In this document: piece after piece, positions 1 to 64,000 of the stretch
Numbering within the stretch: position 1 is the first letter of the stretch
Layout of the letters: the number at the start of each line of letters is the position of its first letter
Assembly: GCF_017168235.1 (NCBI RefSeq)
Contig: NZ_JABFAO010000001.1
Coordinates: 146,048 to 210,047 of the forward strand
Length of the DNA stretch: 64,000 nucleotides
Source of the DNA: Rhodococcus sp. KRD197
GTDB taxonomy: Bacteria > Actinomycetota > Actinomycetes > Mycobacteriales > Mycobacteriaceae
Direction: 5' to 3'
Notes under the pieces: model-generated
Databases searched by the model: none
What the model was told of the DNA's origin: nothing
The model's input: the letters and a program-made list of their open reading frames with translations, nothing else
Position numbers and translations under genes: made by a program

Positions 1-1093
1 GGTCTTCGGCGAGCCCAGCTCGGATCACGGCCGCAATCAAGCATGGTTCGAGTTCTGCAGCCAACTGGGTGAGCTGCTCGAACTCGATCTGGTGGGGCTA
101 CCTGTCCGGAGTTGGGGTTCTGCTGCGGGCCATGCCCTGCGAATGGCTGCCCGGATTACTCGACGCGCTGAAGTCGCGGTTGTCCGTGCGATCGATCCAG
201 AGCGGTTGTCCGTCATCCGCAATTACTGTGAACCGACGGAGATGGAGAGCCACATCGGAGTCCGGTTGGTCGACTACGATCCTGCCAGCGGACTAATCGA
301 CCTGGACGATCTCCGGGCAGCAGTCGGTGAGCAGACTGCGGCGGTCTATTTCGAGACGCCATCCTATCTCGGCGTAATCGAGCAGCAAGGGGCCGAGATC
401 GCGGCTATTGCGCGTGCCGCGGGCGCGGAGACGATCGTCGGTGTCGATCCCATTTCACTGGGCGTTCTTTCATCTCCAGTGGACTTCGGCGCGGACATCG
501 TTGTCGGAACAATTCAACCGCTTGGCGTTCACATGCACACTGGCGGAGGAGTCGGTGGTTTCATCGCCTCACGCGACGAAGATCGCTACGCTCATCAGTA
601 CCCCACTTTGTTCATCAGTATTGCCGAAACGATCAAAACGGGGGAGTACGGATTCGGTCTGAGTCTCTTCGAGCAATCCTCCTATGGTTTGCGAGACAAA
701 GGAAACGACTGGACCGGTCATTCGGTGTACATGTGGGCCATCGCTGCCACCACGTACATGGCGTTGATGGGTCCCCAAGGGTTCGAGGACATCGGGGGGA
801 CGATCCTGCAGCGCTCGCACTATGCGGCCCAGTTGTTGTCCGAGATCGAGGGGATACGTGTCGCCTTCCCGTCGGGATTTTTCAAAGAGTTCGTCGTCAA
901 CTTCGATGACACGGGAAAGACCGTCGATGAGATCAACGCTGCATTGTTGGACAGTGGGATCTTCGGTGGGAAAAATCTGACATCGGAGTTCCCCGAGTTA
1001 GGTGCCAGCGCACTCTATTGCGTCACAGAAATTCATACGAAATCTGATATCGATCGTCTGGTGGGCGCTCTCGGAAAGGTGATTGCACAATGA
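1..1093 (+). CDS. Divergent glycine dehydrogenase subunit 1-like (GcvPA-like), 5' end missing
   Basis: The frame is open from the left edge (first full codon at 2), so the start lies outside the window; 363 residues are visible. The visible part has the fold-type I PLP-enzyme layout of split glycine cleavage P-protein subunit A, with a VGLPVRSWGSAAGHALRMA stretch near the beginning and a GPQG-containing helix region late on. However, the family segment normally read as EQHIRREKA...NICT is replaced by EQSSYGLRDKGND, so this is a divergent paralogue. The stop overlaps the next start as ATGA (1090-1093), which implies translational coupling with the subunit B-like gene. No gcvT or gcvH lies nearby in the window. 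A role in glycine decarboxylation is uncertain, and another amino-acid substrate is possible. Confidence 0.75.
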   Translation, partial: VFGEPSSDHGRNQAWFEFCSQLGELLELDLVGLPVRSWGSAAGHALRMAARITRRAEVAVVRAIDPERLSVIRNYCEPTEMESHIGVRLVDYDPASGLIDLDDLRAAVGEQTAAVYFETPSYLGVIEQQGAEIAAIARAAGAETIVGVDPISLGVLSSPVDFGADIVVGTIQPLGVHMHTGGGVGGFIASRDEDRYAHQYPTLFISIAETIKTGEYGFGLSLFEQSSYGLRDKGNDWTGHSVYMWAIAATTYMALMGPQGFEDIGGTILQRSHYAAQLLSEIEGIRVAFPSGFFKEFVVNFDDTGKTVDEINAALLDSGIFGGKNLTSEFPELGASALYCVTEIHTKSDIDRLVGALGKVIAQ

Positions 1094-2697
1094 GTACTAG
1101 GGTCAACGAAATTCAGGCCCCGGTTTGGAACGAACCGGTCATCATGGAAATGGGTTACCCCGGCCGTCGGGGTGCGGTGATCGCGCAGGCCGAGGAAGGC
1201 ATCGAAGCACGGGTTGGCGCAGCGGTCGACCTGATCCCCACTGCTGTCCGCCGACGCGACCGTCCGGCGTTGCCCGAGATGTCCGAGCCCGAGGTCCTGT
1301 ACCACTACCTGCGCTTGTCACAACAAACGTTGGGAATGATGGGTGTCAGTCTGTTCGGAACATGCACGATGAAATACAACCCGCAGGTCAACGAGGCGCT
1401 TGCCTGGCGGCCGGAAGTCACCGAGGTACATCCGCTGCAGCACGAGGACACGCTCCAGGGAACACTGGAAATTGTGCACGGGATGGATCTCATCCTGCGT
1501 GAGCTCTCAGGGATGGACCAGTTCGTGTTTCAAGCTGGCGGAGGGGCGGAAGCGGCTTTCGTCAACGCCTCGGTCACTCGTGCATACCATGCCTCTCGGG
1601 GTGAGCTGGAACAGCGAAACGAAATCATCACAACTATCCAAACTCACCCCTGCAACGCCGCGACGGCTGCCGCCGCAGGCTTCAAGGTGATTACGTTGAT
1701 GCTCGACGAGAACGGCTACCCGTCCCTTGATGCGCTGAAGGCTGCTGTGTCGAATCGGACCGCCGCCTTGATGGTCGGCAATCCCGATGACATGGGCGTC
1801 TACAACCCGGAGATGAAGGAGTGGGTGGAGATCGTCCACGAAGCCGGCGGCCTTTGTTTCTACGACAGCGCCAATTTCAATGGAACAATGTCGAAGATTC
1901 GACCCCGCGAAATAGGCTTCGATGCATGTATGTTCATGCTTCACAAAACCTTTGGCGCACCCAAGAGCGGCGTCGGAGGGCCCGCCACCGGCGCCTACGG
2001 GTGTTCGGCTGAGCTCGCCCCGTTCCTGCCCGCCCCGCTTGTCACCTTCGACGGTGAGCGCTACCACCTCGATGCCGACCGCCCGAACAGTGTCGGCAAG
2101 ATACGCGAGTTCTGGGGCAACGTGCCTGTGATTCTCAAGGCGTACGCATGGGTGCGAGCAATGGGCGCCGAGGGGATAGCCCAAGCGTCCGACATCTCCG
2201 TCTTGGGGAACAACTACATGGAGAAGGGGCTACTCGCAATCCGAGGGGTGACTCGGTCGCACCCAGAGAGTACGAGCCCTCGCCTCGAAATGACGCGTTA
2301 CAGCATGCAGACTCTCAAAGAAGACACCGGTGTCGACGTGCACGACGTGCAAAACCGTATGACTGACTTCGGAATCGACGCGATGTGGACCAGCCACGAA
2401 CCATGGCTGATACCTGAGCCTTTCACGCCCGAGGCAGGCGAGATGTATGGAAAAGAGTCCTTGGATCGATGGATTGCAGTACTCGCCCAAATTTCGGATG
2501 AAGCTTATTCGAATCCTGAAATCGTGAAATCCTCACCACATAACCAGGCAATCCATCGATTGAAGCCGGGCGTCACCGACGACCCAAGTACTCGCGCGAT
2601 GACCTGGCGCGCCTTTCAGCGAACGCCCGCACGGATCCAGTCGAAGCAGTTCCGGTCGACGGCTGTCGAGCGCACCGAATTAGCAAGTCTGCATTAG
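1090..2697 (+). CDS. Divergent glycine dehydrogenase subunit 2-like (GcvPB-like), PLP-dependent
   Basis: This 535-residue protein has the length and layout of the PLP-binding subunit of split glycine dehydrogenase. The probable PLP lysine is Lys286 in MLHKTFGAP. It is followed by a glycine-rich loop reading GVGGPATG instead of the usual PHGGGGPG, and then by SAELAPFLPAP, which matches the family's HLAPFLP segment. The segment before the lysine, DSANFNGTMSKIRP, also differs from the usual GANLNA form. The ATG overlaps the stop of the subunit A-like gene by four bases, so the two probably form a heterodimer made in equal amounts. The next gene, an acyl-CoA ligase, is 120 bases downstream. The enzyme class is clear; whether glycine is the substrate is not. 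Confidence 0.8.
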   Translation: MSTRVNEIQAPVWNEPVIMEMGYPGRRGAVIAQAEEGIEARVGAAVDLIPTAVRRRDRPALPEMSEPEVLYHYLRLSQQTLGMMGVSLFGTCTMKYNPQVNEALAWRPEVTEVHPLQHEDTLQGTLEIVHGMDLILRELSGMDQFVFQAGGGAEAAFVNASVTRAYHASRGELEQRNEIITTIQTHPCNAATAAAAGFKVITLMLDENGYPSLDALKAAVSNRTAALMVGNPDDMGVYNPEMKEWVEIVHEAGGLCFYDSANFNGTMSKIRPREIGFDACMFMLHKTFGAPKSGVGGPATGAYGCSAELAPFLPAPLVTFDGERYHLDADRPNSVGKIREFWGNVPVILKAYAWVRAMGAEGIAQASDISVLGNNYMEKGLLAIRGVTRSHPESTSPRLEMTRYSMQTLKEDTGVDVHDVQNRMTDFGIDAMWTSHEPWLIPEPFTPEAGEMYGKESLDRWIAVLAQISDEAYSNPEIVKSSPHNQAIHRLKPGVTDDPSTRAMTWRAFQRTPARIQSKQFRSTAVERTELASLH

Positions 2698-2804
2698 AGC
2701 AACGGACGTTCAGAAGCCTTGCGCGCGTGCTCGGACGTTGACCAGTGAACAGTGATCGACTGAACGCGCTGACTCGCAACGACAATGATCACACCGTTTC
2801 GTAT

Positions 2805-2812
2805 GGAAGGAG
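2805..2812 (+). promoter_or_regulatory. Ribosome binding site deciding the ligase start
   Basis: GGAAGGAG lies five bases before GTG at 2818. It makes that GTG a better start than the in-frame ATG at 2785, which has no comparable site. Confidence 0.6.
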
Positions 2813-2817
2813 CCTTC

Positions 2818-4437
2818 GTGACAGGACTGGACACGCCGATAACGCCTCTGAAATTTCTCGAGCGCTCGGCCCAGGTACATCCCAACAAGACCGCAATCGT
2901 CGACGGCAAGCGGCGCATATCGTATTCCGACCTCGCGTCCATAGCGACACGTCTTGCGCATGGTCTGCGCGGGTCAGGAGTCGGACCCGGTGACCGAGTT
3001 GCCTATCTGGCAACCAATTCGGCCGAATTGCTGGCGGCACACTATGCAGTTCCGCTTATCGGCGGCGTACTGGTCGCAATCAACACACGACTGTCGCCAC
3101 CGGAAATCGAGTACATATGCAACCATTCCGAGGCTGTTCTTCTCCTCGGTGAAGTCGACTTGCTCGAACAGCTGCAGAATACTTCCCTGCTGACAGTGCG
3201 GGAGAAAGTTCAACTGCCGCAGCAGGACGGTGGTTACGTGGACACCGAGCAGTCTCACATCACCTATGCAGCACTCATGGAACGCGGGGCCGAAGAGCAT
3301 TTGCCGTGGGAGGTCGACGACGAGACCCGAACGATCTCGATCAACTACACGTCGGGTACCACCGGTCGTCCGAAAGGAGTGATGTACACCCATCGCGGCG
3401 CGTACCTCAATTCTCTCAGTCAGATTCACCATCAGCACTTCGACACTGACACCAAATACCTGTGGACTTTGCCGATGTTCCATTGCAACGGCTGGTGCGG
3501 GCCTTGGGCGGTCACTGCCGCATCCGGAACTCACGTATGTATCCGTGCGGTTCGCGGTGACGCGATGTGGTCACTCATCGACAGCGAGAAGATCGACCAC
3601 ATGAGTGGTGCACCGACTGTTCTCACGACGCTCGCCACTGCCGAAGCGGCGCATCCACTCGACCGCAGCCTGACTATCACTACCGCAGGAGCTCCACCCA
3701 GCCCGACCACCATCCGGGCAGTCAGAGCACTCGGCGCCGAGATAGTGCACGTGTACGGCCTGACCGAGACGTACGGCCCGTGTGCAGTCTGCGAACCCCA
3801 GGCAGAGTGGTCCGCGCTCGATGAGGACACGCTGGCGAGGCTGCTGGCGCGTCAGGGAGTGGGAATGCTCGCCACCGGCCCAGTGCGGGTGGTCCGCGCT
3901 GGACGCGGTCCGCATGGCGAACTCATCGACGTCGCCAGCGACGGTATCGAGATGGGCGAGATCGTGATGCGCGGAAACATCGTCATGAAAGGGTATTTCG
4001 GCGACGACGGGGCCACCGTAGAGGCCTTTTCCGGGGGCTGGTTCCACTCTGGTGACCTGGGAGTCATGCACCCGGATAGCTATATACAGCTCATGGACCG
4101 TGCCAAAGACATCGTCATTTCCGGCGGCGAGAACATCTCTACGATCGAAGTCGAGCAGGTTCTCATGTCCCATCCGTCGGTGTTGGACGTCGCCGTGATC
4201 GGCGTACCGGACACGAAATGGGGAGAGCGACCCAAAGCGTTCGTAGTTCTCAGAACAGATTCCACGATCTCGGATTCCGATCTGACACAGTACGTACGAG
4301 ACCACATTGCAGCCTTCAAAGCGCCACGAGAGATTGTATTTCTATCCGAGTTACCGAAGACCTCGACCGGGAAGACTCGCAAGAACGAGTTGCGCGACCG
4401 CGAATGGAGTGGAGAGCGAGAGCGGATCCGAGGCTGA
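2818..4437 (+). CDS. Acyl-CoA synthetase (AMP-dependent ligase)
   Basis: This protein of 539 residues belongs to the ANL superfamily, which activates a carboxylic acid with ATP and joins it to CoA. The P-loop is YTSGTTGRPKG at about residues 178-188, the A5-type motif is VYGLTETYGP, the hinge region holds SGGENIS, and the catalytic lysine sits near the C-terminus in PKTSTGKTRK. The overall pattern, including ARQGVG after the A5 motif, resembles the medium-chain or AAE-type acyl-CoA ligases. The start was chosen for the strong ribosome binding site at 2805-2812. The gene lies between the GcvP-like pair and an M20 hydrolase on the same strand, so it may activate the acid released by that pathway. 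The acyl substrate cannot be told from sequence. Confidence 0.88.
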   Translation: MTGLDTPITPLKFLERSAQVHPNKTAIVDGKRRISYSDLASIATRLAHGLRGSGVGPGDRVAYLATNSAELLAAHYAVPLIGGVLVAINTRLSPPEIEYICNHSEAVLLLGEVDLLEQLQNTSLLTVREKVQLPQQDGGYVDTEQSHITYAALMERGAEEHLPWEVDDETRTISINYTSGTTGRPKGVMYTHRGAYLNSLSQIHHQHFDTDTKYLWTLPMFHCNGWCGPWAVTAASGTHVCIRAVRGDAMWSLIDSEKIDHMSGAPTVLTTLATAEAAHPLDRSLTITTAGAPPSPTTIRAVRALGAEIVHVYGLTETYGPCAVCEPQAEWSALDEDTLARLLARQGVGMLATGPVRVVRAGRGPHGELIDVASDGIEMGEIVMRGNIVMKGYFGDDGATVEAFSGGWFHSGDLGVMHPDSYIQLMDRAKDIVISGGENISTIEVEQVLMSHPSVLDVAVIGVPDTKWGERPKAFVVLRTDSTISDSDLTQYVRDHIAAFKAPREIVFLSELPKTSTGKTRKNELRDREWSGERERIRG

Positions 4438-4560
4438 TGCTTTCCACCTAATCCATCTACCCATACAGAGGACTGCGAATCGGTGGGTCCGACGACCGAC
4501 CGTTGCAGAATCCACTCGCTAATCGCTCAGCGAGCACATCAATCTCGAAAGGACGCGGAC

Positions 4561-5868
4561 ATGACAGAAGATGCAGTTCGTCGGGTACTCGCAGCGATCG
4601 AGGGCTCACGCGAACGGATTGTCGACGACGTGAAACGATTGGTCGAGGTCCCCAGTGTGAATCCGAATTATCCTGGCGTGCGACCCGAAGACTATCTCGG
4701 TCAGGAATCCGAGGCGAACCTCTTGCTCCGCGACAGATTCGGCTATCTGTTCGACAGCTCCCAGTTGGTCAAGAGCGTTGCGAAACGCGAGAACCTCGCG
4801 GGTGTCGTGAAGGGCGGCGGCACTGGGCGGTCGCTGTTGCTCAACGGCCACATCGACGTCGTGCCGGCCGGAAACCTCGATACGTGGACTGGTGACCCCT
4901 TCGTCGCGAAGGTAGCTTCCGGCCGAATACACGGCCGAGGGGCAAGCGACATGAAGAGCGGAGTGGTTGCCGCATTCAGTGCGATCGAAGCGATCCGAAC
5001 GTCGGGTATCGACCTGGCCGGCGACCTCGTCGTTCATTCCGTGGCAGGCGAAGAACTTGGCGAGCACGAAGTCGGGACAGGTTGCGTGCTGGAACACGGA
5101 TACACAGCGGACGCGGCAATAGTCGTCGAGCCATCCGCTAGTTTTGATTCTCCGCTGACGATCAATCCAACCGCTGCGAGCTTGTTGTGGGGTCGAGTCC
5201 GAGTCGAGGGACTCGCCGGGCATCCAGGGCTTCGCCGCGAGCTGATACGGGCCGGCGGGGCCGGTGCACGTGCGGGCGTGAACGCGATCGACAAAGGCTA
5301 CTTGGTCCTGCAAGCGCTGTACGGGATCGAAGAGCAATGGGGGCTGGGCAAGCAACGCCCGCTGTTCAAACCAGGGCACTTCGTCGTCATGCCCGGAACG
5401 ATTCATGGACGTGGGAAAGACATCGACATTCCATTTGTCTTCGCCGAGTACTGTGAAATCGATTTCATCGTGTGGTATCCACCGGAGGACGACGCCGATG
5501 CGGTGAAGCTCGAGATCGAGAGTTTCGTCAACCGGTCGGTCTCCTTGGATCCCTGGTTGACGGATCACCCACCCACCTACGAGTGGCTGGTCGAGTTTCC
5601 AGGATTCAGCACCCAAAATGATCACGAAATCGTCCGAACTCTCGGTAGCGCTCACGAACAGGGGACCGGCCTCACTGCAATAGTCGAAGCGTTTCCCGCC
5701 GCCTGCGATGCGACATGGATTGCCCGAACAGATATCCCGGTTGTGAATTACGGGCCGGGCCATCTGGCAAACGCCCACAAGCCGAACGAATACTGTGATG
5801 TGGACGAAATCATTTCCGCGACGAAGAGTTTGGCTCTCACAGCACTCGATTGGTGTGGTGTGCGGTGA
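4561..5868 (+). CDS. M20 family metallohydrolase (ArgE/DapE/acylase type)
   Basis: This 435-residue M20-family zinc hydrolase would cleave an amide bond, typically an N-acyl amino acid. The metal and catalytic residues are in place: His97 in NGHIDVVP, Asp130 in ASDMKSG, Glu164-Glu165 in AGEELGEHE, Glu190 in VVEPSA and His406 in NAHKPNEY. The frame extends upstream to 4483, but AAAGGA stands just before ATG 4561 and the family N-terminus begins there. No signal peptide is visible, so it should be cytoplasmic. It follows the ligase by 123 bases on the same strand, and an acylase next to an acyl-CoA ligase suggests cleavage of a conjugate followed by activation of the freed acid. That pairing is inference. 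Confidence 0.85.
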   Translation: MTEDAVRRVLAAIEGSRERIVDDVKRLVEVPSVNPNYPGVRPEDYLGQESEANLLLRDRFGYLFDSSQLVKSVAKRENLAGVVKGGGTGRSLLLNGHIDVVPAGNLDTWTGDPFVAKVASGRIHGRGASDMKSGVVAAFSAIEAIRTSGIDLAGDLVVHSVAGEELGEHEVGTGCVLEHGYTADAAIVVEPSASFDSPLTINPTAASLLWGRVRVEGLAGHPGLRRELIRAGGAGARAGVNAIDKGYLVLQALYGIEEQWGLGKQRPLFKPGHFVVMPGTIHGRGKDIDIPFVFAEYCEIDFIVWYPPEDDADAVKLEIESFVNRSVSLDPWLTDHPPTYEWLVEFPGFSTQNDHEIVRTLGSAHEQGTGLTAIVEAFPAACDATWIARTDIPVVNYGPGHLANAHKPNEYCDVDEIISATKSLALTALDWCGVR

Positions 5869-5947
5869 CCGTGCCGGCAGCCTCGTCGAGCTGAACGAGA
5901 ACACTCTCGGAACGCGGGCGGACATAGCTGCGGTCAACCCGCAGTCT

Positions 5948-6472
5948 TCATGTAGCCCGGGGCGCACGTGGGCGCCGCAAGGTGACTGGCAGGACAACTA
6001 TCGTCGCCATCGCAACCTGAATCAGCGCGAGCGCGCTTGCGGCGAAAAACAGAACCTCGACCGGTCCGTCCAGCATGGACGCGGTCTCTGTTGGCCGGGC
6101 GGCTGGACCATGATGATGGCCGGTGGCACTTGCAGATTCGGCACCGCTTGTGGTTTCGGTGTGAGTCATCGAGAACATCAGCATTGCGTGCAGAACAAGC
6201 ATGCCAGCGGCAAGTACACCCGCCGTGGACCAGTCGCGGATGGTGGGCTTTGTCCACAGATGCCTGGCGCAGGCCACACAGGCGACGGCGAGTGCGAGCA
6301 TCAGCAGGCTGGTGCCGGGGAAGAGGGCGAGATGGGTGAGCAGTACCGGGATATGCGCGGCCACGCACACGAGTGCTAGAAGTGCGGCGACTTTCCCAGC
6401 GGCGTTCGCTCGCACGGGATTTGCCGGCACCGTCGGCCGCCAACCGGCGGCGTCTGCGGTGGTAGTGGCCAT
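5948..6472 (-). CDS. Small membrane protein with a His cluster, amine-oxidase operon
   Basis: This 174-residue protein of no recognised family appears to have about four hydrophobic segments. A loop between the third and fourth contains TGHHHGPAARP. The ATG at 6472 was chosen because AAAGGAG lies six bases before it; the frame is open much further upstream, but that part runs antisense-like through the permease gene. It is the last gene after the copper amine oxidase and the permease on the minus strand, 164 bases beyond the permease stop. The histidine cluster and the copper enzyme next door make metal handling or an assembly role conceivable, but nothing proves it. Confidence 0.65.
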   Translation of the reverse strand: MATTTADAAGWRPTVPANPVRANAAGKVAALLALVCVAAHIPVLLTHLALFPGTSLLMLALAVACVACARHLWTKPTIRDWSTAGVLAAGMLVLHAMLMFSMTHTETTSGAESASATGHHHGPAARPTETASMLDGPVEVLFFAASALALIQVAMATIVVLPVTLRRPRAPRAT

Positions 6473-6636
6473 AGAACACTCCTTTGGTGTCCAGGTTGAC
6501 CGTGGTCGAGCTGGGCCATACCGGGAACGAAGAGGGCGGTGCCGTTGGGGTTCGGCATTCGGGTTGCGCGACAGTCGTGCGGAGAGGGAGTAGACGGTCC
6601 GGTCCGCATTGTCTTTCGAAGCGGACCGGACCGCGA

Positions 6637-8124
6637 TCATCGGTTGTCGAGTTCTGATTCGGCCGCTTCGAGAGCCGCGAATTCTTCTTCTGGTGCCTTC
6701 GCGACGAGATGGTGTCGGCTGTAGAACGCGAAGTAGGCGATCATCACTGCGTACGCGGCGGCCGCATACAACACCACCGAGGGTTCGACCATGAACCCGG
6801 CGGCGAGGGCGGCGACTGCAAGAACCAGAGCGATTCCGGAGGTGAGCATCCCACCGGGGGTTCGGTAGGGGCGGTGCAAGTTCGGTTCCCGAACCCGCAA
6901 GACGATGTGCGAGATCATCATCAGTATGTACGAGACGGTGGCCCCGAACACCGAGATCAAGATGAGCAGGTCCCCAGAGCTGGTGAGAGACAGGATGAAA
7001 CCGATCACTCCGGGCACGATGAGTGCCAAGAACGGGATCTTGCGGCCGTTGGTCAGCGACAACACCTTGGGCAGGTAGCCGGCCCGCGAAAGTGCGAACG
7101 TCTGCCGCGAGTAGGCATAGGTGATGGTGAAGAAGCTCGACACCAGACCCACCAGACCGATGACGTTGACGAACTGGCTCAGCCAGGTACTGCCGCCGTT
7201 CGCGGTTTCCATAGCGTCGATCAATGGATTGTCGGAGTCCTGCAGATTCGATGCTCCCGAACCGCCGGGGCCGAGGGTCAGCAACAGTGCGGCAAGGGTG
7301 AGCAGCACCAGCACACCACCGATCAGTCCTTTGGGGACGTCGTGCACCGGGTTGCGGGCCTCCTCGGACGCGAGGGGCACACCTTCGACTGCGAGGAAGA
7401 ACCACATCGCGTAGGGCAATGCAGCCCAGACCCCGACGATGCCGAACGGGAGGAAGCTGCTGGCGCCCACAGCGTCGGTCGGGGCGATATCGACGAGGTT
7501 GCTGACATCGAAGTGCGGGATCATTCCTATCGAGAAGGCCAGCAATCCGATCACTGCGACGATGGCGATACCGAACATCAGCTTGAGCACTTGTGAGACG
7601 CCGTACAGGTGCAAACCTATGAATGCGATGTAGAACACCGCGTACACCAGCGGACCGCTGATCCCGAAGAGAGTGTCCATGTACGCGCCGATGAAAGTGA
7701 CCACTGCGGCCGGGGCAAGCACGAATTCGAGGAGCACCGCTGTACCGGTCAGGAAGCCGCCCCAGGGCCCCATCGCGCGACGGGCGAAGCCGTAACCGCC
7801 ACCAGCGGTGGGGATGATCGAAGCCATCTCTGCCAGTGCCAGACACATCGCGGTGTACATCAAGCCCATGAGCCCAACCGCGATGAGCATGCCACCCCAG
7901 CCGGCGTACCCGATTCCGAAGTTCCAACCGGCGTAGTCACCCGCGACGACGTAGCCCACGCCGAGTCCGATCAGCAGGACGGGCCCGGCGGTGCCGCGAC
8001 GGAGTTGGCGACGGAGCATGTAGTCGTCGGCGACGTTGTCGTAGTCGACTCCACCTGCGGCGTGGGCACCGGTCGTGCCCGACTGCGCGGGATGACCGGA
8101 GGCAGCGTGCGGATGTGTGCTCAC
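6637..8124 (-). CDS. APC family permease, ethanolamine permease-like
   Basis: This protein of 495 residues has about twelve hydrophobic segments. It carries the N-terminal pattern VVAGDYAGWNFGIGYAGWGG, which recalls the ethanolamine permease branch of the APC superfamily. That branch imports ethanolamine or related amines across the inner membrane. The GTG at 8124 overlaps the amine oxidase stop as GTGA (8121-8124), and GAGGA stands eight bases upstream, so it is translationally coupled to the oxidase. An in-frame GTG/ATG-type start at 8145 is less likely. The tight coupling suggests that the substrate it imports is the one oxidised by the amine oxidase. Amino-acid transport is the alternative. 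Confidence 0.82.
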   Translation of the reverse strand: MSTHPHAASGHPAQSGTTGAHAAGGVDYDNVADDYMLRRQLRRGTAGPVLLIGLGVGYVVAGDYAGWNFGIGYAGWGGMLIAVGLMGLMYTAMCLALAEMASIIPTAGGGYGFARRAMGPWGGFLTGTAVLLEFVLAPAAVVTFIGAYMDTLFGISGPLVYAVFYIAFIGLHLYGVSQVLKLMFGIAIVAVIGLLAFSIGMIPHFDVSNLVDIAPTDAVGASSFLPFGIVGVWAALPYAMWFFLAVEGVPLASEEARNPVHDVPKGLIGGVLVLLTLAALLLTLGPGGSGASNLQDSDNPLIDAMETANGGSTWLSQFVNVIGLVGLVSSFFTITYAYSRQTFALSRAGYLPKVLSLTNGRKIPFLALIVPGVIGFILSLTSSGDLLILISVFGATVSYILMMISHIVLRVREPNLHRPYRTPGGMLTSGIALVLAVAALAAGFMVEPSVVLYAAAAYAVMIAYFAFYSRHHLVAKAPEEEFAALEAAESELDNR

Positions 8125-10064
8125 GCGTGGTCCTCGCATCCGCAATGCGCGCCCTCGGTCTTCTGCTCGGGACGAGGCAGGTTCAGGGTGGGGTTCTGAT
8201 CGAAGAATCCGTGGGGTTGGAGGATGAACCCGACGTGCTGTCGCGGCATGACCGGCCAGTCTTCGAGGCGCACCACGTGATGCATGCCGAAGGTGTACCA
8301 GACCACGATGTCTTCGTCGACGATACTTCGGTTGCCCGCGATATATGCGGGTAGGCCGTCGCCGCCGCGGGACTGGTTCGGGTATTCCCCCGCCGGAAAG
8401 CGTTCGTCCTCTTCGTATGCGGTGACCCAGAAGTTGTTGGTGGCGAACCCTGCTCGCTTGGCCACCCAGGAGTCCGGAGTGGCGGACAACGTAATTGCGT
8501 CGGTGGGCTGGAGTCGGTACGCAACCGGTTCGTCGACGATGTTGCGTTGTTCATGGTTGACGATCTTCCAGAATCGGTGCTTGTCGGCGTCGGCGCGTCG
8601 TACTGCGTCTTGTTCTCGTTCGAGAAGGCGGTCAACGGTGTAGAAGATGTTCTGGGTGTCGTTGACTTCGGGTACGACTGTATCGACCTCGTACACAGCG
8701 TTCTTGGTGCCGTCGAGTTCGAAGTCCATCCGCACGTTGAAGATGTGCTGGTGGATGGGGGCGTAGAGGCCGTCGTTGTTGAGGGTTTGCCCGTACAGCG
8801 ATTTGGTGCCCGGTTGCTGGCCTGCAGTGGAGAGGATCCCGGTGGCCTTGACGAGGAACTCGATGGTGCCGTCTAGGTAGAGGTGCCAGTAGAAGCCGTA
8901 CTCGTAATTGGCGACGGTGGCTATGAAGGAAATGATCAGCTTTCGTGAACGCCGAACTTCGGCGGTGTCCTGTCGGTAGTCGTAGTGCTTCCACATGATC
9001 GAGTCGTCTTCTTCGTGCATGCAGATCGCGTTCTCGATCGTCAACGGGTTTCCGTGACTGTCAGTGACGATGCCGTCGAAATACTGGATCTCACCGAGAC
9101 AGTCGCAACCGAGCGCAAGGGAATTGGCCAGAGCGCCGATGTTGTACTCACCGGCGTCGAAGGCGTTCTTCTTGTGCTGAACTGGAGACGGGTCCCCATA
9201 GGGCACAACCATTTCCACAAGCGAGGCGCGGTTGATGACCGATCGATCCGCGCCACCGTCCCGGAACTTCAGTTGGTGCAGTACCAAGCCCTCGCGAGGC
9301 GTGAAGCCGACACGAAAACTCCAGTCACCCCAGGTCACGTGCTGGCCCTCGACCTGGAACGAGCGGCCGTGGGGGGAGGTGATCTCGAGGGGCTTGATGT
9401 CGGTACGTGCTGGTCCGACATGCTGGGGCAGATAGTTGCCGGTGTGTCGGGGGACCGGGATCAGGCCGTTGTCCTCTACTTCCACAACCTCACCGCTATT
9501 GAGGTCATAGATGATGATCAATCCTTCGGCCGGGTGCGCGTACGGGCTGTCATTGGCGTCCAGGCGGGTGAACACGAGGGCGCGCATCAGGCGGCGACCC
9601 TGGTCGTCCTTGCCGAAATAGCCTGCCGACCACGGCTCTATGCAGACCAGATCCAGGTCGGTCAGCCCGCGCGCGGCCAGAGCTTCGACGACGCGGGGGT
9701 CCCGTTTGCAATTGACCTCGCATTCCTCGAACTCGTCGAGCATGATCGGCGGTTGAACGCCTTTCGGCAGTTCCACCCACCGCTCGACGCTTTCGTTTTC
9801 GAGGTCGATGGTCGCTTCGTAACCGCATCCCGTAGACCGGTCGATCAGTACTGCGCTTGCCTCGCGGCGGATCTGCGACAAGTCGCCACGCAGTGCCCTT
9901 TTCGTGGGTTCTTTCAACTCCACCTGCACGAACCTGAAGCTGTCGGATTGGGCCTGTGTGCTTTTCAGCACTGACACCGCCGCACGGACTTCATTCCGGC
10001 TGAGAGGATCGAGCGGATGGGTTCTCGCTGTCGCGGCTGTGCGATCGATTTCCTGAATAGACAT
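8121..10064 (-). CDS. Copper-containing primary amine oxidase
   Basis: This 647-residue quinoprotein would oxidise a primary amine to the aldehyde, releasing ammonia and hydrogen peroxide. Tyr387 in ATVANYEYGFYWH is the residue that becomes topaquinone, since it fits the N-Y-E/D-Y consensus. Asp303 in AFDAGEY is the expected catalytic base. Copper ligands are visible as PIHQHIF and in the late GMHHVVRLEDWPVMP region. The ATG at 10064 was preferred to an upstream start at 10097 because AAGGAG precedes it by ten bases. No export signal is visible, as in the Arthrobacter enzymes of this family. It is the first gene of a three-gene minus-strand operon with an ethanolamine-type permease. Phenethylamine, tyramine, histamine or ethanolamine are all possible substrates. 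Confidence 0.93.
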   Translation of the reverse strand: MSIQEIDRTAATARTHPLDPLSRNEVRAAVSVLKSTQAQSDSFRFVQVELKEPTKRALRGDLSQIRREASAVLIDRSTGCGYEATIDLENESVERWVELPKGVQPPIMLDEFEECEVNCKRDPRVVEALAARGLTDLDLVCIEPWSAGYFGKDDQGRRLMRALVFTRLDANDSPYAHPAEGLIIIYDLNSGEVVEVEDNGLIPVPRHTGNYLPQHVGPARTDIKPLEITSPHGRSFQVEGQHVTWGDWSFRVGFTPREGLVLHQLKFRDGGADRSVINRASLVEMVVPYGDPSPVQHKKNAFDAGEYNIGALANSLALGCDCLGEIQYFDGIVTDSHGNPLTIENAICMHEEDDSIMWKHYDYRQDTAEVRRSRKLIISFIATVANYEYGFYWHLYLDGTIEFLVKATGILSTAGQQPGTKSLYGQTLNNDGLYAPIHQHIFNVRMDFELDGTKNAVYEVDTVVPEVNDTQNIFYTVDRLLEREQDAVRRADADKHRFWKIVNHEQRNIVDEPVAYRLQPTDAITLSATPDSWVAKRAGFATNNFWVTAYEEDERFPAGEYPNQSRGGDGLPAYIAGNRSIVDEDIVVWYTFGMHHVVRLEDWPVMPRQHVGFILQPHGFFDQNPTLNLPRPEQKTEGAHCGCEDHA

Positions 10065-10508
10065 GCGTGCCTCGCTCCTTGGGGATAGATCGTCCACGCG
10101 TCGACATCACGACGAAGGCCTCGATGGTGGCGGGCGTTTACGGTCGGCACGGCCGCCGGCCCATCATGAAGCGATCAGTGGGGGATCTGCGTAATCACGG
10201 TTTCGATACGTGGTGAAGTGATCGGCTGTCCGATGCCTTCGAGGTATTGCTCGAACCTGTGGCTGTGACCAACCGCTCACCACCAAGACCGTAACCCTGC
10301 ACTGTGACGGCAGGCACTCGTCGGCGAGAACCAGGGTGAGAACTTCGACGCGGAAAATTCTCGATCTGGTTAACATGAATGAAACATTTGTGTCATCCAA
10401 GAGCAATGTTCGAGTTCGACCCTGGCACTACATCGATCACATCCAGGGCCGATCGCAGCTGCTGATCAGGCAAATCCCACTGCTTTTGCAGAGACGAGCA
10501 ATCGGAAC
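10065..10508. promoter_or_regulatory. Divergent intergenic region with an imperfect palindrome at 10379-10396
   Basis: These 444 bases hold no convincing gene. They separate the minus-strand amine oxidase operon from the plus-strand permease/IclR operon and so must hold both promoters. The best structure is ATGAAACA-TT-TGTGTCAT at 10379-10396, an 18-base palindrome with a single mismatched pair. It lies 113 bases before the permease start and could be the site of the IclR protein encoded downstream. That assignment is inferred only from position and symmetry. Confidence 0.4.
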
Positions 10509-11981
10509 ATGACAACTTCGCCGCACAAGCGGGCGCTGGTCGCCAAGCACTCACCCGTACAGGGATTGCCGCGCCGCCAGTTGCCGTTCATACCGGTGTT
10601 CGCGCAGTCCGTCGCCGCGGTTGCACCCTCAGGCGCGGCGGCGGTGATCCCTGTACTAGTGATCAGTTCCGCAGGCGGGGGCGGTGCGCTCGTGGCTTTC
10701 GCTTGCGCGGCTGCGATCATCCTGCTCGTCTCGGCATGCCTGCGGCCAATGGCCCAGAGAATGGCATCGGTGGGCGGAATCTACAGCTACACCGCCCGCG
10801 GCCTCGGTCCGGCTGTCGCTGTGCCAACCGGATGGTCCGCGATTGTCGGATATGCGACGGTAGGCATGGCCGGCTTGATCGCCGTCGGTACTTACCTTTC
10901 GCATATCGTCGTAGCTACCGGCTTGGTTCGAGCCATTCCCGTGGGCGTGATCATTGCGGTGATGGTGGTGGCGGCAGCGGGTGCCACCCTGGTCATGATT
11001 CGCGGAATTCGAGTCTCGGCTCGAATCACCCTGCTGGTCGAATGCGTTTCCATCGGGCTCGTCGGTGCCCTGCTAATTCTGCTTATGGTCACCACGACTC
11101 GCGCCGGCGCCCCTCCCTCTGCTGCCATGAATTGGGAGGGCAACGCGCAAAGTACCGCGTTGTCGATCATCGTCGCAGTCAGCGCCTTTGTCGGCTTCGA
11201 AAGCTCGACCACGCTGAGCGGTGAGGCCCGCCAACCATTTCTGTCAGTGCCGCGAGTGATCAGGTGGACCCCCGTCGCTGCCGCGGCGCTATATTTGATC
11301 GCCTTGCCGGTGCAGGCGATCGCCCTCGCCTACGCCCCCGATTCGGTGCGCGAGAGCGCCACGCCAATGGTGGCTCTGCTGACATCTCAGGGCTCGACCA
11401 GTCTTGCAGCCATCCTCGACCTGGGAATCGCTGCCTCGTTTTTTGCGTGCACCCTCGCGTCGATCAACGCCCTCGTGCGAGTGCTGTTCTGCATGGGCCG
11501 CGAGGGTGTCGCTCCTTCACCTCTCGGTCGCACCCACCCACGTTTTCAAACGCCTGCCTCCGCCATCGGCGTATCCATGATCGTGGTAACAGCTATCCCG
11601 GTCTCGGTTCTGCTTGCCGGTGTTTCCCCTGACCAGGGTTTGCGAATTTTCCTTACGTTGAGCGCATGCGGATATATCGGTAGCTACCTGGCCGGGTGCT
11701 TGTCCGCACCAATACTGTTGCGGCGGATAGGAGAGTCGACCCCCTCTGTCTGGGTGCTCGGTGTCGCAACCACCACCATCCTGTTGGTTCTGGTCGTCAA
11801 CGCCGTAGTCTTTGCTGTCCAAGACGGGGTTGTGCTCATCGCGGCGTACGCCTTGATCATGGCCGTGGCGGTGCTCTACACCGTTGCGCTTCGTCAACTG
11901 GCTCCACATCGACTCGAGTCGGTCGGCATTTACGACGAGACCCAGCTCAGCGACCTATTGCCCGCAGCAACGTTCCGATGA
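10509..11981 (+). CDS. APC superfamily amino acid/amine permease
   Basis: This 490-residue membrane protein has about twelve hydrophobic segments. It carries APC signatures such as GGIYSYTARGLGP in the second or third segment and SAFVGFESSTTLSGEAR in the middle, typical of proton-coupled amino-acid or amine importers. The start ATG 10509 begins a hydrophilic N-terminus before the first helix. Its stop overlaps the IclR regulator start as ATGA (11978-11981), so the regulator is made with the transporter. It differs clearly from the permease at 6637-8124, so the locus carries two distinct amine or amino-acid uptake systems. The substrate is unknown. Confidence 0.82.
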   Translation: MTTSPHKRALVAKHSPVQGLPRRQLPFIPVFAQSVAAVAPSGAAAVIPVLVISSAGGGGALVAFACAAAIILLVSACLRPMAQRMASVGGIYSYTARGLGPAVAVPTGWSAIVGYATVGMAGLIAVGTYLSHIVVATGLVRAIPVGVIIAVMVVAAAGATLVMIRGIRVSARITLLVECVSIGLVGALLILLMVTTTRAGAPPSAAMNWEGNAQSTALSIIVAVSAFVGFESSTTLSGEARQPFLSVPRVIRWTPVAAAALYLIALPVQAIALAYAPDSVRESATPMVALLTSQGSTSLAAILDLGIAASFFACTLASINALVRVLFCMGREGVAPSPLGRTHPRFQTPASAIGVSMIVVTAIPVSVLLAGVSPDQGLRIFLTLSACGYIGSYLAGCLSAPILLRRIGESTPSVWVLGVATTTILLVLVVNAVVFAVQDGVVLIAAYALIMAVAVLYTVALRQLAPHRLESVGIYDETQLSDLLPAATFR

Positions 11982-12727
11982 GTCCACGCACCGACCCGTC
12001 CCGGCGCCACTCGAGTACCGTCTCGAATTCTTTCGACATCCTCGAGGTGGTTGCCACACTCGGCCTGGGGGTCACCGCCAAGGAGATAGCCGCCGCCCTG
12101 CACCTCCCTCAGGCCACTGCTTACCGGCTCATCAACTCACTGGTCGCCGAGGAGTACTTGGTGCGGACCTCCGACCTGCGAGGCTTCGGGCTCGGCGCAC
12201 GCCTGGACAAGCTCGTCACCGCTGCAGCGGTGCCCACCATTCCCACCGCAGCGCGGCGGCACCTCGACGACCTCCGATACAGCATCAGGTTCGCCGTACA
12301 CGTCATGGCATTCCACAACACGACGCTGCGGGTCCTCGACTCCGACCCTGACCACCCCGTGCGTGCTGAACGGGAACTGGTGCGCTATCTGCACGCGTCG
12401 GCTGCGGGTAAACTCCTTCTCTCGGACCGCACCATCTGGCAGGAGGCGCTACCCTCGACTCAGTTGCGGCAGCTCACTTCTGCAACTGTCATTGATCTCG
12501 CTGCTTTGAACACAGAGATGCGCACGATCCGTGATCGGCAGTTCTCTGTTCAGGTCGGTCAGCTCGAACAGGATCTCGCCTGCCTGGCGGTACCGCTGCG
12601 CGACCCGAACGGAGACACCGCTGGCGCCCTCTGCCTCGCCGGCCCCTCCTCGCGCATCGACGCTCTCATCGGGCGTGCTGCCTCGCTACGGCAGAGCGCG
12701 AGTGTCCTTGCGCCCCTGCTGTTCTGA
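11978..12727 (+). CDS. IclR family transcriptional regulator
   Basis: This protein has 249 residues, the usual IclR length. The N-terminal winged helix-turn-helix covers about residues 15-75, with VSNSFDILEVVATLG and GVTAKEIAAALHLPQATAYR. The effector domain follows, with HASAAGKLLLS and a late LACLAVPLRDPNGDTAGALC typical of the family's ligand pocket. The ATG overlaps the permease stop by four bases. IclR proteins usually control a neighbouring catabolic operon and their own transcript. The obvious targets are the permease and, through the shared divergent region 10065-10508, the copper amine oxidase operon. Confidence 0.88.
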   Translation: MSPRTDPSRRHSSTVSNSFDILEVVATLGLGVTAKEIAAALHLPQATAYRLINSLVAEEYLVRTSDLRGFGLGARLDKLVTAAAVPTIPTAARRHLDDLRYSIRFAVHVMAFHNTTLRVLDSDPDHPVRAERELVRYLHASAAGKLLLSDRTIWQEALPSTQLRQLTSATVIDLAALNTEMRTIRDRQFSVQVGQLEQDLACLAVPLRDPNGDTAGALCLAGPSSRIDALIGRAASLRQSASVLAPLLF

Positions 12728-12993
12728 GCATCTCGTGTTGTCTGAGGGGCCCTAGCAGTGCACACGGTTGCATGAACTCCTGTCTGCGCTCGCGCCCTCG
12801 GTCTGGCACTCGGTACGGTGCAGACGTGGACGGTTTCGAAATCGGCGACGGTGTCACGGCGGTGAGCGGGCAAATGAGTGGTGTCCACGGAACCGTCGTG
12901 TGGTTCTACGCCGCCGGCTCGCCTTCCCCCGGAATAAATTGAATCTTCACTGATGCTGATGGATTCGTCCATCCCGAATCGAGAGGTTCTATC

Positions 12994-14022
12994 ATGCATC
13001 TGGGCGTAGACAGTTTCGTCTCTTCCGTGACCGATCCGACCGACGGTCGGGTGATTGCTCCGGAAGAGCGGATGGGTCACCTGTTGGAGGAGATCGCCCT
13101 TGCTGACCAGGTCGGGCTCTACTCCTTCGGCATCGGTGAGCATCATCGCAGCGAGTACTACGACTCGGCCCCATCGATCATTCTGGCTGCCGCGGCGGCA
13201 CGAACGGAGAACATCCGGCTCGGTAGCGCAGTCAAGGTGCTCAGTGCAGACGATCCAGTACGAGTTTTCCAGGAGTTCGCCACCCTCGATCTGATCTCGA
13301 AGGGCCGGATCGACTTGGTGGTGGGCCGCGGCTCCTTCACCGAGTCGTTCCCACTGTTCGGCCTGGACTTGGCGGACTACGACTCACTCTTCGCCGAGAA
13401 GTTGGACCTCCTGCTGCAGATCCGCGACAACGTCGAGGTCACCTGGTCCGGCCGGCACCGCCCGGCGCTGAACCGTCAGGGCATCTATCCGCGGCCGCTG
13501 CAGGATCAGTTGCCGATCTGGGTCGGCGTCGGTGGAACGCCCGAGTCATTCGTCCGTGCAGGGCTTTTGGGGCTCCCGTTGATGATTGCCATCATCGGTG
13601 GGGAACCACGTCAATTCGCCTCGCTTGTCGAACTGTACCGGCGTGCGGGAGCGCAGGCCGGCCATCCGCCGGAGCAGCTGAAGGTGGGGCTGCACGTCTT
13701 CGGCTTCGTCGCCGAGACCACCCAGCACGCGGCAGACACCATCTACCCGGGCTGGAACGAGATGTTCACCAAGATCTCCCGGGAGCGCGGGTTCGCCCGG
13801 CCCAGCAGGCACCAGTTCGACGCCACCTCCGGTCCCGACGGCGCGTTCTTCATGGGGGACCCGCAGACGGTGGCCGAGAAGATTGTGCGAGTCAGCGAGC
13901 AATTGGGCGGTGTGGACCGACTGTCGTTGCAGATGACGAATCCGCGATTGGCGCACGGTGATCTGCTTCGCGGCATCGAATTGCTGGGCACCGAGGTCGC
14001 GCCGATCGTGGCCCAAGTCTAG
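12994..14022 (+). CDS. LLM class flavin-dependent oxidoreductase
   Basis: This 342-residue protein has the bacterial luciferase-like TIM-barrel pattern: an N-terminal MHLGVDSF strand, IGEHHRSEYYDSAP near residue 50, ARTENIRLGSAVKVLS, and IDLVVGRGSFTESFPLFG. Members use reduced FMN or F420 to oxidise organic substrates. GAGAGG at 12981-12986 stands seven bases before the ATG. It is a single gene with 266 bases of unassigned DNA upstream and a convergent gene 37 bases downstream. No substrate can be assigned, and the cofactor choice is also open. Confidence 0.85.
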   Translation: MHLGVDSFVSSVTDPTDGRVIAPEERMGHLLEEIALADQVGLYSFGIGEHHRSEYYDSAPSIILAAAAARTENIRLGSAVKVLSADDPVRVFQEFATLDLISKGRIDLVVGRGSFTESFPLFGLDLADYDSLFAEKLDLLLQIRDNVEVTWSGRHRPALNRQGIYPRPLQDQLPIWVGVGGTPESFVRAGLLGLPLMIAIIGGEPRQFASLVELYRRAGAQAGHPPEQLKVGLHVFGFVAETTQHAADTIYPGWNEMFTKISRERGFARPSRHQFDATSGPDGAFFMGDPQTVAEKIVRVSEQLGGVDRLSLQMTNPRLAHGDLLRGIELLGTEVAPIVAQV

Positions 14023-14059
14023 TTCCCAGGTTCTCAGGAGGCCCGACGGCACGGTCGAC

Positions 14060-14782
14060 CTACGTCGGTCTTTTCATCAGTGACCACGGCCAGGTCATCG
14101 CGGCCCACACAGTGGCGACGAGCGCGGAACCGATCAGCAGATACACCGGCCACGGGCCCATCAGGTCCAGCAGCGACGGGTTGCCAGGCTTCCTGTTGAG
14201 GAAGCCGTAGTTCGCTCCGGTGATGCTGTTGAACGTGATGGTGATCGCCACCCACACCGCGGTCACCATCACCGCGGTGCGGTAGCTGCGCCACGTCGGC
14301 CGCATCCTTCGCCCCCAGGTCAGATAGATCGCGGCCCACACGACGAGGAGGTGAATCGCCCAGAATCCGAGGAACTGGTAGTGGGGAAAGTCCGGGCCCG
14401 TCAGAACCGGTGAGATCAGGGCCTGCACGCTGAGGACGAGGCCCCAGTAGTAGGTGAGCGCGAAGGCCCATTGTCGCTGCGACCACAGTGCATAGGCTGC
14501 GGACAACGTCGCCAGGTCGGTGAGGTGCAGCGGGACAGACCCGTCGATACTGGGCGGAATCAGCGCGTTGACCGACGCGCCGAGGTAGAGCAAGGCGGTC
14601 AGAGCCCCACCGATGCGCCCGAACCGTCTGGCCGCAGTTTCGGTCTGCCGGCGTCCAAGCCAAATCAGCAGCACCGCACCCACCGCAAACACAGCGATCG
14701 CCGACCAGTACGACGGACCGTATGCCACGAACTCGCGTGCTGTGGAGGTCAACTCGGCGGCCCCGCCAACGGGGCTCGCCAT
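14060..14782 (-). CDS. YwaF-like integral membrane protein (TIGR02206 type)
   Basis: This protein of 240 residues has about seven hydrophobic segments. It shows the pattern of the YwaF/TP0381-type membrane family: an N-terminal FVAYGPSYWSAIAVF, then RTAVMVTAVWVAITI and ITGANYGFLNRKPGNPSLLD, and a final helix with WPVYLLIG. The last of these motifs (NYGFLNxKP) is the most characteristic. The ATG at 14782 was picked because it gives the family length; other in-frame starts lie at 14857 and 15019, and none has a good ribosome binding site. Function is unknown. It converges on the LLM oxidoreductase gene and lies downstream of the RidA gene on the same strand. Confidence 0.68.
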   Translation of the reverse strand: MASPVGGAAELTSTAREFVAYGPSYWSAIAVFAVGAVLLIWLGRRQTETAARRFGRIGGALTALLYLGASVNALIPPSIDGSVPLHLTDLATLSAAYALWSQRQWAFALTYYWGLVLSVQALISPVLTGPDFPHYQFLGFWAIHLLVVWAAIYLTWGRRMRPTWRSYRTAVMVTAVWVAITITFNSITGANYGFLNRKPGNPSLLDLMGPWPVYLLIGSALVATVWAAMTWPWSLMKRPT

Positions 14783-14954
14783 AAGCCTGGCTGGGCAATC
14801 GACAATGCCTGCACCCGCGCCGGTCGCGGAAAGCAGAGAAGGCAACCAACGCGCCATCTCAGGAACACCAGCCAGACGGTACCCGACACCTTGTCGGTGA
14901 ACCAGATCATGAGCCCATTTCCGGTACGCCCGTCGTGACCTATGCCAGCGACCC

Positions 14955-15365
14955 TCAGTCGAGAATCGCCGTTGCCTCGACCTCCACGAGCACGTCCGGC
15001 TCGAAGAGGTAGTCGACACCGATGAGCGAGGCCGGCGGCATTGGCAGCGACAGTCCGATTTCGGCAGCGACTTGTTCGACGCCAGCCATGAACTCGGCGA
15101 TTTTCGCAGGTGCCCATTTCGTGACGTAGAACGTCAACCGCAGAACATCGTCGAACGTGGCGCCCGCACCCGCCAGTCCGGTCGCGGTGTTTCGCAGCGC
15201 CTGTGCAACTTGTCCCGCAAGGTCGTCGACGGCCACGGGAGTCCCGTCGGACAAGCGTGCAATCTGCCCGCTGACGTGCACGTGGCGCGTGCCCGTCCCC
15301 ACTGCGACGTGATGGTAGGGCACGTGCTGGGTCATGCCCTCGGGGGTGAGATATGCGACGGACAC
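14955..15365 (-). CDS. RidA family protein (Rid/YER057c/UK114)
   Basis: This 136-residue protein has the short trimeric RidA fold pattern, with HVHVSGQIA, LRNTATGLAGAGATFDDVLRL, TFYVT and PASLIGVDYLFEPDVLVEVEATA. RidA proteins hydrolyse reactive enamine/imine intermediates, but many subfamilies have other roles. GTG 15365 is preceded by AGAGGAG at six bases, which makes it much better than the distant upstream start at 15479. It is transcribed away from an HxlR regulator, and the 79-base gap holds an operator-like inverted repeat. It is therefore probably controlled by that regulator. Confidence 0.85.
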   Translation of the reverse strand: MSVAYLTPEGMTQHVPYHHVAVGTGTRHVHVSGQIARLSDGTPVAVDDLAGQVAQALRNTATGLAGAGATFDDVLRLTFYVTKWAPAKIAEFMAGVEQVAAEIGLSLPMPPASLIGVDYLFEPDVLVEVEATAILD

Positions 15366-15390
15366 GGTTTTCTCCTCTGTAGATCCGGTT

Positions 15391-15409
15391 AGGTATAACA
15401 TTGATACCT
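15391..15409. promoter_or_regulatory. HxlR-type operator candidate AGGTAT-N7-ATACCT
   Basis: A perfect inverted repeat with six-base arms and a seven-base spacer lies between the divergent RidA and HxlR genes, 26 bases from the RidA start and 36 bases from the HxlR start. GGTAT/ATACC symmetry suits a dimeric winged-helix regulator. Assignment to the adjacent HxlR protein is inference. Confidence 0.6.
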
Positions 15410-15444
15410 GGTACACGGAGGACACTTCAAGGAGACGTAGTTTC

Positions 15445-15813
15445 ATGACCGATACCTCGGCTGCGCAGGGCGAGCTCACGATCAGCGCACCCCATCGTGA
15501 GTTGCTGGATCAGGTGCTCGACAAATGGTCGCTGGCCGTCCTCAACGAACTCTGTGAAAAACCCTGCCGTTTCAACGAATTGCGTCGCGCGATACCAACC
15601 GTGACGCAGAAGTCGCTCACCGCGACACTTCGCAGGCTTGAACGAAATGGAATCGTCGAGAGGGTTCTACTGAGTTCGCGCCCTGTCGCCGTCGAATACC
15701 GAATCACGCCACTGGGGAAGACGCTGAGGCCGCCGATCGACGTGATTCTGCACTGGGCAACCGAGCACATGTCTGAGATCGAACGAGCTCGCGAGAGCTT
15801 CGACCTCGGGTGA
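15445..15813 (+). CDS. HxlR family winged-helix transcriptional regulator
   Basis: This 122-residue protein shows the DUF24/HxlR pattern. DKWSLAVLNELCEKPCRFNELRRAI forms the first helices, TVTQKSLTATLRRLERNGIVERV is the recognition region, and VEYRITPLGKTL is the wing. One cysteine (in CEKPCRF, two Cys close together) could sense redox or electrophile stress, as in some relatives. ATG 15445 has AAGGAG ten bases upstream. It is divergent from the RidA gene across the AGGTAT palindrome, so it probably represses that gene and itself. Confidence 0.88.
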   Translation: MTDTSAAQGELTISAPHRELLDQVLDKWSLAVLNELCEKPCRFNELRRAIPTVTQKSLTATLRRLERNGIVERVLLSSRPVAVEYRITPLGKTLRPPIDVILHWATEHMSEIERARESFDLG

Positions 15814-15855
15814 GGACGGCTTTGTCGGCGCTCGACGAGCTTTGCCGTCGATGGT

Positions 15856-16608
15856 TCAGTCGGATTCGGCTGGCGTCGCCAGCACCATTCCGGTTGTCGC
15901 GCCGCCGTCCACGACGAATTCCGACCCAGTGGAATACGTCGCCTCGAAGACGATGAAACGCACCATGGCCGCAACCTCCTCTGGCTCGCCGAATCGAGGG
16001 ATGGGCTGATTCGCCGCGGTCTCATCGCCGAAACCGGCCGTCATCGGAGTACGGATCGGACCCGGATGAACCGAACAGACCCGCACCCCGGCAGTACTCA
16101 AGTCCAAAGCCGCTGCCTTTGTCAGCCCCCGCAGCCCCCACTTGCTCGCAACGTAGCCGCCGAGGCTCGAATATCCCATCAAGCCCGCTGTGGAGGAAAC
16201 ATTGACGATCACTCCGCCGCCCGCACGCCGCAGCAACGGCGCGGCCACATGCATCCCCAGCCACGGACCGTAGAGATTCACATCGAGTATGTGCCGAAAC
16301 GACTCCGGACTCTGCTCGTCGATACCGCCGAGGGCCAGGATGCCCGCGTTGTTCACGAGAATCGCAAGCGGGCCGAACATCGTCTCCGCCTCCTCCAACA
16401 GCACCTCCCAATCCGCCTTCTCGGTCACGTCGAGGTGGCGGTAGCGCACAGCGTCGCCGAGAGACTCGGCAAGACGCTCACCTTCCTCGTCGAGCACATC
16501 TCCGACCACTACCCGCACACCGCTCTCGGCCAACGCGCGGACCACCGCCGCACCGATCCCACGCGCACCGCCCGTGACCACCGCACTTCGACCCTCGAAT
16601 ACGTTCAT
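15856..16608 (-). CDS. SDR family NAD(P)-dependent oxidoreductase
   Basis: This classical short-chain dehydrogenase has 250 residues. TGGARGIG is the nucleotide loop, VNNAG lies near residue 87, and the catalytic triad is Ser139, Tyr152 and Lys156 in GYVASK. HPGPIRTPMT follows. GD after strand 2 (VVVGDVLD) favours NAD over NADP. ATG 16608 is preceded by GGGAGGT at about eight bases; the frame is open upstream to 16758, but that part looks non-coding. It stands alone on the minus strand, and the substrate is unknown. Confidence 0.88.
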   Translation of the reverse strand: MNVFEGRSAVVTGGARGIGAAVVRALAESGVRVVVGDVLDEEGERLAESLGDAVRYRHLDVTEKADWEVLLEEAETMFGPLAILVNNAGILALGGIDEQSPESFRHILDVNLYGPWLGMHVAAPLLRRAGGGVIVNVSSTAGLMGYSSLGGYVASKWGLRGLTKAAALDLSTAGVRVCSVHPGPIRTPMTAGFGDETAANQPIPRFGEPEEVAAMVRFIVFEATYSTGSEFVVDGGATTGMVLATPAESD

Positions 16609-16975
16609 CGCTGCAGACCTCCCGTCGTCGTTGTCCCTGTACCCGCAGAGCCTGACACGACAACCGACCCGCACAGGATGGCCGAAAGTCACCAATCCGA
16701 TGACCTCCCTCCGGGGCCCACGAACCCGGCCTGGCACCTCGTTGATGCGAGCGTGCAAGGTGATCGTCCTCGTCGCGGTCGGATGGAGCGGTAAACAAGT
16801 GACTTCGGTCCCTACACGCGCGGTGGACGAGCAGGGACGATGGACTCAGCCCGTTGGCAGGTGCGGAACTGAAGTGCGGGCACGACACGTGATGAATACG
16901 TGAAAACCTCGGCCCCAACACGATGTTGCAGTGGTGGAGCCCACCAACCCGAGCGGTGCCACGACGGAGGGCGAT
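16609..16975. promoter_or_regulatory. Divergent intergenic region with DosR-like box at 16799-16813
   Basis: These 367 bases contain no convincing gene and should hold the promoters of the SDR (-) and of the small protein/phosphoribosyltransferase pair (+). GTGACTTCGGTCCCT at 16799-16813 matches the mycobacterial dormancy box core (GGGACT-N2-AGTCCC) at 11 of 14 positions. The downstream fusion protein resembles Rv0571c, a known DosR-regulon member in Mycobacterium tuberculosis, which makes the match more meaningful. The box lies 163 bases before the small gene. Confidence 0.45.
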
Positions 16976-17185
16976 ATGCGAGCTCATTTCTATGCCGACA
17001 CCATGGAGCGTCTGTTCACCGAATTCGGGGGCCAGGTGCCGCTGCCCGTCATCACCGCGATGGTCCACGAGTGCCGAGAACAACTGTGCACATCACCCGA
17101 AGCAGCGATGCCCGAACTCATCGAGCGCCTCGCCCGTCAACGATTGACCCCCACCGCCCCGGCCGTTCCCGTGGTCGGCATCTAG
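16976..17185 (+). CDS. Small helical protein, possible three-helix bundle dimerisation domain
   Basis: This 69-residue protein is predicted to be almost entirely helical. An acidic/aromatic first helix (DTMERLFTEFGG) is followed by VPLPVITAMVHECREQL and by MPELIERLARQRL. That pattern recalls the small actinobacterial three-helix bundle dimerisation proteins, but the match is from memory only. ATG 16976 follows GGAGGG by about six bases; an earlier in-frame start at 16931 lacks such a site. It ends seven bases before the phosphoribosyltransferase fusion gene, so the two are probably co-transcribed from the promoter near the DosR-like box. Confidence 0.65.
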   Translation: MRAHFYADTMERLFTEFGGQVPLPVITAMVHECREQLCTSPEAAMPELIERLARQRLTPTAPAVPVVGI

Positions 17186-17192
17186 GAAGCCG

Positions 17193-18518
17193 ATGACGAT
17201 GGTTGTGTTCGCTGATCGGGTCGAGGCTGGACGATTGCTGGCAGAGCAGTTGGAACACTTGCGTGGCCAGAATGTGGTGGTCTTGGGCTTGCCCCGGGGT
17301 GGGGTGCCTGTGGCCTTCGAGGTGGCGGAGGCGCTCGGTGTGCCGCTGGATGTGATCGTGGTGCGCAAGCTGGGGGTTCCGTTTCAGCCCGAGTTGGCTA
17401 TGGGCGCTATCGGTGAGGGAGGTGCGCGGGTGCTCGACGCCTCGGTGTTGGCGCACACGGGGGTTACCGACGAGGAACTGCAGACGGTCGAGTTTCGTGA
17501 GCGCGCGCAGCTGGAAGAGCGTGTCTCACGATTTCGGAAGGGCCGTGGGCGCATCGACCTGACCGGGCGGACCGCGCTGATCGTCGATGATGGCATCGCG
17601 ACGGGATCCACCGCCCGGGTGGCGTGTGAGGTGGCCCGTCACCTGGGTGCGGCGAGAGTGATCCTGGCGGTGCCGGTCGCGCCGGCTGCCACGGTGGGGG
17701 ACCTGCCTGTCGCCGACGAGGTCGTGTGCGTGTCGACGCCCGAACGGTTCATGGCGGTCGGTCATCACTATCGGGACTTCTCGCCGACCAGTGACGAGGA
17801 GGTGGTCGTCCTGCTGGATGCGGCCGAGCGGCATGTCCGGGCCAGTGCTGCCGGACCCGACTGCGACATCGATGTCGAGATCCCTCTCGGCACAGTCGCT
17901 TTGCAGGGACATCTGCATCTTCCCGAGCCGGCGGCTGCTGTGGTGGTGTTCGCCCATGGCAGCGGCAGTGGTCGCCACAGCCCGCGCAACCGGTTCGTCG
18001 CCGCAGTGCTCTACGAGGCGGGTCTGGGCACTCTACTGCTCGACCTGCTCACCCCGGAAGAGGAACTCGATCGTGCCAATGTGTTCGATATCGCGCTGCT
18101 CGCAGACCGCCTGACGACGGTGACGACGTGGCTGGGAAGTCGGCCCGACACCGCGTCGTGCCGGGTCGGCTACTTCGGTGCGAGCACCGGAGCCGGGGCT
18201 GCGCTGCACGCGGCGGCGGGGGTGCAGATCGCGGCCGTCGTTTCCCGAGGTGGTCGCCCGGACCTCGCGGGCCCACGCCTGGCCGATGTTCGGGCCCCCA
18301 CGCTGCTGATCGTGGGTAGCGCCGATGAGGCTGTCCTCGAGTTGAACCTGCGCGCCCAGGCCATGCTGCGTTGCCCCAACCAGCTAGAAGTCGTCGAGGG
18401 TGCCACCCACCTGTTCGAAGAGCCAGGGACCCTGGCCGAAGCAGCGAACCTCGCGGCCGGCTGGTTCACCCGCTACCTCTTGCCGACCGGCACCGACGAC
18501 ACAATGGGAGATTCCTGA
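17193..18518 (+). CDS. Phosphoribosyltransferase-dienelactone hydrolase fusion protein
   Basis: This 441-residue protein has two domains. Residues about 1-215 form a phosphoribosyltransferase with the PRPP loop ALIVDDGIATGSTA and an N-terminal LGLPRGGVPVA. Residues about 225-435 form an alpha/beta hydrolase with VVFAHGSGSG, the nucleophile elbow GASTG, an acidic residue in VGSADEAV and a late GATHLFEEP histidine. The same fusion is known as Rv0571c in M. tuberculosis, where its reaction is not established. The start ATG 17193 is preceded by AGGAA. It is transcribed with the small helical protein, possibly under hypoxic control. What the two activities share is unknown. Confidence 0.88.
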   Translation: MTMVVFADRVEAGRLLAEQLEHLRGQNVVVLGLPRGGVPVAFEVAEALGVPLDVIVVRKLGVPFQPELAMGAIGEGGARVLDASVLAHTGVTDEELQTVEFRERAQLEERVSRFRKGRGRIDLTGRTALIVDDGIATGSTARVACEVARHLGAARVILAVPVAPAATVGDLPVADEVVCVSTPERFMAVGHHYRDFSPTSDEEVVVLLDAAERHVRASAAGPDCDIDVEIPLGTVALQGHLHLPEPAAAVVVFAHGSGSGRHSPRNRFVAAVLYEAGLGTLLLDLLTPEEELDRANVFDIALLADRLTTVTTWLGSRPDTASCRVGYFGASTGAGAALHAAAGVQIAAVVSRGGRPDLAGPRLADVRAPTLLIVGSADEAVLELNLRAQAMLRCPNQLEVVEGATHLFEEPGTLAEAANLAAGWFTRYLLPTGTDDTMGDS

Positions 18519-18539
18519 TGCTCCCGCGGCGGTCCGGCG

Positions 18540-19784
18540 TCACGATCTGTCGGTCGAGGGTGCCTTCAGCAGCTCAGTGAGCGAGCTTTCCGGATCTGCC
18601 AACAGACTCCGATCTATCGGCACTCGATCATTGAGGGCCCGACGACTGAACATGAATTCCTTTGGCCGGTTGACGCAATCGGCCGCAATCATCTCCCCGT
18701 TCTTGAAGTAGAAGCAGGCGAAGCTACGACCAGATTTCGGATCTCCACGAAGCACCACGTCGTCGTACCCGTCGTTGAGGCCAGCGATCTGCAGCTTGAG
18801 CTCGTACTGGTCCGACCAGAACCACGGCAGCGCCGAGATTGTCTTCGGCTTCCCGCACATGGTCGCGGCCGCTACCTTGGCGTGCTCGACAGCGTTGGGC
18901 ACCGACTCGAGGCGCAGGTGGCGATCGTAGCGAGGTAAGAAGTAGCTGGCGCAGTCGCCGGCGGCGACGATGTCGGGGTCACTGGTCAGGCCGCTGCCAT
19001 CGATGACGATGCCGTTGTCCACCGTCAGGCCTGCGGCCTCGGCCAGCTCGGTGTTGGGTTGGACGCCGATACCGATGATGACGAGATCTGCTTCGAGGAG
19101 TTCACCATCAGCCAGACGTACGCCGCGTACGCAGTCATCCCCTTCGATCGCAGCGACTGCGACGCCGGTACGCAATTCGACGCCCTCCTCGCTATGGACG
19201 CGAGCATAGAACTCCGACACTTCCGGTGCGGTAACCCGCTGCAGCACGCGTTCAGCGCTTTCCAGAACTGTCACCGAGGTGCCGCCCAGCGTGCGCAGCG
19301 AGGCTGCAGTCTCCAAGCCGATGTAGCCCGCACCGATGATGACGACGCGACGGGTATCGGTGAGTCCACCGCGGATAGCCTCGATGTCGGAGGCATCGCG
19401 AAGATAGTGCACGCCGGCCAGCTCTGCGCCCGCAATGGGTAGACGGCGCGGACGGGCACCCAGACAGAGCGCGAGCTTGGCGTAGCCAATCTCCTCGCCG
19501 TCGCTCAGCGTGACCGACCGTGCCTGGCGATCGATGGCCGCTACCCGGGCGTGACGGATTGTGATGTCTTGCTTCTCGTAGAACTCCGGCGGGCGGATGA
19601 GCAAGTCAGCGAGGCTGGACTTGCCCGAGAGATAGGTCTTGGACAGCGGCGGGCGGTGGTAAGGCAGCGCTGGCTCGTCGCCGATGATCAGTATCTCTCC
19701 TACCCACCCCTCCTGACGCAGACTGGCGCAGAGCTGCGCGCCCGCATGGCCGCCGCCGATGATGATTGCCCGGTCACTTGCCAC
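18540..19784 (-). CDS. NAD(P)H-ferredoxin reductase (FAD), partner of CYP153
   Basis: This 414-residue FAD-dependent reductase is of the putidaredoxin/rhodocoxin reductase type. The FAD loop is IIIGGGHAGAQLCASL at the N-terminus, the NAD loop is IIGAGYIGLETAASL near residue 150, and DIVAAGDCA is the second FAD motif. GTG 19784 reads into ASDRAIIIGGG with GGGAGAGG seven bases upstream, which is better than ATG 19811. It would pass electrons from NAD(P)H to the 2Fe-2S ferredoxin of the same operon. The gene lies 30 bases after the P450 stop and is the last of the three on the minus strand. Confidence 0.9.
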   Translation of the reverse strand: MASDRAIIIGGGHAGAQLCASLRQEGWVGEILIIGDEPALPYHRPPLSKTYLSGKSSLADLLIRPPEFYEKQDITIRHARVAAIDRQARSVTLSDGEEIGYAKLALCLGARPRRLPIAGAELAGVHYLRDASDIEAIRGGLTDTRRVVIIGAGYIGLETAASLRTLGGTSVTVLESAERVLQRVTAPEVSEFYARVHSEEGVELRTGVAVAAIEGDDCVRGVRLADGELLEADLVIIGIGVQPNTELAEAAGLTVDNGIVIDGSGLTSDPDIVAAGDCASYFLPRYDRHLRLESVPNAVEHAKVAAATMCGKPKTISALPWFWSDQYELKLQIAGLNDGYDDVVLRGDPKSGRSFACFYFKNGEMIAADCVNRPKEFMFSRRALNDRVPIDRSLLADPESSLTELLKAPSTDRS

Positions 19785-19814
19785 AGAGTGCCTCTCCCGC
19801 TCGCCATGCATCAG

Positions 19815-21203
19815 TCAGGCCGGCTGCTTCTTCGTGAGCTCGACCATCATCTTCGAATAGCCTCGAACGAAGTTGGACTGCACGATCTCCGGCTCGCCCA
19901 GCACCTCGATATCGGAGAACCGCACCAGCAGCTCCTCCCATAGGATCCGCAACTGCATTTCAGCAAGTCGGTTGCCCATGCATCGGTGCACACCGAATCC
20001 GAAGGCCACATGGCTGCGCGCATTGGCGCGGTCGATGATGAGTTCGTCCGGACGCTCGAAGTGGCGCTCATCGCGATTTCCCGAGGAGTACCACATGACG
20101 AGCCTGTCGCCTTTCCGGATGAACTGCCCATTGAGGACCGTGTCGTCCTTGGCGACGCGGCACATGTAGGCCAACGGGGTCTGCCAACGGATGATCTCGG
20201 ACACCATGTTGGGGATCAACCCGGGGTTGTCCTTGAGCTTGGCGAACTCGTCCGGGAACTTGTTCAGTGCCAGAACACCGCCGGTCATCGAGTTGCGGGT
20301 GGTGTCGTTGCCACCCACGATCAGCAGCGTGAGGTTGCCGATGAACTCCATCGGACGATTGATCAGATCCTTGGTGCTCTCGTGCGACTGGAGCAGACTG
20401 ATCAGGTCGAAACCCGGCTCCTCACCGGCCGCTTTGCGTGCGGCCTTGTCATGCCACAGCTTTGCGAATTCGCGAGACATTTCGATCGCGGCCTCGAACA
20501 TTTCATCGACTTCGGATGTACCGCCGGTAGCCCCTGAGCTACCTGCGGCCAAGTCGGACAATTCCGCGAGCCTGCGGCGCTGGTCGTAGGGGAAGTCCAG
20601 CAGCGTCGCGAGCATCCGCGAGGTCAGCTCTTTCGAGACCAAGTCCACCCAGTCGAAGGGTTGGCCGACCGGCAGGCCGTCGAGCACCTCCTGCACCCGT
20701 ACGCGGATCAGCTGTTCCATCTCTTTGAGGTTCTTTGGTGCCACCACACCCTGCACGGCTTGACGCTGGAGGTCATGCTTGGGCGGGTCCATGGCGATGA
20801 ACATCTCGACGTCCAGGCCCTCCGGCGGAGCACCGATCACGATGTACGGCTCGGCCGAGAACTGGTGATGGTTCTTGTCGACGGAGAGGATGTCCTCGTG
20901 GCGCGTAACCGACCAGAAGGGGCCGAAAGCGCTGTTCGGTTGGAAGTGCACCGGCGCCTCGTCACGCAGGCGCTTGAAGTAGGACTGCCAGCGTCCCTGT
21001 CGATACATGAACGGATTGCTCATATCGATTTCCGACAGCGGCACGTCTGCGACGTCGGGAATCGGCGATTCGGTGAAGACCGGTGGCTGGGCGCTCTTGA
21101 ACGCAGCCCGCTTCGCCTTGCTGTACAGCTGTGCGCCGCGGATCTGTAAGGGGAGCGGAATGTTTGCCTGCGCCTTGTCGATCACTTTGTCGAGAACGCT
21201 CAT
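19815..21203 (-). CDS. Cytochrome P450, CYP153-type alkane hydroxylase
   Basis: This 462-residue soluble class I P450 would insert oxygen at the terminal carbon of an alkane. The haem ligand is Cys408 in FGFGVHRCMGNRLAEMQ. The I-helix is VGGNDTTRNSMTGGVLAL, and the ExxR motif lies in SEIIRWQTPLAYMCR. FIAMDPPKHDLQRQAV and DRLVMWYSSGNRDE are CYP153 hallmarks, and the C-terminus has SNFVRGYSK. The product is a primary alcohol, which fits the several alcohol dehydrogenases elsewhere in the window. It sits between the reductase and the ferredoxin genes, so the complete electron chain is encoded together. Substrate chain length cannot be read from sequence. Confidence 0.92.
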   Translation of the reverse strand: MSVLDKVIDKAQANIPLPLQIRGAQLYSKAKRAAFKSAQPPVFTESPIPDVADVPLSEIDMSNPFMYRQGRWQSYFKRLRDEAPVHFQPNSAFGPFWSVTRHEDILSVDKNHHQFSAEPYIVIGAPPEGLDVEMFIAMDPPKHDLQRQAVQGVVAPKNLKEMEQLIRVRVQEVLDGLPVGQPFDWVDLVSKELTSRMLATLLDFPYDQRRRLAELSDLAAGSSGATGGTSEVDEMFEAAIEMSREFAKLWHDKAARKAAGEEPGFDLISLLQSHESTKDLINRPMEFIGNLTLLIVGGNDTTRNSMTGGVLALNKFPDEFAKLKDNPGLIPNMVSEIIRWQTPLAYMCRVAKDDTVLNGQFIRKGDRLVMWYSSGNRDERHFERPDELIIDRANARSHVAFGFGVHRCMGNRLAEMQLRILWEELLVRFSDIEVLGEPEIVQSNFVRGYSKMMVELTKKQPA

Positions 21204-21246
21204 GAGTTCGCCTGCCTTGCCATGGCTCGAAGAATGTCGGTGTGCA

Positions 21247-21567
21247 TTACATCTGGAATTCGGGTAGGTGAACCGTCATGCCGTCCATCGCTGCCGAGGC
21301 TTTGATTTGGCACGATAGGCGCGAGGTCGCCTGACGTTCGGGCGTCAACTCGAGCATCTCTTCTTCGTCGTCACCCTGCTTGCCTGTCAGGCTCACCCAC
21401 TCGCTGTCGACGATGACGTGGCAGGTGCCGCAGGCACACTCGCCGCCGCAGTCGCCATCGATACCCGCGACCCCATTGCTGGTCGCGATCTGCATCAGCG
21501 ACTGTCCCTCGACAATTTCGGTCTCGTGCGATTCGCCTTCATGTGAGATGAAAGTGATTTTTCCCAT
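21247..21567 (-). CDS. 2Fe-2S ferredoxin, CYP153 electron donor
   Basis: This 106-residue ferredoxin is of the adrenodoxin/putidaredoxin class. The cluster ligands are the C-x5-C-x2-C set in CGGECACGTC and a later cysteine in SRLSCQI. An acidic helix DDEEEMLELTPE should dock the reductase and the P450. GGAAGGAAG lies just before the ATG. It is the first gene of the operon, separated from the P450 by 43 bases, and its promoter shares the intergenic region containing the 22-bp palindrome. Confidence 0.92.
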   Translation of the reverse strand: MGKITFISHEGESHETEIVEGQSLMQIATSNGVAGIDGDCGGECACGTCHVIVDSEWVSLTGKQGDDEEEMLELTPERQATSRLSCQIKASAAMDGMTVHLPEFQM

Positions 21568-21645
21568 GCCGTACTTCCTTCCAGCAGATGCACATTGCCT
21601 GCCAACTTCCGCGTGGTCGTACCCACTGGAGGACGTCGATCCAAC

Positions 21646-21667
21646 CTAGGAACTGGACAGTTCCTAG
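21646..21667. promoter_or_regulatory. Perfect 22-bp palindrome, TetR operator candidate
   Basis: CTAGGAACTG-GA-CAGTTCCTAG has ten-base arms without a mismatch. It lies between the CYP153 operon and the divergent TetR gene. A possible -10 box TAATCT at 21669-21674 for the TetR gene directly follows, so binding would block the TetR promoter and probably the ferredoxin promoter too. Confidence 0.75.
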
Positions 21668-21700
21668 TTAATCTATGGCGTGCCAATGCAATGTGTCAAG

Positions 21701-21741
21701 ATTGTTCGATGACCGATCCAGTCGCCGTGGTCCGGCCGTTC
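21701..21741 (+). repeat. Repeat copy A (start of TetR gene)
   Basis: These 41 bases, covering the last eight bases before the TetR ATG and its first eleven codons, recur at 23395-23435 with two mismatches. Confidence 0.85.
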
Positions 21742-22347
21742 AAGGGCGTCAGCGCCGCTGACCGTGTGCGGCAGCGGCGTGACGCACTACTTGACGCGGG
21801 CCTCAGAGCGCTCGCGGACGGCTCCCTTGCTTCGGTCACCGTCGACGACGTCAGTGCCCGGGCAGGCCTATCGAAGCGCTATTTCTACGAGCACTTTCGC
21901 ACCCGGAACGATCTCTTTGCGGCCCTGGTCGAACGACTCATCGAGCAGTTGACCGCAGCCGTCGTGAGTACCCCGCAGGCGCCGAACACCGGCATGCTCG
22001 GTCGGCTCCGAGAAGCGGTAGTGGGCGTCGTGTCAGTTCTGGCCGAGGACCCGGGAAACGCACGGCTGTTCGTGGACACTATCGGCGGTGACCAACTCAG
22101 GGATACCGTTCAACGGACCGAGCATGCGATGGCCGCTCTGCTTATCGATGTGACAATCGCGGACGCGCAGGTGACGGAGAAAGAACGCACTCGTCTGGAT
22201 ATGGCAGCCCTCATCTTCGTGGCGGGGACTGCGCAGGCCGTGAGCGATTGGCTGAACGGCGGCATCGATTTGTCGCGGGCCGAACTGCTCGAGGAAATCG
22301 TTCGCTTGGCAGCGGCGGCAATCCGCACAATCCTTCCCGATCTTTGA
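21709..22347 (+). CDS. TetR family regulator of the CYP153 operon
   Basis: This 212-residue regulator has an N-terminal DNA-binding domain containing RRDALLDAGLRAL and VTVDDVSARAGLSKRYFYEHF. Its C-terminal ligand domain has no strong family signature. ATG 21709 starts MTDPVAVVRPFKG; upstream codons to 21595 are open but cross the operator. It is divergent from the ferredoxin-P450-reductase operon and stands 41 bases from a perfect palindrome, so it probably represses that operon until an alkane-derived ligand appears. Its first 33 bases of coding sequence are duplicated downstream at 23395-23435. Confidence 0.88.
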   Translation: MTDPVAVVRPFKGVSAADRVRQRRDALLDAGLRALADGSLASVTVDDVSARAGLSKRYFYEHFRTRNDLFAALVERLIEQLTAAVVSTPQAPNTGMLGRLREAVVGVVSVLAEDPGNARLFVDTIGGDQLRDTVQRTEHAMAALLIDVTIADAQVTEKERTRLDMAALIFVAGTAQAVSDWLNGGIDLSRAELLEEIVRLAAAAIRTILPDL

Positions 22348-22456
22348 TCCCTTGGTCCATCCCGCCATCGCACCACCAAGTCGCGCAGGTCTTGACACAG
22401 CGTTGATCAAGGCGTTTGACTAATAGTCCGCCCGGGGGCGTTCTGGAGGTTGACGT

Positions 22457-23356
22457 ATGCGCAGCATAGGGATATCGAGTCGGGAGCATCGACGCGGAGC
22501 AACCCCCCATCGAGGGATTTTCTCAGTACTGACACTGGTTGCGGTGTGCCTTCTCCCCTTGGCAGTCACCCAGGCAGCGAGCGCAGAACCAGTGGCGGAT
22601 ACCGGTTTCGCGATCCCCTTCTCTGGGGCGCCTGGCTTTGAGCGCTTGGCACCGACACTGATGACCAGTCCGGATCAGCTCAACCAGCCACTCGGCCAGC
22701 AAGCGGCGGACGAGATTGCCGGCCAGATTGGGCTCAGCAGTGCCGACGCGTTATCCGAGCAGCAGTATCGCGACCTCATGGCCGGTGGCGGAGTCGGCGG
22801 CAGCCGCGACGCTGCCGACGTGATCGATGCATGCGTCCAGATCCTCACCAACACAAACGGCCGTCCCCTCTATTCCAACGTCAATGGCCACCTCACACCG
22901 CCGGTACTGGCCAGCTACGGGCTCTACGTGAACCCCAATGGGCAGCTCCAGAGCCCGGCCAACGCATCCGCGCCGACGAGGCAGGTGAACTCTTTGATCG
23001 CTCCAGGGGGTTTTGTGGGCACGTGGATGCGGAACAACGGTGCGACGCGAACCATGATAGCTCTCTATCGATCGGCATACACGATAGAAGCCGTCTATGG
23101 CTATGCAGCGCAACAGATTTCGGGTGAATCTCAACTGGTGACAAACACCAAGGGGGGAGTGACGTCGACGGTCGGCATGTCGATGGCGCCGCCGCTCTGG
23201 ATAGTGAACTTCGCCCTGCTCTACATATTGAAGCCCTCCCTGGCGGCCGCGATGCCTGCCTACTGGACTCCCATTCCTCCGCCGGTCGCCGACGCCGTGA
23301 GGTCGAGCCCCACTGGCCAGGTTCCTTTCAGCGACTATGCGTCCTACTTCGGGTAA
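22457..23356 (+). CDS. Secreted protein of unknown function
   Basis: This 299-residue protein has an N-terminal signal peptide: a basic start (RSSIGIS-type, with REHRR), a hydrophobic stretch FSVLTLVAVCLLPLAV and a likely cut after ASA. The mature part is moderately hydrophilic, with FVGTWMRNNGATRTMIALYRS and a proline-rich tail TPIPPPVADAVRSS. A second hydrophobic stretch, PPLWIVNFALLYIL, near residue 255 could touch a membrane. GGAGG precedes ATG 22457. I recognise no family. The position just after the CYP153 regulator hints at a role in hydrocarbon contact or cell-envelope handling, but that is only positional. Confidence 0.72.
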   Translation: MRSIGISSREHRRGATPHRGIFSVLTLVAVCLLPLAVTQAASAEPVADTGFAIPFSGAPGFERLAPTLMTSPDQLNQPLGQQAADEIAGQIGLSSADALSEQQYRDLMAGGGVGGSRDAADVIDACVQILTNTNGRPLYSNVNGHLTPPVLASYGLYVNPNGQLQSPANASAPTRQVNSLIAPGGFVGTWMRNNGATRTMIALYRSAYTIEAVYGYAAQQISGESQLVTNTKGGVTSTVGMSMAPPLWIVNFALLYILKPSLAAAMPAYWTPIPPPVADAVRSSPTGQVPFSDYASYFG

Positions 23357-23394
23357 TTCCGCTTTCGCACCGTCACCTCCAGCACGGCTTCGAC

Positions 23395-23435
23395 ATTGAT
23401 CGATGACCGATCCAGTCACCGTGGTCCGGCCGTTC
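23395..23435 (+). repeat. Repeat copy B: orphan duplicate of the TetR gene start
   Basis: 39 of 41 bases match 21701-21741, including the ATG and eleven codons, after which the similarity stops. The frame continues for only 51 codons (23403-23558) with no resemblance to a TetR protein, so it is read as a relic of duplication or rearrangement. Apart from this, I see nothing in the gap 23357-23625. Confidence 0.8.
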
Positions 23436-23625
23436 TGTCCCCGGGTTCGATGGAGGTGCTCATCGCCCGCGCCTGGACTCGAAAAGCCAAGCGCAGTAGC
23501 AGCTTTCTTTCTTGATGCGAGGGGCCGAGAAGACCGAGAACCCAGCAGGTCACCGTGACGGAACTTCGTCAGCGGCAGGATCGATGACCAGCGCCGGGGT
23601 CTCGGTCAGCCCTTTTCGGGCGCGT

Positions 23626-24276
23626 CTACGTTCCGATCATCGACGCAGCGAACGTCGCGCCTTGCGTGGTGCTTCCGTTGGTGGCATACGTCAGGTGGGC
23701 GAAGCTGTTGAAGCCTCCGAGCTGGCAGACTGGGTCGCCGAAGTTGCAGAAGCTGCGTGCCCGTGAACCGTACGTGGCGCTGGCTGATTCGATCGTCTGT
23801 CGTGTGAGTCCGAGTGGGTTGCCGAACACGACCACGGCTTTGACTCGGCTCGCTACGTCAGCGGGCAACACGGCACCCGTGAAGCTACTGGGTGTCCGGA
23901 GCCCAATTGCATTGGAAACCACTGTTGCACCTTGGGAATACCCTCCGAGGATGAACTCGGTGTCAGGGCATGCTGCGGCTACGGAGGTGACGCGCGCGAC
24001 CAGGTCGCGCGAACCGGGACCGGCGCTCGTCTGACCGTAGCTCGCCGCGTAGTTCACCGCGTAGGTGCTGACCGAGCGGCCCGGTAGTTGTGAAGTAACG
24101 CTGCTGGCGAATGGGCCACCCGTAATTCCCAGTCCCGGGAATTCACCAGTACCGCGCGCGAACGCGATTTCGACGTCGGAGCACGGCGCGGCCGTGGCAA
24201 CAGCCGTCGGTATCAACACCGTTGAGGCGACAATAGATGCTACTGCGCACACTTTGGCTACAAATCGGGTCTTCAT
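23626..24276 (-). CDS. Cutinase family secreted esterase
   Basis: This 216-residue protein has a signal peptide ending near ATA-AP and four cysteines, including CSDVEIAFARGTGE and CNFGDPVCQ. The nucleophile is in GGYSQGATV, and the acid and histidine are in DPVCQ and FAHLTYA, giving the Ser-Asp-His triad of the cutinase/Culp family. Relatives hydrolyse esters of fatty acids or cell-envelope lipids outside the cell. AAAGGA stands five bases before the ATG. It is a single gene on the minus strand. The natural substrate is unknown; many actinobacterial members do not act on cutin. Confidence 0.9.
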   Translation of the reverse strand: MKTRFVAKVCAVASIVASTVLIPTAVATAAPCSDVEIAFARGTGEFPGLGITGGPFASSVTSQLPGRSVSTYAVNYAASYGQTSAGPGSRDLVARVTSVAAACPDTEFILGGYSQGATVVSNAIGLRTPSSFTGAVLPADVASRVKAVVVFGNPLGLTRQTIESASATYGSRARSFCNFGDPVCQLGGFNSFAHLTYATNGSTTQGATFAASMIGT

Positions 24277-24533
24277 GTAGTCCTTTGGGTCGGATGGGTA
24301 TTTCCGCAGGGAACTCTATCGAGCTTGGGCGCAAATCGCTGTCGAACCTTCTTGCACGGCATGTCAGATGATTTGTGTTTGTCCGAACTGACACGGACAC
24401 GGCATTTTAGATGAGCACAACGGTGGATGGAAGGCCCGTGAGGTGTTCGTCGATGCGAGGTGGGGCTAGCGCTACCAGGGATCCACGGGTTCGGTCTATT
24501 CCGTTGATATCGAACCCTAGGTGAAATGGAGCA

Positions 24534-24914
24534 ATGAAAACTCACATGCGAGCAGGTATGACGGCAACTGTGATGGCGGTAGCGATGGCACTGGCAAGCT
24601 GTTCCGCCAATTCGGACCAGCAGACGGAGACATTCGAGTTCAGTGGGCCGCGCCTTGACGTAGTGAACTCGAATGCAAACATGCCGGTCACGGCCTGGGA
24701 GCAAGACAGCAACAACGAGATAGTCGTCACGGTACAGACCGAGACGATGGTGAAGAGCGCAAGTAGGCCTGCGTGGTCACTCGACGGGGCCAGTCTGAAC
24801 CTTGGCACGCCCTGTGATGGCGGGGTAGTCGGCTATTGCGAAGGAAGCTACTCAATTGCCGTCCCAAGCGGAACCGAGGTTCACGTCAATGGTGCTCCCG
24901 CGACAACTCGCTGA
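24534..24914 (+). CDS. Short lipoprotein, possibly truncated DUF4097-type protein
   Basis: This 126-residue protein has a signal sequence and the lipobox LASC, so it should be a lipid-anchored surface protein. The mature part (FEFSGPRLDVVNSNANMPV and YSIAVPSGTEVHVNG) looks like the first strands of the beta-helical DUF4097 adhesin-like family. Those proteins normally go on for another hundred or more residues; here the frame ends soon after VHVNG, directly at the convergent response regulator gene. It may be a truncated remnant or a short family member. The ribosome binding site is weak (AGGTG). Confidence 0.6.
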   Translation: MKTHMRAGMTATVMAVAMALASCSANSDQQTETFEFSGPRLDVVNSNANMPVTAWEQDSNNEIVVTVQTETMVKSASRPAWSLDGASLNLGTPCDGGVVGYCEGSYSIAVPSGTEVHVNGAPATTR

Positions 24915-25601
24915 TCAGTCGCGGCCCTGCACACGTAGGTAGGCCAGAACCGCCGCGACTCTGCGGTTCTGGTCGTTGTTCGGTGGAATGCCGAGCTTCA
25001 TCATGATATTCCCGATGTGTTTGACAACGGCGGCCTCGCTGATGAACAGCATTCGCGCGATGGCGGCGTTGGAGTGTCCCTCGGCAACAACACCAAGGAC
25101 GTCGCGTTCACGTGGGGTGAGCTGCTCCAGAGGGTCGCGACGTCGACCGATCATTTGAGTGATCACAGCGGGATCGATTGCTGTGCCCCCGGACTGAACC
25201 CGCCGAAGGGTATCAGCAAACTCCCGAACATCGCTGACCCTGTCCTTGAGCAGATATCCGATCCCAGCATTGCCCGCACCATCGAGCAGTTCGGCCACAT
25301 AGCTCTGCTCGATGTACTGGCTGAGCACCACAATAGGAAGACGCGGATTCTTTTGCCGCAGCTCAGAGGCCGCCGCGAGACCCTCGGACCTGAAGTCAGG
25401 TGGCATTCGGACGTCTGTGATGACCAGATCCGGGTCATGGCGCCCACATGCCGTCAACAGTTCGTGCGCCGACCCAACCGCTGCGACGGTGACGAAACCG
25501 TTACGCTCCAACAACATTTGCAGCCCCTCGCGGAGCAGAGTGTTGTCCTCGGCGAGGACAACACGTAGAAGCTGTGCGTCATCACAATCCGGATCACTCA
25601 T
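24915..25601 (-). CDS. NarL/FixJ (LuxR-type) response regulator
   Basis: This 228-residue regulator has a receiver domain (VVLAEDNTLLREGL, phospho-acceptor Asp in LVITDVRMPP, conserved Lys in YLLKDRV). A C-terminal LuxR helix-turn-helix follows: LTPRERDVLGVVAEG and NAAIARMLFISEAAVVKHIG. The ATG at 25601 overlaps the stop of the kinase gene as ATGA (25598-25601), so the pair is translated together. The longer frame to 25748 is antisense-like through the kinase and was rejected. Target genes are unknown; the short lipoprotein next door is the nearest candidate. Confidence 0.9.
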   Translation of the reverse strand: MSDPDCDDAQLLRVVLAEDNTLLREGLQMLLERNGFVTVAAVGSAHELLTACGRHDPDLVITDVRMPPDFRSEGLAAASELRQKNPRLPIVVLSQYIEQSYVAELLDGAGNAGIGYLLKDRVSDVREFADTLRRVQSGGTAIDPAVITQMIGRRRDPLEQLTPRERDVLGVVAEGHSNAAIARMLFISEAAVVKHIGNIMMKLGIPPNNDQNRRVAAVLAYLRVQGRD

Positions 25602-26287
25602 ATCGTGCTCGGATTGGGAGCCACCACGGTGATGCTTGTCGGTCCGCCGAAAGGCGAATCGACGGTAAGGGAACCGTCCAGGGCTGCCAGGCGGTCGGTG
25701 ATTGCGCTCAAGCCGCCGTCTGTGCGGCGTGCACCGGCTCCACCGCAACCGTCGTCATGGACACAGATGCGAATTTGGTCGGGCGTAGGACGGGTCAACG
25801 TAACTCTGGCGCGACTGGCAGAACTGTGCTTCACGACATTCGAAAGCAGTTCGGAAACACAGAAATAGAGATTCGTTTCGATTTCGGGCGGCAGACGCAG
25901 ATCGAGGCGGTCGTCCACTGCGACGGGAATGGTGAAGTTGTCCCCGATCTCCCGTACAGCAGAACCCAGCCCGTGGTCGATCAGCACCTGAGGGTGGATG
26001 TTGCGCACGACCCTCCTCAGGTCATCGAGGGTCTTACGCGCTTGTTGTTGCGCGCGGACGATATCGTCGCGACCGGGGGAGTCTGACGGGAGTGCGGCGA
26101 GCGCAAGACCCAAAGTCATACTCACCGAGAGTAATTGCGGTTGGACCGCGTCGTGTAGGTCACGCTCGATGCGGCGACGCTCGACGTCGAAGGAACGGAC
26201 CAGGCGGGCACGCGACTGCGATGTTGCAGCGAGATCGTGCCGCAACCTTTGCTCCGGCCGAGTCAGAATCTGCTGTACGAGTCGCAC
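25598..26287 (-). CDS. Histidine kinase catalytic core lacking a sensor domain
   Basis: This 229-residue NarX-type kinase core has a dimerisation/phospho-acceptor helix with ERRRIERDLHDAVQPQLL and a HATPase domain with CVSELLSNVVKHSSAS and CVHDDGCGG. Typical partners of LuxR-type regulators have about 400 residues with membrane helices; here none is present. The open frame upstream of GTG 26287 (back past 26380) encodes no hydrophobic segment. There is no clear ribosome binding site. It is either a 5'-truncated gene or a cytoplasmic kinase. It is coupled to the response regulator by ATGA. Confidence 0.72.
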   Translation of the reverse strand: MRLVQQILTRPEQRLRHDLAATSQSRARLVRSFDVERRRIERDLHDAVQPQLLSVSMTLGLALAALPSDSPGRDDIVRAQQQARKTLDDLRRVVRNIHPQVLIDHGLGSAVREIGDNFTIPVAVDDRLDLRLPPEIETNLYFCVSELLSNVVKHSSASRARVTLTRPTPDQIRICVHDDGCGGAGARRTDGGLSAITDRLAALDGSLTVDSPFGGPTSITVVAPNPSTI

Positions 26288-26516
26288 ATGTGTGGCGCTC
26301 CTGAGGTTTGTGTGGGCGCCATTTCTGCTGTTCAGGGCGGGTTGTGTTGTTGGACGCAGTGTTCGGCGAGTTGCCGGTGAGATGAGGGACGCGCACGTGT
26401 TGGGCCTCTAGATTTCCCGTACACCCTCCCACCCATCGACCAGTGGCGCGTTTCGCGTGACTTACTGCGGGGCACTCGAAAGCAATCGGGGAACGAATCA
26501 ACGAGAAGGCAGCGCA

Positions 26517-27698
26517 ATGAGAGCAGTCACCTGGCAGGGAAAACGCAAGGTCAGTGTGGATACGGTCCCGGATCCGCGGATCGAGAAGCCGACCGACGCG
26601 GTCATTCGAGTCACCACCACCAACATCTGCGGTTCCGACCTGCATCTGTACGAGGTACTGGGTGCATTCATGTCCGAGGGCGACATCCTGGGCCACGAAC
26701 CGATGGGCATCGTCGAGGAGGTGGGCTCCGAGGTGGGGAACCTGCAGGTCGGTGACCGCGTGGTGATCCCGTTCCAAATCTCCTGCGGCCACTGCTACAT
26801 GTGCAATTCCAGCCTGTACACCCAGTGCGAGACCACTCAGGTCCGCGATCAAGGCATGGGCGCCGCGCTCTTCGGCTATTCGCGCCTGTACGGCCAGGTG
26901 CCGGGGGGCCAGGCCGAGTACCTGCGTGTCCCGCAAGCACAGAATACCCACATCAAAGTACCTGTCGGACCCGATGATTCACGGTTCGTCTACCTTTCCG
27001 ACGTCCTTCCGACGGCGTGGCAAGCGGTGGAGTACGCAGCGATCCCGGATGGAGGTTCGGTGACCGTCCTCGGCCTCGGCCCCATCGGCGACATGGCCAC
27101 TCGAATCGCACAGCACAGGGGATTTCGCGTCATCGGCGTGGACCGCGTCCCCGAGCGCCTGCAGCGCGTATCCGCGCGTGGCGTCGAGGTGTTGAATCTC
27201 GACGAACACGGCAACGACCTCGCGGACGTCATCCGCGAGACCACCGACGGCCGAGGCACCGACTCGGTCATCGACGCTGTCGGCATGGAGGCCCACGGCT
27301 CACCCGTCGCCAAGTTGGCGCAGCAGCTCACCGCCGCCCTCCCCGACGCCATCGCGGGGCCGATGATGCAGAAGGCCGGTGTCGACAGACTCGGCGCGGT
27401 CTACAGTGCCATCGATATCGTCCGCCGCGGTGGCACGATCTCCCTCAGCGGTGTGTACGGCGGGATGGCCGACCCTTTGCCTCTGATGACGCTGTTCGAC
27501 AAGCAGATTCAGCTACGCATGGGTCAAGCGAACGTGCTGAGATGGGTGGACGACATCATGCCCCTGCTGACCGACGAGGACCCCCTCGGTGTCGACGATT
27601 TCGCCACCCACACCCTCCCTCTCGATCAGGCACCCCACGCCTACGACATCTTCCAGCGCAAGGCCGACGGCGCAGTGAAGGTGCTGCTGAAGCCATGA
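26517..27698 (+). CDS. Zinc-dependent alcohol dehydrogenase (formaldehyde dehydrogenase-like)
   Basis: This 393-residue medium-chain dehydrogenase carries both zinc sites: catalytic (ICGSDLHLYE, GHEPMGIVEEVG) and structural (CGHCYMCNSSLYTQC). The NAD fold has VLGLGPIGDMA. The length and the long insertion around HGSPVAKLAQQLTAAL place it with the glutathione-independent formaldehyde dehydrogenase-like group rather than short ADHs. ATG 26517 follows GAGAAGG; upstream codons to 26457 look non-coding. Its stop overlaps the start of a CDGSH-like gene as ATGA. It could oxidise alcohols made by the alkane hydroxylases in this window. Confidence 0.88.
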   Translation: MRAVTWQGKRKVSVDTVPDPRIEKPTDAVIRVTTTNICGSDLHLYEVLGAFMSEGDILGHEPMGIVEEVGSEVGNLQVGDRVVIPFQISCGHCYMCNSSLYTQCETTQVRDQGMGAALFGYSRLYGQVPGGQAEYLRVPQAQNTHIKVPVGPDDSRFVYLSDVLPTAWQAVEYAAIPDGGSVTVLGLGPIGDMATRIAQHRGFRVIGVDRVPERLQRVSARGVEVLNLDEHGNDLADVIRETTDGRGTDSVIDAVGMEAHGSPVAKLAQQLTAALPDAIAGPMMQKAGVDRLGAVYSAIDIVRRGGTISLSGVYGGMADPLPLMTLFDKQIQLRMGQANVLRWVDDIMPLLTDEDPLGVDDFATHTLPLDQAPHAYDIFQRKADGAVKVLLKP

Positions 27699-27868
27699 CG
27701 CGGGTACGGATGGTCGAGCACGGGCCGCTGATGATCGAGGGACCAGTCGAGATCGAGATGCCCGACGGCCGGATCGTCGAGTCGGATCGAACGATGGTGG
27801 CGCTGTGCATGTGTCGACGGAGCAAGATATATCCACTGTGCGACACCAGTCACCGCAAACGCCGCTAA
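27695..27868 (+). CDS. CDGSH-like iron-sulfur domain protein, 57 aa
   Basis: This small protein has a C-terminal CDGSH-type cluster motif, CMCRRSKIYPLCDTSH. Its spacing is C-x-C-x2-S-x3-P-x-C-D-x-S-H, as in mitoNEET-like 2Fe-2S proteins, but with Thr instead of the usual Gly after Asp. The first half (MIEGPVEIEMPDGRIVESDR) is the short beta segment seen in bacterial single-CDGSH proteins. ATGA overlap with the zinc alcohol dehydrogenase indicates coupled translation, and an electron-transfer or redox-sensing role tied to that enzyme is plausible. Its stop overlaps the convergent MarR gene by four bases. Confidence 0.8.
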   Translation: MTRVRMVEHGPLMIEGPVEIEMPDGRIVESDRTMVALCMCRRSKIYPLCDTSHRKRR

Positions 27869-28335
27869 TCCAGACGCAGTTCTTCGTAGTGCGTACGCAT
27901 CGCGTCGATGAGGAGCGCGAACACTCGGTGCGCGGCATCGAGATCGGCGTCGGACACCTCTGCCAGAGCGGAGGAGGTTCGGGCGCCGAGTGGACCGAAG
28001 AATTCGCGTGCCACTGCCATGCCGTGTTCGTCGTATCTCAGGATCACTTTGCGGCGATCGCTGGCGTCCTTCTCGCGCCTGATGTGTCCGGAATCGATCA
28101 TGCGCTCGACGAGGTACGTCATGGCTGCCGAGGACAGTCCGAGCTGGGTGCCGAGTTCACCGGCCGTCAGCGGACGACCCTCGACATCGGCCACCATTAT
28201 CAACAGAAGTGCCCGAAAATCGTTGGGACCCAATGAATGCTGCGCCCCGAAAGCGCGGCCGATCTCCTCGGAGACAGCCGACATGGCGCGAAGGTCCGAT
28301 GAGATCATCGATTCCAGTTCACTCCGGTCCGGCAC
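27865..28335 (-). CDS. MarR family regulator (upstream of MMPL)
   Basis: This 156-residue winged-helix regulator shows the MarR pattern: LGPNDFRALLLIMV, PLTAGELGTQLGLSSAAMTYLVERM as the DNA-binding helices, and SDRRKVILRYDEHG as the wing. It starts at GTG 28335 with AGAGGG upstream. It is divergent from the MMPL transporter gene, and the gap holds the palindrome CTTAATTGTTAAG. Control of MMPL export and of its own gene is the likely role; the inducer is unknown. Confidence 0.87.
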   Translation of the reverse strand: MPDRSELESMISSDLRAMSAVSEEIGRAFGAQHSLGPNDFRALLLIMVADVEGRPLTAGELGTQLGLSSAAMTYLVERMIDSGHIRREKDASDRRKVILRYDEHGMAVAREFFGPLGARTSSALAEVSDADLDAAHRVFALLIDAMRTHYEELRLD

Positions 28336-28400
28336 TACATCCCTCTCGTCGGCAATCGCGTCACACTATCGCGCCGCGCGCATGCAGTATCTCTCAGTTG

Positions 28401-28413
28401 CTTAATTGTTAAG
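28401..28413. promoter_or_regulatory. MarR operator candidate CTTAA-TTG-TTAAG
   Basis: A perfect five-base inverted repeat with a three-base centre lies 19 bases before the MMPL start and 66 bases from the MarR start. It is AT-rich in otherwise GC-rich DNA, as is usual for MarR sites. Confidence 0.5.
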
Positions 28414-28432
28414 TTGATGAGATTGTTTCTGA

Positions 28433-30523
28433 GTGGACTTCTGGAGCCGATTCGCCCGAATTGTCACTTCGCGTCGATCGTGGGCGCTCGCCCTCGCCGT
28501 CCTCGTGCTGTCCCTAGGTTTCATGGCTGCCGTCGGAGAGAACGAATCCGCAGGTCAGGCACCGTCCTCGGTACCACCCGAGGCAGAATCGGCCCAGGTC
28601 ACCGACCTACTGGCCCAGTTCCCCGGCGCCGATACCGCCGCTGCCCTACTGGTGCTGAGCCGCAGCGACGGCGCAGCATTGAGCGCCGCCGACCTCGACG
28701 CCGGTCAGCAAGCACTCGACCGACTCACGGCAACGCTCGGCGACACCGAAACCACCGCCTCACCACTCATTCCCGCCCCGGACGGTGAGGCGGCACTCGG
28801 AACGGTCGAAATCGACTCGTCCCTGTCCGGCTTCGACCTGACCGAGCAGATAACTTCCCTGCGCGACGCAGCCGCCGACGGCCTCCCCGACGGGCTGATC
28901 ACGCAGATCACCGGCGGCCCCGCGTTCGGAGCCGATATCGCCAACTCGTTCTCCGGCGCCAACGTCACACTGCTTGCGGTGACAGCCCTCGTCGTCGCCA
29001 TCCTTCTCATCGTCACCTATCGGTCGCCGATCCTGTGGCTGGTCCCCCTCACGGTCATCGGCTTCGGAGATCGCGTCGCCACCTCCGTCGGCACCGCTCT
29101 TGCACAGGTGACCGGGCTGTCGTTCGACGGCTCCACCTCGGGCATCACCAGCGTTCTCGTCTTCGGCGCAGGTACCAACTATGCCCTGCTGCTCATCTCG
29201 CGGTATCGAGAGGAACTCCGCCACGGCGACGGACGGGAGGACCACCGGGCCGCGCTGGCGCGTGCCGTCCGTCATGCCGGACCCGCCATCCTGGCCAGCA
29301 ACGCCACCGTCGTACTCGCGCTGCTCACCCTGCTTCTCGCGATCCTGCCCAGCACCCGCAGCCTCGGCGCACTGGCAGCCGCCGGACTCGTCGTCGCAGC
29401 CGTCTTCGTGCTCGTCGTACTACCACCCCTGCTAGCACTGTTCGGCCCCAAGCTGTTCTGGCCGTTCGTGCCCAAGCCCGAGGACAAGGACACCGCCACC
29501 TCCGGCGCCTGGTTCTCCATCGCCGCAGCGGTATCGCGGCACCCGATCAGGACTGCCACCGTCACCATCGTCGCGCTGCTCGCGTGTTCGGCGGCCCTGT
29601 TCGGAACCGGCATCGGCCTGTCGCAGACCGAGCAGTTCCGCGTGTCCGCCGAGTCCGTCGAGGGATTCGACACCCTCGCCGAACACTTCCCGGCCGGTCT
29701 CGCCGATCCCACCACCGTGATCGCGCCGACCGATTCGGCCGAGGACGTCGATGCGGCGCTCGACTCGGTCGGAGCCGTCTCCTCGTTCACCAGGGTTGCC
29801 GAGTCCGGCACCGGCCTGACGCAATGGTCCGTCGTGACCGACACCGCACCCGCGTCCGCGGAAGCATTCACTGCGGTCGGCGACCTGCGGACTGCATTCG
29901 ACGGCATACCGGACGCGCTCGTCGGCGGTAGCGACGCCCAGGCACTCGATACCAGCGAGGCCGCTGCGCGCGATCGACTCGTCGTGGTGCCCGCGATCCT
30001 GCTCGTCGTACTCATCGTGCTTTTCGTCCTGCTGCGTGCACTCGTGGCGCCCCTCCTACTCGTCGGGACCACCGTGCTGAGCGCGTTCGCGGCCCTCGGC
30101 GTCGGCAGCTGGGTCAGCAGCAACATCTTCGGATTCCCCGCACTGGACGACAATGTCCCGCTTTTCGCGTTTCTGTTTCTGGTCGCTCTCGGCGTCGACT
30201 ACACGATCTTCCTGGTCGTACGCACGCGCGAGGAGACGCCCGGACATGGCACCCGGGCGGCCATCGTCCGCGCCGTCGGGGCCACCGGCGGCGTCATCAC
30301 CAGCGCAGGCATCGTGCTGGCGGCCGTCTTCTGCGTGCTGGGCGTTCTCCCACTGATCACACTCACCCAGCTGGGAATCATTGTGGGCCTGGGCATTCTG
30401 CTCGACACTTTCGTCGTACGCACGCTGGTCATCCCGGCCCTGTTCACCCTCGTCGGCCCGGGGATATGGTGGCCGAACCGCATCGACTCCAACAATGCCG
30501 AACATCTGGATCAGAAGGAGTGA
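28433..30523 (+). CDS. MMPL family transporter
   Basis: This 696-residue RND-type inner-membrane protein has two repeats of one helix, a periplasmic domain and five to six helices each. The characteristic middle helices include VFGAGTNYALLLISRYREEL in the first half and FLVALGVDYTIFLVVRTREE in the second, the latter holding the Asp-Tyr proton relay; the first half has Asn-Tyr. Relatives move lipids or drugs to the outer envelope. GTG 28433 is the start; no strong ribosome binding site is visible. The lipocalin gene follows after four bases, which suggests a joint lipid-handling role. MarR probably controls both. Confidence 0.88.
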   Translation: MDFWSRFARIVTSRRSWALALAVLVLSLGFMAAVGENESAGQAPSSVPPEAESAQVTDLLAQFPGADTAAALLVLSRSDGAALSAADLDAGQQALDRLTATLGDTETTASPLIPAPDGEAALGTVEIDSSLSGFDLTEQITSLRDAAADGLPDGLITQITGGPAFGADIANSFSGANVTLLAVTALVVAILLIVTYRSPILWLVPLTVIGFGDRVATSVGTALAQVTGLSFDGSTSGITSVLVFGAGTNYALLLISRYREELRHGDGREDHRAALARAVRHAGPAILASNATVVLALLTLLLAILPSTRSLGALAAAGLVVAAVFVLVVLPPLLALFGPKLFWPFVPKPEDKDTATSGAWFSIAAAVSRHPIRTATVTIVALLACSAALFGTGIGLSQTEQFRVSAESVEGFDTLAEHFPAGLADPTTVIAPTDSAEDVDAALDSVGAVSSFTRVAESGTGLTQWSVVTDTAPASAEAFTAVGDLRTAFDGIPDALVGGSDAQALDTSEAAARDRLVVVPAILLVVLIVLFVLLRALVAPLLLVGTTVLSAFAALGVGSWVSSNIFGFPALDDNVPLFAFLFLVALGVDYTIFLVVRTREETPGHGTRAAIVRAVGATGGVITSAGIVLAAVFCVLGVLPLITLTQLGIIVGLGILLDTFVVRTLVIPALFTLVGPGIWWPNRIDSNNAEHLDQKE

Positions 30524-30527
30524 ATTG

Positions 30528-31214
30528 ATGAAGATACATTCGATCGCAGCACGGGCCGTTGTGGGCGGGGCATGCGCGGCAGGACTTCTCCTGAGCGGGG
30601 GCGTCGCCGGGGCCCAGCCTGCACCCTCCGGATCGGCCGGGTTCGAGCTTCCGACATTCCAGCTGCCGACGTTCGAGCTTCCGACGTTCGAGCTTCCGAC
30701 GTTCGAGCCGTTGGCGCCGGTTCCGTCGCTCGACGTCGAGCGCTACCTCGGAACCTGGAACCAGGTGGCCGCGGTTCCGCAGCCGTTCAACCTGGCTTGC
30801 GCGAGGGACACCCAGGCGAACTACCAGCTCATCGATGCCAGCAACATCCGGGTGGAGAACACCTGCACCACGTGGACCGGTGGCCAGAACGGCATCGTCG
30901 GTAACGCGCGCGTCAACGACACCGTCACCAATGCGCAGCTGCACGTGAGCTTCCCGAGTGTGCCCACCCAGGGCGACCCGGACGGCCCGACCAACTACAT
31001 CGTCGCCTACATCGCCGACGACTACTCGTGGGCACTCGTCGGCGATCCGCTGCGTACGTCCGGCTTCGTCCTCTCGCGCTCCCCGGAGGTTTCGCCGGAG
31101 CAGTTCCGCGAGATCCGTGCGGTTGCCGAGTCGAAGGGCTACAACTCGACATTCATTCTCACGTCACCGACACCCGGCGGGGCGACCGACATCCGCCCGC
31201 TCTCGACGTACTAG
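30528..31214 (+). CDS. Secreted lipocalin-family protein with LPTF repeats
   Basis: This 228-residue protein has a signal peptide (LLLSGGVAGA cut site region), a repeated linker of four to five xELPTF units, and a lipocalin domain beginning VERYLGTWNQVAAVPQPF with the family G-x-W motif. It continues with CARDTQANYQL and a late YIVAYIADDYSWALVGDP. Blc-type lipocalins bind lipids at the envelope. AGAAGGAG precedes ATG 30528, four bases after the MMPL stop, so the two are one operon. The stop TAG lies in the left edge of the palindromic element at 31213-31284. Lipid hand-off between transporter and lipocalin is inference. Confidence 0.85.
   Translation: MKIHSIAARAVVGGACAAGLLLSGGVAGAQPAPSGSAGFELPTFQLPTFELPTFELPTFEPLAPVPSLDVERYLGTWNQVAAVPQPFNLACARDTQANYQLIDASNIRVENTCTTWTGGQNGIVGNARVNDTVTNAQLHVSFPSVPTQGDPDGPTNYIVAYIADDYSWALVGDPLRTSGFVLSRSPEVSPEQFREIRAVAESKGYNSTFILTSPTPGGATDIRPLSTY
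30642..30701 (+). repeat. In-frame 15-bp tandem repeat, four units
   Basis: Four 15-base units of the type TTCGAGCTTCCGACG (30642, 30657, 30672, 30687) plus a partial fifth encode the ELPTF/QLPTF linker of the lipocalin. The last two full units are identical, so copy number may vary between strains. Confidence 0.85.
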
Positions 31215-31284
31215 GCGCTCCGCGCATGTGAGTGGAAATACGTGTCCCACTATGCATTTCCACTCACATGCGGCGAAGCCGCCT
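31213..31284. repeat. 72-bp palindromic element, copy 1
   Basis: The core is a perfect 16-base inverted repeat GCATGTGAGTGGAAAT (31224-31239) and its complement (31256-31271) around a 16-base loop. It is followed by GCGGC-GAA-GCCGC (31270-31282), with outer AGGCG/CGCCT arms. It lies between the converging lipocalin and MarR genes and can act as a two-way terminator. It matches copy 2 at 67 of 72 bases. Confidence 0.85.
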
Positions 31285-31784
31285 CAGTCGGCGTTCAGCG
31301 CCACCCTGCGCAGCAGGTCGGCCAGCGTGGCCATGTGCTCGGCGCTCAAACCCTCCAGGAGTTCGCGGTCGGCTTCGATGCGGAGAGGAAACACGCGGTC
31401 GACGAGCTCGCGGCCGGTGTCGGTGAGCCGCAGCAGCACCACGCGCCCGTCGCGCTCGAGCTTGAGGCGTTCGAGTAGTCCCTGGCTCACGAGCCGCTCG
31501 GAGATCTTGGTCGTCGATGCGCCGCTCATCAGCGTCACCGATGTCACCTCACTGGCCCGCAGTGGCCGGTCGGCACGCCGCAGCGCGCCGAGGACGTCGA
31601 ATTCGGCGCGGGATACACCGGTGGGCGCCAGTGCCGCCTCGAAGACGGCGTTGGACTTGGACGCGATCCTGCCGATTCGTCCCAGTATCTCGATCGGTGA
31701 GGTGTCGAGATCGGGGAGCGCCGAGGCCCATTCGCGTCGCACTCGGTCGACGAAATCGCCGCCTGATGTCTTCCCCTGGATCAT
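31284..31784 (-). CDS. MarR family regulator (upstream of FUSC protein)
   Basis: This 166-residue regulator has a MarR DNA-binding domain in the centre: GVSRAEFDVLGALRRADRPL, SEVTSVTLMSGASTTKISERL, and the wing ERDGRVVLLRLTDTG. The N-terminal 40 residues are helical and should form the dimer. It is divergent from the FUSC-family membrane protein across a perfect GTTTACT/AGTAAAC inverted repeat. Its stop lies at the right end of palindromic element copy 1. The ligand is unknown; an aromatic acid or drug is typical for the family. Confidence 0.87.
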   Translation of the reverse strand: MIQGKTSGGDFVDRVRREWASALPDLDTSPIEILGRIGRIASKSNAVFEAALAPTGVSRAEFDVLGALRRADRPLRASEVTSVTLMSGASTTKISERLVSQGLLERLKLERDGRVVLLRLTDTGRELVDRVFPLRIEADRELLEGLSAEHMATLADLLRRVALNAD

Positions 31785-31812
31785 GCGTTCACAGTACGAC
31801 GCTCGCCAGTTT

Positions 31813-31837
31813 GTTTACTAGTGAAACATCAGTAAAC
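31813..31837. promoter_or_regulatory. MarR operator candidate GTTTACT-N11-AGTAAAC
   Basis: A perfect seven-base inverted repeat with an 11-base spacer lies between the divergent MarR and FUSC genes. It ends eight bases before the FUSC GTG start, so a protein bound here would cover the start of a short or leaderless transcript. Confidence 0.65.
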
Positions 31838-31845
31838 TTATTCGG

Positions 31846-33270
31846 GTGGCCGCACCCTCCGACCGAATCGAACATTCCCGCGCAGCACTCGCCCACGCGG
31901 TGTCGAGCCGAACCTGGCGTCAGGCCCTCTCACTCGGCCGATCCGACGCGACCCTCGCGCCCGCCATCCGCGTCGGCCTCGCCACTGCGGTGGTTCTCAT
32001 CGCAGGCGGATTGATCGGACGACCCGAGCTCGCCGGTTTCGCCGCACTCGGGGCGACATGCTCGGCGTTCGGACGCTACGAGCCGTACCCGCGGCGCGCC
32101 GGCAAACTGGCCCTGGTCGGCGGGATGATCGTGCTGTACGCGACGCTGGCCGCGCTGGTCGGTGTAGTAGCGCCCTCCGCCGCGATCGAAGTCATTGCGG
32201 TCTCGATCGCCGCAGGTGTCGCTGCCCTGCTCCTGGCAGCGTTCGCCGTCATGGGGCCGGGCGCGGTCATCCCGGTCTTCGCCTCGACCGCGGCCATCGC
32301 CTTCGCGCACACCGCCGCGGACGTGGTGACAGTGTTCCTGGCGACGGCAGTCGGCGCGCTCGTCGGCCTCGGCGCGGCGCTATTACCAGCGCTTCTTCAC
32401 CCCGCCGGACCCGCGCAGCTCGCCGTCGCACGCGCTCTCGCCGCCGTCGATGCGCACCGCGGCACACCCCGCGACGAGCCCGCGCGCGCCGCGATCGCAC
32501 ACGCCCGCACCGTCGTCACGCTCAACGGTGGCGCACGCGCGGACCGGCACCGGCTCGCGCTGATGACCCTCCTCGACGACGCCGAGGGTCTGCTCGATGC
32601 CTGGGCGCGGGGGGACGATCCCGCACATGCCGAGACAGTCCTCGCCCACGAGCGCGCACTACGCGCGCTGCGCCGCTACGACGGGCTGCCGACAGGCGCT
32701 GCGGTCGCCCTCCCCGCGCCACCGAGAAGCTTCTTCGCCGAGGGCCTCGCGCGAATCACCTCACGCTCCCTGATACTCAATGGGATTCGCATCGCAATCG
32801 CTGCTGCGCTCGCCGCGTGGTGCGCGAGCGCCCTCGGATTCGAACACCCACTGTGGGCGACGATGGGCGCGGTGGCCGCCATGCAGGGCGTCACGTTCCA
32901 GTCCACGGTTCAGCGCGGAATTCAGCGCCTACTCGGAAACATGGCGGGCGCCGCGATCGCGGCCGGGTTGCTCGCCTTGTCCCCGGGCTACTGGCAGGCC
33001 GTCCTCGCCGTAGTGGCATTCCAGGTCACCGCCGAGCTGCTGGTGGTCAAGAACTACGCCCTACTGTCGATCGCAGTCACGCCGATGGCGCTGATTCTCA
33101 CCGGTCTTGCCGGCCACCTGTCACCCGCCGTCGCGATCGACCGCGTCGGGGACACCCTCGTCGGGGTGCTGATCGGGATAACCGTAGCGGCTGTGACGAT
33201 CGAAATCGGCGACCGCCAGCACCTGCCTGCTCCCCTGAATCCGGGACCGAATCCGGGACGCGAAGACTAG
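31846..33270 (+). CDS. FUSC family inner-membrane protein
   Basis: This 474-residue protein has two blocks of about five hydrophobic segments separated by a helical cytoplasmic stretch (about residues 185-300). The first block has LAGFAALGATCSAFGRYEPYP and the second has LWATMGAVAAMQGVTFQSTV, the layout of fusaric-acid-resistance-like (FUSC_2) proteins involved in aromatic acid or drug efflux. The GTG start at 31846 has no ribosome binding site, which fits a leaderless message. It is divergent from a MarR regulator. Its stop overlaps the convergent QorB-like gene by four bases. Confidence 0.8.
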   Translation: MAAPSDRIEHSRAALAHAVSSRTWRQALSLGRSDATLAPAIRVGLATAVVLIAGGLIGRPELAGFAALGATCSAFGRYEPYPRRAGKLALVGGMIVLYATLAALVGVVAPSAAIEVIAVSIAAGVAALLLAAFAVMGPGAVIPVFASTAAIAFAHTAADVVTVFLATAVGALVGLGAALLPALLHPAGPAQLAVARALAAVDAHRGTPRDEPARAAIAHARTVVTLNGGARADRHRLALMTLLDDAEGLLDAWARGDDPAHAETVLAHERALRALRRYDGLPTGAAVALPAPPRSFFAEGLARITSRSLILNGIRIAIAAALAAWCASALGFEHPLWATMGAVAAMQGVTFQSTVQRGIQRLLGNMAGAAIAAGLLALSPGYWQAVLAVVAFQVTAELLVVKNYALLSIAVTPMALILTGLAGHLSPAVAIDRVGDTLVGVLIGITVAAVTIEIGDRQHLPAPLNPGPNPGRED

Positions 33271-34112
33271 CTCAGGACGGTTGCGACGGGGGTCGACGGG
33301 CGGCCGATCAGCTTCTGCAAATCCCCGGATTCGGTGTCGAGTTCGCCGCGAGCGATACCGGCGTCTGCACTGGCGAGCATTTCGGCGACGAAATCGGGAA
33401 GTCCGGCCCCCTGCAGAATCTCGCGGTATGTCGCTTCCGGGACGTCCTGGTATTCCACCGGCTTACCCGTCACCTGCGCCATCACACCAGCCAACTCGGT
33501 GTAGGTGAGACGTTCGTCGCCGCCGAGTTCGTAGATTCTCCCGGCCTGATCCTCGGACACGAGCACGGCGACGGCTGCGGCCGCGTAATCGGAGCGCGAG
33601 GCGCCCGCGAGCCTGCCGTCGCCGGCGGATCCGAGGAGCACCCCGGTGTCGGCGACCTGCTGCAGCGGGCCCTGGTAGTTCTCCCAGTACCAACCGTTTC
33701 TCAGCAATACGGACGGGATCGAAGACGAGGCCAAGCGCTGCTCCGTCGCAAGGTGTTCGGCGGCAAGGCTCACACCGGAGGTGTCTGCGGCGAGGATGGA
33801 GGTGTAGGCGATGAAGGACACACCTGCCGATTCAGCGGCTTCGATGACGTTGGTGTGCTGAGCAATTCGCTGCCCCACCTCGGATCCGGACACGAGCAGG
33901 AGCTTGTCGACGCCGTCGAGTGCGACCTTCAGAGCGTCGCGATCGCCGTACTCGGCGACGCGCACCTGGACGCCGCGCGCTGCCAGCGCTTGCGCCTTGG
34001 CGGCATCTCGCACGATTGCCACGATCTCACCGGCGGCGACGCCGCGCTCGATGAGCCCGTCGACGACGAGAGCGCCGAAATGCCCTGTTGCACCTGTTAC
34101 TGCTGTGGTCAT
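33267..34112 (-). CDS. NAD(P)H quinone oxidoreductase-like (QorB/YtfG, NmrA-type SDR)
   Basis: This 281-residue atypical short-chain dehydrogenase has VTGATGHFGALVVDGL at the N-terminus, KLLLVSGSEVGQRIAQH, and FIAYTSILAADTS. The substrate-binding part includes LLRNGWYWENY, and the match to the E. coli YtfG (QorB) pattern is good. It would reduce quinones with NADPH. It is divergent from an HxlR regulator, the same arrangement as ytfG and ytfH in E. coli, which supports the assignment. Other NmrA-type roles cannot be excluded. Confidence 0.82.
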   Translation of the reverse strand: MTTAVTGATGHFGALVVDGLIERGVAAGEIVAIVRDAAKAQALAARGVQVRVAEYGDRDALKVALDGVDKLLLVSGSEVGQRIAQHTNVIEAAESAGVSFIAYTSILAADTSGVSLAAEHLATEQRLASSSIPSVLLRNGWYWENYQGPLQQVADTGVLLGSAGDGRLAGASRSDYAAAAVAVLVSEDQAGRIYELGGDERLTYTELAGVMAQVTGKPVEYQDVPEATYREILQGAGLPDFVAEMLASADAGIARGELDTESGDLQKLIGRPSTPVATVLS

Positions 34113-34151
34113 GTCATCTCCTGAGGTTGGGAAGTCGATTCCCCACCACTA

Positions 34152-34216
34152 TGCACTTACTTTTTCGATAGTGCAATACAAATGCGCAGCAATTACGGGA
34201 CTGTTTGCGCTAACAT
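34152..34216. promoter_or_regulatory. QorB/HxlR control region: inverted repeat and -10 box
   Basis: TGCACT (34152-34157) and AGTGCA (34170-34175) form a six-base inverted repeat with a 12-base spacer between the divergent genes. TAACAT at 34211-34216 is a -10-like box six bases before the HxlR ATG, which suggests a leaderless transcript. Both calls rest on pattern alone. Confidence 0.4.
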
Positions 34217-34222
34217 GGGGGA

Positions 34223-34597
34223 ATGAGCGAAGCGGACCCCTCACTCGAAGCCGACGTCTTCGCACGCAACTGCTCCTCCCGCGACGTGCTGCAAAATGCG
34301 ACGAGCCGGTGGGGCACACTCGCGCTGGCCGCACTCAGCGAGGGCGACTACCGGTTCAACGCACTGCGCAGGCGAGTCGACGGCGTCAGCGAACGAATGC
34401 TGTCGCAGACACTCCAAGCCCTCGAACGCGACGGAATGGTTGTACGCACAGTGCTGGAAACCATTCCACCGAAGGTCGAATACAGCCTCACCCCGCTGGG
34501 CCGACAGGTCGCCTCGCAACTGACAAGCCTGATCGAGCTGCTCGAATCCAACCTGCCTGCCGTCCTCGAGGCCCGCGAGCGCCACGACGCCCGCTGA
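34223..34597 (+). CDS. HxlR family regulator (divergent to QorB-like gene)
   Basis: This 124-residue HxlR/DUF24 protein has RWGTLALAALSEGDYRFNALRRRV and VSERMLSQTLQALERDGMV as the recognition region, and VEYSLTPLGRQVASQL as the wing. A single cysteine in FARNCSSRDVL near the N-terminus matches the redox-sensing cysteine of QorR/YodB-type regulators. The pairing with a QorB-like reductase mirrors QorR control in corynebacteria. The start has no ordinary ribosome binding site but has a -10-like box just upstream. Confidence 0.87.
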   Translation: MSEADPSLEADVFARNCSSRDVLQNATSRWGTLALAALSEGDYRFNALRRRVDGVSERMLSQTLQALERDGMVVRTVLETIPPKVEYSLTPLGRQVASQLTSLIELLESNLPAVLEARERHDAR

Positions 34598-34759
34598 CTG
34601 GGCAGGCGGCACCGTTTCCTCTCCGTTATCGTATGGTTTCCCATTCGTGACCATCGATGTCTGCGGTCGTGTCCGAAGGCGGGGACCGTGAAGTGCAGGG
34701 CGCCGCGGGCGAACGAGCGAGCGACCCTCGACCGGCACGAATCTATCGGGAGGCTCTTC

Positions 34760-35284
34760 ATGTCCACCACAGTCGCAACCAGCAAGTCTGCAATCGCGAG
34801 GTCGGGAAAGGCCGTCACGCGGACAGTCGGCGGCGCAGCAGCAATCGGAATAGCCTGTGCAGCTGCCGTTCTGCTGCCGGGCACCGCCTCTGCTGCTCCC
34901 GTCGCATGCACCACCGCACCGGGCGGCGCAGCGCAGGTCGCTCTCGACGGAACCTCGCAGTGTGACAGTGTCGCCGACGCCACGAGCGCTGCTGCCGGTT
35001 ACGGCATTGCAGGCTGGGGCTCGGCAACCGCCGTGGCAAACGCAGCGGCGCTCGCGCTCGGACTCGAAGGCGGCACCGCAGTGGCCGACGCATCGTTCGG
35101 AGGTGGCCCGGCAGCAATCGCCTTCGGCCCCGGCAGCGTCGCGGCCAACGAAGGCGTCGGCCCAGGCCTGTCCATCGCAGTGGCCGGCCCCGGCGCCACC
35201 ATCACCCTGACGCCGACCGGCGCGGTCTGCGACGGACCGGGAATCGCCGGAAGCTTCACCACATTGCAGGGTTGCATCGGCTGA
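34760..35284 (+). CDS. Secreted protein, DUF6764-like
   Basis: This 174-residue protein has an N-terminal basic stretch and a signal peptide (AAAIGIACAAAVLLPGTASA). The mature part is Ala/Gly-rich with cysteines in VACTTAPGG, SQCDSVADA, AVCDGPG and LQGCIG. The pattern fits the small secreted DUF6764-like proteins of mycobacteria and rhodococci, whose function is unknown. ATG 34760 follows GGGAGG; an in-frame start at 34688 is less likely. It stands alone and is followed by a possible 31-codon gene and a strong terminator. Confidence 0.72.
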   Translation: MSTTVATSKSAIARSGKAVTRTVGGAAAIGIACAAAVLLPGTASAAPVACTTAPGGAAQVALDGTSQCDSVADATSAAAGYGIAGWGSATAVANAAALALGLEGGTAVADASFGGGPAAIAFGPGSVAANEGVGPGLSIAVAGPGATITLTPTGAVCDGPGIAGSFTTLQGCIG

Positions 35285-35395
35285 GGTGCTCTCGGGCGCA
35301 TCTGTTGACCTACAACCCTGTTCTGGGGAAGCATGAGCGGGTAGCAACCCCTTCGCGGCCGGACCCGGTCGCACACCAGATCAGGAGCCAGCCCG

Positions 35396-35491
35396 ATGAT
35401 GTCCTACCTGCTGTACGACGCTCTACTACCCCAGGTCGGTCACGACGTTGCCGTCTACTGGGCTTCGTTGCTCGTCATCAAACCCGTATAG
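35396..35491 (+). CDS. Possible 31-residue small protein
   Basis: Thirty-one codons with a hydrophobic C-terminal half (VYWASLLVIKPV), read from either of two adjacent ATGs. TCAGGAG lies eight bases upstream. The stop is 11 bases before a strong hairpin at 35503-35543, so the frame sits exactly where a small gene would end. The rest of the 272-base gap 35285-35556 holds nothing else that I can support. Conservation was not testable. Confidence 0.35.
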   Translation: MMSYLLYDALLPQVGHDVAVYWASLLVIKPV

Positions 35492-35502
35492 CACCGCACA
35501 TA

Positions 35503-35543
35503 CGAGAGGGGCCGCACCGACATCGTCGGCGCGGCCCCTCTCG
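35503..35543. terminator. Strong bidirectional hairpin terminator
   Basis: CGAGAGGGGCCGC (35503-35515) pairs perfectly with 35531-35543, and the interior CCGAC/GTCGG extends the stem. It lies between the plus-strand secreted protein region and the converging CNNM/CBS gene. Confidence 0.8.
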
Positions 35544-35556
35544 TTCCGTGGACAGG

Positions 35557-36561
35557 TCAGACCGCAACTCCGGCAGCCGGAAGCAGTCTGGAGAGCACGT
35601 CCGACATCGTCACCACGCCGACCGTGGCGTCGCCGTCGACCACCAGTGCGAGGTGGCTGCTCGTCTCGCGCATCGACGCCAGAGCGACATAGACCGGGGT
35701 ATCGGCTGCGATCGTGAAGACCGGACGGGTCACCTCCGCCAAGTCCACCTCACTGTTCAACGTGTCGCGGACGTGCACGACTCCGCTGACGGTCTCGCCA
35801 TCCTTGACGAGGATGCGCAGATGTCCCGAGCGCAGCGAGGCCGCCCGCACGTCGGCGACGGTGGCCGTCGGCGGCACGGATGTCGTGACGCCGTGGCGAA
35901 CCAGGTCACCCACCGTCAGCCGCTGGAGCTCGAGGGCACCGGATAGCTGCACCGAGTAGCTCGCGTCGAGCGCACCCACGTTGACCGAATGCTCGACCAA
36001 CTGACGAAGATCGTCCGGGCTCTGACCCGACCCGATCTGATCCGCCGGTTCGACCCCCACTTTGCGCAGGCACCAGTTGGCCATGTTGTTGAGCACGGTC
36101 AGAATCGGCCGTGTCAAGAACATGAAGCCGCGCATCGGGATCGCCAGCATGGTCGCGGACTTCTCGGGGTGCGCGATGGCCCATGACTTCGGCGCCATCT
36201 CGCCCACCACCAGGTGCAGGAAGGTGACGATGATCAGGGCCAACACGAACCCGGTCACGTCCGCGACCCAGTAGGGCAGGCCCCAATGCTCGAACACCGG
36301 CGTGAAGTAATGGTGCACCGCCGGTTTCGTGAACGCACCGAGCGCCAGCGTGCACAGAGTGATACCGAGTTGCGATCCAGCCAGGAGCACGGTCAGTTCG
36401 CTGGAACTTCGCAGGGCCGCGCGCGCGGCCCTGCTGGTCATGGCCGCATCCTCCAAACGGTGACGTTTGGCTGCGAGCAACGCGAATTCGACGGCAACGA
36501 AGAAGGCACTCGAGGCGATGAGGCCGATAGTGACCGCGAGAAATACCCACAGGTTGCTCAT
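35557..36561 (-). CDS. CNNM/CBS domain membrane protein (HlyC/CorC family), short
   Basis: This 334-residue protein has an N-terminal CNNM membrane domain of about 190 residues. It contains FFVAVEFALLAAKRHRLE, GSQLGITLCTLALGA and the acidic VVGEMAPKSWAIAHP. Two CBS domains follow, ending near DVLSRLL. The C-terminal CorC/HlyC domain of longer relatives is absent. Relatives have been linked to magnesium or cobalt transport. The ATG overlaps the stop of the longer paralogue (36558-36561, ATGA), so the two probably form a heteromer. Confidence 0.88.
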   Translation of the reverse strand: MSNLWVFLAVTIGLIASSAFFVAVEFALLAAKRHRLEDAAMTSRAARAALRSSSELTVLLAGSQLGITLCTLALGAFTKPAVHHYFTPVFEHWGLPYWVADVTGFVLALIIVTFLHLVVGEMAPKSWAIAHPEKSATMLAIPMRGFMFLTRPILTVLNNMANWCLRKVGVEPADQIGSGQSPDDLRQLVEHSVNVGALDASYSVQLSGALELQRLTVGDLVRHGVTTSVPPTATVADVRAASLRSGHLRILVKDGETVSGVVHVRDTLNSEVDLAEVTRPVFTIAADTPVYVALASMRETSSHLALVVDGDATVGVVTMSDVLSRLLPAAGVAV

Positions 36562-37979
36562 CGGTGCTCGTCCAATTCTCGATCGCTCGTGTTGTCTTCG
36601 GTGTCGGAATCCCCGCTACCGCTCTCTCTTTGGCCCAGTTCGAGACGGACCAGAGAAGGCACGTAGTTGTCGATTTCCAGAACTTCGACGGAGACGAACC
36701 GTTCCGGAGCATCGTCGTCGGCGCCGATCAGATCGGCGGAGTCCGCCGGTAGATCGACTTCGATACGCGTCCCCACGGCGGGAAGTGCGCCGTGGTGCGT
36801 GATGACGAACCCGGCGATGGTCTCGTAGTCACCCTGGGGCAGGTCGTGGTCGATGGACCGTTCGACCTCGTCGACGTGGATCTCACCCGACATGGTCCAG
36901 GTGCCATCCTCGCCTGCGATCGGGGCGTAGTCGACGATGTCGTCGTCGTGTTCGTCGGTGATCTCGCCGACGAGTTCCTCGGCCAGATCCTCGATCGTGA
37001 TGACGCCCGTGAGTCCGCCGTATTCATCGATGACACAGGCCAATTGGTTCTTCGAGCTACGAAGCTCACCGACCGCATCGGGTAGCGCCTGGGTCTCCGG
37101 AAGGATCAGGGCAGGTCGAACGAACTCGCTGATTTTCGCCTCGGGTCGACCGACGATCGCGAGAATGTCCTGTAGATGAACGACACCCACGATGCCGTCG
37201 TCCTCGTCGAGAACGGGATAACGCGAATGCTCCTGTCCCATCAGCGCTTCGACCTCTGCAAGCGTGTCCGTGGCACGGACGGTGGCTGCTCGGGACCGCG
37301 GAATCATCGCATGCTCGACGGTGCGCGTCGGAAAGTCGAGGATGCGATCGAGCAGATCGGACAACTCGTCGGGCAGATCGCCGGAGTCCTTGGACTCGGC
37401 GACGATGTGCTCGAGGTCCCTGGGCGTGGCCGAGTGCTCCACGTCGTGCACAGGTTCGATTTTCAAGGCCTTGAGTAGCAGGTTCGACGCGTGGTCGAAG
37501 ATGGTGATGAGCCAACCGAATGCCTTGAGGTAAATCGTGGTCGACAGCGAGAGCCATCGCGCCACCGGTTCGGGGCGCGCGATCGCGAAGTTCTTGGGGA
37601 ACAATTCGCCGAAGAGCATCTGCACGAAGGTCGAGAACAGCAGCGCTGCGACCGCGCCGATACCCACGCCGACCGCGGTGGGGACGCCGACGCCGCCCAT
37701 CATGGTCCCCAGAGACTGTCCGATCAGGGGTTCGGCCACGTAACCGACGAGCAGGCCGGTGACGGTGATGCCCAGCTGTGCACCGGACAACATGAACGAC
37801 GTGCGCTTGGTGACCTGCAGTGTTCGACGCGCAACTACGTCGCCTTCTTCGGCGCGCGCCTTCAGGCGGGACCGGTCCACGGTCATGTAGGAGAATTCCT
37901 GCGCCACGAAGTAGCCGGTGGCCACCGTGATGAGAAAAACTACGAGGAAGCCGAGCAGAAGAGTGAGCACTGCACTCAT
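36558..37979 (-). CDS. CNNM/CBS/CorC_HlyC membrane protein, long
   Basis: This 473-residue protein has an N-terminal CNNM domain (FVAQEFSYMTVDRSRLK, SGAQLGITVTGLLVGYVAEP, FGELFPKNFAIARPE). A CBS pair follows (VEHAMIPRS, HSRYPVLDEDDGIVGVVHLQD, LACVIDEYGGLTGVITIEDL). A CorC_HlyC domain then has EIHVDEVERSIDHDLPQGDYETIAGF. It is a probable cation transporter or its regulator, with nucleotide sensing by CBS. ATG 37979 is the start chosen over GTG 38000, and neither has a strong ribosome binding site. The first gene of a two-gene operon. Confidence 0.9.
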   Translation of the reverse strand: MSAVLTLLLGFLVVFLITVATGYFVAQEFSYMTVDRSRLKARAEEGDVVARRTLQVTKRTSFMLSGAQLGITVTGLLVGYVAEPLIGQSLGTMMGGVGVPTAVGVGIGAVAALLFSTFVQMLFGELFPKNFAIARPEPVARWLSLSTTIYLKAFGWLITIFDHASNLLLKALKIEPVHDVEHSATPRDLEHIVAESKDSGDLPDELSDLLDRILDFPTRTVEHAMIPRSRAATVRATDTLAEVEALMGQEHSRYPVLDEDDGIVGVVHLQDILAIVGRPEAKISEFVRPALILPETQALPDAVGELRSSKNQLACVIDEYGGLTGVITIEDLAEELVGEITDEHDDDIVDYAPIAGEDGTWTMSGEIHVDEVERSIDHDLPQGDYETIAGFVITHHGALPAVGTRIEVDLPADSADLIGADDDAPERFVSVEVLEIDNYVPSLVRLELGQRESGSGDSDTEDNTSDRELDEHR

Positions 37980-38092
37980 TCGCCGGACACCGCCTCGCAC
38001 ATAATCGATGTAGTGCGGGGAGCCGTGTCCGGCCCGGGTTTATCGCTGTCCATGAATCCTCTGCTTGTGGATGGTGGGAGTGCTGCCCGATT

Positions 38093-38506
38093 CTAGCGGG
38101 TCGAGCGCTCCTCTGGCGCCTTCACCACCAAAACGGGCACCGGGCTGTCGAGCAGCACACGCTGCACGGTGCTTCCCATCAAGAATTTTCCGACCGCCGA
38201 GCGTCGGCGCGACCCGATCACGAGCAGCGTCGCTCCGATCTCTGCGGCCAGATCGACGATGGCTCCGGCAGGATCCCCGGCATCGGGTTCGACTCTGATC
38301 GAGAACTGCGCGTCGGCCAAGTCGCGGCTGGTCAATATTTGCTCGGTCGCGAGACGTGTTGCCTCCCTGTCCTCTTCGCTGACGGATTTGGCATCGACGA
38401 CGGCGAGCGCAATCAGTTCCTGCCCCCGTAGCCTCGATTCCTCGACTCCGCGCACCAACGCCTCACGGCCCTCGGGTGAATCACTCGTTACTACGGCTAC
38501 CGACAT
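38093..38506 (-). CDS. Universal stress protein (UspA type)
   Basis: This 137-residue single-domain Usp has an ATP-binding signature near the C-terminus: GSRRRSAVGKFLMGST followed by VQRVLLDSPVPVLVV. The N-terminal strand reads MSVAVVTSDSPEGREAL. ATP-binding members respond to stress or stasis. It is a single gene on the minus strand upstream of the CNNM operon, 113 bases away, so co-transcription is possible. It is divergent from the tricarboxylate transporter operon. Confidence 0.88.
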   Translation of the reverse strand: MSVAVVTSDSPEGREALVRGVEESRLRGQELIALAVVDAKSVSEEDREATRLATEQILTSRDLADAQFSIRVEPDAGDPAGAIVDLAAEIGATLLVIGSRRRSAVGKFLMGSTVQRVLLDSPVPVLVVKAPEERSTR

Positions 38507-38606
38507 CGCTCGTCTCCACTCGTTAGCTGTTCATGGGGGTCACACTTACTTGATACGCCGTACCGTCCGACTGGACTTTGCAGATGCAGCTTAACTACTC
38601 TCCGAC

Positions 38607-38620
38607 TGTGACACATCACA
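38607..38620. promoter_or_regulatory. Palindrome TGTGA-CACA-TCACA before tctC
   Basis: Five-base arms with a four-base spacer, 14 bases before the tctC ATG. It resembles a Crp-like half-site pair but with a four- rather than six-base spacer, so the binding protein is uncertain. Confidence 0.35.
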
Positions 38621-38633
38621 CGAAAGGCATTTG

Positions 38634-39623
38634 ATGGGGGTTTCGCCCACACTGTCCAAATCACTCCTGGCGATCGCAGTCATCGGCGCCGTTACCGTCG
38701 CGGGCATCGATGCAAGCCGCAGCCAAAGCGGTTCCGACGCCCGGTCCAAGCTGACGATGATCGCGCCCGCAGCAGCCGGCGGAGGCTGGGATCTCGTTGC
38801 ACGCGAGGCACAGCAGGCGATGCGCTCGGACAACATCGTCAACAACGCGCAAGTGGTCAACGTGCCGGGCGCCGGCGGCACGATCGGACTGAGCCAACTC
38901 GAGAGCCTGTCCGGCCAGGCGACGACGATGATGGTCACCGGCACCGTCATGCTCGGCGGAATCGCGATCAACAACTCCGAGACCACGCTGGCCGACACGG
39001 TGCCCATCGCCAAGCTCGCCGAGGACTTCGAAGTCTTCGTCGTCCCGAAGGAATCGCCGTACCAAAATGTCGAGGACATGATTGCGGCGTGGCGTGCGAA
39101 TCCCGGCGGCCTGCCCATCGGCGGCGGTTCGCTCGGCGGCATCGACCACATCGTCGCCGGCCAACTCGCACAGCAGGCGGACATCGATCCGGCGGCGATC
39201 AACTACATCGCCTACTCCGGTGGCGGCGAAGTGCTCACCGCACTGCTCTCCAACACCGTCGGCGTTGCAGTCAGCGGCTACAACGACTTTCGCGATCAGA
39301 TCGAAGCCGGCAACGTACGCGCACTCGCCGTCGCGGCACCCGAACCGGTGGACGGAATCGATGTCGACACCTTCGCCGAACTCGGATACGACGTCGACCT
39401 GGTCAACTGGCGCGGCTTCGTCGCACCGCCCGGAATCTCGGACGAGGACCGTCAGACCCTGATCGATATCGTCACGGAGATGTCGGAGACCGAGCAGTGG
39501 GCCAGCGCCGTCGAACGAAATCGGTGGAAAGAATCCTTCTTGACCGGTGATGAGTTCGGCGAGTTCCTCGAGGTCGAACAAACCCGCATCACCGACATCC
39601 TTCGAGAGTTGGGACTCGTATGA
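38634..39623 (+). CDS. tctC: Tripartite tricarboxylate transporter, substrate-binding protein TctC
   Basis: This 329-residue binding protein has the TctC/Bug pattern: LTMIAPAAAGGGWDLVAREAQ, VVNVPGAGGTIGLSQL, and a late GFVAPPGISDEDRQ. The N-terminus has an uncleaved-looking hydrophobic segment (SLLAIAVIGAVTVAGI) without a lipobox cysteine, so it may be held by a membrane helix. ATG 38634 follows GAAAGG; the TTG at 38631 is in frame but less likely. It overlaps tctB by four bases. It would capture an organic acid outside the cell. Confidence 0.9.
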   Translation: MGVSPTLSKSLLAIAVIGAVTVAGIDASRSQSGSDARSKLTMIAPAAAGGGWDLVAREAQQAMRSDNIVNNAQVVNVPGAGGTIGLSQLESLSGQATTMMVTGTVMLGGIAINNSETTLADTVPIAKLAEDFEVFVVPKESPYQNVEDMIAAWRANPGGLPIGGGSLGGIDHIVAGQLAQQADIDPAAINYIAYSGGGEVLTALLSNTVGVAVSGYNDFRDQIEAGNVRALAVAAPEPVDGIDVDTFAELGYDVDLVNWRGFVAPPGISDEDRQTLIDIVTEMSETEQWASAVERNRWKESFLTGDEFGEFLEVEQTRITDILRELGLV

Positions 39624-40180
39624 CCTCCGAGACGAAGTCCTCCGCGGACAACGATCCGGTTTCTCCTTCCCGAACCCCCGAGGCTTCGTTCTGGACCGGA
39701 CGCAGCGGCCTCGTCGTTCCGGCATTGCTCGTCGCACTCGGCCTGTTCCTCGTCTACGGCACGGTGACGATGACCGTTCCGGAAACAGCGACATCGCCTG
39801 GCCCACAGGTATTTCCGTCGATCGTTGCCGGTGGATGCTTCATCATCGCCATCCTCGTCACCATCCAGTTGCTCCTGAAGCCCGATGTCATCGACCGCGG
39901 AGTCGACGAGAACGGCGTCGTGGACACGGGCAGTGTCAGCAACTGGCGCACAACGGGGATCACCGTCGCCTCGGTGGCCGTCTTCATCGCTCTGCTGGAC
40001 CCGCTCGGGTGGGTTCTGGCCGGTGCACTCCTGTTCTGGGGTGTGTCGATCGGACTCGGTAGCCGTCGGTACGTGTTCGACGCCGCCATCGCATTGCTGG
40101 TCTCCTCCGCGGTGCAGATCGCGTTCTCGGCCGGACTCGGACTCACGCTCCCCGGCGGCATCCTGGCGGAGGTGTTCTGA
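39620..40180 (+). CDS. tctB: Tripartite tricarboxylate transporter, small membrane subunit TctB
   Basis: This 186-residue membrane protein has four to five hydrophobic segments and a hydrophilic N-terminal tail. GPQVFPSIVAGGCFIIAI is the typical TctB pattern (xGPxxFP). It overlaps tctC (ATGA) and shares one base with tctA (TGATG at 40178-40182). Together with TctA it forms the sodium- or proton-driven permease of the TTT family. Confidence 0.85.
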   Translation: MTSETKSSADNDPVSPSRTPEASFWTGRSGLVVPALLVALGLFLVYGTVTMTVPETATSPGPQVFPSIVAGGCFIIAILVTIQLLLKPDVIDRGVDENGVVDTGSVSNWRTTGITVASVAVFIALLDPLGWVLAGALLFWGVSIGLGSRRYVFDAAIALLVSSAVQIAFSAGLGLTLPGGILAEVF

Positions 40181-41685
40181 TGGATTCGCTGAGCAATCTC
40201 CTCGAGGGCTTCGGGACTGCCCTGACGCCGATGAACCTCGTGTGGGTTCTCGTCGGCGCCATGCTCGGTACCGCGGTGGGCGTTCTGCCCGGCCTCGGTT
40301 CGGCCATGGCCGTTGCACTGTTGCTTCCCGTCACGTTCACCCTCGACCCCACCGCGGCGCTCATCATGTTCGCCGGCGTGTATTTCGGCGGCCTCTTCGG
40401 TGACTCGATCTCCGGCATCCTGATGAACACCCCCGGCAACAGCACCGCGATCGCGGGCACGTTCGAGGGCCATCGGATGGCAAAGAACGGCCGGGCGCCT
40501 CAGGCACTCGCCACGTCGGCGATCGGCGCCTTCATCGGTGGCATCGTCGCAACCACGCTGGTCGTGTTCTTCGCACCCGCGTTGGCCGATCTTGCGACGA
40601 ACTTCGGTCCTGCCGAGTACTTCGCGCTGGCTGTCTTCGCTTTCGTCGCAACTTCCGCGGTGGTGTCGGACTCGGCGCTCAAGGGTCTGACCGCGCTGCT
40701 GATCGGCTTGACTCTCGCCGTCATCGGCATCGACGGGCCATCCGGCGCCTCACGCTTCACCTTCGAGGTGCCCGCGATGTTCGACGGCATCCACATCGTC
40801 GTCATCACCGTGGCGATGCTCGCTCTCGGTGAGGTGATCCACGTCGCGTCGAAGATCGGACGGCCGGAGGACACCTCGCTCATCGCCTCCGAAGGCCGCC
40901 CCTTCCTGAGTCGGGCCGAGTTCCGAGATGCTCTCCCTGCCTGGCTGCGCGGTACCGCCTTCGGTGTCCCGTTCGGCGTCATCCCGGCCGGCGGCGCCGA
41001 GGTGCCGAGCTTCCTGTCCTACGGCGCCGAGCGCAGGCTCGACCGCAACAGGAAAAACCCCATGTTCGGCAAGGGCGCCATCCGCGGTGTCGCCGGACCG
41101 GAGGCAGCAGGCAACGCCACCGCAGGTACGGCGATGGGCGCACTCCTCGCACTGGGTCTGCCGACATCGGCTACCGCCGCAATCATGCTCGCTGCGTTCC
41201 AGCAGTACGGCATGCAGCCGGGACCGTTGCTGTTCGAGCGCAGCGGCGATATCGTCTGGGCACTCATCGCCAGCCTGTTCGTCGCGATGGTGGTTCTGCT
41301 GATTCTGAACCTGCCGTTCGCGCCGTTGTGGGCGAAACTGCTGAAGATCCCCAAGAACTACCTGTACGCGGGGATCACCGTGTTCGCGGCCCTCGGTGTT
41401 TACGCATCGAGCGCGTCCATCGTGGATCTGATGTTCATGCTCGGTCTCGGCATCCTCGGGTTCATGATGCGGCGCTACGGCATTCCGCTTGCTCCCGTGC
41501 TGATCGCTGTCATCCTCGGTCCCCTCGCCGAGGACTCGTTGCGACGTGCGCTTGCCGTCAGCGAAGGCGATCCGAGCATCCTCATCGGCAGCGGCATCAC
41601 CGTCGTGCTCTACACGCTGCTGACGATCGCCATCGTGTTCACCATCGTCAGCAAGGTCCGCTCGCGCGCCAAAGCCGACTTCTGA
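40180..41685 (+). CDS. tctA: Tripartite tricarboxylate transporter, large permease TctA
   Basis: This 501-residue permease has about eleven to twelve hydrophobic segments and the TctA motifs VGVLPGLGSAMAVALLLP, YFGGLFGDSISGILMNTPG, and a second GVIPAGGAEVPSFLSYGAER. LGLPTSATAAIMLAAFQQYG lies in the second half. Start and stop codons are overlapped with tctB. The stop lies three bases before palindromic element copy 2, which probably ends the transcript. The substrate may be citrate or another carboxylate; nothing in the sequence decides it. Confidence 0.92.
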   Translation: MDSLSNLLEGFGTALTPMNLVWVLVGAMLGTAVGVLPGLGSAMAVALLLPVTFTLDPTAALIMFAGVYFGGLFGDSISGILMNTPGNSTAIAGTFEGHRMAKNGRAPQALATSAIGAFIGGIVATTLVVFFAPALADLATNFGPAEYFALAVFAFVATSAVVSDSALKGLTALLIGLTLAVIGIDGPSGASRFTFEVPAMFDGIHIVVITVAMLALGEVIHVASKIGRPEDTSLIASEGRPFLSRAEFRDALPAWLRGTAFGVPFGVIPAGGAEVPSFLSYGAERRLDRNRKNPMFGKGAIRGVAGPEAAGNATAGTAMGALLALGLPTSATAAIMLAAFQQYGMQPGPLLFERSGDIVWALIASLFVAMVVLLILNLPFAPLWAKLLKIPKNYLYAGITVFAALGVYASSASIVDLMFMLGLGILGFMMRRYGIPLAPVLIAVILGPLAEDSLRRALAVSEGDPSILIGSGITVVLYTLLTIAIVFTIVSKVRSRAKADF

Positions 41686-41687
41686 AT

Positions 41688-41759
41688 AGGCGCTTCGCGC
41701 ATGTGAGTGGAAATACGTGTCCTGCTATGTATTTCCACTCACATGCGGCGGAGCCGCCT
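41688..41759. repeat. 72-bp palindromic element, copy 2
   Basis: Core arms GCATGTGAGTGGAAAT (41699-41714) and complement (41731-41746) enclose a 16-base loop. GCGGC-GGA-GCCGC follows (41745-41757), with outer AGGCG/CGCCT arms. It differs from copy 1 at five of 72 positions and again fills the gap between two converging genes, tctA and the glutamine synthetase. Confidence 0.85.
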
Positions 41760-43937
41760 TTAGAGGATGTACAGCATTTCCTGGTACGTCGGCAGCGGCC
41801 ACAGATCGTCGGCCACCATCGATTCGAGTACGTCAGCAGCCGATCGCACCGAGGACATCGCCGGAAGCAGCGCGTCCTTCGCGTGCGTGGCCTCGGCCAG
41901 TGCGTCACCGCCCGGATCGCTCTCGAGGGCGGACTTCAGCGTCGCCAGAGCCGACCGGAGATCGGCGAGCGGCGCCGAAACTGCCTTCAATGCCGCAGTA
42001 TCGGCGTCGATACCCGCAGCCGCGAGCGCAGCGACATTCTGAGCCAACTCGGTCTGGAACCGCACTGCTGCCGGGAGCACCGAAGTCTGTCCCATCTCGA
42101 GCGTCAAGCGCGCCTCGACGAACACCGTCAGGGCGTACTGCTCCAAGCCGATCTCGTAGCGCGAGTGCATTTCTCGGTGGTTGAACACCTTGTACTTCTC
42201 GAACAGTTCCATCGCAGACTCGGAGATCAACTCGGGTAGAGCATCGAGCGTCGTCCGCAGGTTCGGCAGGCCCCGCGACTCGGCCTCGATCTGCCAGTTG
42301 TCGGAGTAGCCGTCACCGTTGAACACGACAGCACCGTGCTCGGTGATGATCTCCGTCAACAGATTCTGCACGGCCGTATCGAACTCGACACCGTCCGCCA
42401 CCGCAGTTTCGAGCTGAGTAGCCATGTAGTCCAGCGCCTCGGCCATGATCGTGTTGATGGTGACCATCGGGCCGTTGACCGTCTGCATCGAGCCCGGTGC
42501 GCGGAATTCGAACCTGTTGCCAGTGAAGGCAAAGGGGCTGGTGCGGTTGCGGTCACCAGGATCGGTCGGCAGCACGGGCAGCGTGTCGGCGCCGATCATC
42601 ATGGTGCCCTTGCCCTTCGAGGACGTAGCCGCTCCCTTGGCGATCTGATCGAACACATCGGCCAGCTGATCGCCGAGGAAGATCGAGATGATCGCCGGCG
42701 GAGCCTCGTTCGCGCCGAGGCGGTGATCGTTGGTCGCCGACGCCACCGAGGCGCGCAGCAGGCCGCCGTACTTGTGCACCGCGCGGATGACCGCGGCACA
42801 GAACACGAGGAACTGAGCGTTGTCGTGCGGATTGTCACCGGGTACCAGCAGCGAACCCAGTTCGGAGTTGCCCAGCGAGAAGTTGACGTGCTTGCCCGAA
42901 CCGTTGACGCCCTCGAACGGCTTCTCGTGGAACAGACACTCCATGCCGTGCTTCTTGGCAATGGTCTTGAACGTCGTCATCAGCAGCTGCTGGTGGTCGG
43001 CGGCGATGTTGCCCCGCTCGAACATCGGCGCTACCTCGAACTGCCCGGGCGCGACCTCGTTGTGCCGTGTCTTGGCCGGGATCCCGAGCTTGAACAGCTC
43101 GCGCTCGGTGTCCATCATGAATCCGAGCACCCGCTCGGGGATGGCACCGAAATAGTGGTCGTCGAATTCCTGCCCCTTGGGCGGCTTCGACCCGAACAGG
43201 GTGCGGCCGGAGTTGAGCAGGTCGGGGCGGGCGAGGAAGAAGTGGCGGTCGACGAGGAAGTACTCCTGCTCGGGTCCGCAGAACGAGACGATGTTCTCGA
43301 TGTCCTCGTGTCCGAACAGCTTCAGTATCCGCTCGGCATGCCCGCCCATTGCCTGCTGTGAACGCAGCAGCGGAGTCTTGTGGTCGAGCGCATCACCGGT
43401 CATCGACACGAACACCGTCGGGATGCAGAGGGTGTTTCCGTTCGGGTTCTCGAGCACGTACGCGGGACTGGTGACGTCCCAGCCGGTGTACCCGCGAGCC
43501 TCGAAGGTATTGCGGAGTCCGCCGTTGGGGAAGCTCGAGGCGTCGGGCTCACCCTGGATCAGGGTCTTGCCGGCGAACTCGGCCAGTGCTGATCCGTCCC
43601 CGACAGGGTCGAAGAAGCTGTCGTGCTTCTCGGCCGTCAGGCCGGTCAGTGGGTAGAAGACGTGCGCGTAGTGCGTGGCACCCTTCTCGAGCGCCCAATC
43701 CTTCATCGCCGACGCAACCGCGTCGGCGACCATGGGATCGAGCGGCTTGCCCTTGTCGATCGTTGCCATCACAGACTTGAAGACAGACTTGGGCAGTCGC
43801 TTCTGCATGACGACCTTGCTGAAGACGTTCTCACCGAATATCTCACCCGGCTTCTCGTCTCCGACGAAACTCACCGCAGGCGGTACGTACGCCTCTACGT
43901 CCTTGATCGCCTGCAGACGAACGGCATTTCCACTCAT
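41760..43937 (-). CDS. Glutamine synthetase type III
   Basis: This 725-residue protein is of the GSIII length, much longer than type I. The catalytic core has [41 protein letters not shown] and [20 protein letters not shown], and the C-terminal GSIII region is helical. It joins ammonia to glutamate using ATP. It is a single gene on the minus strand. It converges on the TTT transporter through element copy 2 and is divergent from alkB. It would be an accessory route for nitrogen assimilation beside the usual type I enzyme, which is not in the window. Confidence 0.93.
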
Positions 43938-44102
43938 ACGCTTCTACCCCTCGGCCTGGTGCTTCGCTGCTGTTTCGCGAAGCCAACCAGCGAACTGTAC
44001 GAACGCATCGTGGCGTCCGTGTTTCGCCGCTGTATCGACTGCGAGGCGAGGTGGCGGCCGCATCCGCTTCCACTACGTGCACAGAATCACAGCAGGTTGG
44101 AC

Positions 44103-44115
44103 AAATTCTGAATTT
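44103..44115. promoter_or_regulatory. AT-rich palindrome AAATTC-T-GAATTT upstream of alkB
   Basis: A 13-base perfect palindrome lies within a wider near-symmetric GACAAATTC/GAATTTTGTC, 84 bases before the alkB start, in the 261-base gap between glutamine synthetase and alkB. It is a possible regulator site; the protein is unknown. Nothing else in the gap was supportable. Confidence 0.4.
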
Positions 44116-44198
44116 TGTCTTTCCAGCTTTACAATTTCGCGGTATTGTCATCTCGCAGGTGACAGACACCACTTAGTTCTCGAGAAGGAGCTTCAGTC

Positions 44199-45452
44199 GT
44201 GGCAACTCAGACGAGTCCGCAGCCGGGTACGCCCGTCGAGGAGTGGCGCGACAAGAAGCGCTTCCTCTGGCTGATGGGACTGATTCCGCCGACCGCGATC
44301 TTCATGGCGCTCGGCATGATCTGGGCATTCAACCAGCTCGGATGGAACGCGGTTTCCCCCATCTGGTGGTGGATCGGTCCGATGCTGGTCTACGGACTTC
44401 TTCCCGTTCTCGACCTCTTCTTCGGCCCCGACGGCCAGAACCCGCCCGACGAGGTGATGGAACGACTCGAGAACGACAAGTACTACCGCTACTGCACCTA
44501 CGCGTACATCCCATTCCAACTCACCTCCCTCGTGCTCGCGTGCTACCTGTGGACGGCGGACAATCTGAGCTGGCTCGGTATCGACGGTGGACTCGGCCTG
44601 ATCTCGAAGATCGGGCTCGCCATCAGCGTCGGCGTCATGGGAGGCGTCGGCATCAACACCGCGCACGAGATGGGCCACAAGAAGGACAGTCTGGAGCGGT
44701 GGCTCTCGAAGGTCACTCTGGCCCAGACTTTCTACGGACACTTCTACATCGAGCACAACCGCGGCCACCACGTCCGCGTCGCGACGCCGGAGGACCCCGC
44801 CAGCGCAAAGTTCGGTGAGAGCTTCTGGAAGTTCCTCCCGCGCAGCGTCTGGGGCAGCCTGAAGTCGTCCTGGCACATCGAAAAGACGCGCATGGAGCGC
44901 CTCGGCAAGTCCACCTGGAACATTCGCAACGACGTTCTCAACGCATGGCTGATGTCGGTTGTGCTGTTCGGGGCGCTGACCGCTGTCTTCGGCGTGAGCA
45001 TCCTTCCGTTCCTGCTGATCCAGGCCGTCTACGGCTTCTCGCTCCTGGAGACGGTGAACTACCTCGAGCACTACGGCCTGCTCCGCGCGAAGACCAAGTC
45101 CGGTCGGTACGAGCGGTGCGCGCCGGAACACAGCTGGAACTCCGATCACATCGTCACCAACATCTTCCTGTACCACCTGCAGCGTCACAGTGATCACCAC
45201 GCCAATCCCACTCGGCGGTACCAGATCCTGCGCAGCATGGAAGGTGCACCCAACCTCCCGAGCGGATACGCCAGCATGATTTCACTCGCCTACTTCCCAC
45301 CGATCTGGCGAAAAGTGATGGACCACCGGGTGATCGAGCACTACGACGGCGACATCACCAAGGTGAACATCGACCCGAGCAAGCGCGAAAAGGTGCTGGC
45401 CCGGTACGGCGTCACTGCCGGAACCGACTCGACACGAGAGAGTGACCGCTGA
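44199..45452 (+). CDS. alkB: Alkane 1-monooxygenase AlkB
   Basis: This 417-residue membrane di-iron hydroxylase carries all histidine boxes: NTAHEMGHKK, EHNRGHHVRVATPEDPAS and LQRHSDHHANPTRRYQ. It also has the alkane-type NYLEHYGLLR motif and about six hydrophobic segments. It oxidises medium to long alkanes to 1-alkanols using rubredoxin. GTG 44199 has AGAAGGAG eight bases upstream. The stop overlaps the first rubredoxin start by one base (TGATG). This is the standard rhodococcal alkB-rubA1-rubA2-alkU order. Confidence 0.97.
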   Translation: MATQTSPQPGTPVEEWRDKKRFLWLMGLIPPTAIFMALGMIWAFNQLGWNAVSPIWWWIGPMLVYGLLPVLDLFFGPDGQNPPDEVMERLENDKYYRYCTYAYIPFQLTSLVLACYLWTADNLSWLGIDGGLGLISKIGLAISVGVMGGVGINTAHEMGHKKDSLERWLSKVTLAQTFYGHFYIEHNRGHHVRVATPEDPASAKFGESFWKFLPRSVWGSLKSSWHIEKTRMERLGKSTWNIRNDVLNAWLMSVVLFGALTAVFGVSILPFLLIQAVYGFSLLETVNYLEHYGLLRAKTKSGRYERCAPEHSWNSDHIVTNIFLYHLQRHSDHHANPTRRYQILRSMEGAPNLPSGYASMISLAYFPPIWRKVMDHRVIEHYDGDITKVNIDPSKREKVLARYGVTAGTDSTRESDR

Positions 45453-45619
45453 TGGCGAGCTACGAGTGCCCGGTGTGCAACTTCGTCTACGACGAGGCCG
45501 CCGGCGCCCCTCGTGAAGGATTTCCGGCGGGCACCCCGTGGTCCGACGTCGACGACGACTGGCCCTGCCCCGACTGCGGCGTCCGCGAAAAGGTCGACTT
45601 CGAACAGAAAGCAGGATGA
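45452..45619 (+). CDS. rubA1: Rubredoxin 1 (AlkG1-type)
   Basis: This 55-residue rubredoxin has two CxxC sites, [12 protein letters not shown] and [14 protein letters not shown], with the usual spacing. AlkG1-type rubredoxins often cannot replace AlkG2 in alkane oxidation, and their role is unsettled. It is fused neither to AlkB nor to the second rubredoxin. It overlaps alkB by one base and ends one base before rubA2. Confidence 0.95.
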
Positions 45620-45620
45620 C

Positions 45621-45806
45621 ATGGCTACCGATTTCAAGCTCTACCAGTGCATGCAGTGCGGCTTCGAATACGACGAGGAACTCGGCTGGCCCGATGACGG
45701 TATCGAGCCGGGCACCAAGTGGGAGGACATCCCCGAGGACTGGAGTTGCCCTGACTGCGGCGCTGCCAAATCGGACTTCTTCATGGTCGAGGTAAGCCGG
45801 CCGTGA
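45621..45806 (+). CDS. rubA2: Rubredoxin 2 (AlkG2-type)
   Basis: This 61-residue rubredoxin has [20 protein letters not shown] and [17 protein letters not shown], the AlkG2-like form that transfers electrons to AlkB. It starts one base after the rubA1 stop. The TGA is overlapped by a possible GTG start of the TetR gene. No rubredoxin reductase gene is adjacent, so that enzyme must be encoded elsewhere. Confidence 0.95.
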
Positions 45807-45864
45807 CCGCGGCGGTGGGGGCTGGGGGCCTGTCGGTCGGAAACACGACCGTTCGGCGCGCGGA

Positions 45865-45870
45865 TAGACT
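45865..45870 (+). promoter_or_regulatory. -10-like box TAGACT for a leaderless alkU transcript
   Basis: TAGACT lies seven bases before GTG 45878 and fits the TANNNT form of actinobacterial leaderless promoters. It supports the shorter start of the regulator. Confidence 0.4.
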
Positions 45871-45877
45871 TGTCGTT

Positions 45878-46492
45878 GTGACAGCGCAACCGGTCAACCC
45901 GAGCCCCTACCGGAACGCGGCCACCAACCTGATGCGCACCACCATCCTCGACGGGCTGCAACGACTGCTACTGGACAAGACCTGGTCGGCGGTCAACATG
46001 ACCGACGTCGCCAAGGCCGCCGGTATCAGTCGTCAAACCCTCTACAAGGAGTTCGGTACGCGAAAAGGGCTGGCCCAGGGTTACGCCCTGCGGCTGGCGG
46101 ACACGTTCGTCTCCGCTGTGGACGACGCCGTCTACGCCAACGAGGGCGACAGTCTGCGCACGCTCAACGTTGCGTTCTCCGAGTTCTTCGAGCGCAGTGC
46201 CTCCGATCCGCTGGTGCTCTCCCTGCTCACCGACGACCCCCCGCCGGATCTGTTGCGACTGGTCACCACCGAAAGCGGACTGCTGATCGAGCACGCAACC
46301 GCTCGACTGTCACAGACTTTCGAACGCAGTTGGCTGCGGGCGTCGGCGCACAATGCGGAAGTGCTCGGCCGCGCGGTTGTCCGCCTCGCCCTCGGTTACG
46401 TGTCCATGCCGCCGACCAACTCGTCCGACGTCGCCGCCGACCTGGCTTCGCTGCTCGCGCCTTTCGTGGACAGCATTCACAGCTCTGCCTGA
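45878..46492 (+). CDS. TetR family regulator (AlkU-type)
   Basis: This protein has 204 residues from GTG 45878, which reads TAQPVNPSPYRNAATNLM. The DNA-binding domain has TWSAVNMTDVAKAAGISRQTLYKEFG, and the C-terminal ligand domain includes SDPLVLSLLTDD. An in-frame GTG at 45803 overlaps the rubA2 stop and would add 25 residues of non-conserved look; the shorter start is supported by a -10-like box just upstream. It is probably the repressor of the alkB cluster, as in other rhodococci. Its last 16 bases overlap the end of the convergent E1 gene. Confidence 0.85.
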   Translation: MTAQPVNPSPYRNAATNLMRTTILDGLQRLLLDKTWSAVNMTDVAKAAGISRQTLYKEFGTRKGLAQGYALRLADTFVSAVDDAVYANEGDSLRTLNVAFSEFFERSASDPLVLSLLTDDPPPDLLRLVTTESGLLIEHATARLSQTFERSWLRASAHNAEVLGRAVVRLALGYVSMPPTNSSDVAADLASLLAPFVDSIHSSA

Positions 46493-48630
46493 GCGCCCCT
46501 GTCGCGCAGCATCTCGAGTGCCGCCGTCATGACCGTGTCCTGTGACAACAGCACCTCGAGTGCCGCGTCACCCAACGGAACGAAGCTGTCCGCGCTGGTG
46601 ACGCGCCGGAGACTGCCGCGCCATCCCGCGTCGATCAACGCCGTCACCACGCCCTCGCTCACTCCGCCCGTCCGGCGCGTCTCGTCGACGACGAGTACAC
46701 GTCCACTCAGTCGGGCCTGGGCGAGCACGTCGTCCACCGGAAGCGGCGCAAGCCACCGCAGATCGACCACACACACCTCGATCCCCTGCACGGAGAGTTC
46801 TCGCGCCACACGCAGACTCATCGGCACGCCGTTGCCGAAAGTCACGATGGTCAGATCCGTTCCCTCCCCGTAGGTTCGCGCTTTCCCGATCTGCACCGGC
46901 GACGTCCATCCGCCGGCGAGCCAGTCTCCGTCCCCGTCCTCGTACAGGTCGCGCGAATGGTAGAGCGCGATGGGCTCGAGAAACACACACACCGCGCCGT
47001 GCTGCTCCGCGGCCGATGCGCAGGCGAGGAGCATCGCGGCGGCGTCGTCCGGTCGCGACGGGGAGGCGACAACGATACCCGGTATATCGCGCAGCGCTGC
47101 AATTGCGTTGTCGTTGTGGAAGTGTCCGCCGAAACCCTTCTGGTACCCGTACCCGGCGATGCGGACGATCATCGGATTCCGATAGCTGCGGTTCGAGAAG
47201 AACTGCAGCGTCGCTGCCTCCCCGCGGAGTTGGTCTGCGGCATTGTGCAGGTAGGCGAGGTACTGGATCTCCGCGATGGGCAGCAGACCGGATACCCCTG
47301 CGCCGGCCGCCAACCCGAGGATCGACTGCTCGTCCAGCACGGTGTCGAACACTCGCACCGAACCCGATTCGGCCATCAACCCGCGTGTGACGCCGTAGAC
47401 GCCGCCTTTGCGAGCGACGTCCTCACCGAACAGGATGGCTTGTGGGTAATGCGCCAGAATATGCTTCAGTGCCGCGTTGATCGCCTGTGCCAGCGTCGAA
47501 TCCGGTGGCAGCTCGATCTCCTCGGACCGTGTGTTCACCACCGCTTCGCTCACCTCCGTCAGCGGTGCCATCACCGCGGCTGCGCCCGTCAGGTGTTCGG
47601 CTCGGACACAGTCGCGGGCAACGGACATGACCTCGCTCCGTTTACGCTCGTAGCGCTCGACCACCTCGGTGGGCGTCAGAATGCCGGCGTCGATCAACCG
47701 TGTCGCGGTCCCGATCAGCGGATCGCGACCGAACTCGGCCACGATCTCGGCGGGGCTACGGTAGGACGATTCGACGTCCGATCCAGCGTGGCCCATCAGC
47801 CGAACGGTGCCGAGGTGCAGAAACGCGGGCCGGCGGTGGCGTCGTACCCAGTCCACTGCCGCCGTCGACGCCGCGTGGGTAGCTTCCAGATCGCTGCCGT
47901 CGGCATGGAAGTACTCGAGACCCGGCCGCGACCGGAAGGTGGTCTCGATCCATCCCGCCGGGGTGCGGACACTGATCCCCAGCCCGTTGTCCTCGCAGAC
48001 GAACAGCAGCGGGATGGGGACGCCTTGGTAGGCCGAGTGGATCGCTGTGTTGATCGCACCCTGCGCAGTCGAATGATTCGCCGAGGCGTCGCCGAAACTG
48101 CACACCGTCACCGCGTCCATCGGCCACGCCGAGGCCACGCCCAACTTGCTCGCCCGCACCGTCGAGAATGCGACGCCGACGGCGCGCGGGAGATGGGAGG
48201 CGATGGTGGACGTCTGCGGAATCACCGCGAGATCGGCACGCCCGAACACCTTGTGCCGACCACCGGCGATCGGATCAGCCGTCGAGGCGACGACGCCCAG
48301 CAGCACGTCCCTGATCGGATTGCTGCCACCGACGGCTCGAGCACGCTCGAGATAGAACGCCCCCGAACGATAGTGCAGCAGAGCAGGATCGGTCGATCGC
48401 AGCGCACCCGCGACCGCGGCGTTGCTCTCGTGCCCGGCAGATCCGATCGTGTAGAAGCCTGCGCCCTCCGCTCGCAGCCAGCGGGCCGCGAAATCCAGGT
48501 GGCGACTGCCGAGTTGGGCGTCGAACAGTTCGAGCGCGCGATCCGGTGACAGACCCGAGTCGAGTGCACGTGGCCGACGAACAAGGGTCGAGACGGTGCG
48601 CGTGAAGTTCTCGTCGATCGACTCGGCCAT
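46477..48630 (-). CDS. Fused E1 alpha-beta subunit, 2-oxoacid dehydrogenase type (TPP)
   Basis: This 717-residue protein joins both E1 subunits. Residues about 1-350 form the alpha part (IGSAGHESNAAVAGAL, and the TPP-binding CSFGDASANHSTAQGAINTA). Residues about 385-710 form the beta part (ILFGEDVARKGGVYGVTRGL, FDTVLDEQSILGLAAGAGV, GNGVPMSLRVARELS, VVDLRWLAPLP and DETRRTGGVSEGV). Such fusions act on pyruvate or branched 2-oxoacids. No E2 or E3 gene is close. ATG 48630 has no strong ribosome binding site and lies 13 bases from palindromic element copy 3. The substrate is unresolved. Confidence 0.87.
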   Translation of the reverse strand: MAESIDENFTRTVSTLVRRPRALDSGLSPDRALELFDAQLGSRHLDFAARWLRAEGAGFYTIGSAGHESNAAVAGALRSTDPALLHYRSGAFYLERARAVGGSNPIRDVLLGVVASTADPIAGGRHKVFGRADLAVIPQTSTIASHLPRAVGVAFSTVRASKLGVASAWPMDAVTVCSFGDASANHSTAQGAINTAIHSAYQGVPIPLLFVCEDNGLGISVRTPAGWIETTFRSRPGLEYFHADGSDLEATHAASTAAVDWVRRHRRPAFLHLGTVRLMGHAGSDVESSYRSPAEIVAEFGRDPLIGTATRLIDAGILTPTEVVERYERKRSEVMSVARDCVRAEHLTGAAAVMAPLTEVSEAVVNTRSEEIELPPDSTLAQAINAALKHILAHYPQAILFGEDVARKGGVYGVTRGLMAESGSVRVFDTVLDEQSILGLAAGAGVSGLLPIAEIQYLAYLHNAADQLRGEAATLQFFSNRSYRNPMIVRIAGYGYQKGFGGHFHNDNAIAALRDIPGIVVASPSRPDDAAAMLLACASAAEQHGAVCVFLEPIALYHSRDLYEDGDGDWLAGGWTSPVQIGKARTYGEGTDLTIVTFGNGVPMSLRVARELSVQGIEVCVVDLRWLAPLPVDDVLAQARLSGRVLVVDETRRTGGVSEGVVTALIDAGWRGSLRRVTSADSFVPLGDAALEVLLSQDTVMTAALEMLRDRGAQAEL

Positions 48631-48642
48631 GCTCGGCAAGTG

Positions 48643-48717
48643 TAGTGCGGGTTCGCCCGTGTGTGCATGGCTACCGCGGGCGGTACCTATGCACACACGG
48701 GCGGCGAAGCCGCACTA
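48643..48717. repeat. Palindromic element, copy 3 (structural relative)
   Basis: Outer arms TAGTGCGG (48643-48650) and CCGCACTA (48710-48717) enclose a perfect 15-base stem (48654-48668 with 48689-48703) and the same GCGGC-GAA-GCCGC mini-hairpin (48701-48713) as copy 1. The sequence of the main stem is unrelated to copies 1 and 2. The MFS stop codon is formed by the right outer arm, so the element probably ends that transcript. Confidence 0.75.
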
Positions 48718-50310
48718 CTTGCGCCAGGCGAGGAGAACCCCGTCGCCCTGCGGTCGACCCCAGGGCAGGAACGCGGCCACTGCCACCGCGCAGAGCAGGC
48801 ACGATCCGACGGTGACGAACGAGGCGAACTGGAATCCCTCGAGCGAGGCCGCTTTCATGGCGTAGACCAGATCGGCCTTCTGCGTGGCGAACATGGGGTT
48901 CGTCGGCGCTTTCACGATCTCGATGACGCTGACCACCGTTTCTCTCGCGAACGCTTTCTGATACGGCTCCATGAGGGCGTCGGGGATGGCGTCGACGAGC
49001 GGCCCCACCTTCGTGGTGTAGACCGAGGCGACGATCGATCCGAGTACCGCCACGCCGAGGGTGCCGCCGACCTCGCGGGTGGTGTCGTTGACGGCGGATC
49101 CGGCGCCGGCTTCGTCGAGCGAGACCGAGGACATGATGGACTCCGTCGCCGGGCCCTGGACGATCGCGAGCCCCAGCCCCATCAGGACCATCGAGATAAG
49201 GACTGGCCCCAGGTACGGCGTCTCGACCTGCACCTGACCGGCGATGAACATTCCTGCGCTCATCACCATGAGCCCGAACACGATCACTGCAGTCGTGCCG
49301 ACCCGTTGCGCGATGAGGGTGGCCATCGGGGCACCCACCGCGATGGACGCCGCAAACGGGAGCGAGTGGATGCCGAATTCGAGTGGACTCAACTCCATGA
49401 CGCCCTGGAAGTATTGGGTGATCATGAACAGAAAGCCGAACATGCTGAAGTAGCCGACGGCGATGGCCAACGCGGGCAATGCGAATCGTCGTATTCGGAA
49501 CAGGTTCATGTCCAGCACGGGCGATTCGGTGCGCAGTTCCCACCAGACGAACGCTGCCAGGCACAGGGCGCCGCCCACGTAGGCGGCGACACTGATCGCG
49601 GACACCCAACCGCGATGCGGCGCTTCGATCACGGCCCAGACGAGAACGGTGATACCGACGAGGGACAGCACGATTCCCAGCGGGTCGTACTTGCCGACGT
49701 GCGAAGCCCGCGACTCGGGAACGAAGAGCGCAGCAGCGGCCAGTACTCCGATGGCGACCGGCACGTTGATCCAGAACACCGAGTGCCACGAGAAGTGTTC
49801 GAGGAGAAAGCCTCCCGCAGTGGGGCCGATGGCAATGGCAAACCCGGCCATGGCCGTCCAGGCGGCAATTGCCAGGGCTCGCTCCCGGGCGTCGGTGAAG
49901 ATGTTGATGATCAGCGCCAGTGTCGCCGGGAACACCGCGGCTGCGCACACTCCCATCGCGGCCCGGGCCGCGACAACCTGGCCGAGGTCGGCTGCGATCG
50001 CGCCGCCGATCGACATGACGGCAATGCCGACCAGGCCGATCATCATCACCTTCTTGCGACCGTGCCGGTCGCCCAGATGACCGAATGCCAACAGCAGTCC
50101 GGCGAAGGTGAGCGTGTAGGCGTCGACGACCCATTGCAGGCCGCTCATGCTCGCTCGCAGTTGGAGGCCCATCGACGGGAGTGCGACGTTGACGATGGTG
50201 TTGTCCAGCACCACCAGCAGTTCGGCGGTACAGATCACCGCCAGCGCCGCCCAGCGCCGATGGGCGGTCAGGCCGTGCTCGGCAGGACGGAGTTGCATTG
50301 GCAGAGGCAT
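48715..50310 (-). CDS. MFS transporter, DHA2 family (14 TMS)
   Basis: This 531-residue exporter has about fourteen hydrophobic segments. Motif A is seen as FGHLGDRHGRKKVMM, motif B-like VLDNTIVNVALPSM sits in the first helix, and VLMGLGLAIVQGP falls in the second half; AVNDTTREVGGTLGVAVLG is typical of DHA2 drug:H+ antiporters. It starts at ATG 50310. It lies downstream of a TetR gene on the same strand, and its upstream region has a copy of the operator found before that gene. Drug or antibiotic export is likely, but the substrate is unknown. Confidence 0.92.
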   Translation of the reverse strand: MPLPMQLRPAEHGLTAHRRWAALAVICTAELLVVLDNTIVNVALPSMGLQLRASMSGLQWVVDAYTLTFAGLLLAFGHLGDRHGRKKVMMIGLVGIAVMSIGGAIAADLGQVVAARAAMGVCAAAVFPATLALIINIFTDARERALAIAAWTAMAGFAIAIGPTAGGFLLEHFSWHSVFWINVPVAIGVLAAAALFVPESRASHVGKYDPLGIVLSLVGITVLVWAVIEAPHRGWVSAISVAAYVGGALCLAAFVWWELRTESPVLDMNLFRIRRFALPALAIAVGYFSMFGFLFMITQYFQGVMELSPLEFGIHSLPFAASIAVGAPMATLIAQRVGTTAVIVFGLMVMSAGMFIAGQVQVETPYLGPVLISMVLMGLGLAIVQGPATESIMSSVSLDEAGAGSAVNDTTREVGGTLGVAVLGSIVASVYTTKVGPLVDAIPDALMEPYQKAFARETVVSVIEIVKAPTNPMFATQKADLVYAMKAASLEGFQFASFVTVGSCLLCAVAVAAFLPWGRPQGDGVLLAWRK

Positions 50311-50365
50311 TGGGAAATCCCTTCGACTATGACGCTCGACATAGCGACACGAATCGAAAGTTATA

Positions 50366-50382
50366 CGTAACCTTGAGTTATA
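50366..50382. promoter_or_regulatory. Degenerate TetR operator upstream of the MFS gene
   Basis: CGTAACC-TTG-AGTTATA repeats the left half of the 51016-51032 palindrome exactly and keeps its spacing, with a weaker right half. It lies 56 bases before the MFS start. Confidence 0.5.
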
Positions 50383-50391
50383 GCAACAGGG

Positions 50392-50985
50392 CTAGTGCGC
50401 GCGGGCTGAATCCGCACCCTCCAGCGCGGCGTCGATCCACCGAATCAACTCGGCCTCCGTCCGGTCGAGTGCACGGGTGCTGCGCTGGGCTTTCGCAATC
50501 ATCAGCGCCCCCTCAAAGGCTGCAATCGCCATGGTTGCGAGACTGCGCGAGCGCTCCTGCGCCAACCCTCGCTGCCACAGCGAGGCCGCAATGGTGTCCT
50601 CCCACGAAGTGAACGACTCCCCCGCCGCGGCAAGCGCCGCTGGGGACGCCGAACCCTCGAGAGCCGCGGGAACGACGGGACATCCGGCGGCGTAGTCGGT
50701 CGCCACCAGCTGGTCACGAAAATCGGCGATGAGTGCGCGCAACGTCTCCGCCGGGCCACTTGCGGCGAGCCCGGCCGAGATCATCGACCCCATCAGAGCC
50801 CCCGCGGTCCGCGTCGCCTCTTCCACGAGCTGCGGCTTCCCCCCGGGAAAATGATGATAGATAGACCCGCGAGGTGCACCCGCGTGGTCGATGACGTCGG
50901 CGAGAGAGGTCGCCTCGACGCCCCGTTCACGAAAGAGCAGCGCGGCGCTGCGCAACATATCCTCGCGTGCCGTACTTCTGGCCAT
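50392..50985 (-). CDS. TetR family regulator (LmrA/YxaF-like)
   Basis: This 197-residue regulator has an N-terminal HTH with MLRSAALLFRERGVEATSLADVI and DHAGAPRGSIYHHFPGGKPQL, the latter typical of the LmrA/QacR-like group. The C-terminal domain has AAGCPVVPAALEG. ATG 50985 follows GAGGGG; a longer start at 51012 is possible. It probably represses the MFS gene downstream and the divergent OYE-Ddn fusion gene through the two similar palindromes at 50366-50382 and 51016-51032. Confidence 0.88.
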   Translation of the reverse strand: MARSTAREDMLRSAALLFRERGVEATSLADVIDHAGAPRGSIYHHFPGGKPQLVEEATRTAGALMGSMISAGLAASGPAETLRALIADFRDQLVATDYAAGCPVVPAALEGSASPAALAAAGESFTSWEDTIAASLWQRGLAQERSRSLATMAIAAFEGALMIAKAQRSTRALDRTEAELIRWIDAALEGADSARAH

Positions 50986-51015
50986 ATCCACCCCTCGCGA
51001 CTGCAACTCCATTGA

Positions 51016-51032
51016 CGTAACCGCCGGTTACG
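51016..51032. promoter_or_regulatory. TetR operator CGTAACC-GCC-GGTTACG
   Basis: A perfect palindrome with seven-base arms lies between the divergent TetR gene and the OYE-Ddn fusion gene. The left half recurs before the MFS gene, so one TetR dimer type could act at both places. Confidence 0.7.
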
Positions 51033-51078
51033 CTTAACCTGGTTTCAATATGCAGTTCATCATATCCCCGGGAGTGGC

Positions 51079-52803
51079 ATGACCACCGTTGAACACCGCC
51101 CGTCCGACACCCTCGCCACACCACTGACACTCGAGTGCGGGCAAACCCTGCCCAACCGGCTCATGAAAGCAGCACTCAGCGAGGGGCTGGGCACCGCCTC
51201 ACACGCCCCCGACGCCCGGCTCGAGCGCCTCTACGCCCAGTGGGGATCGGGCGGCTACGGGCTCGTGGTGACCGGAAACGTCATGGTCGACCGCAGGCAC
51301 ATCGGCGAACCGGGCAACGTGGTCATCGAGGACGACCGGGATCTCGACGCCCTCACCCGCTGGGCCGACGCGTTCAAGACCGGCGCGTCCGCAGCAGATG
51401 CACGCCCGTCGATATGGATGCAGCTCAACCACCCGGGCCGCCAAGCCAATCCCCTCGCGACCCGGGCCAGGCCGGTCGCGCCGTCGGCGATCGCGTCGAA
51501 CGTTCCAGGGCTGCCGGTACCCGAGGCGCTGACGTCAGAACAGATCGAGGACATCGTCGACCGCTTCGCGAGAGCAGCCGTGGTCGCCGAGACCGCGGGC
51601 TTCGACGGCGTCCAGATTCACGGGGCGCACGGTTACCTCGTCTCGCAGTTCCTCTCCCCCAGTGCGAACAAGCGGGATGACGCCTGGGGCGGCGATCTCG
51701 AGGGGCGGATGCGATTCCCCCTCGCCGTGGTCCGCGCCATCCGCGCCGCAGTATCGCCAGGTTTCGCCGTCGGCATCAAACTGAACTCCGCGGACTTCCA
51801 GAAGGGCGGGTTCAGCGAGGAAGAGTCTCGCCTGGTGGTCGAACGTCTCGTGCACGAGCACATCGACCTCATCGAGATCAGTGGCGGCAGTTACGAATCC
51901 CCGGCGATGATGGGGCTCTCGCACAAGGCTGCGCCGGACAGCACCTCCCAGCGTGAAGCGTATTTCCTGGACTATGCGCGCGAGGTTCGGCTCGCCGCAG
52001 GCGCAGTCCCCCTCGCCGTGACCGGCGGCTTTCGGACGCGTTCGGCGATGACCCTCGCTGTCGAATCGAGCGACTGCGACGTCGTCGGACTGGGCCGGCC
52101 GGCTGCCGTCGCCACCGACGCAGGCCACGCGTTGATCCGCGACGAGGTCGACCGGCTGGAATCGCCGCGCATCACCCTCGGACTCCCCAAACGTTATGCA
52201 CCACTGAAAGCTCTGGACGGCGCCCTCGATCTGCAGTGGCACACCGACCAACTACATCTGATCGGCGCCGGCGGAGAGCCCGATCCGCAGCGAGCCGTGT
52301 GGCGAACCGCGGTGACCACGTTGCGCCGCAACGGGTTCGATGCCTTCCGTAGCCGCCGCAGCGGAACTGCGGCCACCGGTGACACCTCTCGAAAGTTCCA
52401 GGTCGAACGCGTCGTCGGAAAATACGTCGCCAACCCGCTCGTACGCGGGCTCACCGGTGCCGGTGTCCAGGTCAAGCTCATGACCGACATCGAGACCGTG
52501 GGACGCAAGTCCGGGCTGACCCGTCGGGTACCGGTATCGGCGAAGTTCGACGAGACCGGCGCGTGGATCATCTCCCAGCACGGAACCCGGTCGGGATGGG
52601 GCGCGAACATCACCGCCGACCCGCGGGTGCGGCTGCGGGTCGGTGACCGGTGGCGCAGTGGGATCGCAGAATTCGTCCACGGCGACGATGTCGCGATCCG
52701 GGCCAGGTCGTTTGCGAACAACGCGGTGCTCGGCCGACTCGTCGGGGCCACCTTCGCCGCCCTGGCGACGACACCGGTGTCCGTGCGGGTGACGTTCGAC
52801 TAA
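51079..52803 (+). CDS. Old yellow enzyme fused to a deazaflavin (F420)-type nitroreductase domain
   Basis: This 574-residue protein has two domains. Residues about 1-390 are an OYE-type FMN barrel: IWMQLNHPGRQ holds the conserved HPGRQ, IHGAHGYLVSQFLSP is the substrate-binding histidine loop, and VTGGFRTRSAMTLAV is a late phosphate-binding segment. Residues about 430-574 resemble the Ddn/PF04075 F420-dependent family (METVGRKSGLTRRVPV-like ETVGRKSGLTRRVP, then WGANITADPRVRLRVGDRW). Each family alone is a common ene- or nitro-reductase, and I know no characterised fusion. The start is ATG 51079. It is divergent from a TetR regulator whose palindrome overlaps its promoter. Confidence 0.85.
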   Translation: MTTVEHRPSDTLATPLTLECGQTLPNRLMKAALSEGLGTASHAPDARLERLYAQWGSGGYGLVVTGNVMVDRRHIGEPGNVVIEDDRDLDALTRWADAFKTGASAADARPSIWMQLNHPGRQANPLATRARPVAPSAIASNVPGLPVPEALTSEQIEDIVDRFARAAVVAETAGFDGVQIHGAHGYLVSQFLSPSANKRDDAWGGDLEGRMRFPLAVVRAIRAAVSPGFAVGIKLNSADFQKGGFSEEESRLVVERLVHEHIDLIEISGGSYESPAMMGLSHKAAPDSTSQREAYFLDYAREVRLAAGAVPLAVTGGFRTRSAMTLAVESSDCDVVGLGRPAAVATDAGHALIRDEVDRLESPRITLGLPKRYAPLKALDGALDLQWHTDQLHLIGAGGEPDPQRAVWRTAVTTLRRNGFDAFRSRRSGTAATGDTSRKFQVERVVGKYVANPLVRGLTGAGVQVKLMTDIETVGRKSGLTRRVPVSAKFDETGAWIISQHGTRSGWGANITADPRVRLRVGDRWRSGIAEFVHGDDVAIRARSFANNAVLGRLVGATFAALATTPVSVRVTFD

Positions 52804-52855
52804 GCGGCCACGCATGTAGCGATCACCGATGCGCGGACGGGCCAGAGAGTCCATC

Positions 52856-53752
52856 ATGGTTGTCATGACTCACACGTCCGATGCTTGGCCTGCTCTGCCC
52901 GTGGATTCATGGATCGACACTCGCGACACCGTCCACCTGTGGACACAGATCGTGGGAAAGACGCGCATGGCCCTGGGGCCGACCACCAACCACTGGTGGG
53001 GAGTGACGCTGTACGTCGACGCGCGGGGGCTCACCACATCCCTGATGCCCGCCGGAACGCCTGGACTCGAGATCCGGTTCGATTTTCTCGACCACGAGTT
53101 GATCTTCCTGGTCACCGACGGTTCGACGCGACGGATGAAACTGCAGCCACGAACGGTCGCCGATTTCTACAGCGAGTACACCCGTCACCTCACCGAACTC
53201 GGGTTCGACATTCCCATCATGGGCACCCCCGTCGAACTCCCCGATGCCACCCCCTTCGCCGAGGACACCGCACACTCGGCCTACGACGCGAAAGCCATGT
53301 CAGCATTCTGGCATTCCCTCGTCAGCGCGTATTCGGTGTTTTCGCAGTTTCGCGCAGACTTCCGCGGCAAGTCCAGCCCGGTCCACTTCTTCTGGGGTGC
53401 TTTCGATCTCGCGGTGACTCGATTCTCGGGCCGACCTGCACCGCAACATCCCGGAGGTGTTCCGAACTGCCCGGATTGGGTGATGCACGAGGCATACAGC
53501 GACGAGGTATCGAGTGCCGGCTACTGGCCGGGCGGCGCGGAAGAAGGCATCTTCTACGCCTACGCCTACCCGCACCCGGAGGGTTACGACACCCATCCAG
53601 GCGTGGACGCACCGGCATTCTGGGACTCGACACTGGGTGAGTACGTACTTCCGTACCATCTGGTGCGTCAGGCACCCGATCCCGAAGCGATGCTCATGCG
53701 GTTCCTGGAGCAAACTCACCGCGCCGCCGAAGAGACAGCGGGGTGGAAATAA
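52856..53752 (+). CDS. DUF5996 family protein
   Basis: This 298-residue cytoplasmic protein has WPALPVDSWIDTRDTVHLWT at the N-terminus, NHWWGVTLYVDARGL, and a central FWGAFDLAVTRFSGR. A late YAYPHPEGYD belongs to the same pattern, recognised as DUF5996. Function is unknown. ATG 52856 follows GAGAG at about eight bases; ATGs at 52829 and 52865 are in frame alternatives. It ends six bases before the convergent VWA gene and may be co-transcribed with the OYE-Ddn gene upstream. Confidence 0.8.
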   Translation: MVVMTHTSDAWPALPVDSWIDTRDTVHLWTQIVGKTRMALGPTTNHWWGVTLYVDARGLTTSLMPAGTPGLEIRFDFLDHELIFLVTDGSTRRMKLQPRTVADFYSEYTRHLTELGFDIPIMGTPVELPDATPFAEDTAHSAYDAKAMSAFWHSLVSAYSVFSQFRADFRGKSSPVHFFWGAFDLAVTRFSGRPAPQHPGGVPNCPDWVMHEAYSDEVSSAGYWPGGAEEGIFYAYAYPHPEGYDTHPGVDAPAFWDSTLGEYVLPYHLVRQAPDPEAMLMRFLEQTHRAAEETAGWK

Positions 53753-53758
53753 CGTCCG

Positions 53759-55255
53759 TCAGCGCAGGGCGTTGCCCAGTTCGGGCGCCTGTTCTATCAG
53801 CTGACGGGCGTCACGGGCGGTGACGACGCCGTTGCACACCTTCGCGTAGTCGCCCATCGCGCACGAAGCCTGTGTCCAGTACCGCTCCTGCTCCGGCGTC
53901 ACCCAGGCCAGGCGGTGGACCTTACGGGCCAGTTCCTCGAGCTTGTCCACCCGCGGCGGCAGCCCGTTGCATCGACCGTCACCGACGATGAGCACCGACG
54001 TCCGCGCGGTCACCTTCGATCCGTGTGTGGTGAGCAGCTCTTCGAGGGTTCGGCCGTAGTCGCTGCTCGCGGTGAGATCGAGTTCGGGGGCCGCGAGCAC
54101 GGATGCGAGCGCGTCGTCCCCGGTGCTACGGGCCAGCAGGTCGGTCACGTCGACGGGACGGTCCACGAAGGCCAGCACCGTGCACCTGTTGGTGCGGTGC
54201 CGCATCGCCTGCGCGAGACGCAGGGTGAAGGCAGTGATCGGCCGTACCGACAGCGACACATCCGCCAGGATGAGCAGTCGCACCCGCTCCGGCACGGGCT
54301 TGTCCACCATCAGATGGAACGGCACACCGTCGGTACCCATACTGGCCCGCACCGTGCGGCGCATGTTCAGTCGACCGTTGGTAGCCTCGCGCGGACGAGG
54401 GCGCGGTGTACCGCGCATGCGGCGCAACACTTCCCGGCACGCGTTGTTGACCTCCGCCCGAGAGGGAATCTCGGCGGCGGGCGCCATCGACGGCGTCGCC
54501 ACCTCTCGTCCGCTGCCGGCGACAGCTGCGACGAAAGCCTCCACCGCGTCGACCAGTCTCTCGAGCTGCGCTGCGGTGAGTTGTTCACCGCTGCTCTGGC
54601 CACCGTAGAACGCGTTGGGGTCGTAGGCGTCCAGCCAACCCAGAATCCCCTCGGGATCGTCCCATCGGAGCGTGCCCTGCGAGACCATCGCCTGGGCCGA
54701 CGAGAGGTCACCGACCACCGCGGAGTCGGCATGGTCGACATCGACGGTGAAGGACACTCCGCGGCGGCCACTGTCGCTTTCGGTATCGACTGCCAAATTG
54801 GAGTCGCTTCCGGTGATGGAGAGATCGTCGTCGTCCTTGTGCGGGTTGAACCCTGCGTCCGCCTCCGGCGTGTCGAAGAACTCGCCGACCTCGGCTGCAC
54901 GCTCGTTGTAGTCGGCGTAGCGCCCGGTCTCGTGATCGTCGTTCGAGATCTCGAGGTCCGTCGGCGCACCCGCCGGTGGTTCCGACCGGCTGGGCCGAAA
55001 ATCGTCGAGTACCGTCACCGCTCGCGGACGAAACAGGGCCTCGAAGGCGGCGTCGAAGCCGTCCTGCTCGTGGGTGTATTTCGCGCACGTCGCCCGCAGG
55101 GCCGCTTCCAGCACGTCGATATCGCCCGCACCGAGCAGACCGAGGACGCGTCGCACCTCGATCACCTCGGCCGGCGAGGCAGCGACGCCGTATCGACGCA
55201 GCAGACGGCCGAAGACCGCCGAGATCAGGTCGAGTACGTATGCCGGAGTTCTCAT
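53759..55255 (-). CDS. VWA domain (CoxE-like) protein, methanol dehydrogenase cluster
   Basis: This 498-residue protein has a C-terminal von Willebrand A-type domain of the CoxE kind: LLILADVSLSVRPITAFTLR contains the MIDAS-like DxSxS, and VLIVGDGRCNGLPPRVD is late in the domain. The middle is acidic and low-complexity (HKDDDDLSITGSDS). CoxE-type proteins work with MoxR ATPases to activate or metallate partner enzymes. The ATG shares one base with the MoxR stop. The partner here is presumably the methanol dehydrogenase encoded first in the operon. Confidence 0.87.
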   Translation of the reverse strand: MRTPAYVLDLISAVFGRLLRRYGVAASPAEVIEVRRVLGLLGAGDIDVLEAALRATCAKYTHEQDGFDAAFEALFRPRAVTVLDDFRPSRSEPPAGAPTDLEISNDDHETGRYADYNERAAEVGEFFDTPEADAGFNPHKDDDDLSITGSDSNLAVDTESDSGRRGVSFTVDVDHADSAVVGDLSSAQAMVSQGTLRWDDPEGILGWLDAYDPNAFYGGQSSGEQLTAAQLERLVDAVEAFVAAVAGSGREVATPSMAPAAEIPSRAEVNNACREVLRRMRGTPRPRPREATNGRLNMRRTVRASMGTDGVPFHLMVDKPVPERVRLLILADVSLSVRPITAFTLRLAQAMRHRTNRCTVLAFVDRPVDVTDLLARSTGDDALASVLAAPELDLTASSDYGRTLEELLTTHGSKVTARTSVLIVGDGRCNGLPPRVDKLEELARKVHRLAWVTPEQERYWTQASCAMGDYAKVCNGVVTARDARQLIEQAPELGNALR

Positions 55256-56301
55256 TACTTACCGATCCCCCCACGATCCTTGCCACCGCGACCCCGGAAT
55301 GCCGCCGTGGTGGTATTCGGAGGACGCGAGGCGACGCTCGGACGGGGCTGCTCCCGCGACGGTTCCACCGGGAGGTCGGCACGGCCGCGCACGAGGTCGA
55401 CATCGCTGCCGTACTTGAGCAGAGCTGCCATCAGGATCTCGCGGGTGCGTTCGGTGTCATGGTCTTTCAAGAGCATGGCGGCTCGCGCGGCGTCGATGAC
55501 CTCGGAAACCGAGGGGCTCTTTCGCAGTGGCAGCTCGCGTAGCGATCGAGCCAAGTCGACCACGTCGGCTACGGTGTTCTCCTCGACTTCGGGGGCGCGG
55601 GAGGACACGATTTCCCGCTCCTGCTCCATCGTCGGGAATCCTACGGAGAAGTGCAGACAGCGACGCTTGAGCGCCGCGGACAACTCACGAGTGTCGTTGG
55701 AGGTCAGGATGACCCACGGGTTGGATCGGGCGGTGAAGGTGCCCACCTCGGGGATGGTGATCTGCTTCTCCGCGAGAATCTCGAGCAGCAGCGCTTCCAT
55801 CGATTCCTCGGTTCGATCGACTTCGTCGATGAGCAGCACGACGGGCTCCTCCGACAGGATGGCGTCGAGCAGTGGCCGTACCGAGAGGAACTTCTCGGAG
55901 TACAACCCGAAGTCCTTGCCTGCGAGTATCGCCGACGCCTCCTCGGTGCTCTCGGCATCTGCCAGTTCGACGCCGATGCGTTCGCGCAACATCTGCACGT
56001 GCAGTAGCTGTTTGGCGTAGTCCCATTCGTAGAGGGCACGGTTGTCGTCCAGGCCCTCGTAGCATTGCAGCCGGACCAGCCGGCGCCCGCCTGCGATGGC
56101 GAGCGCCTTGGCCAGTTCGGTCTTGCCGACACCGGCCGGACCTTCGAGCAGCAGAGGCCGATCCAATGCGAGCGCGAGATGAACCACGACGGCGAGATCG
56201 TCGCCCGCTATGTAGCCCGTCTCGCGCAAGCCGTCGCGGACGGTGATCGCGCTGTCGGAAAAGATCGAATCACTGTTGGTCTCGAAGCCGGCCGATGTCA
56301 T
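55255..56301 (-). CDS. MoxR family AAA ATPase
   Basis: This 348-residue AAA+ ATPase has Walker A LLLEGPAGVGKTELAKAL, Walker B VVLLIDEVDRTEE and sensor 1 VILTSNDTREL, followed by an arginine-finger region ALKRRCLHFSVGFP. MoxR ATPases help assemble or activate metal or cofactor enzymes together with a VWA protein. It lies between the methanol dehydrogenase (33 bases upstream) and the VWA gene (one-base overlap). The C-terminal Gly/Arg-rich tail after RGRADLP is disordered in appearance. Confidence 0.92.
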   Translation of the reverse strand: MTSAGFETNSDSIFSDSAITVRDGLRETGYIAGDDLAVVVHLALALDRPLLLEGPAGVGKTELAKALAIAGGRRLVRLQCYEGLDDNRALYEWDYAKQLLHVQMLRERIGVELADAESTEEASAILAGKDFGLYSEKFLSVRPLLDAILSEEPVVLLIDEVDRTEESMEALLLEILAEKQITIPEVGTFTARSNPWVILTSNDTRELSAALKRRCLHFSVGFPTMEQEREIVSSRAPEVEENTVADVVDLARSLRELPLRKSPSVSEVIDAARAAMLLKDHDTERTREILMAALLKYGSDVDLVRGRADLPVEPSREQPRPSVASRPPNTTTAAFRGRGGKDRGGIGK

Positions 56302-56333
56302 GTCTGTGAAGCTCCCTGTCCGTTACTTGCGGG

Positions 56334-57605
56334 TCAGTAGGATTCGTTGATCGCGTGCGAAACCACGGGGATCATCGAGTCGACGGTTACTTCGCGGGGG
56401 TTGCCCGGTGTGCACCAGTCACCCTGGATGTGCTCCGAGATCCGCAGCACGGTCTTGTCGTCACCGGTGATGACGTCGCCGCGACCGGTGTACTTGCCGG
56501 TGTTCATCCGGTTCTTGTCGTACGAGTTGGTGGTCACCTGGCCGAAGTTGTCGGGGATTCCGACGTCCTTGGCCAACCGGATCGCAGCTTCCACCGCCGC
56601 GTCGGCGGCCTGCACGGTGGAGAGGTTCCTCGTGTCGACGCCGAGCGCTCCGGCAAGTTGTGCGTAGCGCTGGTAGCGGGAGGGAAGGTTGTACTCCCAC
56701 ACACGCGGCAGTGCGATCGCGTTGTTGAGGCCGTGGTGCGAGTCGAAAAAGGCACTGACCGCGTGCGAAATCGAGTGCACGATGCCGAGTCCGCCCGAGT
56801 TGAATGCCTGACCGGCGATGTACTGCGCGTTCATCATTCCCTCGCGGGCCTTGAGGTTGCGCGGCTCGTAGACCGCTTCCCGCAGGTTCTGCGCGACGAG
56901 TTCCACCGAGTACAGGGCGTTGCCCAGCGAAGGCGCGAAGTCGAGGCGGGAGACGAACGGCTCACTGCCGTGCGCCAACACGTCGAATCCGCAGTACGCG
57001 GTGAAGTGCTGAGGGCAGGTGTAGTAGAGCAGCGGGTCGTCGATGGCGACGGTGACGATGGACGCTTCGTCGAAGGCGACCCACTTGTGCGGGTTGTCCA
57101 TATCGGAGGTGTCGGTGATGACGTATGCCCACGAGGTTTCCGAACCCGTTCCCGCCGTTGTCGATACGGCGATGTGAGGCGGGTTCTCCTTGTTCGTGGA
57201 CTTGGCGAATCCCTCGAACTCGTTGATGTTGCGGCCGTCGTGGGCGATGACGATGCGCGCACCCTTTGCCGCGTCGTGGCTCGAGCCGCCACCAACGGAG
57301 ATGATGCTGTCGCACTTCTCCTTCTGGTAGAGGGCCGCGGCCTCCATGACGTTGTAGTCCTTGGGGTTCGACTCGACCTTGTCGAACAGAACCACCTCGA
57401 CGCCCTGGTACTCGATCTTGCCGATCAGTTCCTCGATGATGCCGGATCCGCGCAGGCCGGTGGTGACGAGCAGCGAGCGCTTGAAGCCGAGGTTCTTCGC
57501 CTCGACTCCGATGATGTCGTGCGCGCCGACTCCGAGGAGGGCGCGAGGGAAGGGGTGGAATTCCTTGATCGGGAAGTCCCAGATCTGATTGAGCTCGATA
57601 GCCAT
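56334..57605 (-). CDS. NDMA-dependent methanol dehydrogenase-like iron/zinc alcohol dehydrogenase
   Basis: This 423-residue group III (iron-type) alcohol dehydrogenase has ISVGGGSSHDAAKGAR as the nucleotide loop, STTAGTGSETS, and metal ligands in AYCGFDVLAHGSEPF and in GGLGIVHSISHAVSAFFDSHHG. The match to the actinobacterial NDMA-dependent methanol/formaldehyde-type nicotinoproteins (MNO/Mdo, ThcE) is close in memory. Those enzymes keep NAD tightly bound and use an external electron acceptor, perhaps mycofactocin. It is followed by MoxR and VWA genes, as expected for an enzyme needing activation. No mycofactocin genes are in the window. Confidence 0.9.
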   Translation of the reverse strand: MAIELNQIWDFPIKEFHPFPRALLGVGAHDIIGVEAKNLGFKRSLLVTTGLRGSGIIEELIGKIEYQGVEVVLFDKVESNPKDYNVMEAAALYQKEKCDSIISVGGGSSHDAAKGARIVIAHDGRNINEFEGFAKSTNKENPPHIAVSTTAGTGSETSWAYVITDTSDMDNPHKWVAFDEASIVTVAIDDPLLYYTCPQHFTAYCGFDVLAHGSEPFVSRLDFAPSLGNALYSVELVAQNLREAVYEPRNLKAREGMMNAQYIAGQAFNSGGLGIVHSISHAVSAFFDSHHGLNNAIALPRVWEYNLPSRYQRYAQLAGALGVDTRNLSTVQAADAAVEAAIRLAKDVGIPDNFGQVTTNSYDKNRMNTGKYTGRGDVITGDDKTVLRISEHIQGDWCTPGNPREVTVDSMIPVVSHAINESY

Positions 57606-57763
57606 CGAATCCTCCTGGTGAGTGCTGTGTGACTCTGCTCACTCTGACGCTTCGATGTGGCGCACGACAAGACAATCTGCTGGGAACCGCCCGTCCGCGG
57701 GTCCGAACTACCCGATCGGATAGGACGGGGTACTGGCCGGACCACTCCCAGGACCTGACCGCA

Positions 57764-58585
57764 TCACCGAGACTGCGCGGACGCCCCCCGGGCCAGGATC
57801 CTCTCCGCCTGCCGGAGCACCGGCGCGTCGACCATCTTGCCCTCGAATTCGAATACTCCCCTGTTCGAGGACACCGCGCCCAGCACCCTGCGCGCCCACG
57901 CGAGGTCCTCCTCCGACGGGGCGTAGGCCTCACGGATCACCGGCACCTGACGCGGATGGATGGCCACCTTGCCGTCGAAACCCACTGCGACGGCGTCGTC
58001 GGTTTCGCTACGCAATCGGTCGACGTTCTCGATGTCGAGTACCACCGAGTCGAGTGCGAGCAGGCCCCTCGCCTTGGTCGCCAACAGCGTCGATGTCCGT
58101 ACATGACGAGCAACATCGCGGTAGCTGCCGTCGGAGAACCTGCTGGAGTTGCCGCCCAGGGCAGCCACCAGATCCTCGGCACCCCACATCGCACCGATCA
58201 CGTTCTCCGCCGAGGCGATCTCGTTCACCATCACCGCACCCAGCGGGGACTCGATCAGTGCCACAACCTCGTAGCTTTCGAGTGCCCGCACCTGCTCGGC
58301 GCTCTCGGTCTTCGCCAGCATCACCCGGCGGTAGTCGGTCCGCGTCAGAACCTCCAGATCGGCCCCGAAATCACCCGTCCCGTGGGCGTTCACCCTGATC
58401 ACGGTGCGATCGGGATCGAGCGAGGACGCAGCCAGCGCCTCGCGTGCTGCAGGTTTGTCCGCTGCGGCAACCGCGTCCTCGAGGTCGATGATCACCACGT
58501 CGGCGGCAGCTGCCGCCTTGCCGTACCGCTCGGGCCGATCAGCCGGACAGAACAACCACGCCGGTCCGGCGGGTTCCCACGTCAC
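57764..58585 (-). CDS. CitE-like HpcH/HpaI lyase, probable HMG-CoA lyase of leucine catabolism
   Basis: This 273-residue TIM-barrel lyase has WLFCPADRPERYGKA, VVIIDLEDAVA, TVIRVNAHGT, ALIESPLGAV and GAEDLVAALG, with a late GKVAIHPRQV. It is a homologue by position and pattern of M. tuberculosis Rv2498c, which has been reported as a stereospecific (R)-HMG-CoA lyase in leucine breakdown. The product would be acetyl-CoA and acetoacetate. GTG 58585 overlaps the MaoC stop as GTGA. It is the last gene of the operon. Citrate lyase activity is unlikely because no other lyase subunits are present. Confidence 0.87.
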   Translation of the reverse strand: MTWEPAGPAWLFCPADRPERYGKAAAAADVVIIDLEDAVAAADKPAAREALAASSLDPDRTVIRVNAHGTGDFGADLEVLTRTDYRRVMLAKTESAEQVRALESYEVVALIESPLGAVMVNEIASAENVIGAMWGAEDLVAALGGNSSRFSDGSYRDVARHVRTSTLLATKARGLLALDSVVLDIENVDRLRSETDDAVAVGFDGKVAIHPRQVPVIREAYAPSEEDLAWARRVLGAVSSNRGVFEFEGKMVDAPVLRQAERILARGASAQSR

Positions 58586-59064
58586 GACGCGCCCTCCTCG
58601 GCAGGTCGCATCTGGACCAGGGTCTTGCGCGTTGCGAGTGCGACGATGTCGCCGTGCTGATTGCGGCCCGTGTGCGTGAACGTCACGACGCCTTCACCGG
58701 GCCGGCTCTTCGATTCACGTTTGTCCGAGATCAGCGTCTCGGCGTACAGCGTGTCCCCGTGGAAGAGCGGCTTGGGAAACGACACTTCCGAGAAGCCGAG
58801 GTTCGCCACGATGGTGCCCTGCGTCAACTGCCCGACCGACAGCCCGACGAGGGTCGAGAGAGTGAACATCGAATTGACCAATCGCTCACCGAATGTCGTG
58901 GTCGAGCTGTAGGCGGCGTCGAGGTGCAGCGCCTGAGTGTTCATCGTCTGGGTGGTGAACAGCGTGTTGTCGGCCTCGGTCACCGTCCGACCCGGCCGAT
59001 GCTCGTAGACAGCGCCGACCTCCATCTCCTCGAACCACAACCCGCGCTGCCGAATACGAGTCAC
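58582..59064 (-). CDS. MaoC family dehydratase
   Basis: This 160-residue hot-dog hydratase has FEEMEVGAVYEHRPGRTVTE at the start and a hydratase-like LFHGDTLYAET in the second half. It has two-domain-like symmetry only in part, so it is a single hot dog. In the leucine pathway it would hydrate 3-methylglutaconyl-CoA to HMG-CoA; that role is inferred from operon order. GTG 59064 overlaps the acyl-CoA dehydrogenase stop (GTGA), and its own stop overlaps the lyase start. Confidence 0.87.
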   Translation of the reverse strand: MTRIRQRGLWFEEMEVGAVYEHRPGRTVTEADNTLFTTQTMNTQALHLDAAYSSTTTFGERLVNSMFTLSTLVGLSVGQLTQGTIVANLGFSEVSFPKPLFHGDTLYAETLISDKRESKSRPGEGVVTFTHTGRNQHGDIVALATRKTLVQMRPAEEGAS

Positions 59065-60227
59065 AGCCCCAACCCCCGTGCGATGAGCATCAGCTGAACC
59101 TCGGTGGTGCCCTCGCCGATCTCGAGGATCTTGCTGTCGCGGTAGTGCCGAGCGACGGTGTACTCGTTCATGAAGCCGTAGCCGCCGTGGATCTGCGTGG
59201 CGTCGCGGGCATTGTCCATCGCCGCTTCGGAGCCGACGAGTTTGGCGATGGAGGCTTCCTTCTTGAAGTTCTTGCCGGACAGCATCAGTGCGGCGGCGTC
59301 GTAGTAGGCCGCGCGCGCGGCATGTGCGCGGGCTTCCATGCGCGCGATCTTGAAGGAGATCGCCTGGTTTCGGCCGATGGGCGTGCCGAACGCTTCACGC
59401 TCGCGGGCATATTTGATGCTTTCGTCCACACATCCCTGCGCGACGCCCACCGACAGGGCGGCGATCGCGATGCGTCCCTCGTCGAGGATGTGCAGGAAGT
59501 TCGCGTACCCACGGCCCTCGTCGCCGAGGAGATTCTCCTGCGGGACCCGAACGTCGGTGAAGCTCAGCGGATGCGTGTCCGAGGCGTTCCAGCCGACCTT
59601 GTCGTAGGCTGGCCCGGCCACGAAACCGGGTGTGTCCGCGGGCACCAGGATCGAGGAGATGTGCTTCTTGCCGGTCGCCTCGTCGACTCCGGTGACGGCG
59701 GTGACCGTCACCAGGGAGGTGATATCGGTGCCGGAGTTGGTGATGAACTGTTTGCTGCCGTTGATGATCCAGTCGTCGCCGTCCCGCTTGGCGGTGGTCT
59801 TGGTGCCTCCCGCGTCGCTGCCAGCACCGGGCTCGGTCAGCCCGAACGCCGCGAGGTTCTTTCCGCTCGCGAGCTGCGGCAGCCACGCCTGCTTCTGCTT
59901 TTCGGTGCCGAAGCGGTACACCGGCATCGCGCCGAGTGAGACGCCCGCTTCCAGTGTGATGGCGACGCTCTGGTCGACCTTGCCGAGTTCCTCGAGCGCG
60001 AGGCAGAGCGCGAAGTAGTCCCCGCCCATGCCGCCGTATTCCTCGGGGAACGGCAGCCCGAACAGTCCCATATCGGCCATTCCGGCGACGACCTCGTACG
60101 GAAACGAATGTTCGGCATCGTGTTTGGCCGATACCGGGGCCACCACGGTGCGGGCGAAGTCCGCGACAGTCTTCCGCAGCTGTTCGTACTCGTCCGGGAG
60201 CATTCCGGTGGAGAGATAAGAGTTCAT
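59061..60227 (-). CDS. Acyl-CoA dehydrogenase (FadE19-like, isovaleryl-CoA type)
   Basis: This 388-residue flavoenzyme has the FAD-binding LAAFGLTEPGAGSDAGGTKT and WIINGSKQFITNSG, and the helical C-terminal domain with DATQIHGGYGFMNEY and ILEIGEGTTEVQLMLIARGL. It fits isovaleryl-CoA or similar short branched acyl-CoA oxidation. It lies nine bases beyond accA1 and overlaps the MaoC gene, in the same order as fadE19 in M. tuberculosis. Electrons go to electron-transfer flavoprotein, not encoded here. Confidence 0.92.
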   Translation of the reverse strand: MNSYLSTGMLPDEYEQLRKTVADFARTVVAPVSAKHDAEHSFPYEVVAGMADMGLFGLPFPEEYGGMGGDYFALCLALEELGKVDQSVAITLEAGVSLGAMPVYRFGTEKQKQAWLPQLASGKNLAAFGLTEPGAGSDAGGTKTTAKRDGDDWIINGSKQFITNSGTDITSLVTVTAVTGVDEATGKKHISSILVPADTPGFVAGPAYDKVGWNASDTHPLSFTDVRVPQENLLGDEGRGYANFLHILDEGRIAIAALSVGVAQGCVDESIKYAREREAFGTPIGRNQAISFKIARMEARAHAARAAYYDAAALMLSGKNFKKEASIAKLVGSEAAMDNARDATQIHGGYGFMNEYTVARHYRDSKILEIGEGTTEVQLMLIARGLGL

Positions 60228-60236
60228 GATGTGTCC

Positions 60237-62231
60237 TTAGGATTCGATGCGGTGGATGACTCGTGCGAGCAGTTGGTCGACGCGAACTTGGTCCCCGACG
60301 CCGACGAGCAGTTCGACGGTGCCGTCGGTGGGCGCGGTCAACGCGTGTTCCATCTTCATGGCCTCGACGACGACCACTGTCGCGCCGGCCTGTATGTCGT
60401 CACCATCGGCGAGCCCGACGGCGATGACCGATCCTGGCATCGGGCTGGTGATCTCGGCGTTCCCGCTATGGGCGTCGTCCTCGCGGACAGCGGCCTCCGC
60501 GACCACCCGCACCGACCAGGTTCCCGCCGATCCCGACAGCCACAGCGCGTCGCCTCCGCGCGCGAGAGCGAAGGTGGTTCGGCGGCCGCCGAGTACCACC
60601 GTCACCTCACCCGCCGCAGTGGATGCCGTGAGCGTGCGTGGCTCACCGTCGTCGACCACCACGGTCGCTGCTCCCGGAGTGCCCGTGATCTTCACGTGGG
60701 CGTCGCCGCCGCTGAACGCAAGCCGGAAGACCGTCGGCGCGTGCGCGCCGATCCGCCATCCGCTCGGTATCGACCACGGATCGGCGTCGCCGCTCGGCCA
60801 CCCGGACACCCACAGCTGAGCGGCCGCGGCGATGACGTACTCCTCGGGCACCGCGGCGGGGACGAAGTCCGCGACTCGTCGATCCAGCAACCCGGTATCG
60901 AGTCGCCCTGCCTCGACATCGGTGTCCGCGAGCAGGAATCGAAGGAACTCGATGTTGGTGACGACGCCGTGGACGGCCGTGTCGGAGAGTGCACGGTCGA
61001 GCGCGCGCAACGCGGCGGGGCGGCTGTCGGCGTACGCGATCACCTTCGAGAGCATCGGGTCGTAGTCACTGCCGACAACGGTGCCGACGGACAGCCCGGA
61101 GTCGACGCGGATGCCGTCACCTGTTGGTTCACGCAGCCCCACCACGTCGCCACCCGTAGGCAGGAATCCGCGACCGGGATCCTCGGCGTAGACGCGGGCC
61201 TCGATGGCGTGGCCGGTGAGGACGATGTCGTTCTGCGCGAGGGTCAGCTTCTCCCCCGCGGCGACCCTGACCTGCCATTCGACGAGGTCGATTCCGGTCA
61301 CCATCTCGGTGACGGGGTGCTCGACCTGCAGGCGGGTGTTCATCTCCATGAAGAAGAACTCGTCGGGACGGTCTGCGGAGACGATGAACTCCACCGTCCC
61401 GGCCCCCGAGTAGTCGACACTGCGCGCGGTATTGCAGGCGGCCTCGCCGATGCGCGCCCGAGCCTCGGCGTCGAGAAGCGGCGACGGCGCCTCCTCGATC
61501 ACCTTCTGGTGGCGCCGCTGCAGGCTGCATTCGCGCTCACCGAGGTGCACGACGTTGCCGTGCTCGTCCGCGAGGACCTGGACCTCGATGTGGCGGGGTC
61601 GCAACACGAACCGCTCGAGGAAGAGCGTGTCGTCGCCGAAGGAGGACGACGCCTCGCGGCGGGCACTCGCGAGCGCCGCGGCGAGGGCCTCGTGTTTTTC
61701 GACCAGCCGCATACCCTTCCCGCCGCCTCCGGCCGAGGGTTTCACCAGAATGGGGTAGCCGATATCGCCGGCCGCGTCGATCAGATCGGCGTCGGTGAGT
61801 CCGGGGCGGGCGATGCCGGGGACGATGGGGACACCGAAGGCCGAGACCGCGTTCTTGGCGGTGATCTTGTCTCCCATCACCTCGATGGCGCGGGCGGACG
61901 GGCCGAGGAATGCGATACCCGCGGCGTGGCAGGCAGCCGCGAAACCGGCGTTCTCGGAAAGGAATCCGTAGCCGGGATGGATGGCCTGTGCGCCGGTTTC
62001 CACGGCAGCGGCGATCACCTTGTCGATGACGAGGTAGCTTTCCCGCGCCGACGCCGGCCCGAGCCGTACCGCGGTGTCCGCCTCACGTACGTGCCGGGCG
62101 TCGGCATCGGCATCACTGTAGACTGCCACGGATCGAATTCCCATGCGCCGCAGCGTGCGCATGACGCGTACCGCGATCTCACCACGATTGGCGACGAGGA
62201 CGGTGTCGAAATTGCTTCTCACTTCACTCAC
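60237..62231 (-). CDS. accA1: Acyl-CoA carboxylase alpha subunit (biotin carboxylase + BCCP), AccA1
   Basis: This 664-residue protein has a biotin carboxylase domain ([37 protein letters not shown]-grasp region, [16 protein letters not shown]) and a C-terminal biotin carrier with EAMKMEHAL. It works with AccD1 on 3-methylcrotonyl-CoA. GTG 62231 overlaps the accD1 stop as GTGA; another GTG at 62222 has AGGA ten bases upstream and is nearly as good. Nine bases separate it from the dehydrogenase. Confidence 0.93.
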
Positions 62232-63805
62232 ATCCTGAAAACGCCGTAGGAGACCGGCTCGAGAGGTGCATTCGCACACACCGAGAGTGCCAGTCCGAGA
62301 ACTTCTCTGGTATCGACGGGATCGATGATGCCGTCGTCCCACAGTCGAGCCGTCGAATAGTAAGGGTTGCCCTGCGATTCGTACTGCTCGCGGATCGGCT
62401 CCTTGAACTTCTCCTGGTCCTGCTCGGACCAGGGCTTTCCAGCAGCGTCGAGTTGGTCGCTGCGCACGGTGGCCAGCACCGACGCCGCCTGTTCACCGCC
62501 CATGACGGAGATCCGCGCATTGGGCCACATGAACAGAAAGCGCGGTGAGTAGGCGCGGCCGCACATCGAGTAGTTCCCCGCACCGTAGGAGCCGCCGATG
62601 ACGACGGTCAGCTTGGGCACGCGCGCACACGCGACGGCCATCACCATTTTCGCGCCGTGCTTGGCGATGCCGCCTGCCTCGTAGTCGCGGCCGACCATGA
62701 AGCCGGAGATGTTCTGCAGGAACAACAGTGGGATACTGCGCTTGTCGCAGAGCTCGATGAAGTGCGCGCCCTTCATCGCCGACTCGCCGAAAAGGACGCC
62801 GTTGTTGGCGACGATGCCCACGGGGTGCCCGTGCAGATGCGCGAAGCCGGTGACGAGCGTCTTGCCGTATTCGGCCTTGAACTCGTCGAACTCGCCGGCG
62901 TCGACGATCCGCGTGATCACCTCTCGCACGTCGTATGGCGTCCGGGGATCGGTGGGAACGACGTCGTAGAGCTCGCTTTGATCCGCGATCGCCGGGCGCG
63001 TTGGGACTGTGCCCCAGGGACGTTCGGAACGCGGCCCGAGTGTCGAGACGATCGCGCGCACGCGCCGCAGCGCATCACGGTCGTCGTCGGCGAGGTGATC
63101 GGTGACGCCGGAGACCTTCGAATGCAGATCTCCGCCGCCGAGTTCCTCTGCGGTGACGACCTCCCCGGTGGCTGCTTTCACCAGCGGCGGCCCGCCGAGA
63201 AAGATGGTGCCCTGGTTTCTGACGATCACCGCCTCGTCGCTCATCGCCGGAACGTAGGCGCCGCCCGCGGTGCAGGACCCCATCACGGCCGAGATCTGCG
63301 CGATCCCTCGGGCACTCAGATTTGCCTGGTTGTAGAAGATTCGGCCGAAGTGATCTCGGTCGGGAAACACCTCGTCCTGCCGCGGGAGGAACGCGCCGCC
63401 GGAGTCGACCAGGTAGACGCACGGCAACCGATTCTGCGAGGCGATCTCCTGGGCCCGCAGGTGCTTCTTCACCGTCATCGGGTAGTAGGTGCCACCTTTG
63501 ACGGTGGCGTCGTTGGCGACGACGACGCACTCTCGCCCCGATACACGACCGACACCCGCGATCATGCCTGCACCCGGTGATTCACCGTCGTACATGCCGT
63601 GAGCTGCGAGGGCAGCGATTTCGAGGAAGGGGCTGCCGGGGTCGAGCAACTCGTTCACGCGCTCGCGTGGGAGGAGTTTGCCTCGGTCGATATGACGCTG
63701 CCGTGATGTCTCGCTGCCACCGAGGGCGGCCCTCGCGAGTTCGTTCGCGAGTTCGGTGGCCAGCTTCTCGTGCTGTGCGCGGTGCCCGGCCGAGTCGATT
63801 GCCAT
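62228..63805 (-). CDS. accD1: Acyl-CoA carboxylase beta subunit AccD1 (3-methylcrotonyl-CoA carboxylase type)
   Basis: This 525-residue carboxyltransferase has [76 protein letters not shown] and [18 protein letters not shown]. The [14 protein letters not shown] motif is typical of methylcrotonyl-CoA carboxylase rather than the acetyl- or propionyl-CoA type. It is the first gene of a five-gene operon. The promoter region with tandem repeats lies between it and a divergent TetR gene. GAGGG precedes ATG 63805. Confidence 0.93.
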
Positions 63806-63845
63806 GGGTCGTGCCCTCGTTTCGTTGGTCGGCGGGTCAGTTTCA

Positions 63846-63887
63846 GTTAATCTTGACTAACCGTATGAATAGTAAACTACGATTAAC
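63846..63887. promoter_or_regulatory. TetR operator candidates, leucine operon
   Basis: GTTAATC-TT-GACTAAC (63846-63861) is a near-perfect palindrome with one mismatch. GTAAACT-AC-GATTAAC (63872-63887) repeats the layout 26 bases on with a weaker left half, while its right half is the exact complement of the first left half. They lie between accD1 and the divergent TetR gene. Confidence 0.6.
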
Positions 63888-63923
63888 CGAGTTGTCGAGG
63901 ACTTCATCGAAAGCGAGCACGAG

Positions 63924-64000
63924 ATGACCGTCGATACCCGCGCCCCCACCAGCCGGGAAGTGAAAAAAGCCGAACGCCGAGCCGAGCTTCTCGCTGCCGC
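63924..64000 (+). CDS. TetR family regulator, 3' end missing
   Basis: Only 25 codons are inside the window: MTVDTRAPTSREVKKAERR, then AELLAA. The TSREVKKAERRAELLAA stretch is the usual start of the first TetR helix, and position and pattern fit the M. tuberculosis regulator Rv2506 beside the same operon. It is divergent from accD1 across the tandem repeats. Confidence 0.7.
   Translation, partial: MTVDTRAPTSREVKKAERRAELLAA

What the first reader, a model, noticed from the sequence alone, without database searches (positions are those of the whole stretch)
1..5868. Divergent split glycine-dehydrogenase-like pair in an operon with an acyl-CoA ligase and an M20 hydrolase
Seen: two coupled PLP-type subunits, then a ligase and a zinc hydrolase, all on one strand, with no gcvT or gcvH beside them. 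Known: true glycine cleavage needs T and H proteins and is not normally linked to an acylase and an acyl-CoA ligase. Inferred: this may be an undescribed catabolic route in which an N-acyl amino acid or similar conjugate is cleaved, the acid is activated and the amine part is handled by the GcvP-like heterodimer. This is the strongest candidate here for a new system.
Basis: partly seen in the sequence, partly recalled or inferred. Interest (0 to 1): 0.7.

Follow-up and report, generated by a model that had tools for sequence, protein, structure and literature searches.

The report
Kinase-linked mislabelled glycine-dehydrogenase-like enzyme
Two bacterial genes labelled as glycine dehydrogenase belong to a separate enzyme family that is almost always found with a little-studied kinase gene, and related gene sets sit beside sugar-removing enzymes that could suit the sugar-bearing amino acid of collagen, so the pair probably breaks down hydroxylated amines rather than glycine.

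Summary
The four ORFs are real. The pair is unlikely to be a glycine cleavage P-protein: both subunits form their own clade (100% SH-aLRT, quick trees), positions conserved in genuine P-proteins are replaced, no gcvT/gcvH was found in 102 divergent loci, and 22 of 22 host genomes tested carry a genuine P and H elsewhere. The constant partner, just left of the window, is an ATP-NAD-kinase-family gene (88 of 93 loci, several gene orders). A sister group in the window's class couples the same three genes to a sugar-type ABC importer, a GH42 beta-galactosidase-like and a GH63 glycosidase and an SDR (7 of 7, then 52 of 55 loci; 0 of 20 control windows). That outfit could suit Glc-alpha-1,2-Gal-beta-hydroxylysine of collagen. 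I infer that the kinase phosphorylates a hydroxyamine and the PLP heterodimer eliminates phosphate and ammonia, giving an aldehyde: a functional analogue of hydroxylysine kinase plus phospho-lyase. The Rhodococcus substrate is unknown. No activity was tested and no structure model was obtained.

The parts
2..1093 (+). GcvPA-like subunit (PA), C-terminal part; the gene begins left of the window at about -349 (L004:15699-17141)
   Evidence: NF001696 GcvPA 445 bits over the full protein (cut-off 364); own clade, 100% SH-aLRT; conserved differences at 342-356 of the 480-aa protein
1090..2697 (+). GcvPB-like subunit (PB) with the PLP lysine K286 in HKTF
   Evidence: NF003346 516 bits, cut-off 441; own clade, 100% SH-aLRT; 26 columns conserved differently from genuine P-proteins
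2785..4437 (+). AMP-binding acyl-CoA ligase (start may be 2803 or 2818); accessory
   Evidence: in 14 of 93 related loci at >=40% identity over >=60% of its length
4561..5868 (+). M20 ArgE/DapE-type hydrolase (ORF open from 4483; start judged from the R. qingshengii homologue); accessory
   Evidence: in 4 of 93 related loci, all Rhodococcus
6637..8145 (-). APC-type permease beside the amine oxidase; possible part of the same catabolic region
   Evidence: homologue in the RHA1 locus at 93%
8121..10097 (-). Copper amine oxidase, close to phenylethylamine oxidase; occasional neighbour of the three-gene set
   Evidence: 565 bits to 1rjo; in 5 of 93 loci

Best explanation
SHOWN: the pair is one member of a distinct GcvP-like PLP family that keeps the PLP lysine but has lost positions conserved in glycine cleavage P-proteins; it is linked to a kinase of the ATP-NAD-kinase family in nearly all relatives examined, in several gene orders. 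INFERRED: the kinase phosphorylates the hydroxyl of a 1,2-hydroxyamine; the PA/PB heterodimer binds the amine as a PLP aldimine, removes a proton and eliminates phosphate, and the enamine hydrolyses to aldehyde plus ammonia. No lipoyl H-protein or folate T-protein is needed. The aldehyde is then oxidised or reduced by neighbouring dehydrogenases and, where a ligase is present, the acid becomes an acyl-CoA. In the actinomycete sister group the substrate would be 5-hydroxylysine freed from Glc-alpha-1,2-Gal-beta-hydroxylysine by the GH63 and GH42 glycosidases. In Rhodococcus the substrate is a hydroxyamine not identified here; the M20 enzyme might release it from an N-acyl conjugate.
For: Own clade for PB and PA. 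26 PB and 9 PA columns conserved differently, 7 of the 9 within PA 342-356. gcvT/gcvH in 0 of 102 divergent loci but in 10 of 11 split loci used as genuine reference, and in 0 of 60 further loci. GcvH and a genuine P-protein (19 single-chain, 3 split) elsewhere in 22 of 22 host genomes tested. Kinase in 88 of 93 loci, in orders KIN-PA-PB, KIN on the opposite strand, and PA-PB-KIN; a kinase match in 22 of 24 host genomes. An ordinary NAD kinase elsewhere in the window's genome. Sister group: GH42, GH63, sugar-type SBP and SDR with PA-PB-KIN in 7 of 7 and 52 of 55 loci, none in 20 control windows at the same thresholds; compact operon in L222. One GH63 tested (L039) matches YgjK, one GH42 tested (L044) matches beta-galactosidases. 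Collagen carries Glc-alpha-1,2-Gal-beta-Hyl (PMC8537180, passages). Kinase plus PLP phospho-lyase for hydroxylysine is known in mammals (Veiga-da-Cunha 2012, seen only as a title in reference lists).
Against: No activity, structure or substrate was tested. NCBIfam equivalog models call both subunits GcvPA and GcvPB above cut-off. Two MAG genomes with PA-PB (L098, L100) have no kinase match. One sister-group locus, L233, has the triad and SDR without glycosidases or importer. Only 22 of 62 sister-group loci have the GH63 with a YgjK_N-like arm; 39 have a shorter MGH1-like GH63 and 1 has none, so the alpha-1,2-glucosyl-galactose reading rests on a minority; it also rests on recall for YgjK specificity. 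The glycoside context is absent from the window's own clade (0 of 93) and from 5 further lower-scoring loci, so carrying the chemistry over to Rhodococcus is an extrapolation. K292 replaces a histidine conserved in genuine P-proteins in 93 of 102 rows, but the 9 sister rows keep histidine. I found no stated substrate for AcoX or this kinase; a functional study of AcoX (Xiao 2012) is cited in PMC9676059 but I did not see it.
Confidence: 0.42

Rival explanations
1. Kinase plus PLP enzyme act in sequence, but the PLP step is a decarboxylation or retro-aldol cleavage of a phosphorylated amino acid or amino alcohol (like sphingosine kinase and S1P lyase, or PduX and CobD; analogies recalled), not phosphate elimination.
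For: GcvP chemistry is decarboxylation at a PLP aldimine (general knowledge); kinase linkage as; a PLP gene of another class overlaps a homologous kinase gene in Peptoclostridium.
Against: For the hydroxylysine reading the known precedent is elimination. Not distinguishable from sequence here.
Confidence: 0.22
2. A glycine or N-substituted-glycine decarboxylase isoform that borrows GcvH and GcvT encoded elsewhere.
For: Sequence family, PLP lysine and NCBIfam equivalog scores above cut-off; GcvH present in 22 of 22 host genomes tested.
Against: Loss of positions conserved in genuine P-proteins; own clade; a genuine P-protein already present in 22 of 22; unexplained kinase and glycosidase linkage.
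Confidence: 0.12
3. The kinase is a true NAD kinase supplying NADP to neighbouring reductases, and PA/PB is functionally separate.
For: Pfam NAD_kinase N and C domains above cut-off; many neighbours are SDR, OYE or dehydrogenase families.
Against: The reductases vary between loci while the kinase stays with PA/PB; profile alignment to 23 NAD kinases of the window's class is only 19% identical and shows no aligned NE motif (the 23 were kept only if they had NE and GGDG[TS]); the genome has its own NAD kinase.
Confidence: 0.1
4. One reading: the four genes form one pathway for an N-acyl amino acid, with PA/PB acting on the freed amino acid.
For: All four genes on one strand in four Rhodococcus loci.
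Against: M20 in 4 and ligase in 14 of 93 loci; does not explain the kinase.
Confidence: 0.08

Closest known systems
Glycine cleavage system P-protein, split form (GcvPA/GcvPB; Thermus 1wyt)
   Same: Same sequence family, two subunits encoded in tandem, PLP lysine motif HKTF kept; 331.6 bits to 1wyt chain B with the clade profile A1
   Different: Own clade; PHGGGGPG and the PA 342-356 stretch altered; no gcvT/gcvH beside it; kinase linked
AcoX / ATP-NAD kinase family genes of acetoin operons
   Same: Annotated as ATP-NAD kinase family or NAD(+)/NADH kinase in plasmid records, GGDGT motif; PMC9676059 calls acoX a predicted NAD kinase and PMC6722718 reports an ATP-NAD kinase gene in an acoABC operon (passages)
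   Different: Here linked to a PLP enzyme, not to a thiamine-dependent dehydrogenase; the AcoX label is recalled and identity to AcoX was not measured
Mammalian hydroxylysine kinase and phosphohydroxylysine phospho-lyase
   Same: Proposed reaction logic: kinase, then PLP ammonio-phospho-lyase
   Different: Mammalian enzymes belong to other families (recalled: aminoglycoside-phosphotransferase-like kinase and class III aminotransferase fold)
E. coli YgjK (GH63) and GH42 beta-galactosidases
   Same: One sister-group GH63 (L039) and one GH42 (L044) match them strongly
   Different: Here they sit with a PLP enzyme and a kinase; most sister-group GH63 lack the YgjK_N-like arm

Membership tests
Glycine cleavage P-protein (GcvPA/GcvPB) | PLP-binding lysine motif | tested here: met
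   HKTF at 285-288; K286 invariant in the 33-row alignment A5
Glycine cleavage P-protein (GcvPA/GcvPB) | NCBIfam equivalog cut-offs | tested here: met
   PA 445 vs 364, PB 516 vs 441 bits
Glycine cleavage P-protein (GcvPA/GcvPB) | Positions conserved in genuine P-proteins (H of PHGGGGPG; PA 342-356 stretch) | tested here: not met
   26 PB columns (102 vs 24 rows) and 9 PA columns (100 vs 13 rows) conserved differently, at >=90% and >=85% of rows
Glycine cleavage P-protein (GcvPA/GcvPB) | Groups with P-proteins encoded beside gcvT/gcvH | tested here: not met
   PB: 102 divergent rows on one side of a 100% branch of length 1.99; PA: 100 against 20 rows, 100%. Unrooted; the clade may have arisen from within split P-proteins
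Glycine cleavage P-protein (GcvPA/GcvPB) | gcvT/gcvH in the neighbourhood of split P genes | tested here: not met
   0 of 102 divergent loci; 10 of 11 reference split loci, L153 the exception; three short loci (L021, L023, L047) without a hit are uninformative
Glycine cleavage P-protein (GcvPA/GcvPB) | Glycine decarboxylation with lipoylated H-protein | not testable with these tools
   Needs an enzyme assay
NAD kinase | GGDGT motif and NAD_kinase domains | tested here: met
NAD kinase | NE dinucleotide-binding motif (motif recalled) | tested here: inconclusive
   Not aligned in the profile comparison; probability 84.7%, 19% identity
Hydroxyamine kinase plus ammonio-phospho-lyase (functional class) | Kinase and PLP enzyme encoded together | tested here: met
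   88 of 93, 60 of 60 further loci
Hydroxyamine kinase plus ammonio-phospho-lyase (functional class) | Release of phosphate, ammonia and aldehyde | not testable with these tools
   Needs an enzyme assay
   M20 4 of 93, ligase 14 of 93

The most novel reading that the evidence does not exclude
Bacteria have a second, independently evolved route for hydroxyamines: an ATP-NAD-kinase-family enzyme that phosphorylates the hydroxyl and a GcvP-fold PLP heterodimer that eliminates phosphate and ammonia. Actinomycetes use it to consume the Glc-Gal-hydroxylysine units of collagen; a wide set of soil and marine bacteria, including this Rhodococcus, use relatives of it on other hydroxyamines, hidden under the label glycine dehydrogenase.
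Probability: 0.3. Interest if true: 0.88.

Novelty: new variant of a known kind. Interest (0 to 1): 0.72.

Why it matters
The 7 annotated plasmid records read here label these genes gcvPA/gcvPB; if that label is wrong it distorts metabolic models of glycine and one-carbon flow. The finding would give this ATP-NAD-kinase family a testable role, and it proposes genes for bacterial use of hydroxylysine and of the collagen disaccharide unit.

Tried and rejected
Considered and rejected: the four genes as a conserved unit. The window genes as a second ordinary GCS. KIN as a sugar kinase of the glycosidase operons: it stays with PA/PB in the window clade, where no GH42/GH63 was found (0 of 93). KIN as a housekeeping NAD kinase. 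Opine-like or hydroxyproline-like pathways for the alphaproteobacterial loci (FAD oxidases, DHDPS, OYE): not resolved. Ten literature searches (two searches returned nothing) listed no paper that I recognised as describing the three-gene set; I judged from listings and from passages of six papers (searches give seven look-ups of PMC9676059, PMC8305020, PMC6722718, PMC12674515, PMC8537180, PMC4564198, PMC8233209, i.e. seven papers), and only open-licence PMC papers are searched. No solved structure matched the kinase profile at E<=0.01. Gene calls by longest ORF were unreliable in high-GC loci and were replaced by tblastn.

Limits: the 80 named loci are the best 80 of 369 relatives and were found with patterns [FY]MLHKTFG or TCTMKYN, so PB columns 91 and 283 are biased in those rows; near-identical loci are counted singly, not merged. 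Trees are quick-method, unrooted, with long branches flagged by the program. Flanks vary and some contigs are short. Left out of the PB tree: L022, L046, L047; L024 gave no PB. The 22 host genomes are a hand-picked part of the 80 named loci. The 150-bit SDR and other thresholds were set; two control windows had weaker SDR hits (114 and 149 bits). Five fetched loci (L270-L274) were set apart by lower score (574-648 bits), not by a tree; counting them, GH42 is in 54 of 60. Neighbourhood families come from clustering with thresholds of mine. On recheck I lowered two odds: best explanation 0.45 to 0.42 and novel case 0.35 to 0.30, and raised the decarboxylation/retro-aldol rival from 0.20 to 0.22, because one search shows the YgjK-type GH63 in only 22 of 62 sister loci.
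Full report
Observation. The first is cut by the window edge. Reading 16 kb to the left shows an APC permease, an SDR and a 384-aa ATP-NAD-kinase-family gene (KIN) directly upstream; the listed ORFs of KIN and PA, and of PA and PB, overlap by 4 bases. There is no gcvT or gcvH there. The genome's GcvH match and a single-chain GcvP lie on another contig.

Not an ordinary glycine cleavage enzyme. NCBIfam labels both subunits GcvPA/GcvPB above cut-off, and the 7 annotated plasmid records of relatives carry that name. Trees and residues disagree. In the PB tree of 126 rows the 93 window-type rows plus 9 sister rows lie beyond a branch of length 1.99 with 100% SH-aLRT; in the PA tree 100 divergent rows separate from 20 others with 100%. 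Both trees are quick-method and unrooted and the program warns of long branches, so the clade may have arisen from within split P-proteins. Comparing 102 divergent with 24 genuine PB rows gives 26 columns conserved differently (>=90% against >=85% of rows) while K286 of HKTF stays; in PA (100 against 13 rows) 9 columns differ, 7 of them within residues 342-356. Two of the PB columns (91, 283) lie inside the patterns used to find 80 of the loci; column 91 is also fixed in the 9 sister rows, which came from other searches, column 283 is not. tblastn with GcvT and GcvH finds neither in 102 divergent loci, whereas 10 of 11 reference split loci have both; L153 has neither and three short loci tell nothing. 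All 22 host genomes examined, a hand-picked part of the named loci, hold GcvH and a genuine P-protein elsewhere, single-chain in 19 and split in 3.

The real unit. The search for related loci returned the best 80 of 369 relatives. The five without KIN are L032 (a kinase lies elsewhere on the same plasmid), L087 (its contig starts in PB), L099 (its contig starts just before PA), and L098 and L100, whose genomes have no kinase match at E<=1e-10. The order varies: of 95 loci with both, KIN lies just before PA on the same strand in 70, on the opposite strand within 1 kb in 13, after PB in the 7 sister loci, and otherwise in 5: L069 (only a partial PA hit), L079, L114, L115 and L093, the last 7.7 kb away. 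In 22 of the 24 host genomes searched a kinase match was found. The ligase is in 14 of 93 loci at >=40% identity over 60% of its length, the M20 gene in 4, the copper amine oxidase in 5, the APC permease in 4. PB of this type occurs in Actinomycetota, Pseudomonadota, a Bacteroidota genome and a haloarchaeal plasmid and on plasmids in several hosts, which suggests horizontal transfer. In the genus it is rare: the window's own genome and one other of 37.

Context of the sister group. Pfam scans of neighbours showed sugar-type ABC parts and glycosidases, and tblastn found GH42, GH63, sugar-type binding protein and SDR in all 7. To repeat this I searched two families (297 and 394 genomes; 40 and 28 hits) and fetched 60 loci: 55 of the 59 unread sister-type hits and 5 lower-scoring ones, set apart by score. 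Among the 55, PA, PB and KIN were in 55, GH42 in 54, GH63 in 53, SBP in 54, SDR in 54, all seven in 52. L233 lacks GH42, GH63 and SBP; L278 (GH63) and L220 (SDR) are on short contigs. The 5 lower-scoring loci have PA, PB and KIN and none of the rest. At the same thresholds none of the seven was found in 20 control windows that I picked in the same genomes; two had weaker SDR hits of 114 and 149 bits. Where all scored genes were present, 33 loci were single-strand and 20 divergent two-arm. L222 is a compact operon GH42-PA-PB-KIN-SDR-SBP-permease-permease-GH63, the permeases judged by eye from their sequences and place. The GH63 is of two forms: one with a YgjK_N-like arm in 22 of 62 sister loci (the tested L039 protein gives 507 bits to YgjK 3w7s), and a shorter MGH1-like one in 39; one locus has none. 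The tested GH42 (L044) gives 550 bits to a beta-galactosidase.

Interpretation. An alpha-glucosidase of GH63 plus a GH42 beta-galactosidase is what would be needed to strip Glc-alpha-1,2-Gal-beta from hydroxylysine, the structure listed for collagen in PMC8537180 (passages). That YgjK favours Glc-alpha-1,2-Gal is recalled from glycosynthase work and could not be checked, and most sister loci have the other GH63 form, so this reading of the sugar is open. Hydroxylysine is a 1,2-hydroxyamine, and its mammalian catabolism is a kinase followed by a PLP phospho-lyase (title seen in reference lists only). The genes common to this context and to the window are exactly a kinase and a PLP enzyme. The simplest shared chemistry is therefore phosphorylation of a hydroxyamine followed by PLP-dependent loss of phosphate and ammonia. 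This would explain the missing T and H proteins, the altered positions and the varied downstream dehydrogenases and ligase. It is an inference from gene neighbourhood; nothing was assayed and no structure was obtained. The substrate in Rhodococcus is unknown; the copper amine oxidase, close to phenylethylamine oxidase, and the ligase hint at amines whose aldehyde ends as an acyl-CoA, and the M20 enzyme may act upstream.

The kinase. It carries GGDGT and both NAD_kinase Pfam domains, matches no solved structure at E<=0.01 and aligns to 23 NAD kinases of the window's class at 19% identity without an aligned NE motif (those 23 were kept by a script that required NE and GGDG[TS]). The window's genome has an ordinary NAD kinase elsewhere. 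PMC9676059 calls acoX a predicted NAD kinase and cites a functional study that I did not see; PMC6722718 reports an ATP-NAD kinase gene in an acoABC operon (passages). The likeness to AcoX is recalled and was not measured.

Verdict. I file the pair as a new, kinase-linked variant of the GcvP-like PLP family with a proposed phospho-lyase role at confidence 0.42.

Noticed in passing
L128:10013-12089: In Peptoclostridium acidaminophilum a homologous ATP-NAD-kinase-family gene overlaps a class I/II-fold PLP enzyme gene, another kinase plus PLP pairing of a different kind.
   Followed up: no
L098 and L100: Two MAG genomes carry PA-PB of the window type but no kinase match at E<=1e-10; beside the pair lie what look by eye like solute-binding lipoproteins.
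   Followed up: partly
L233:1-19901: A sister-group locus of full fetched length with triad and SDR but no GH42, GH63 or sugar-type binding protein.
   Followed up: no
L046: A genome of the same family (G340) holds a PA-like gene split over two frames, apparently a remnant.
   Followed up: no
window 51079-52803: One ORF matches an OYE-type flavin oxidoreductase domain and an F420H2-dependent quinone reductase domain.
   Followed up: no
L004:8848-10417: Left of the window a 171-aa ORF matches only the C-terminal part of intradiol dioxygenases, overlapping an iron-type alcohol dehydrogenase gene.
   Followed up: no
window 10509-11981: A further APC permease gene (+ strand) next to the copper amine oxidase; the RHA1 locus has homologues of both.
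   Followed up: partly
sister-group loci, e.g. L039 and L044: Two different GH63 forms, with and without a YgjK_N-like arm, occupy the same neighbourhood role and follow the two gene arrangements.
   Followed up: partly
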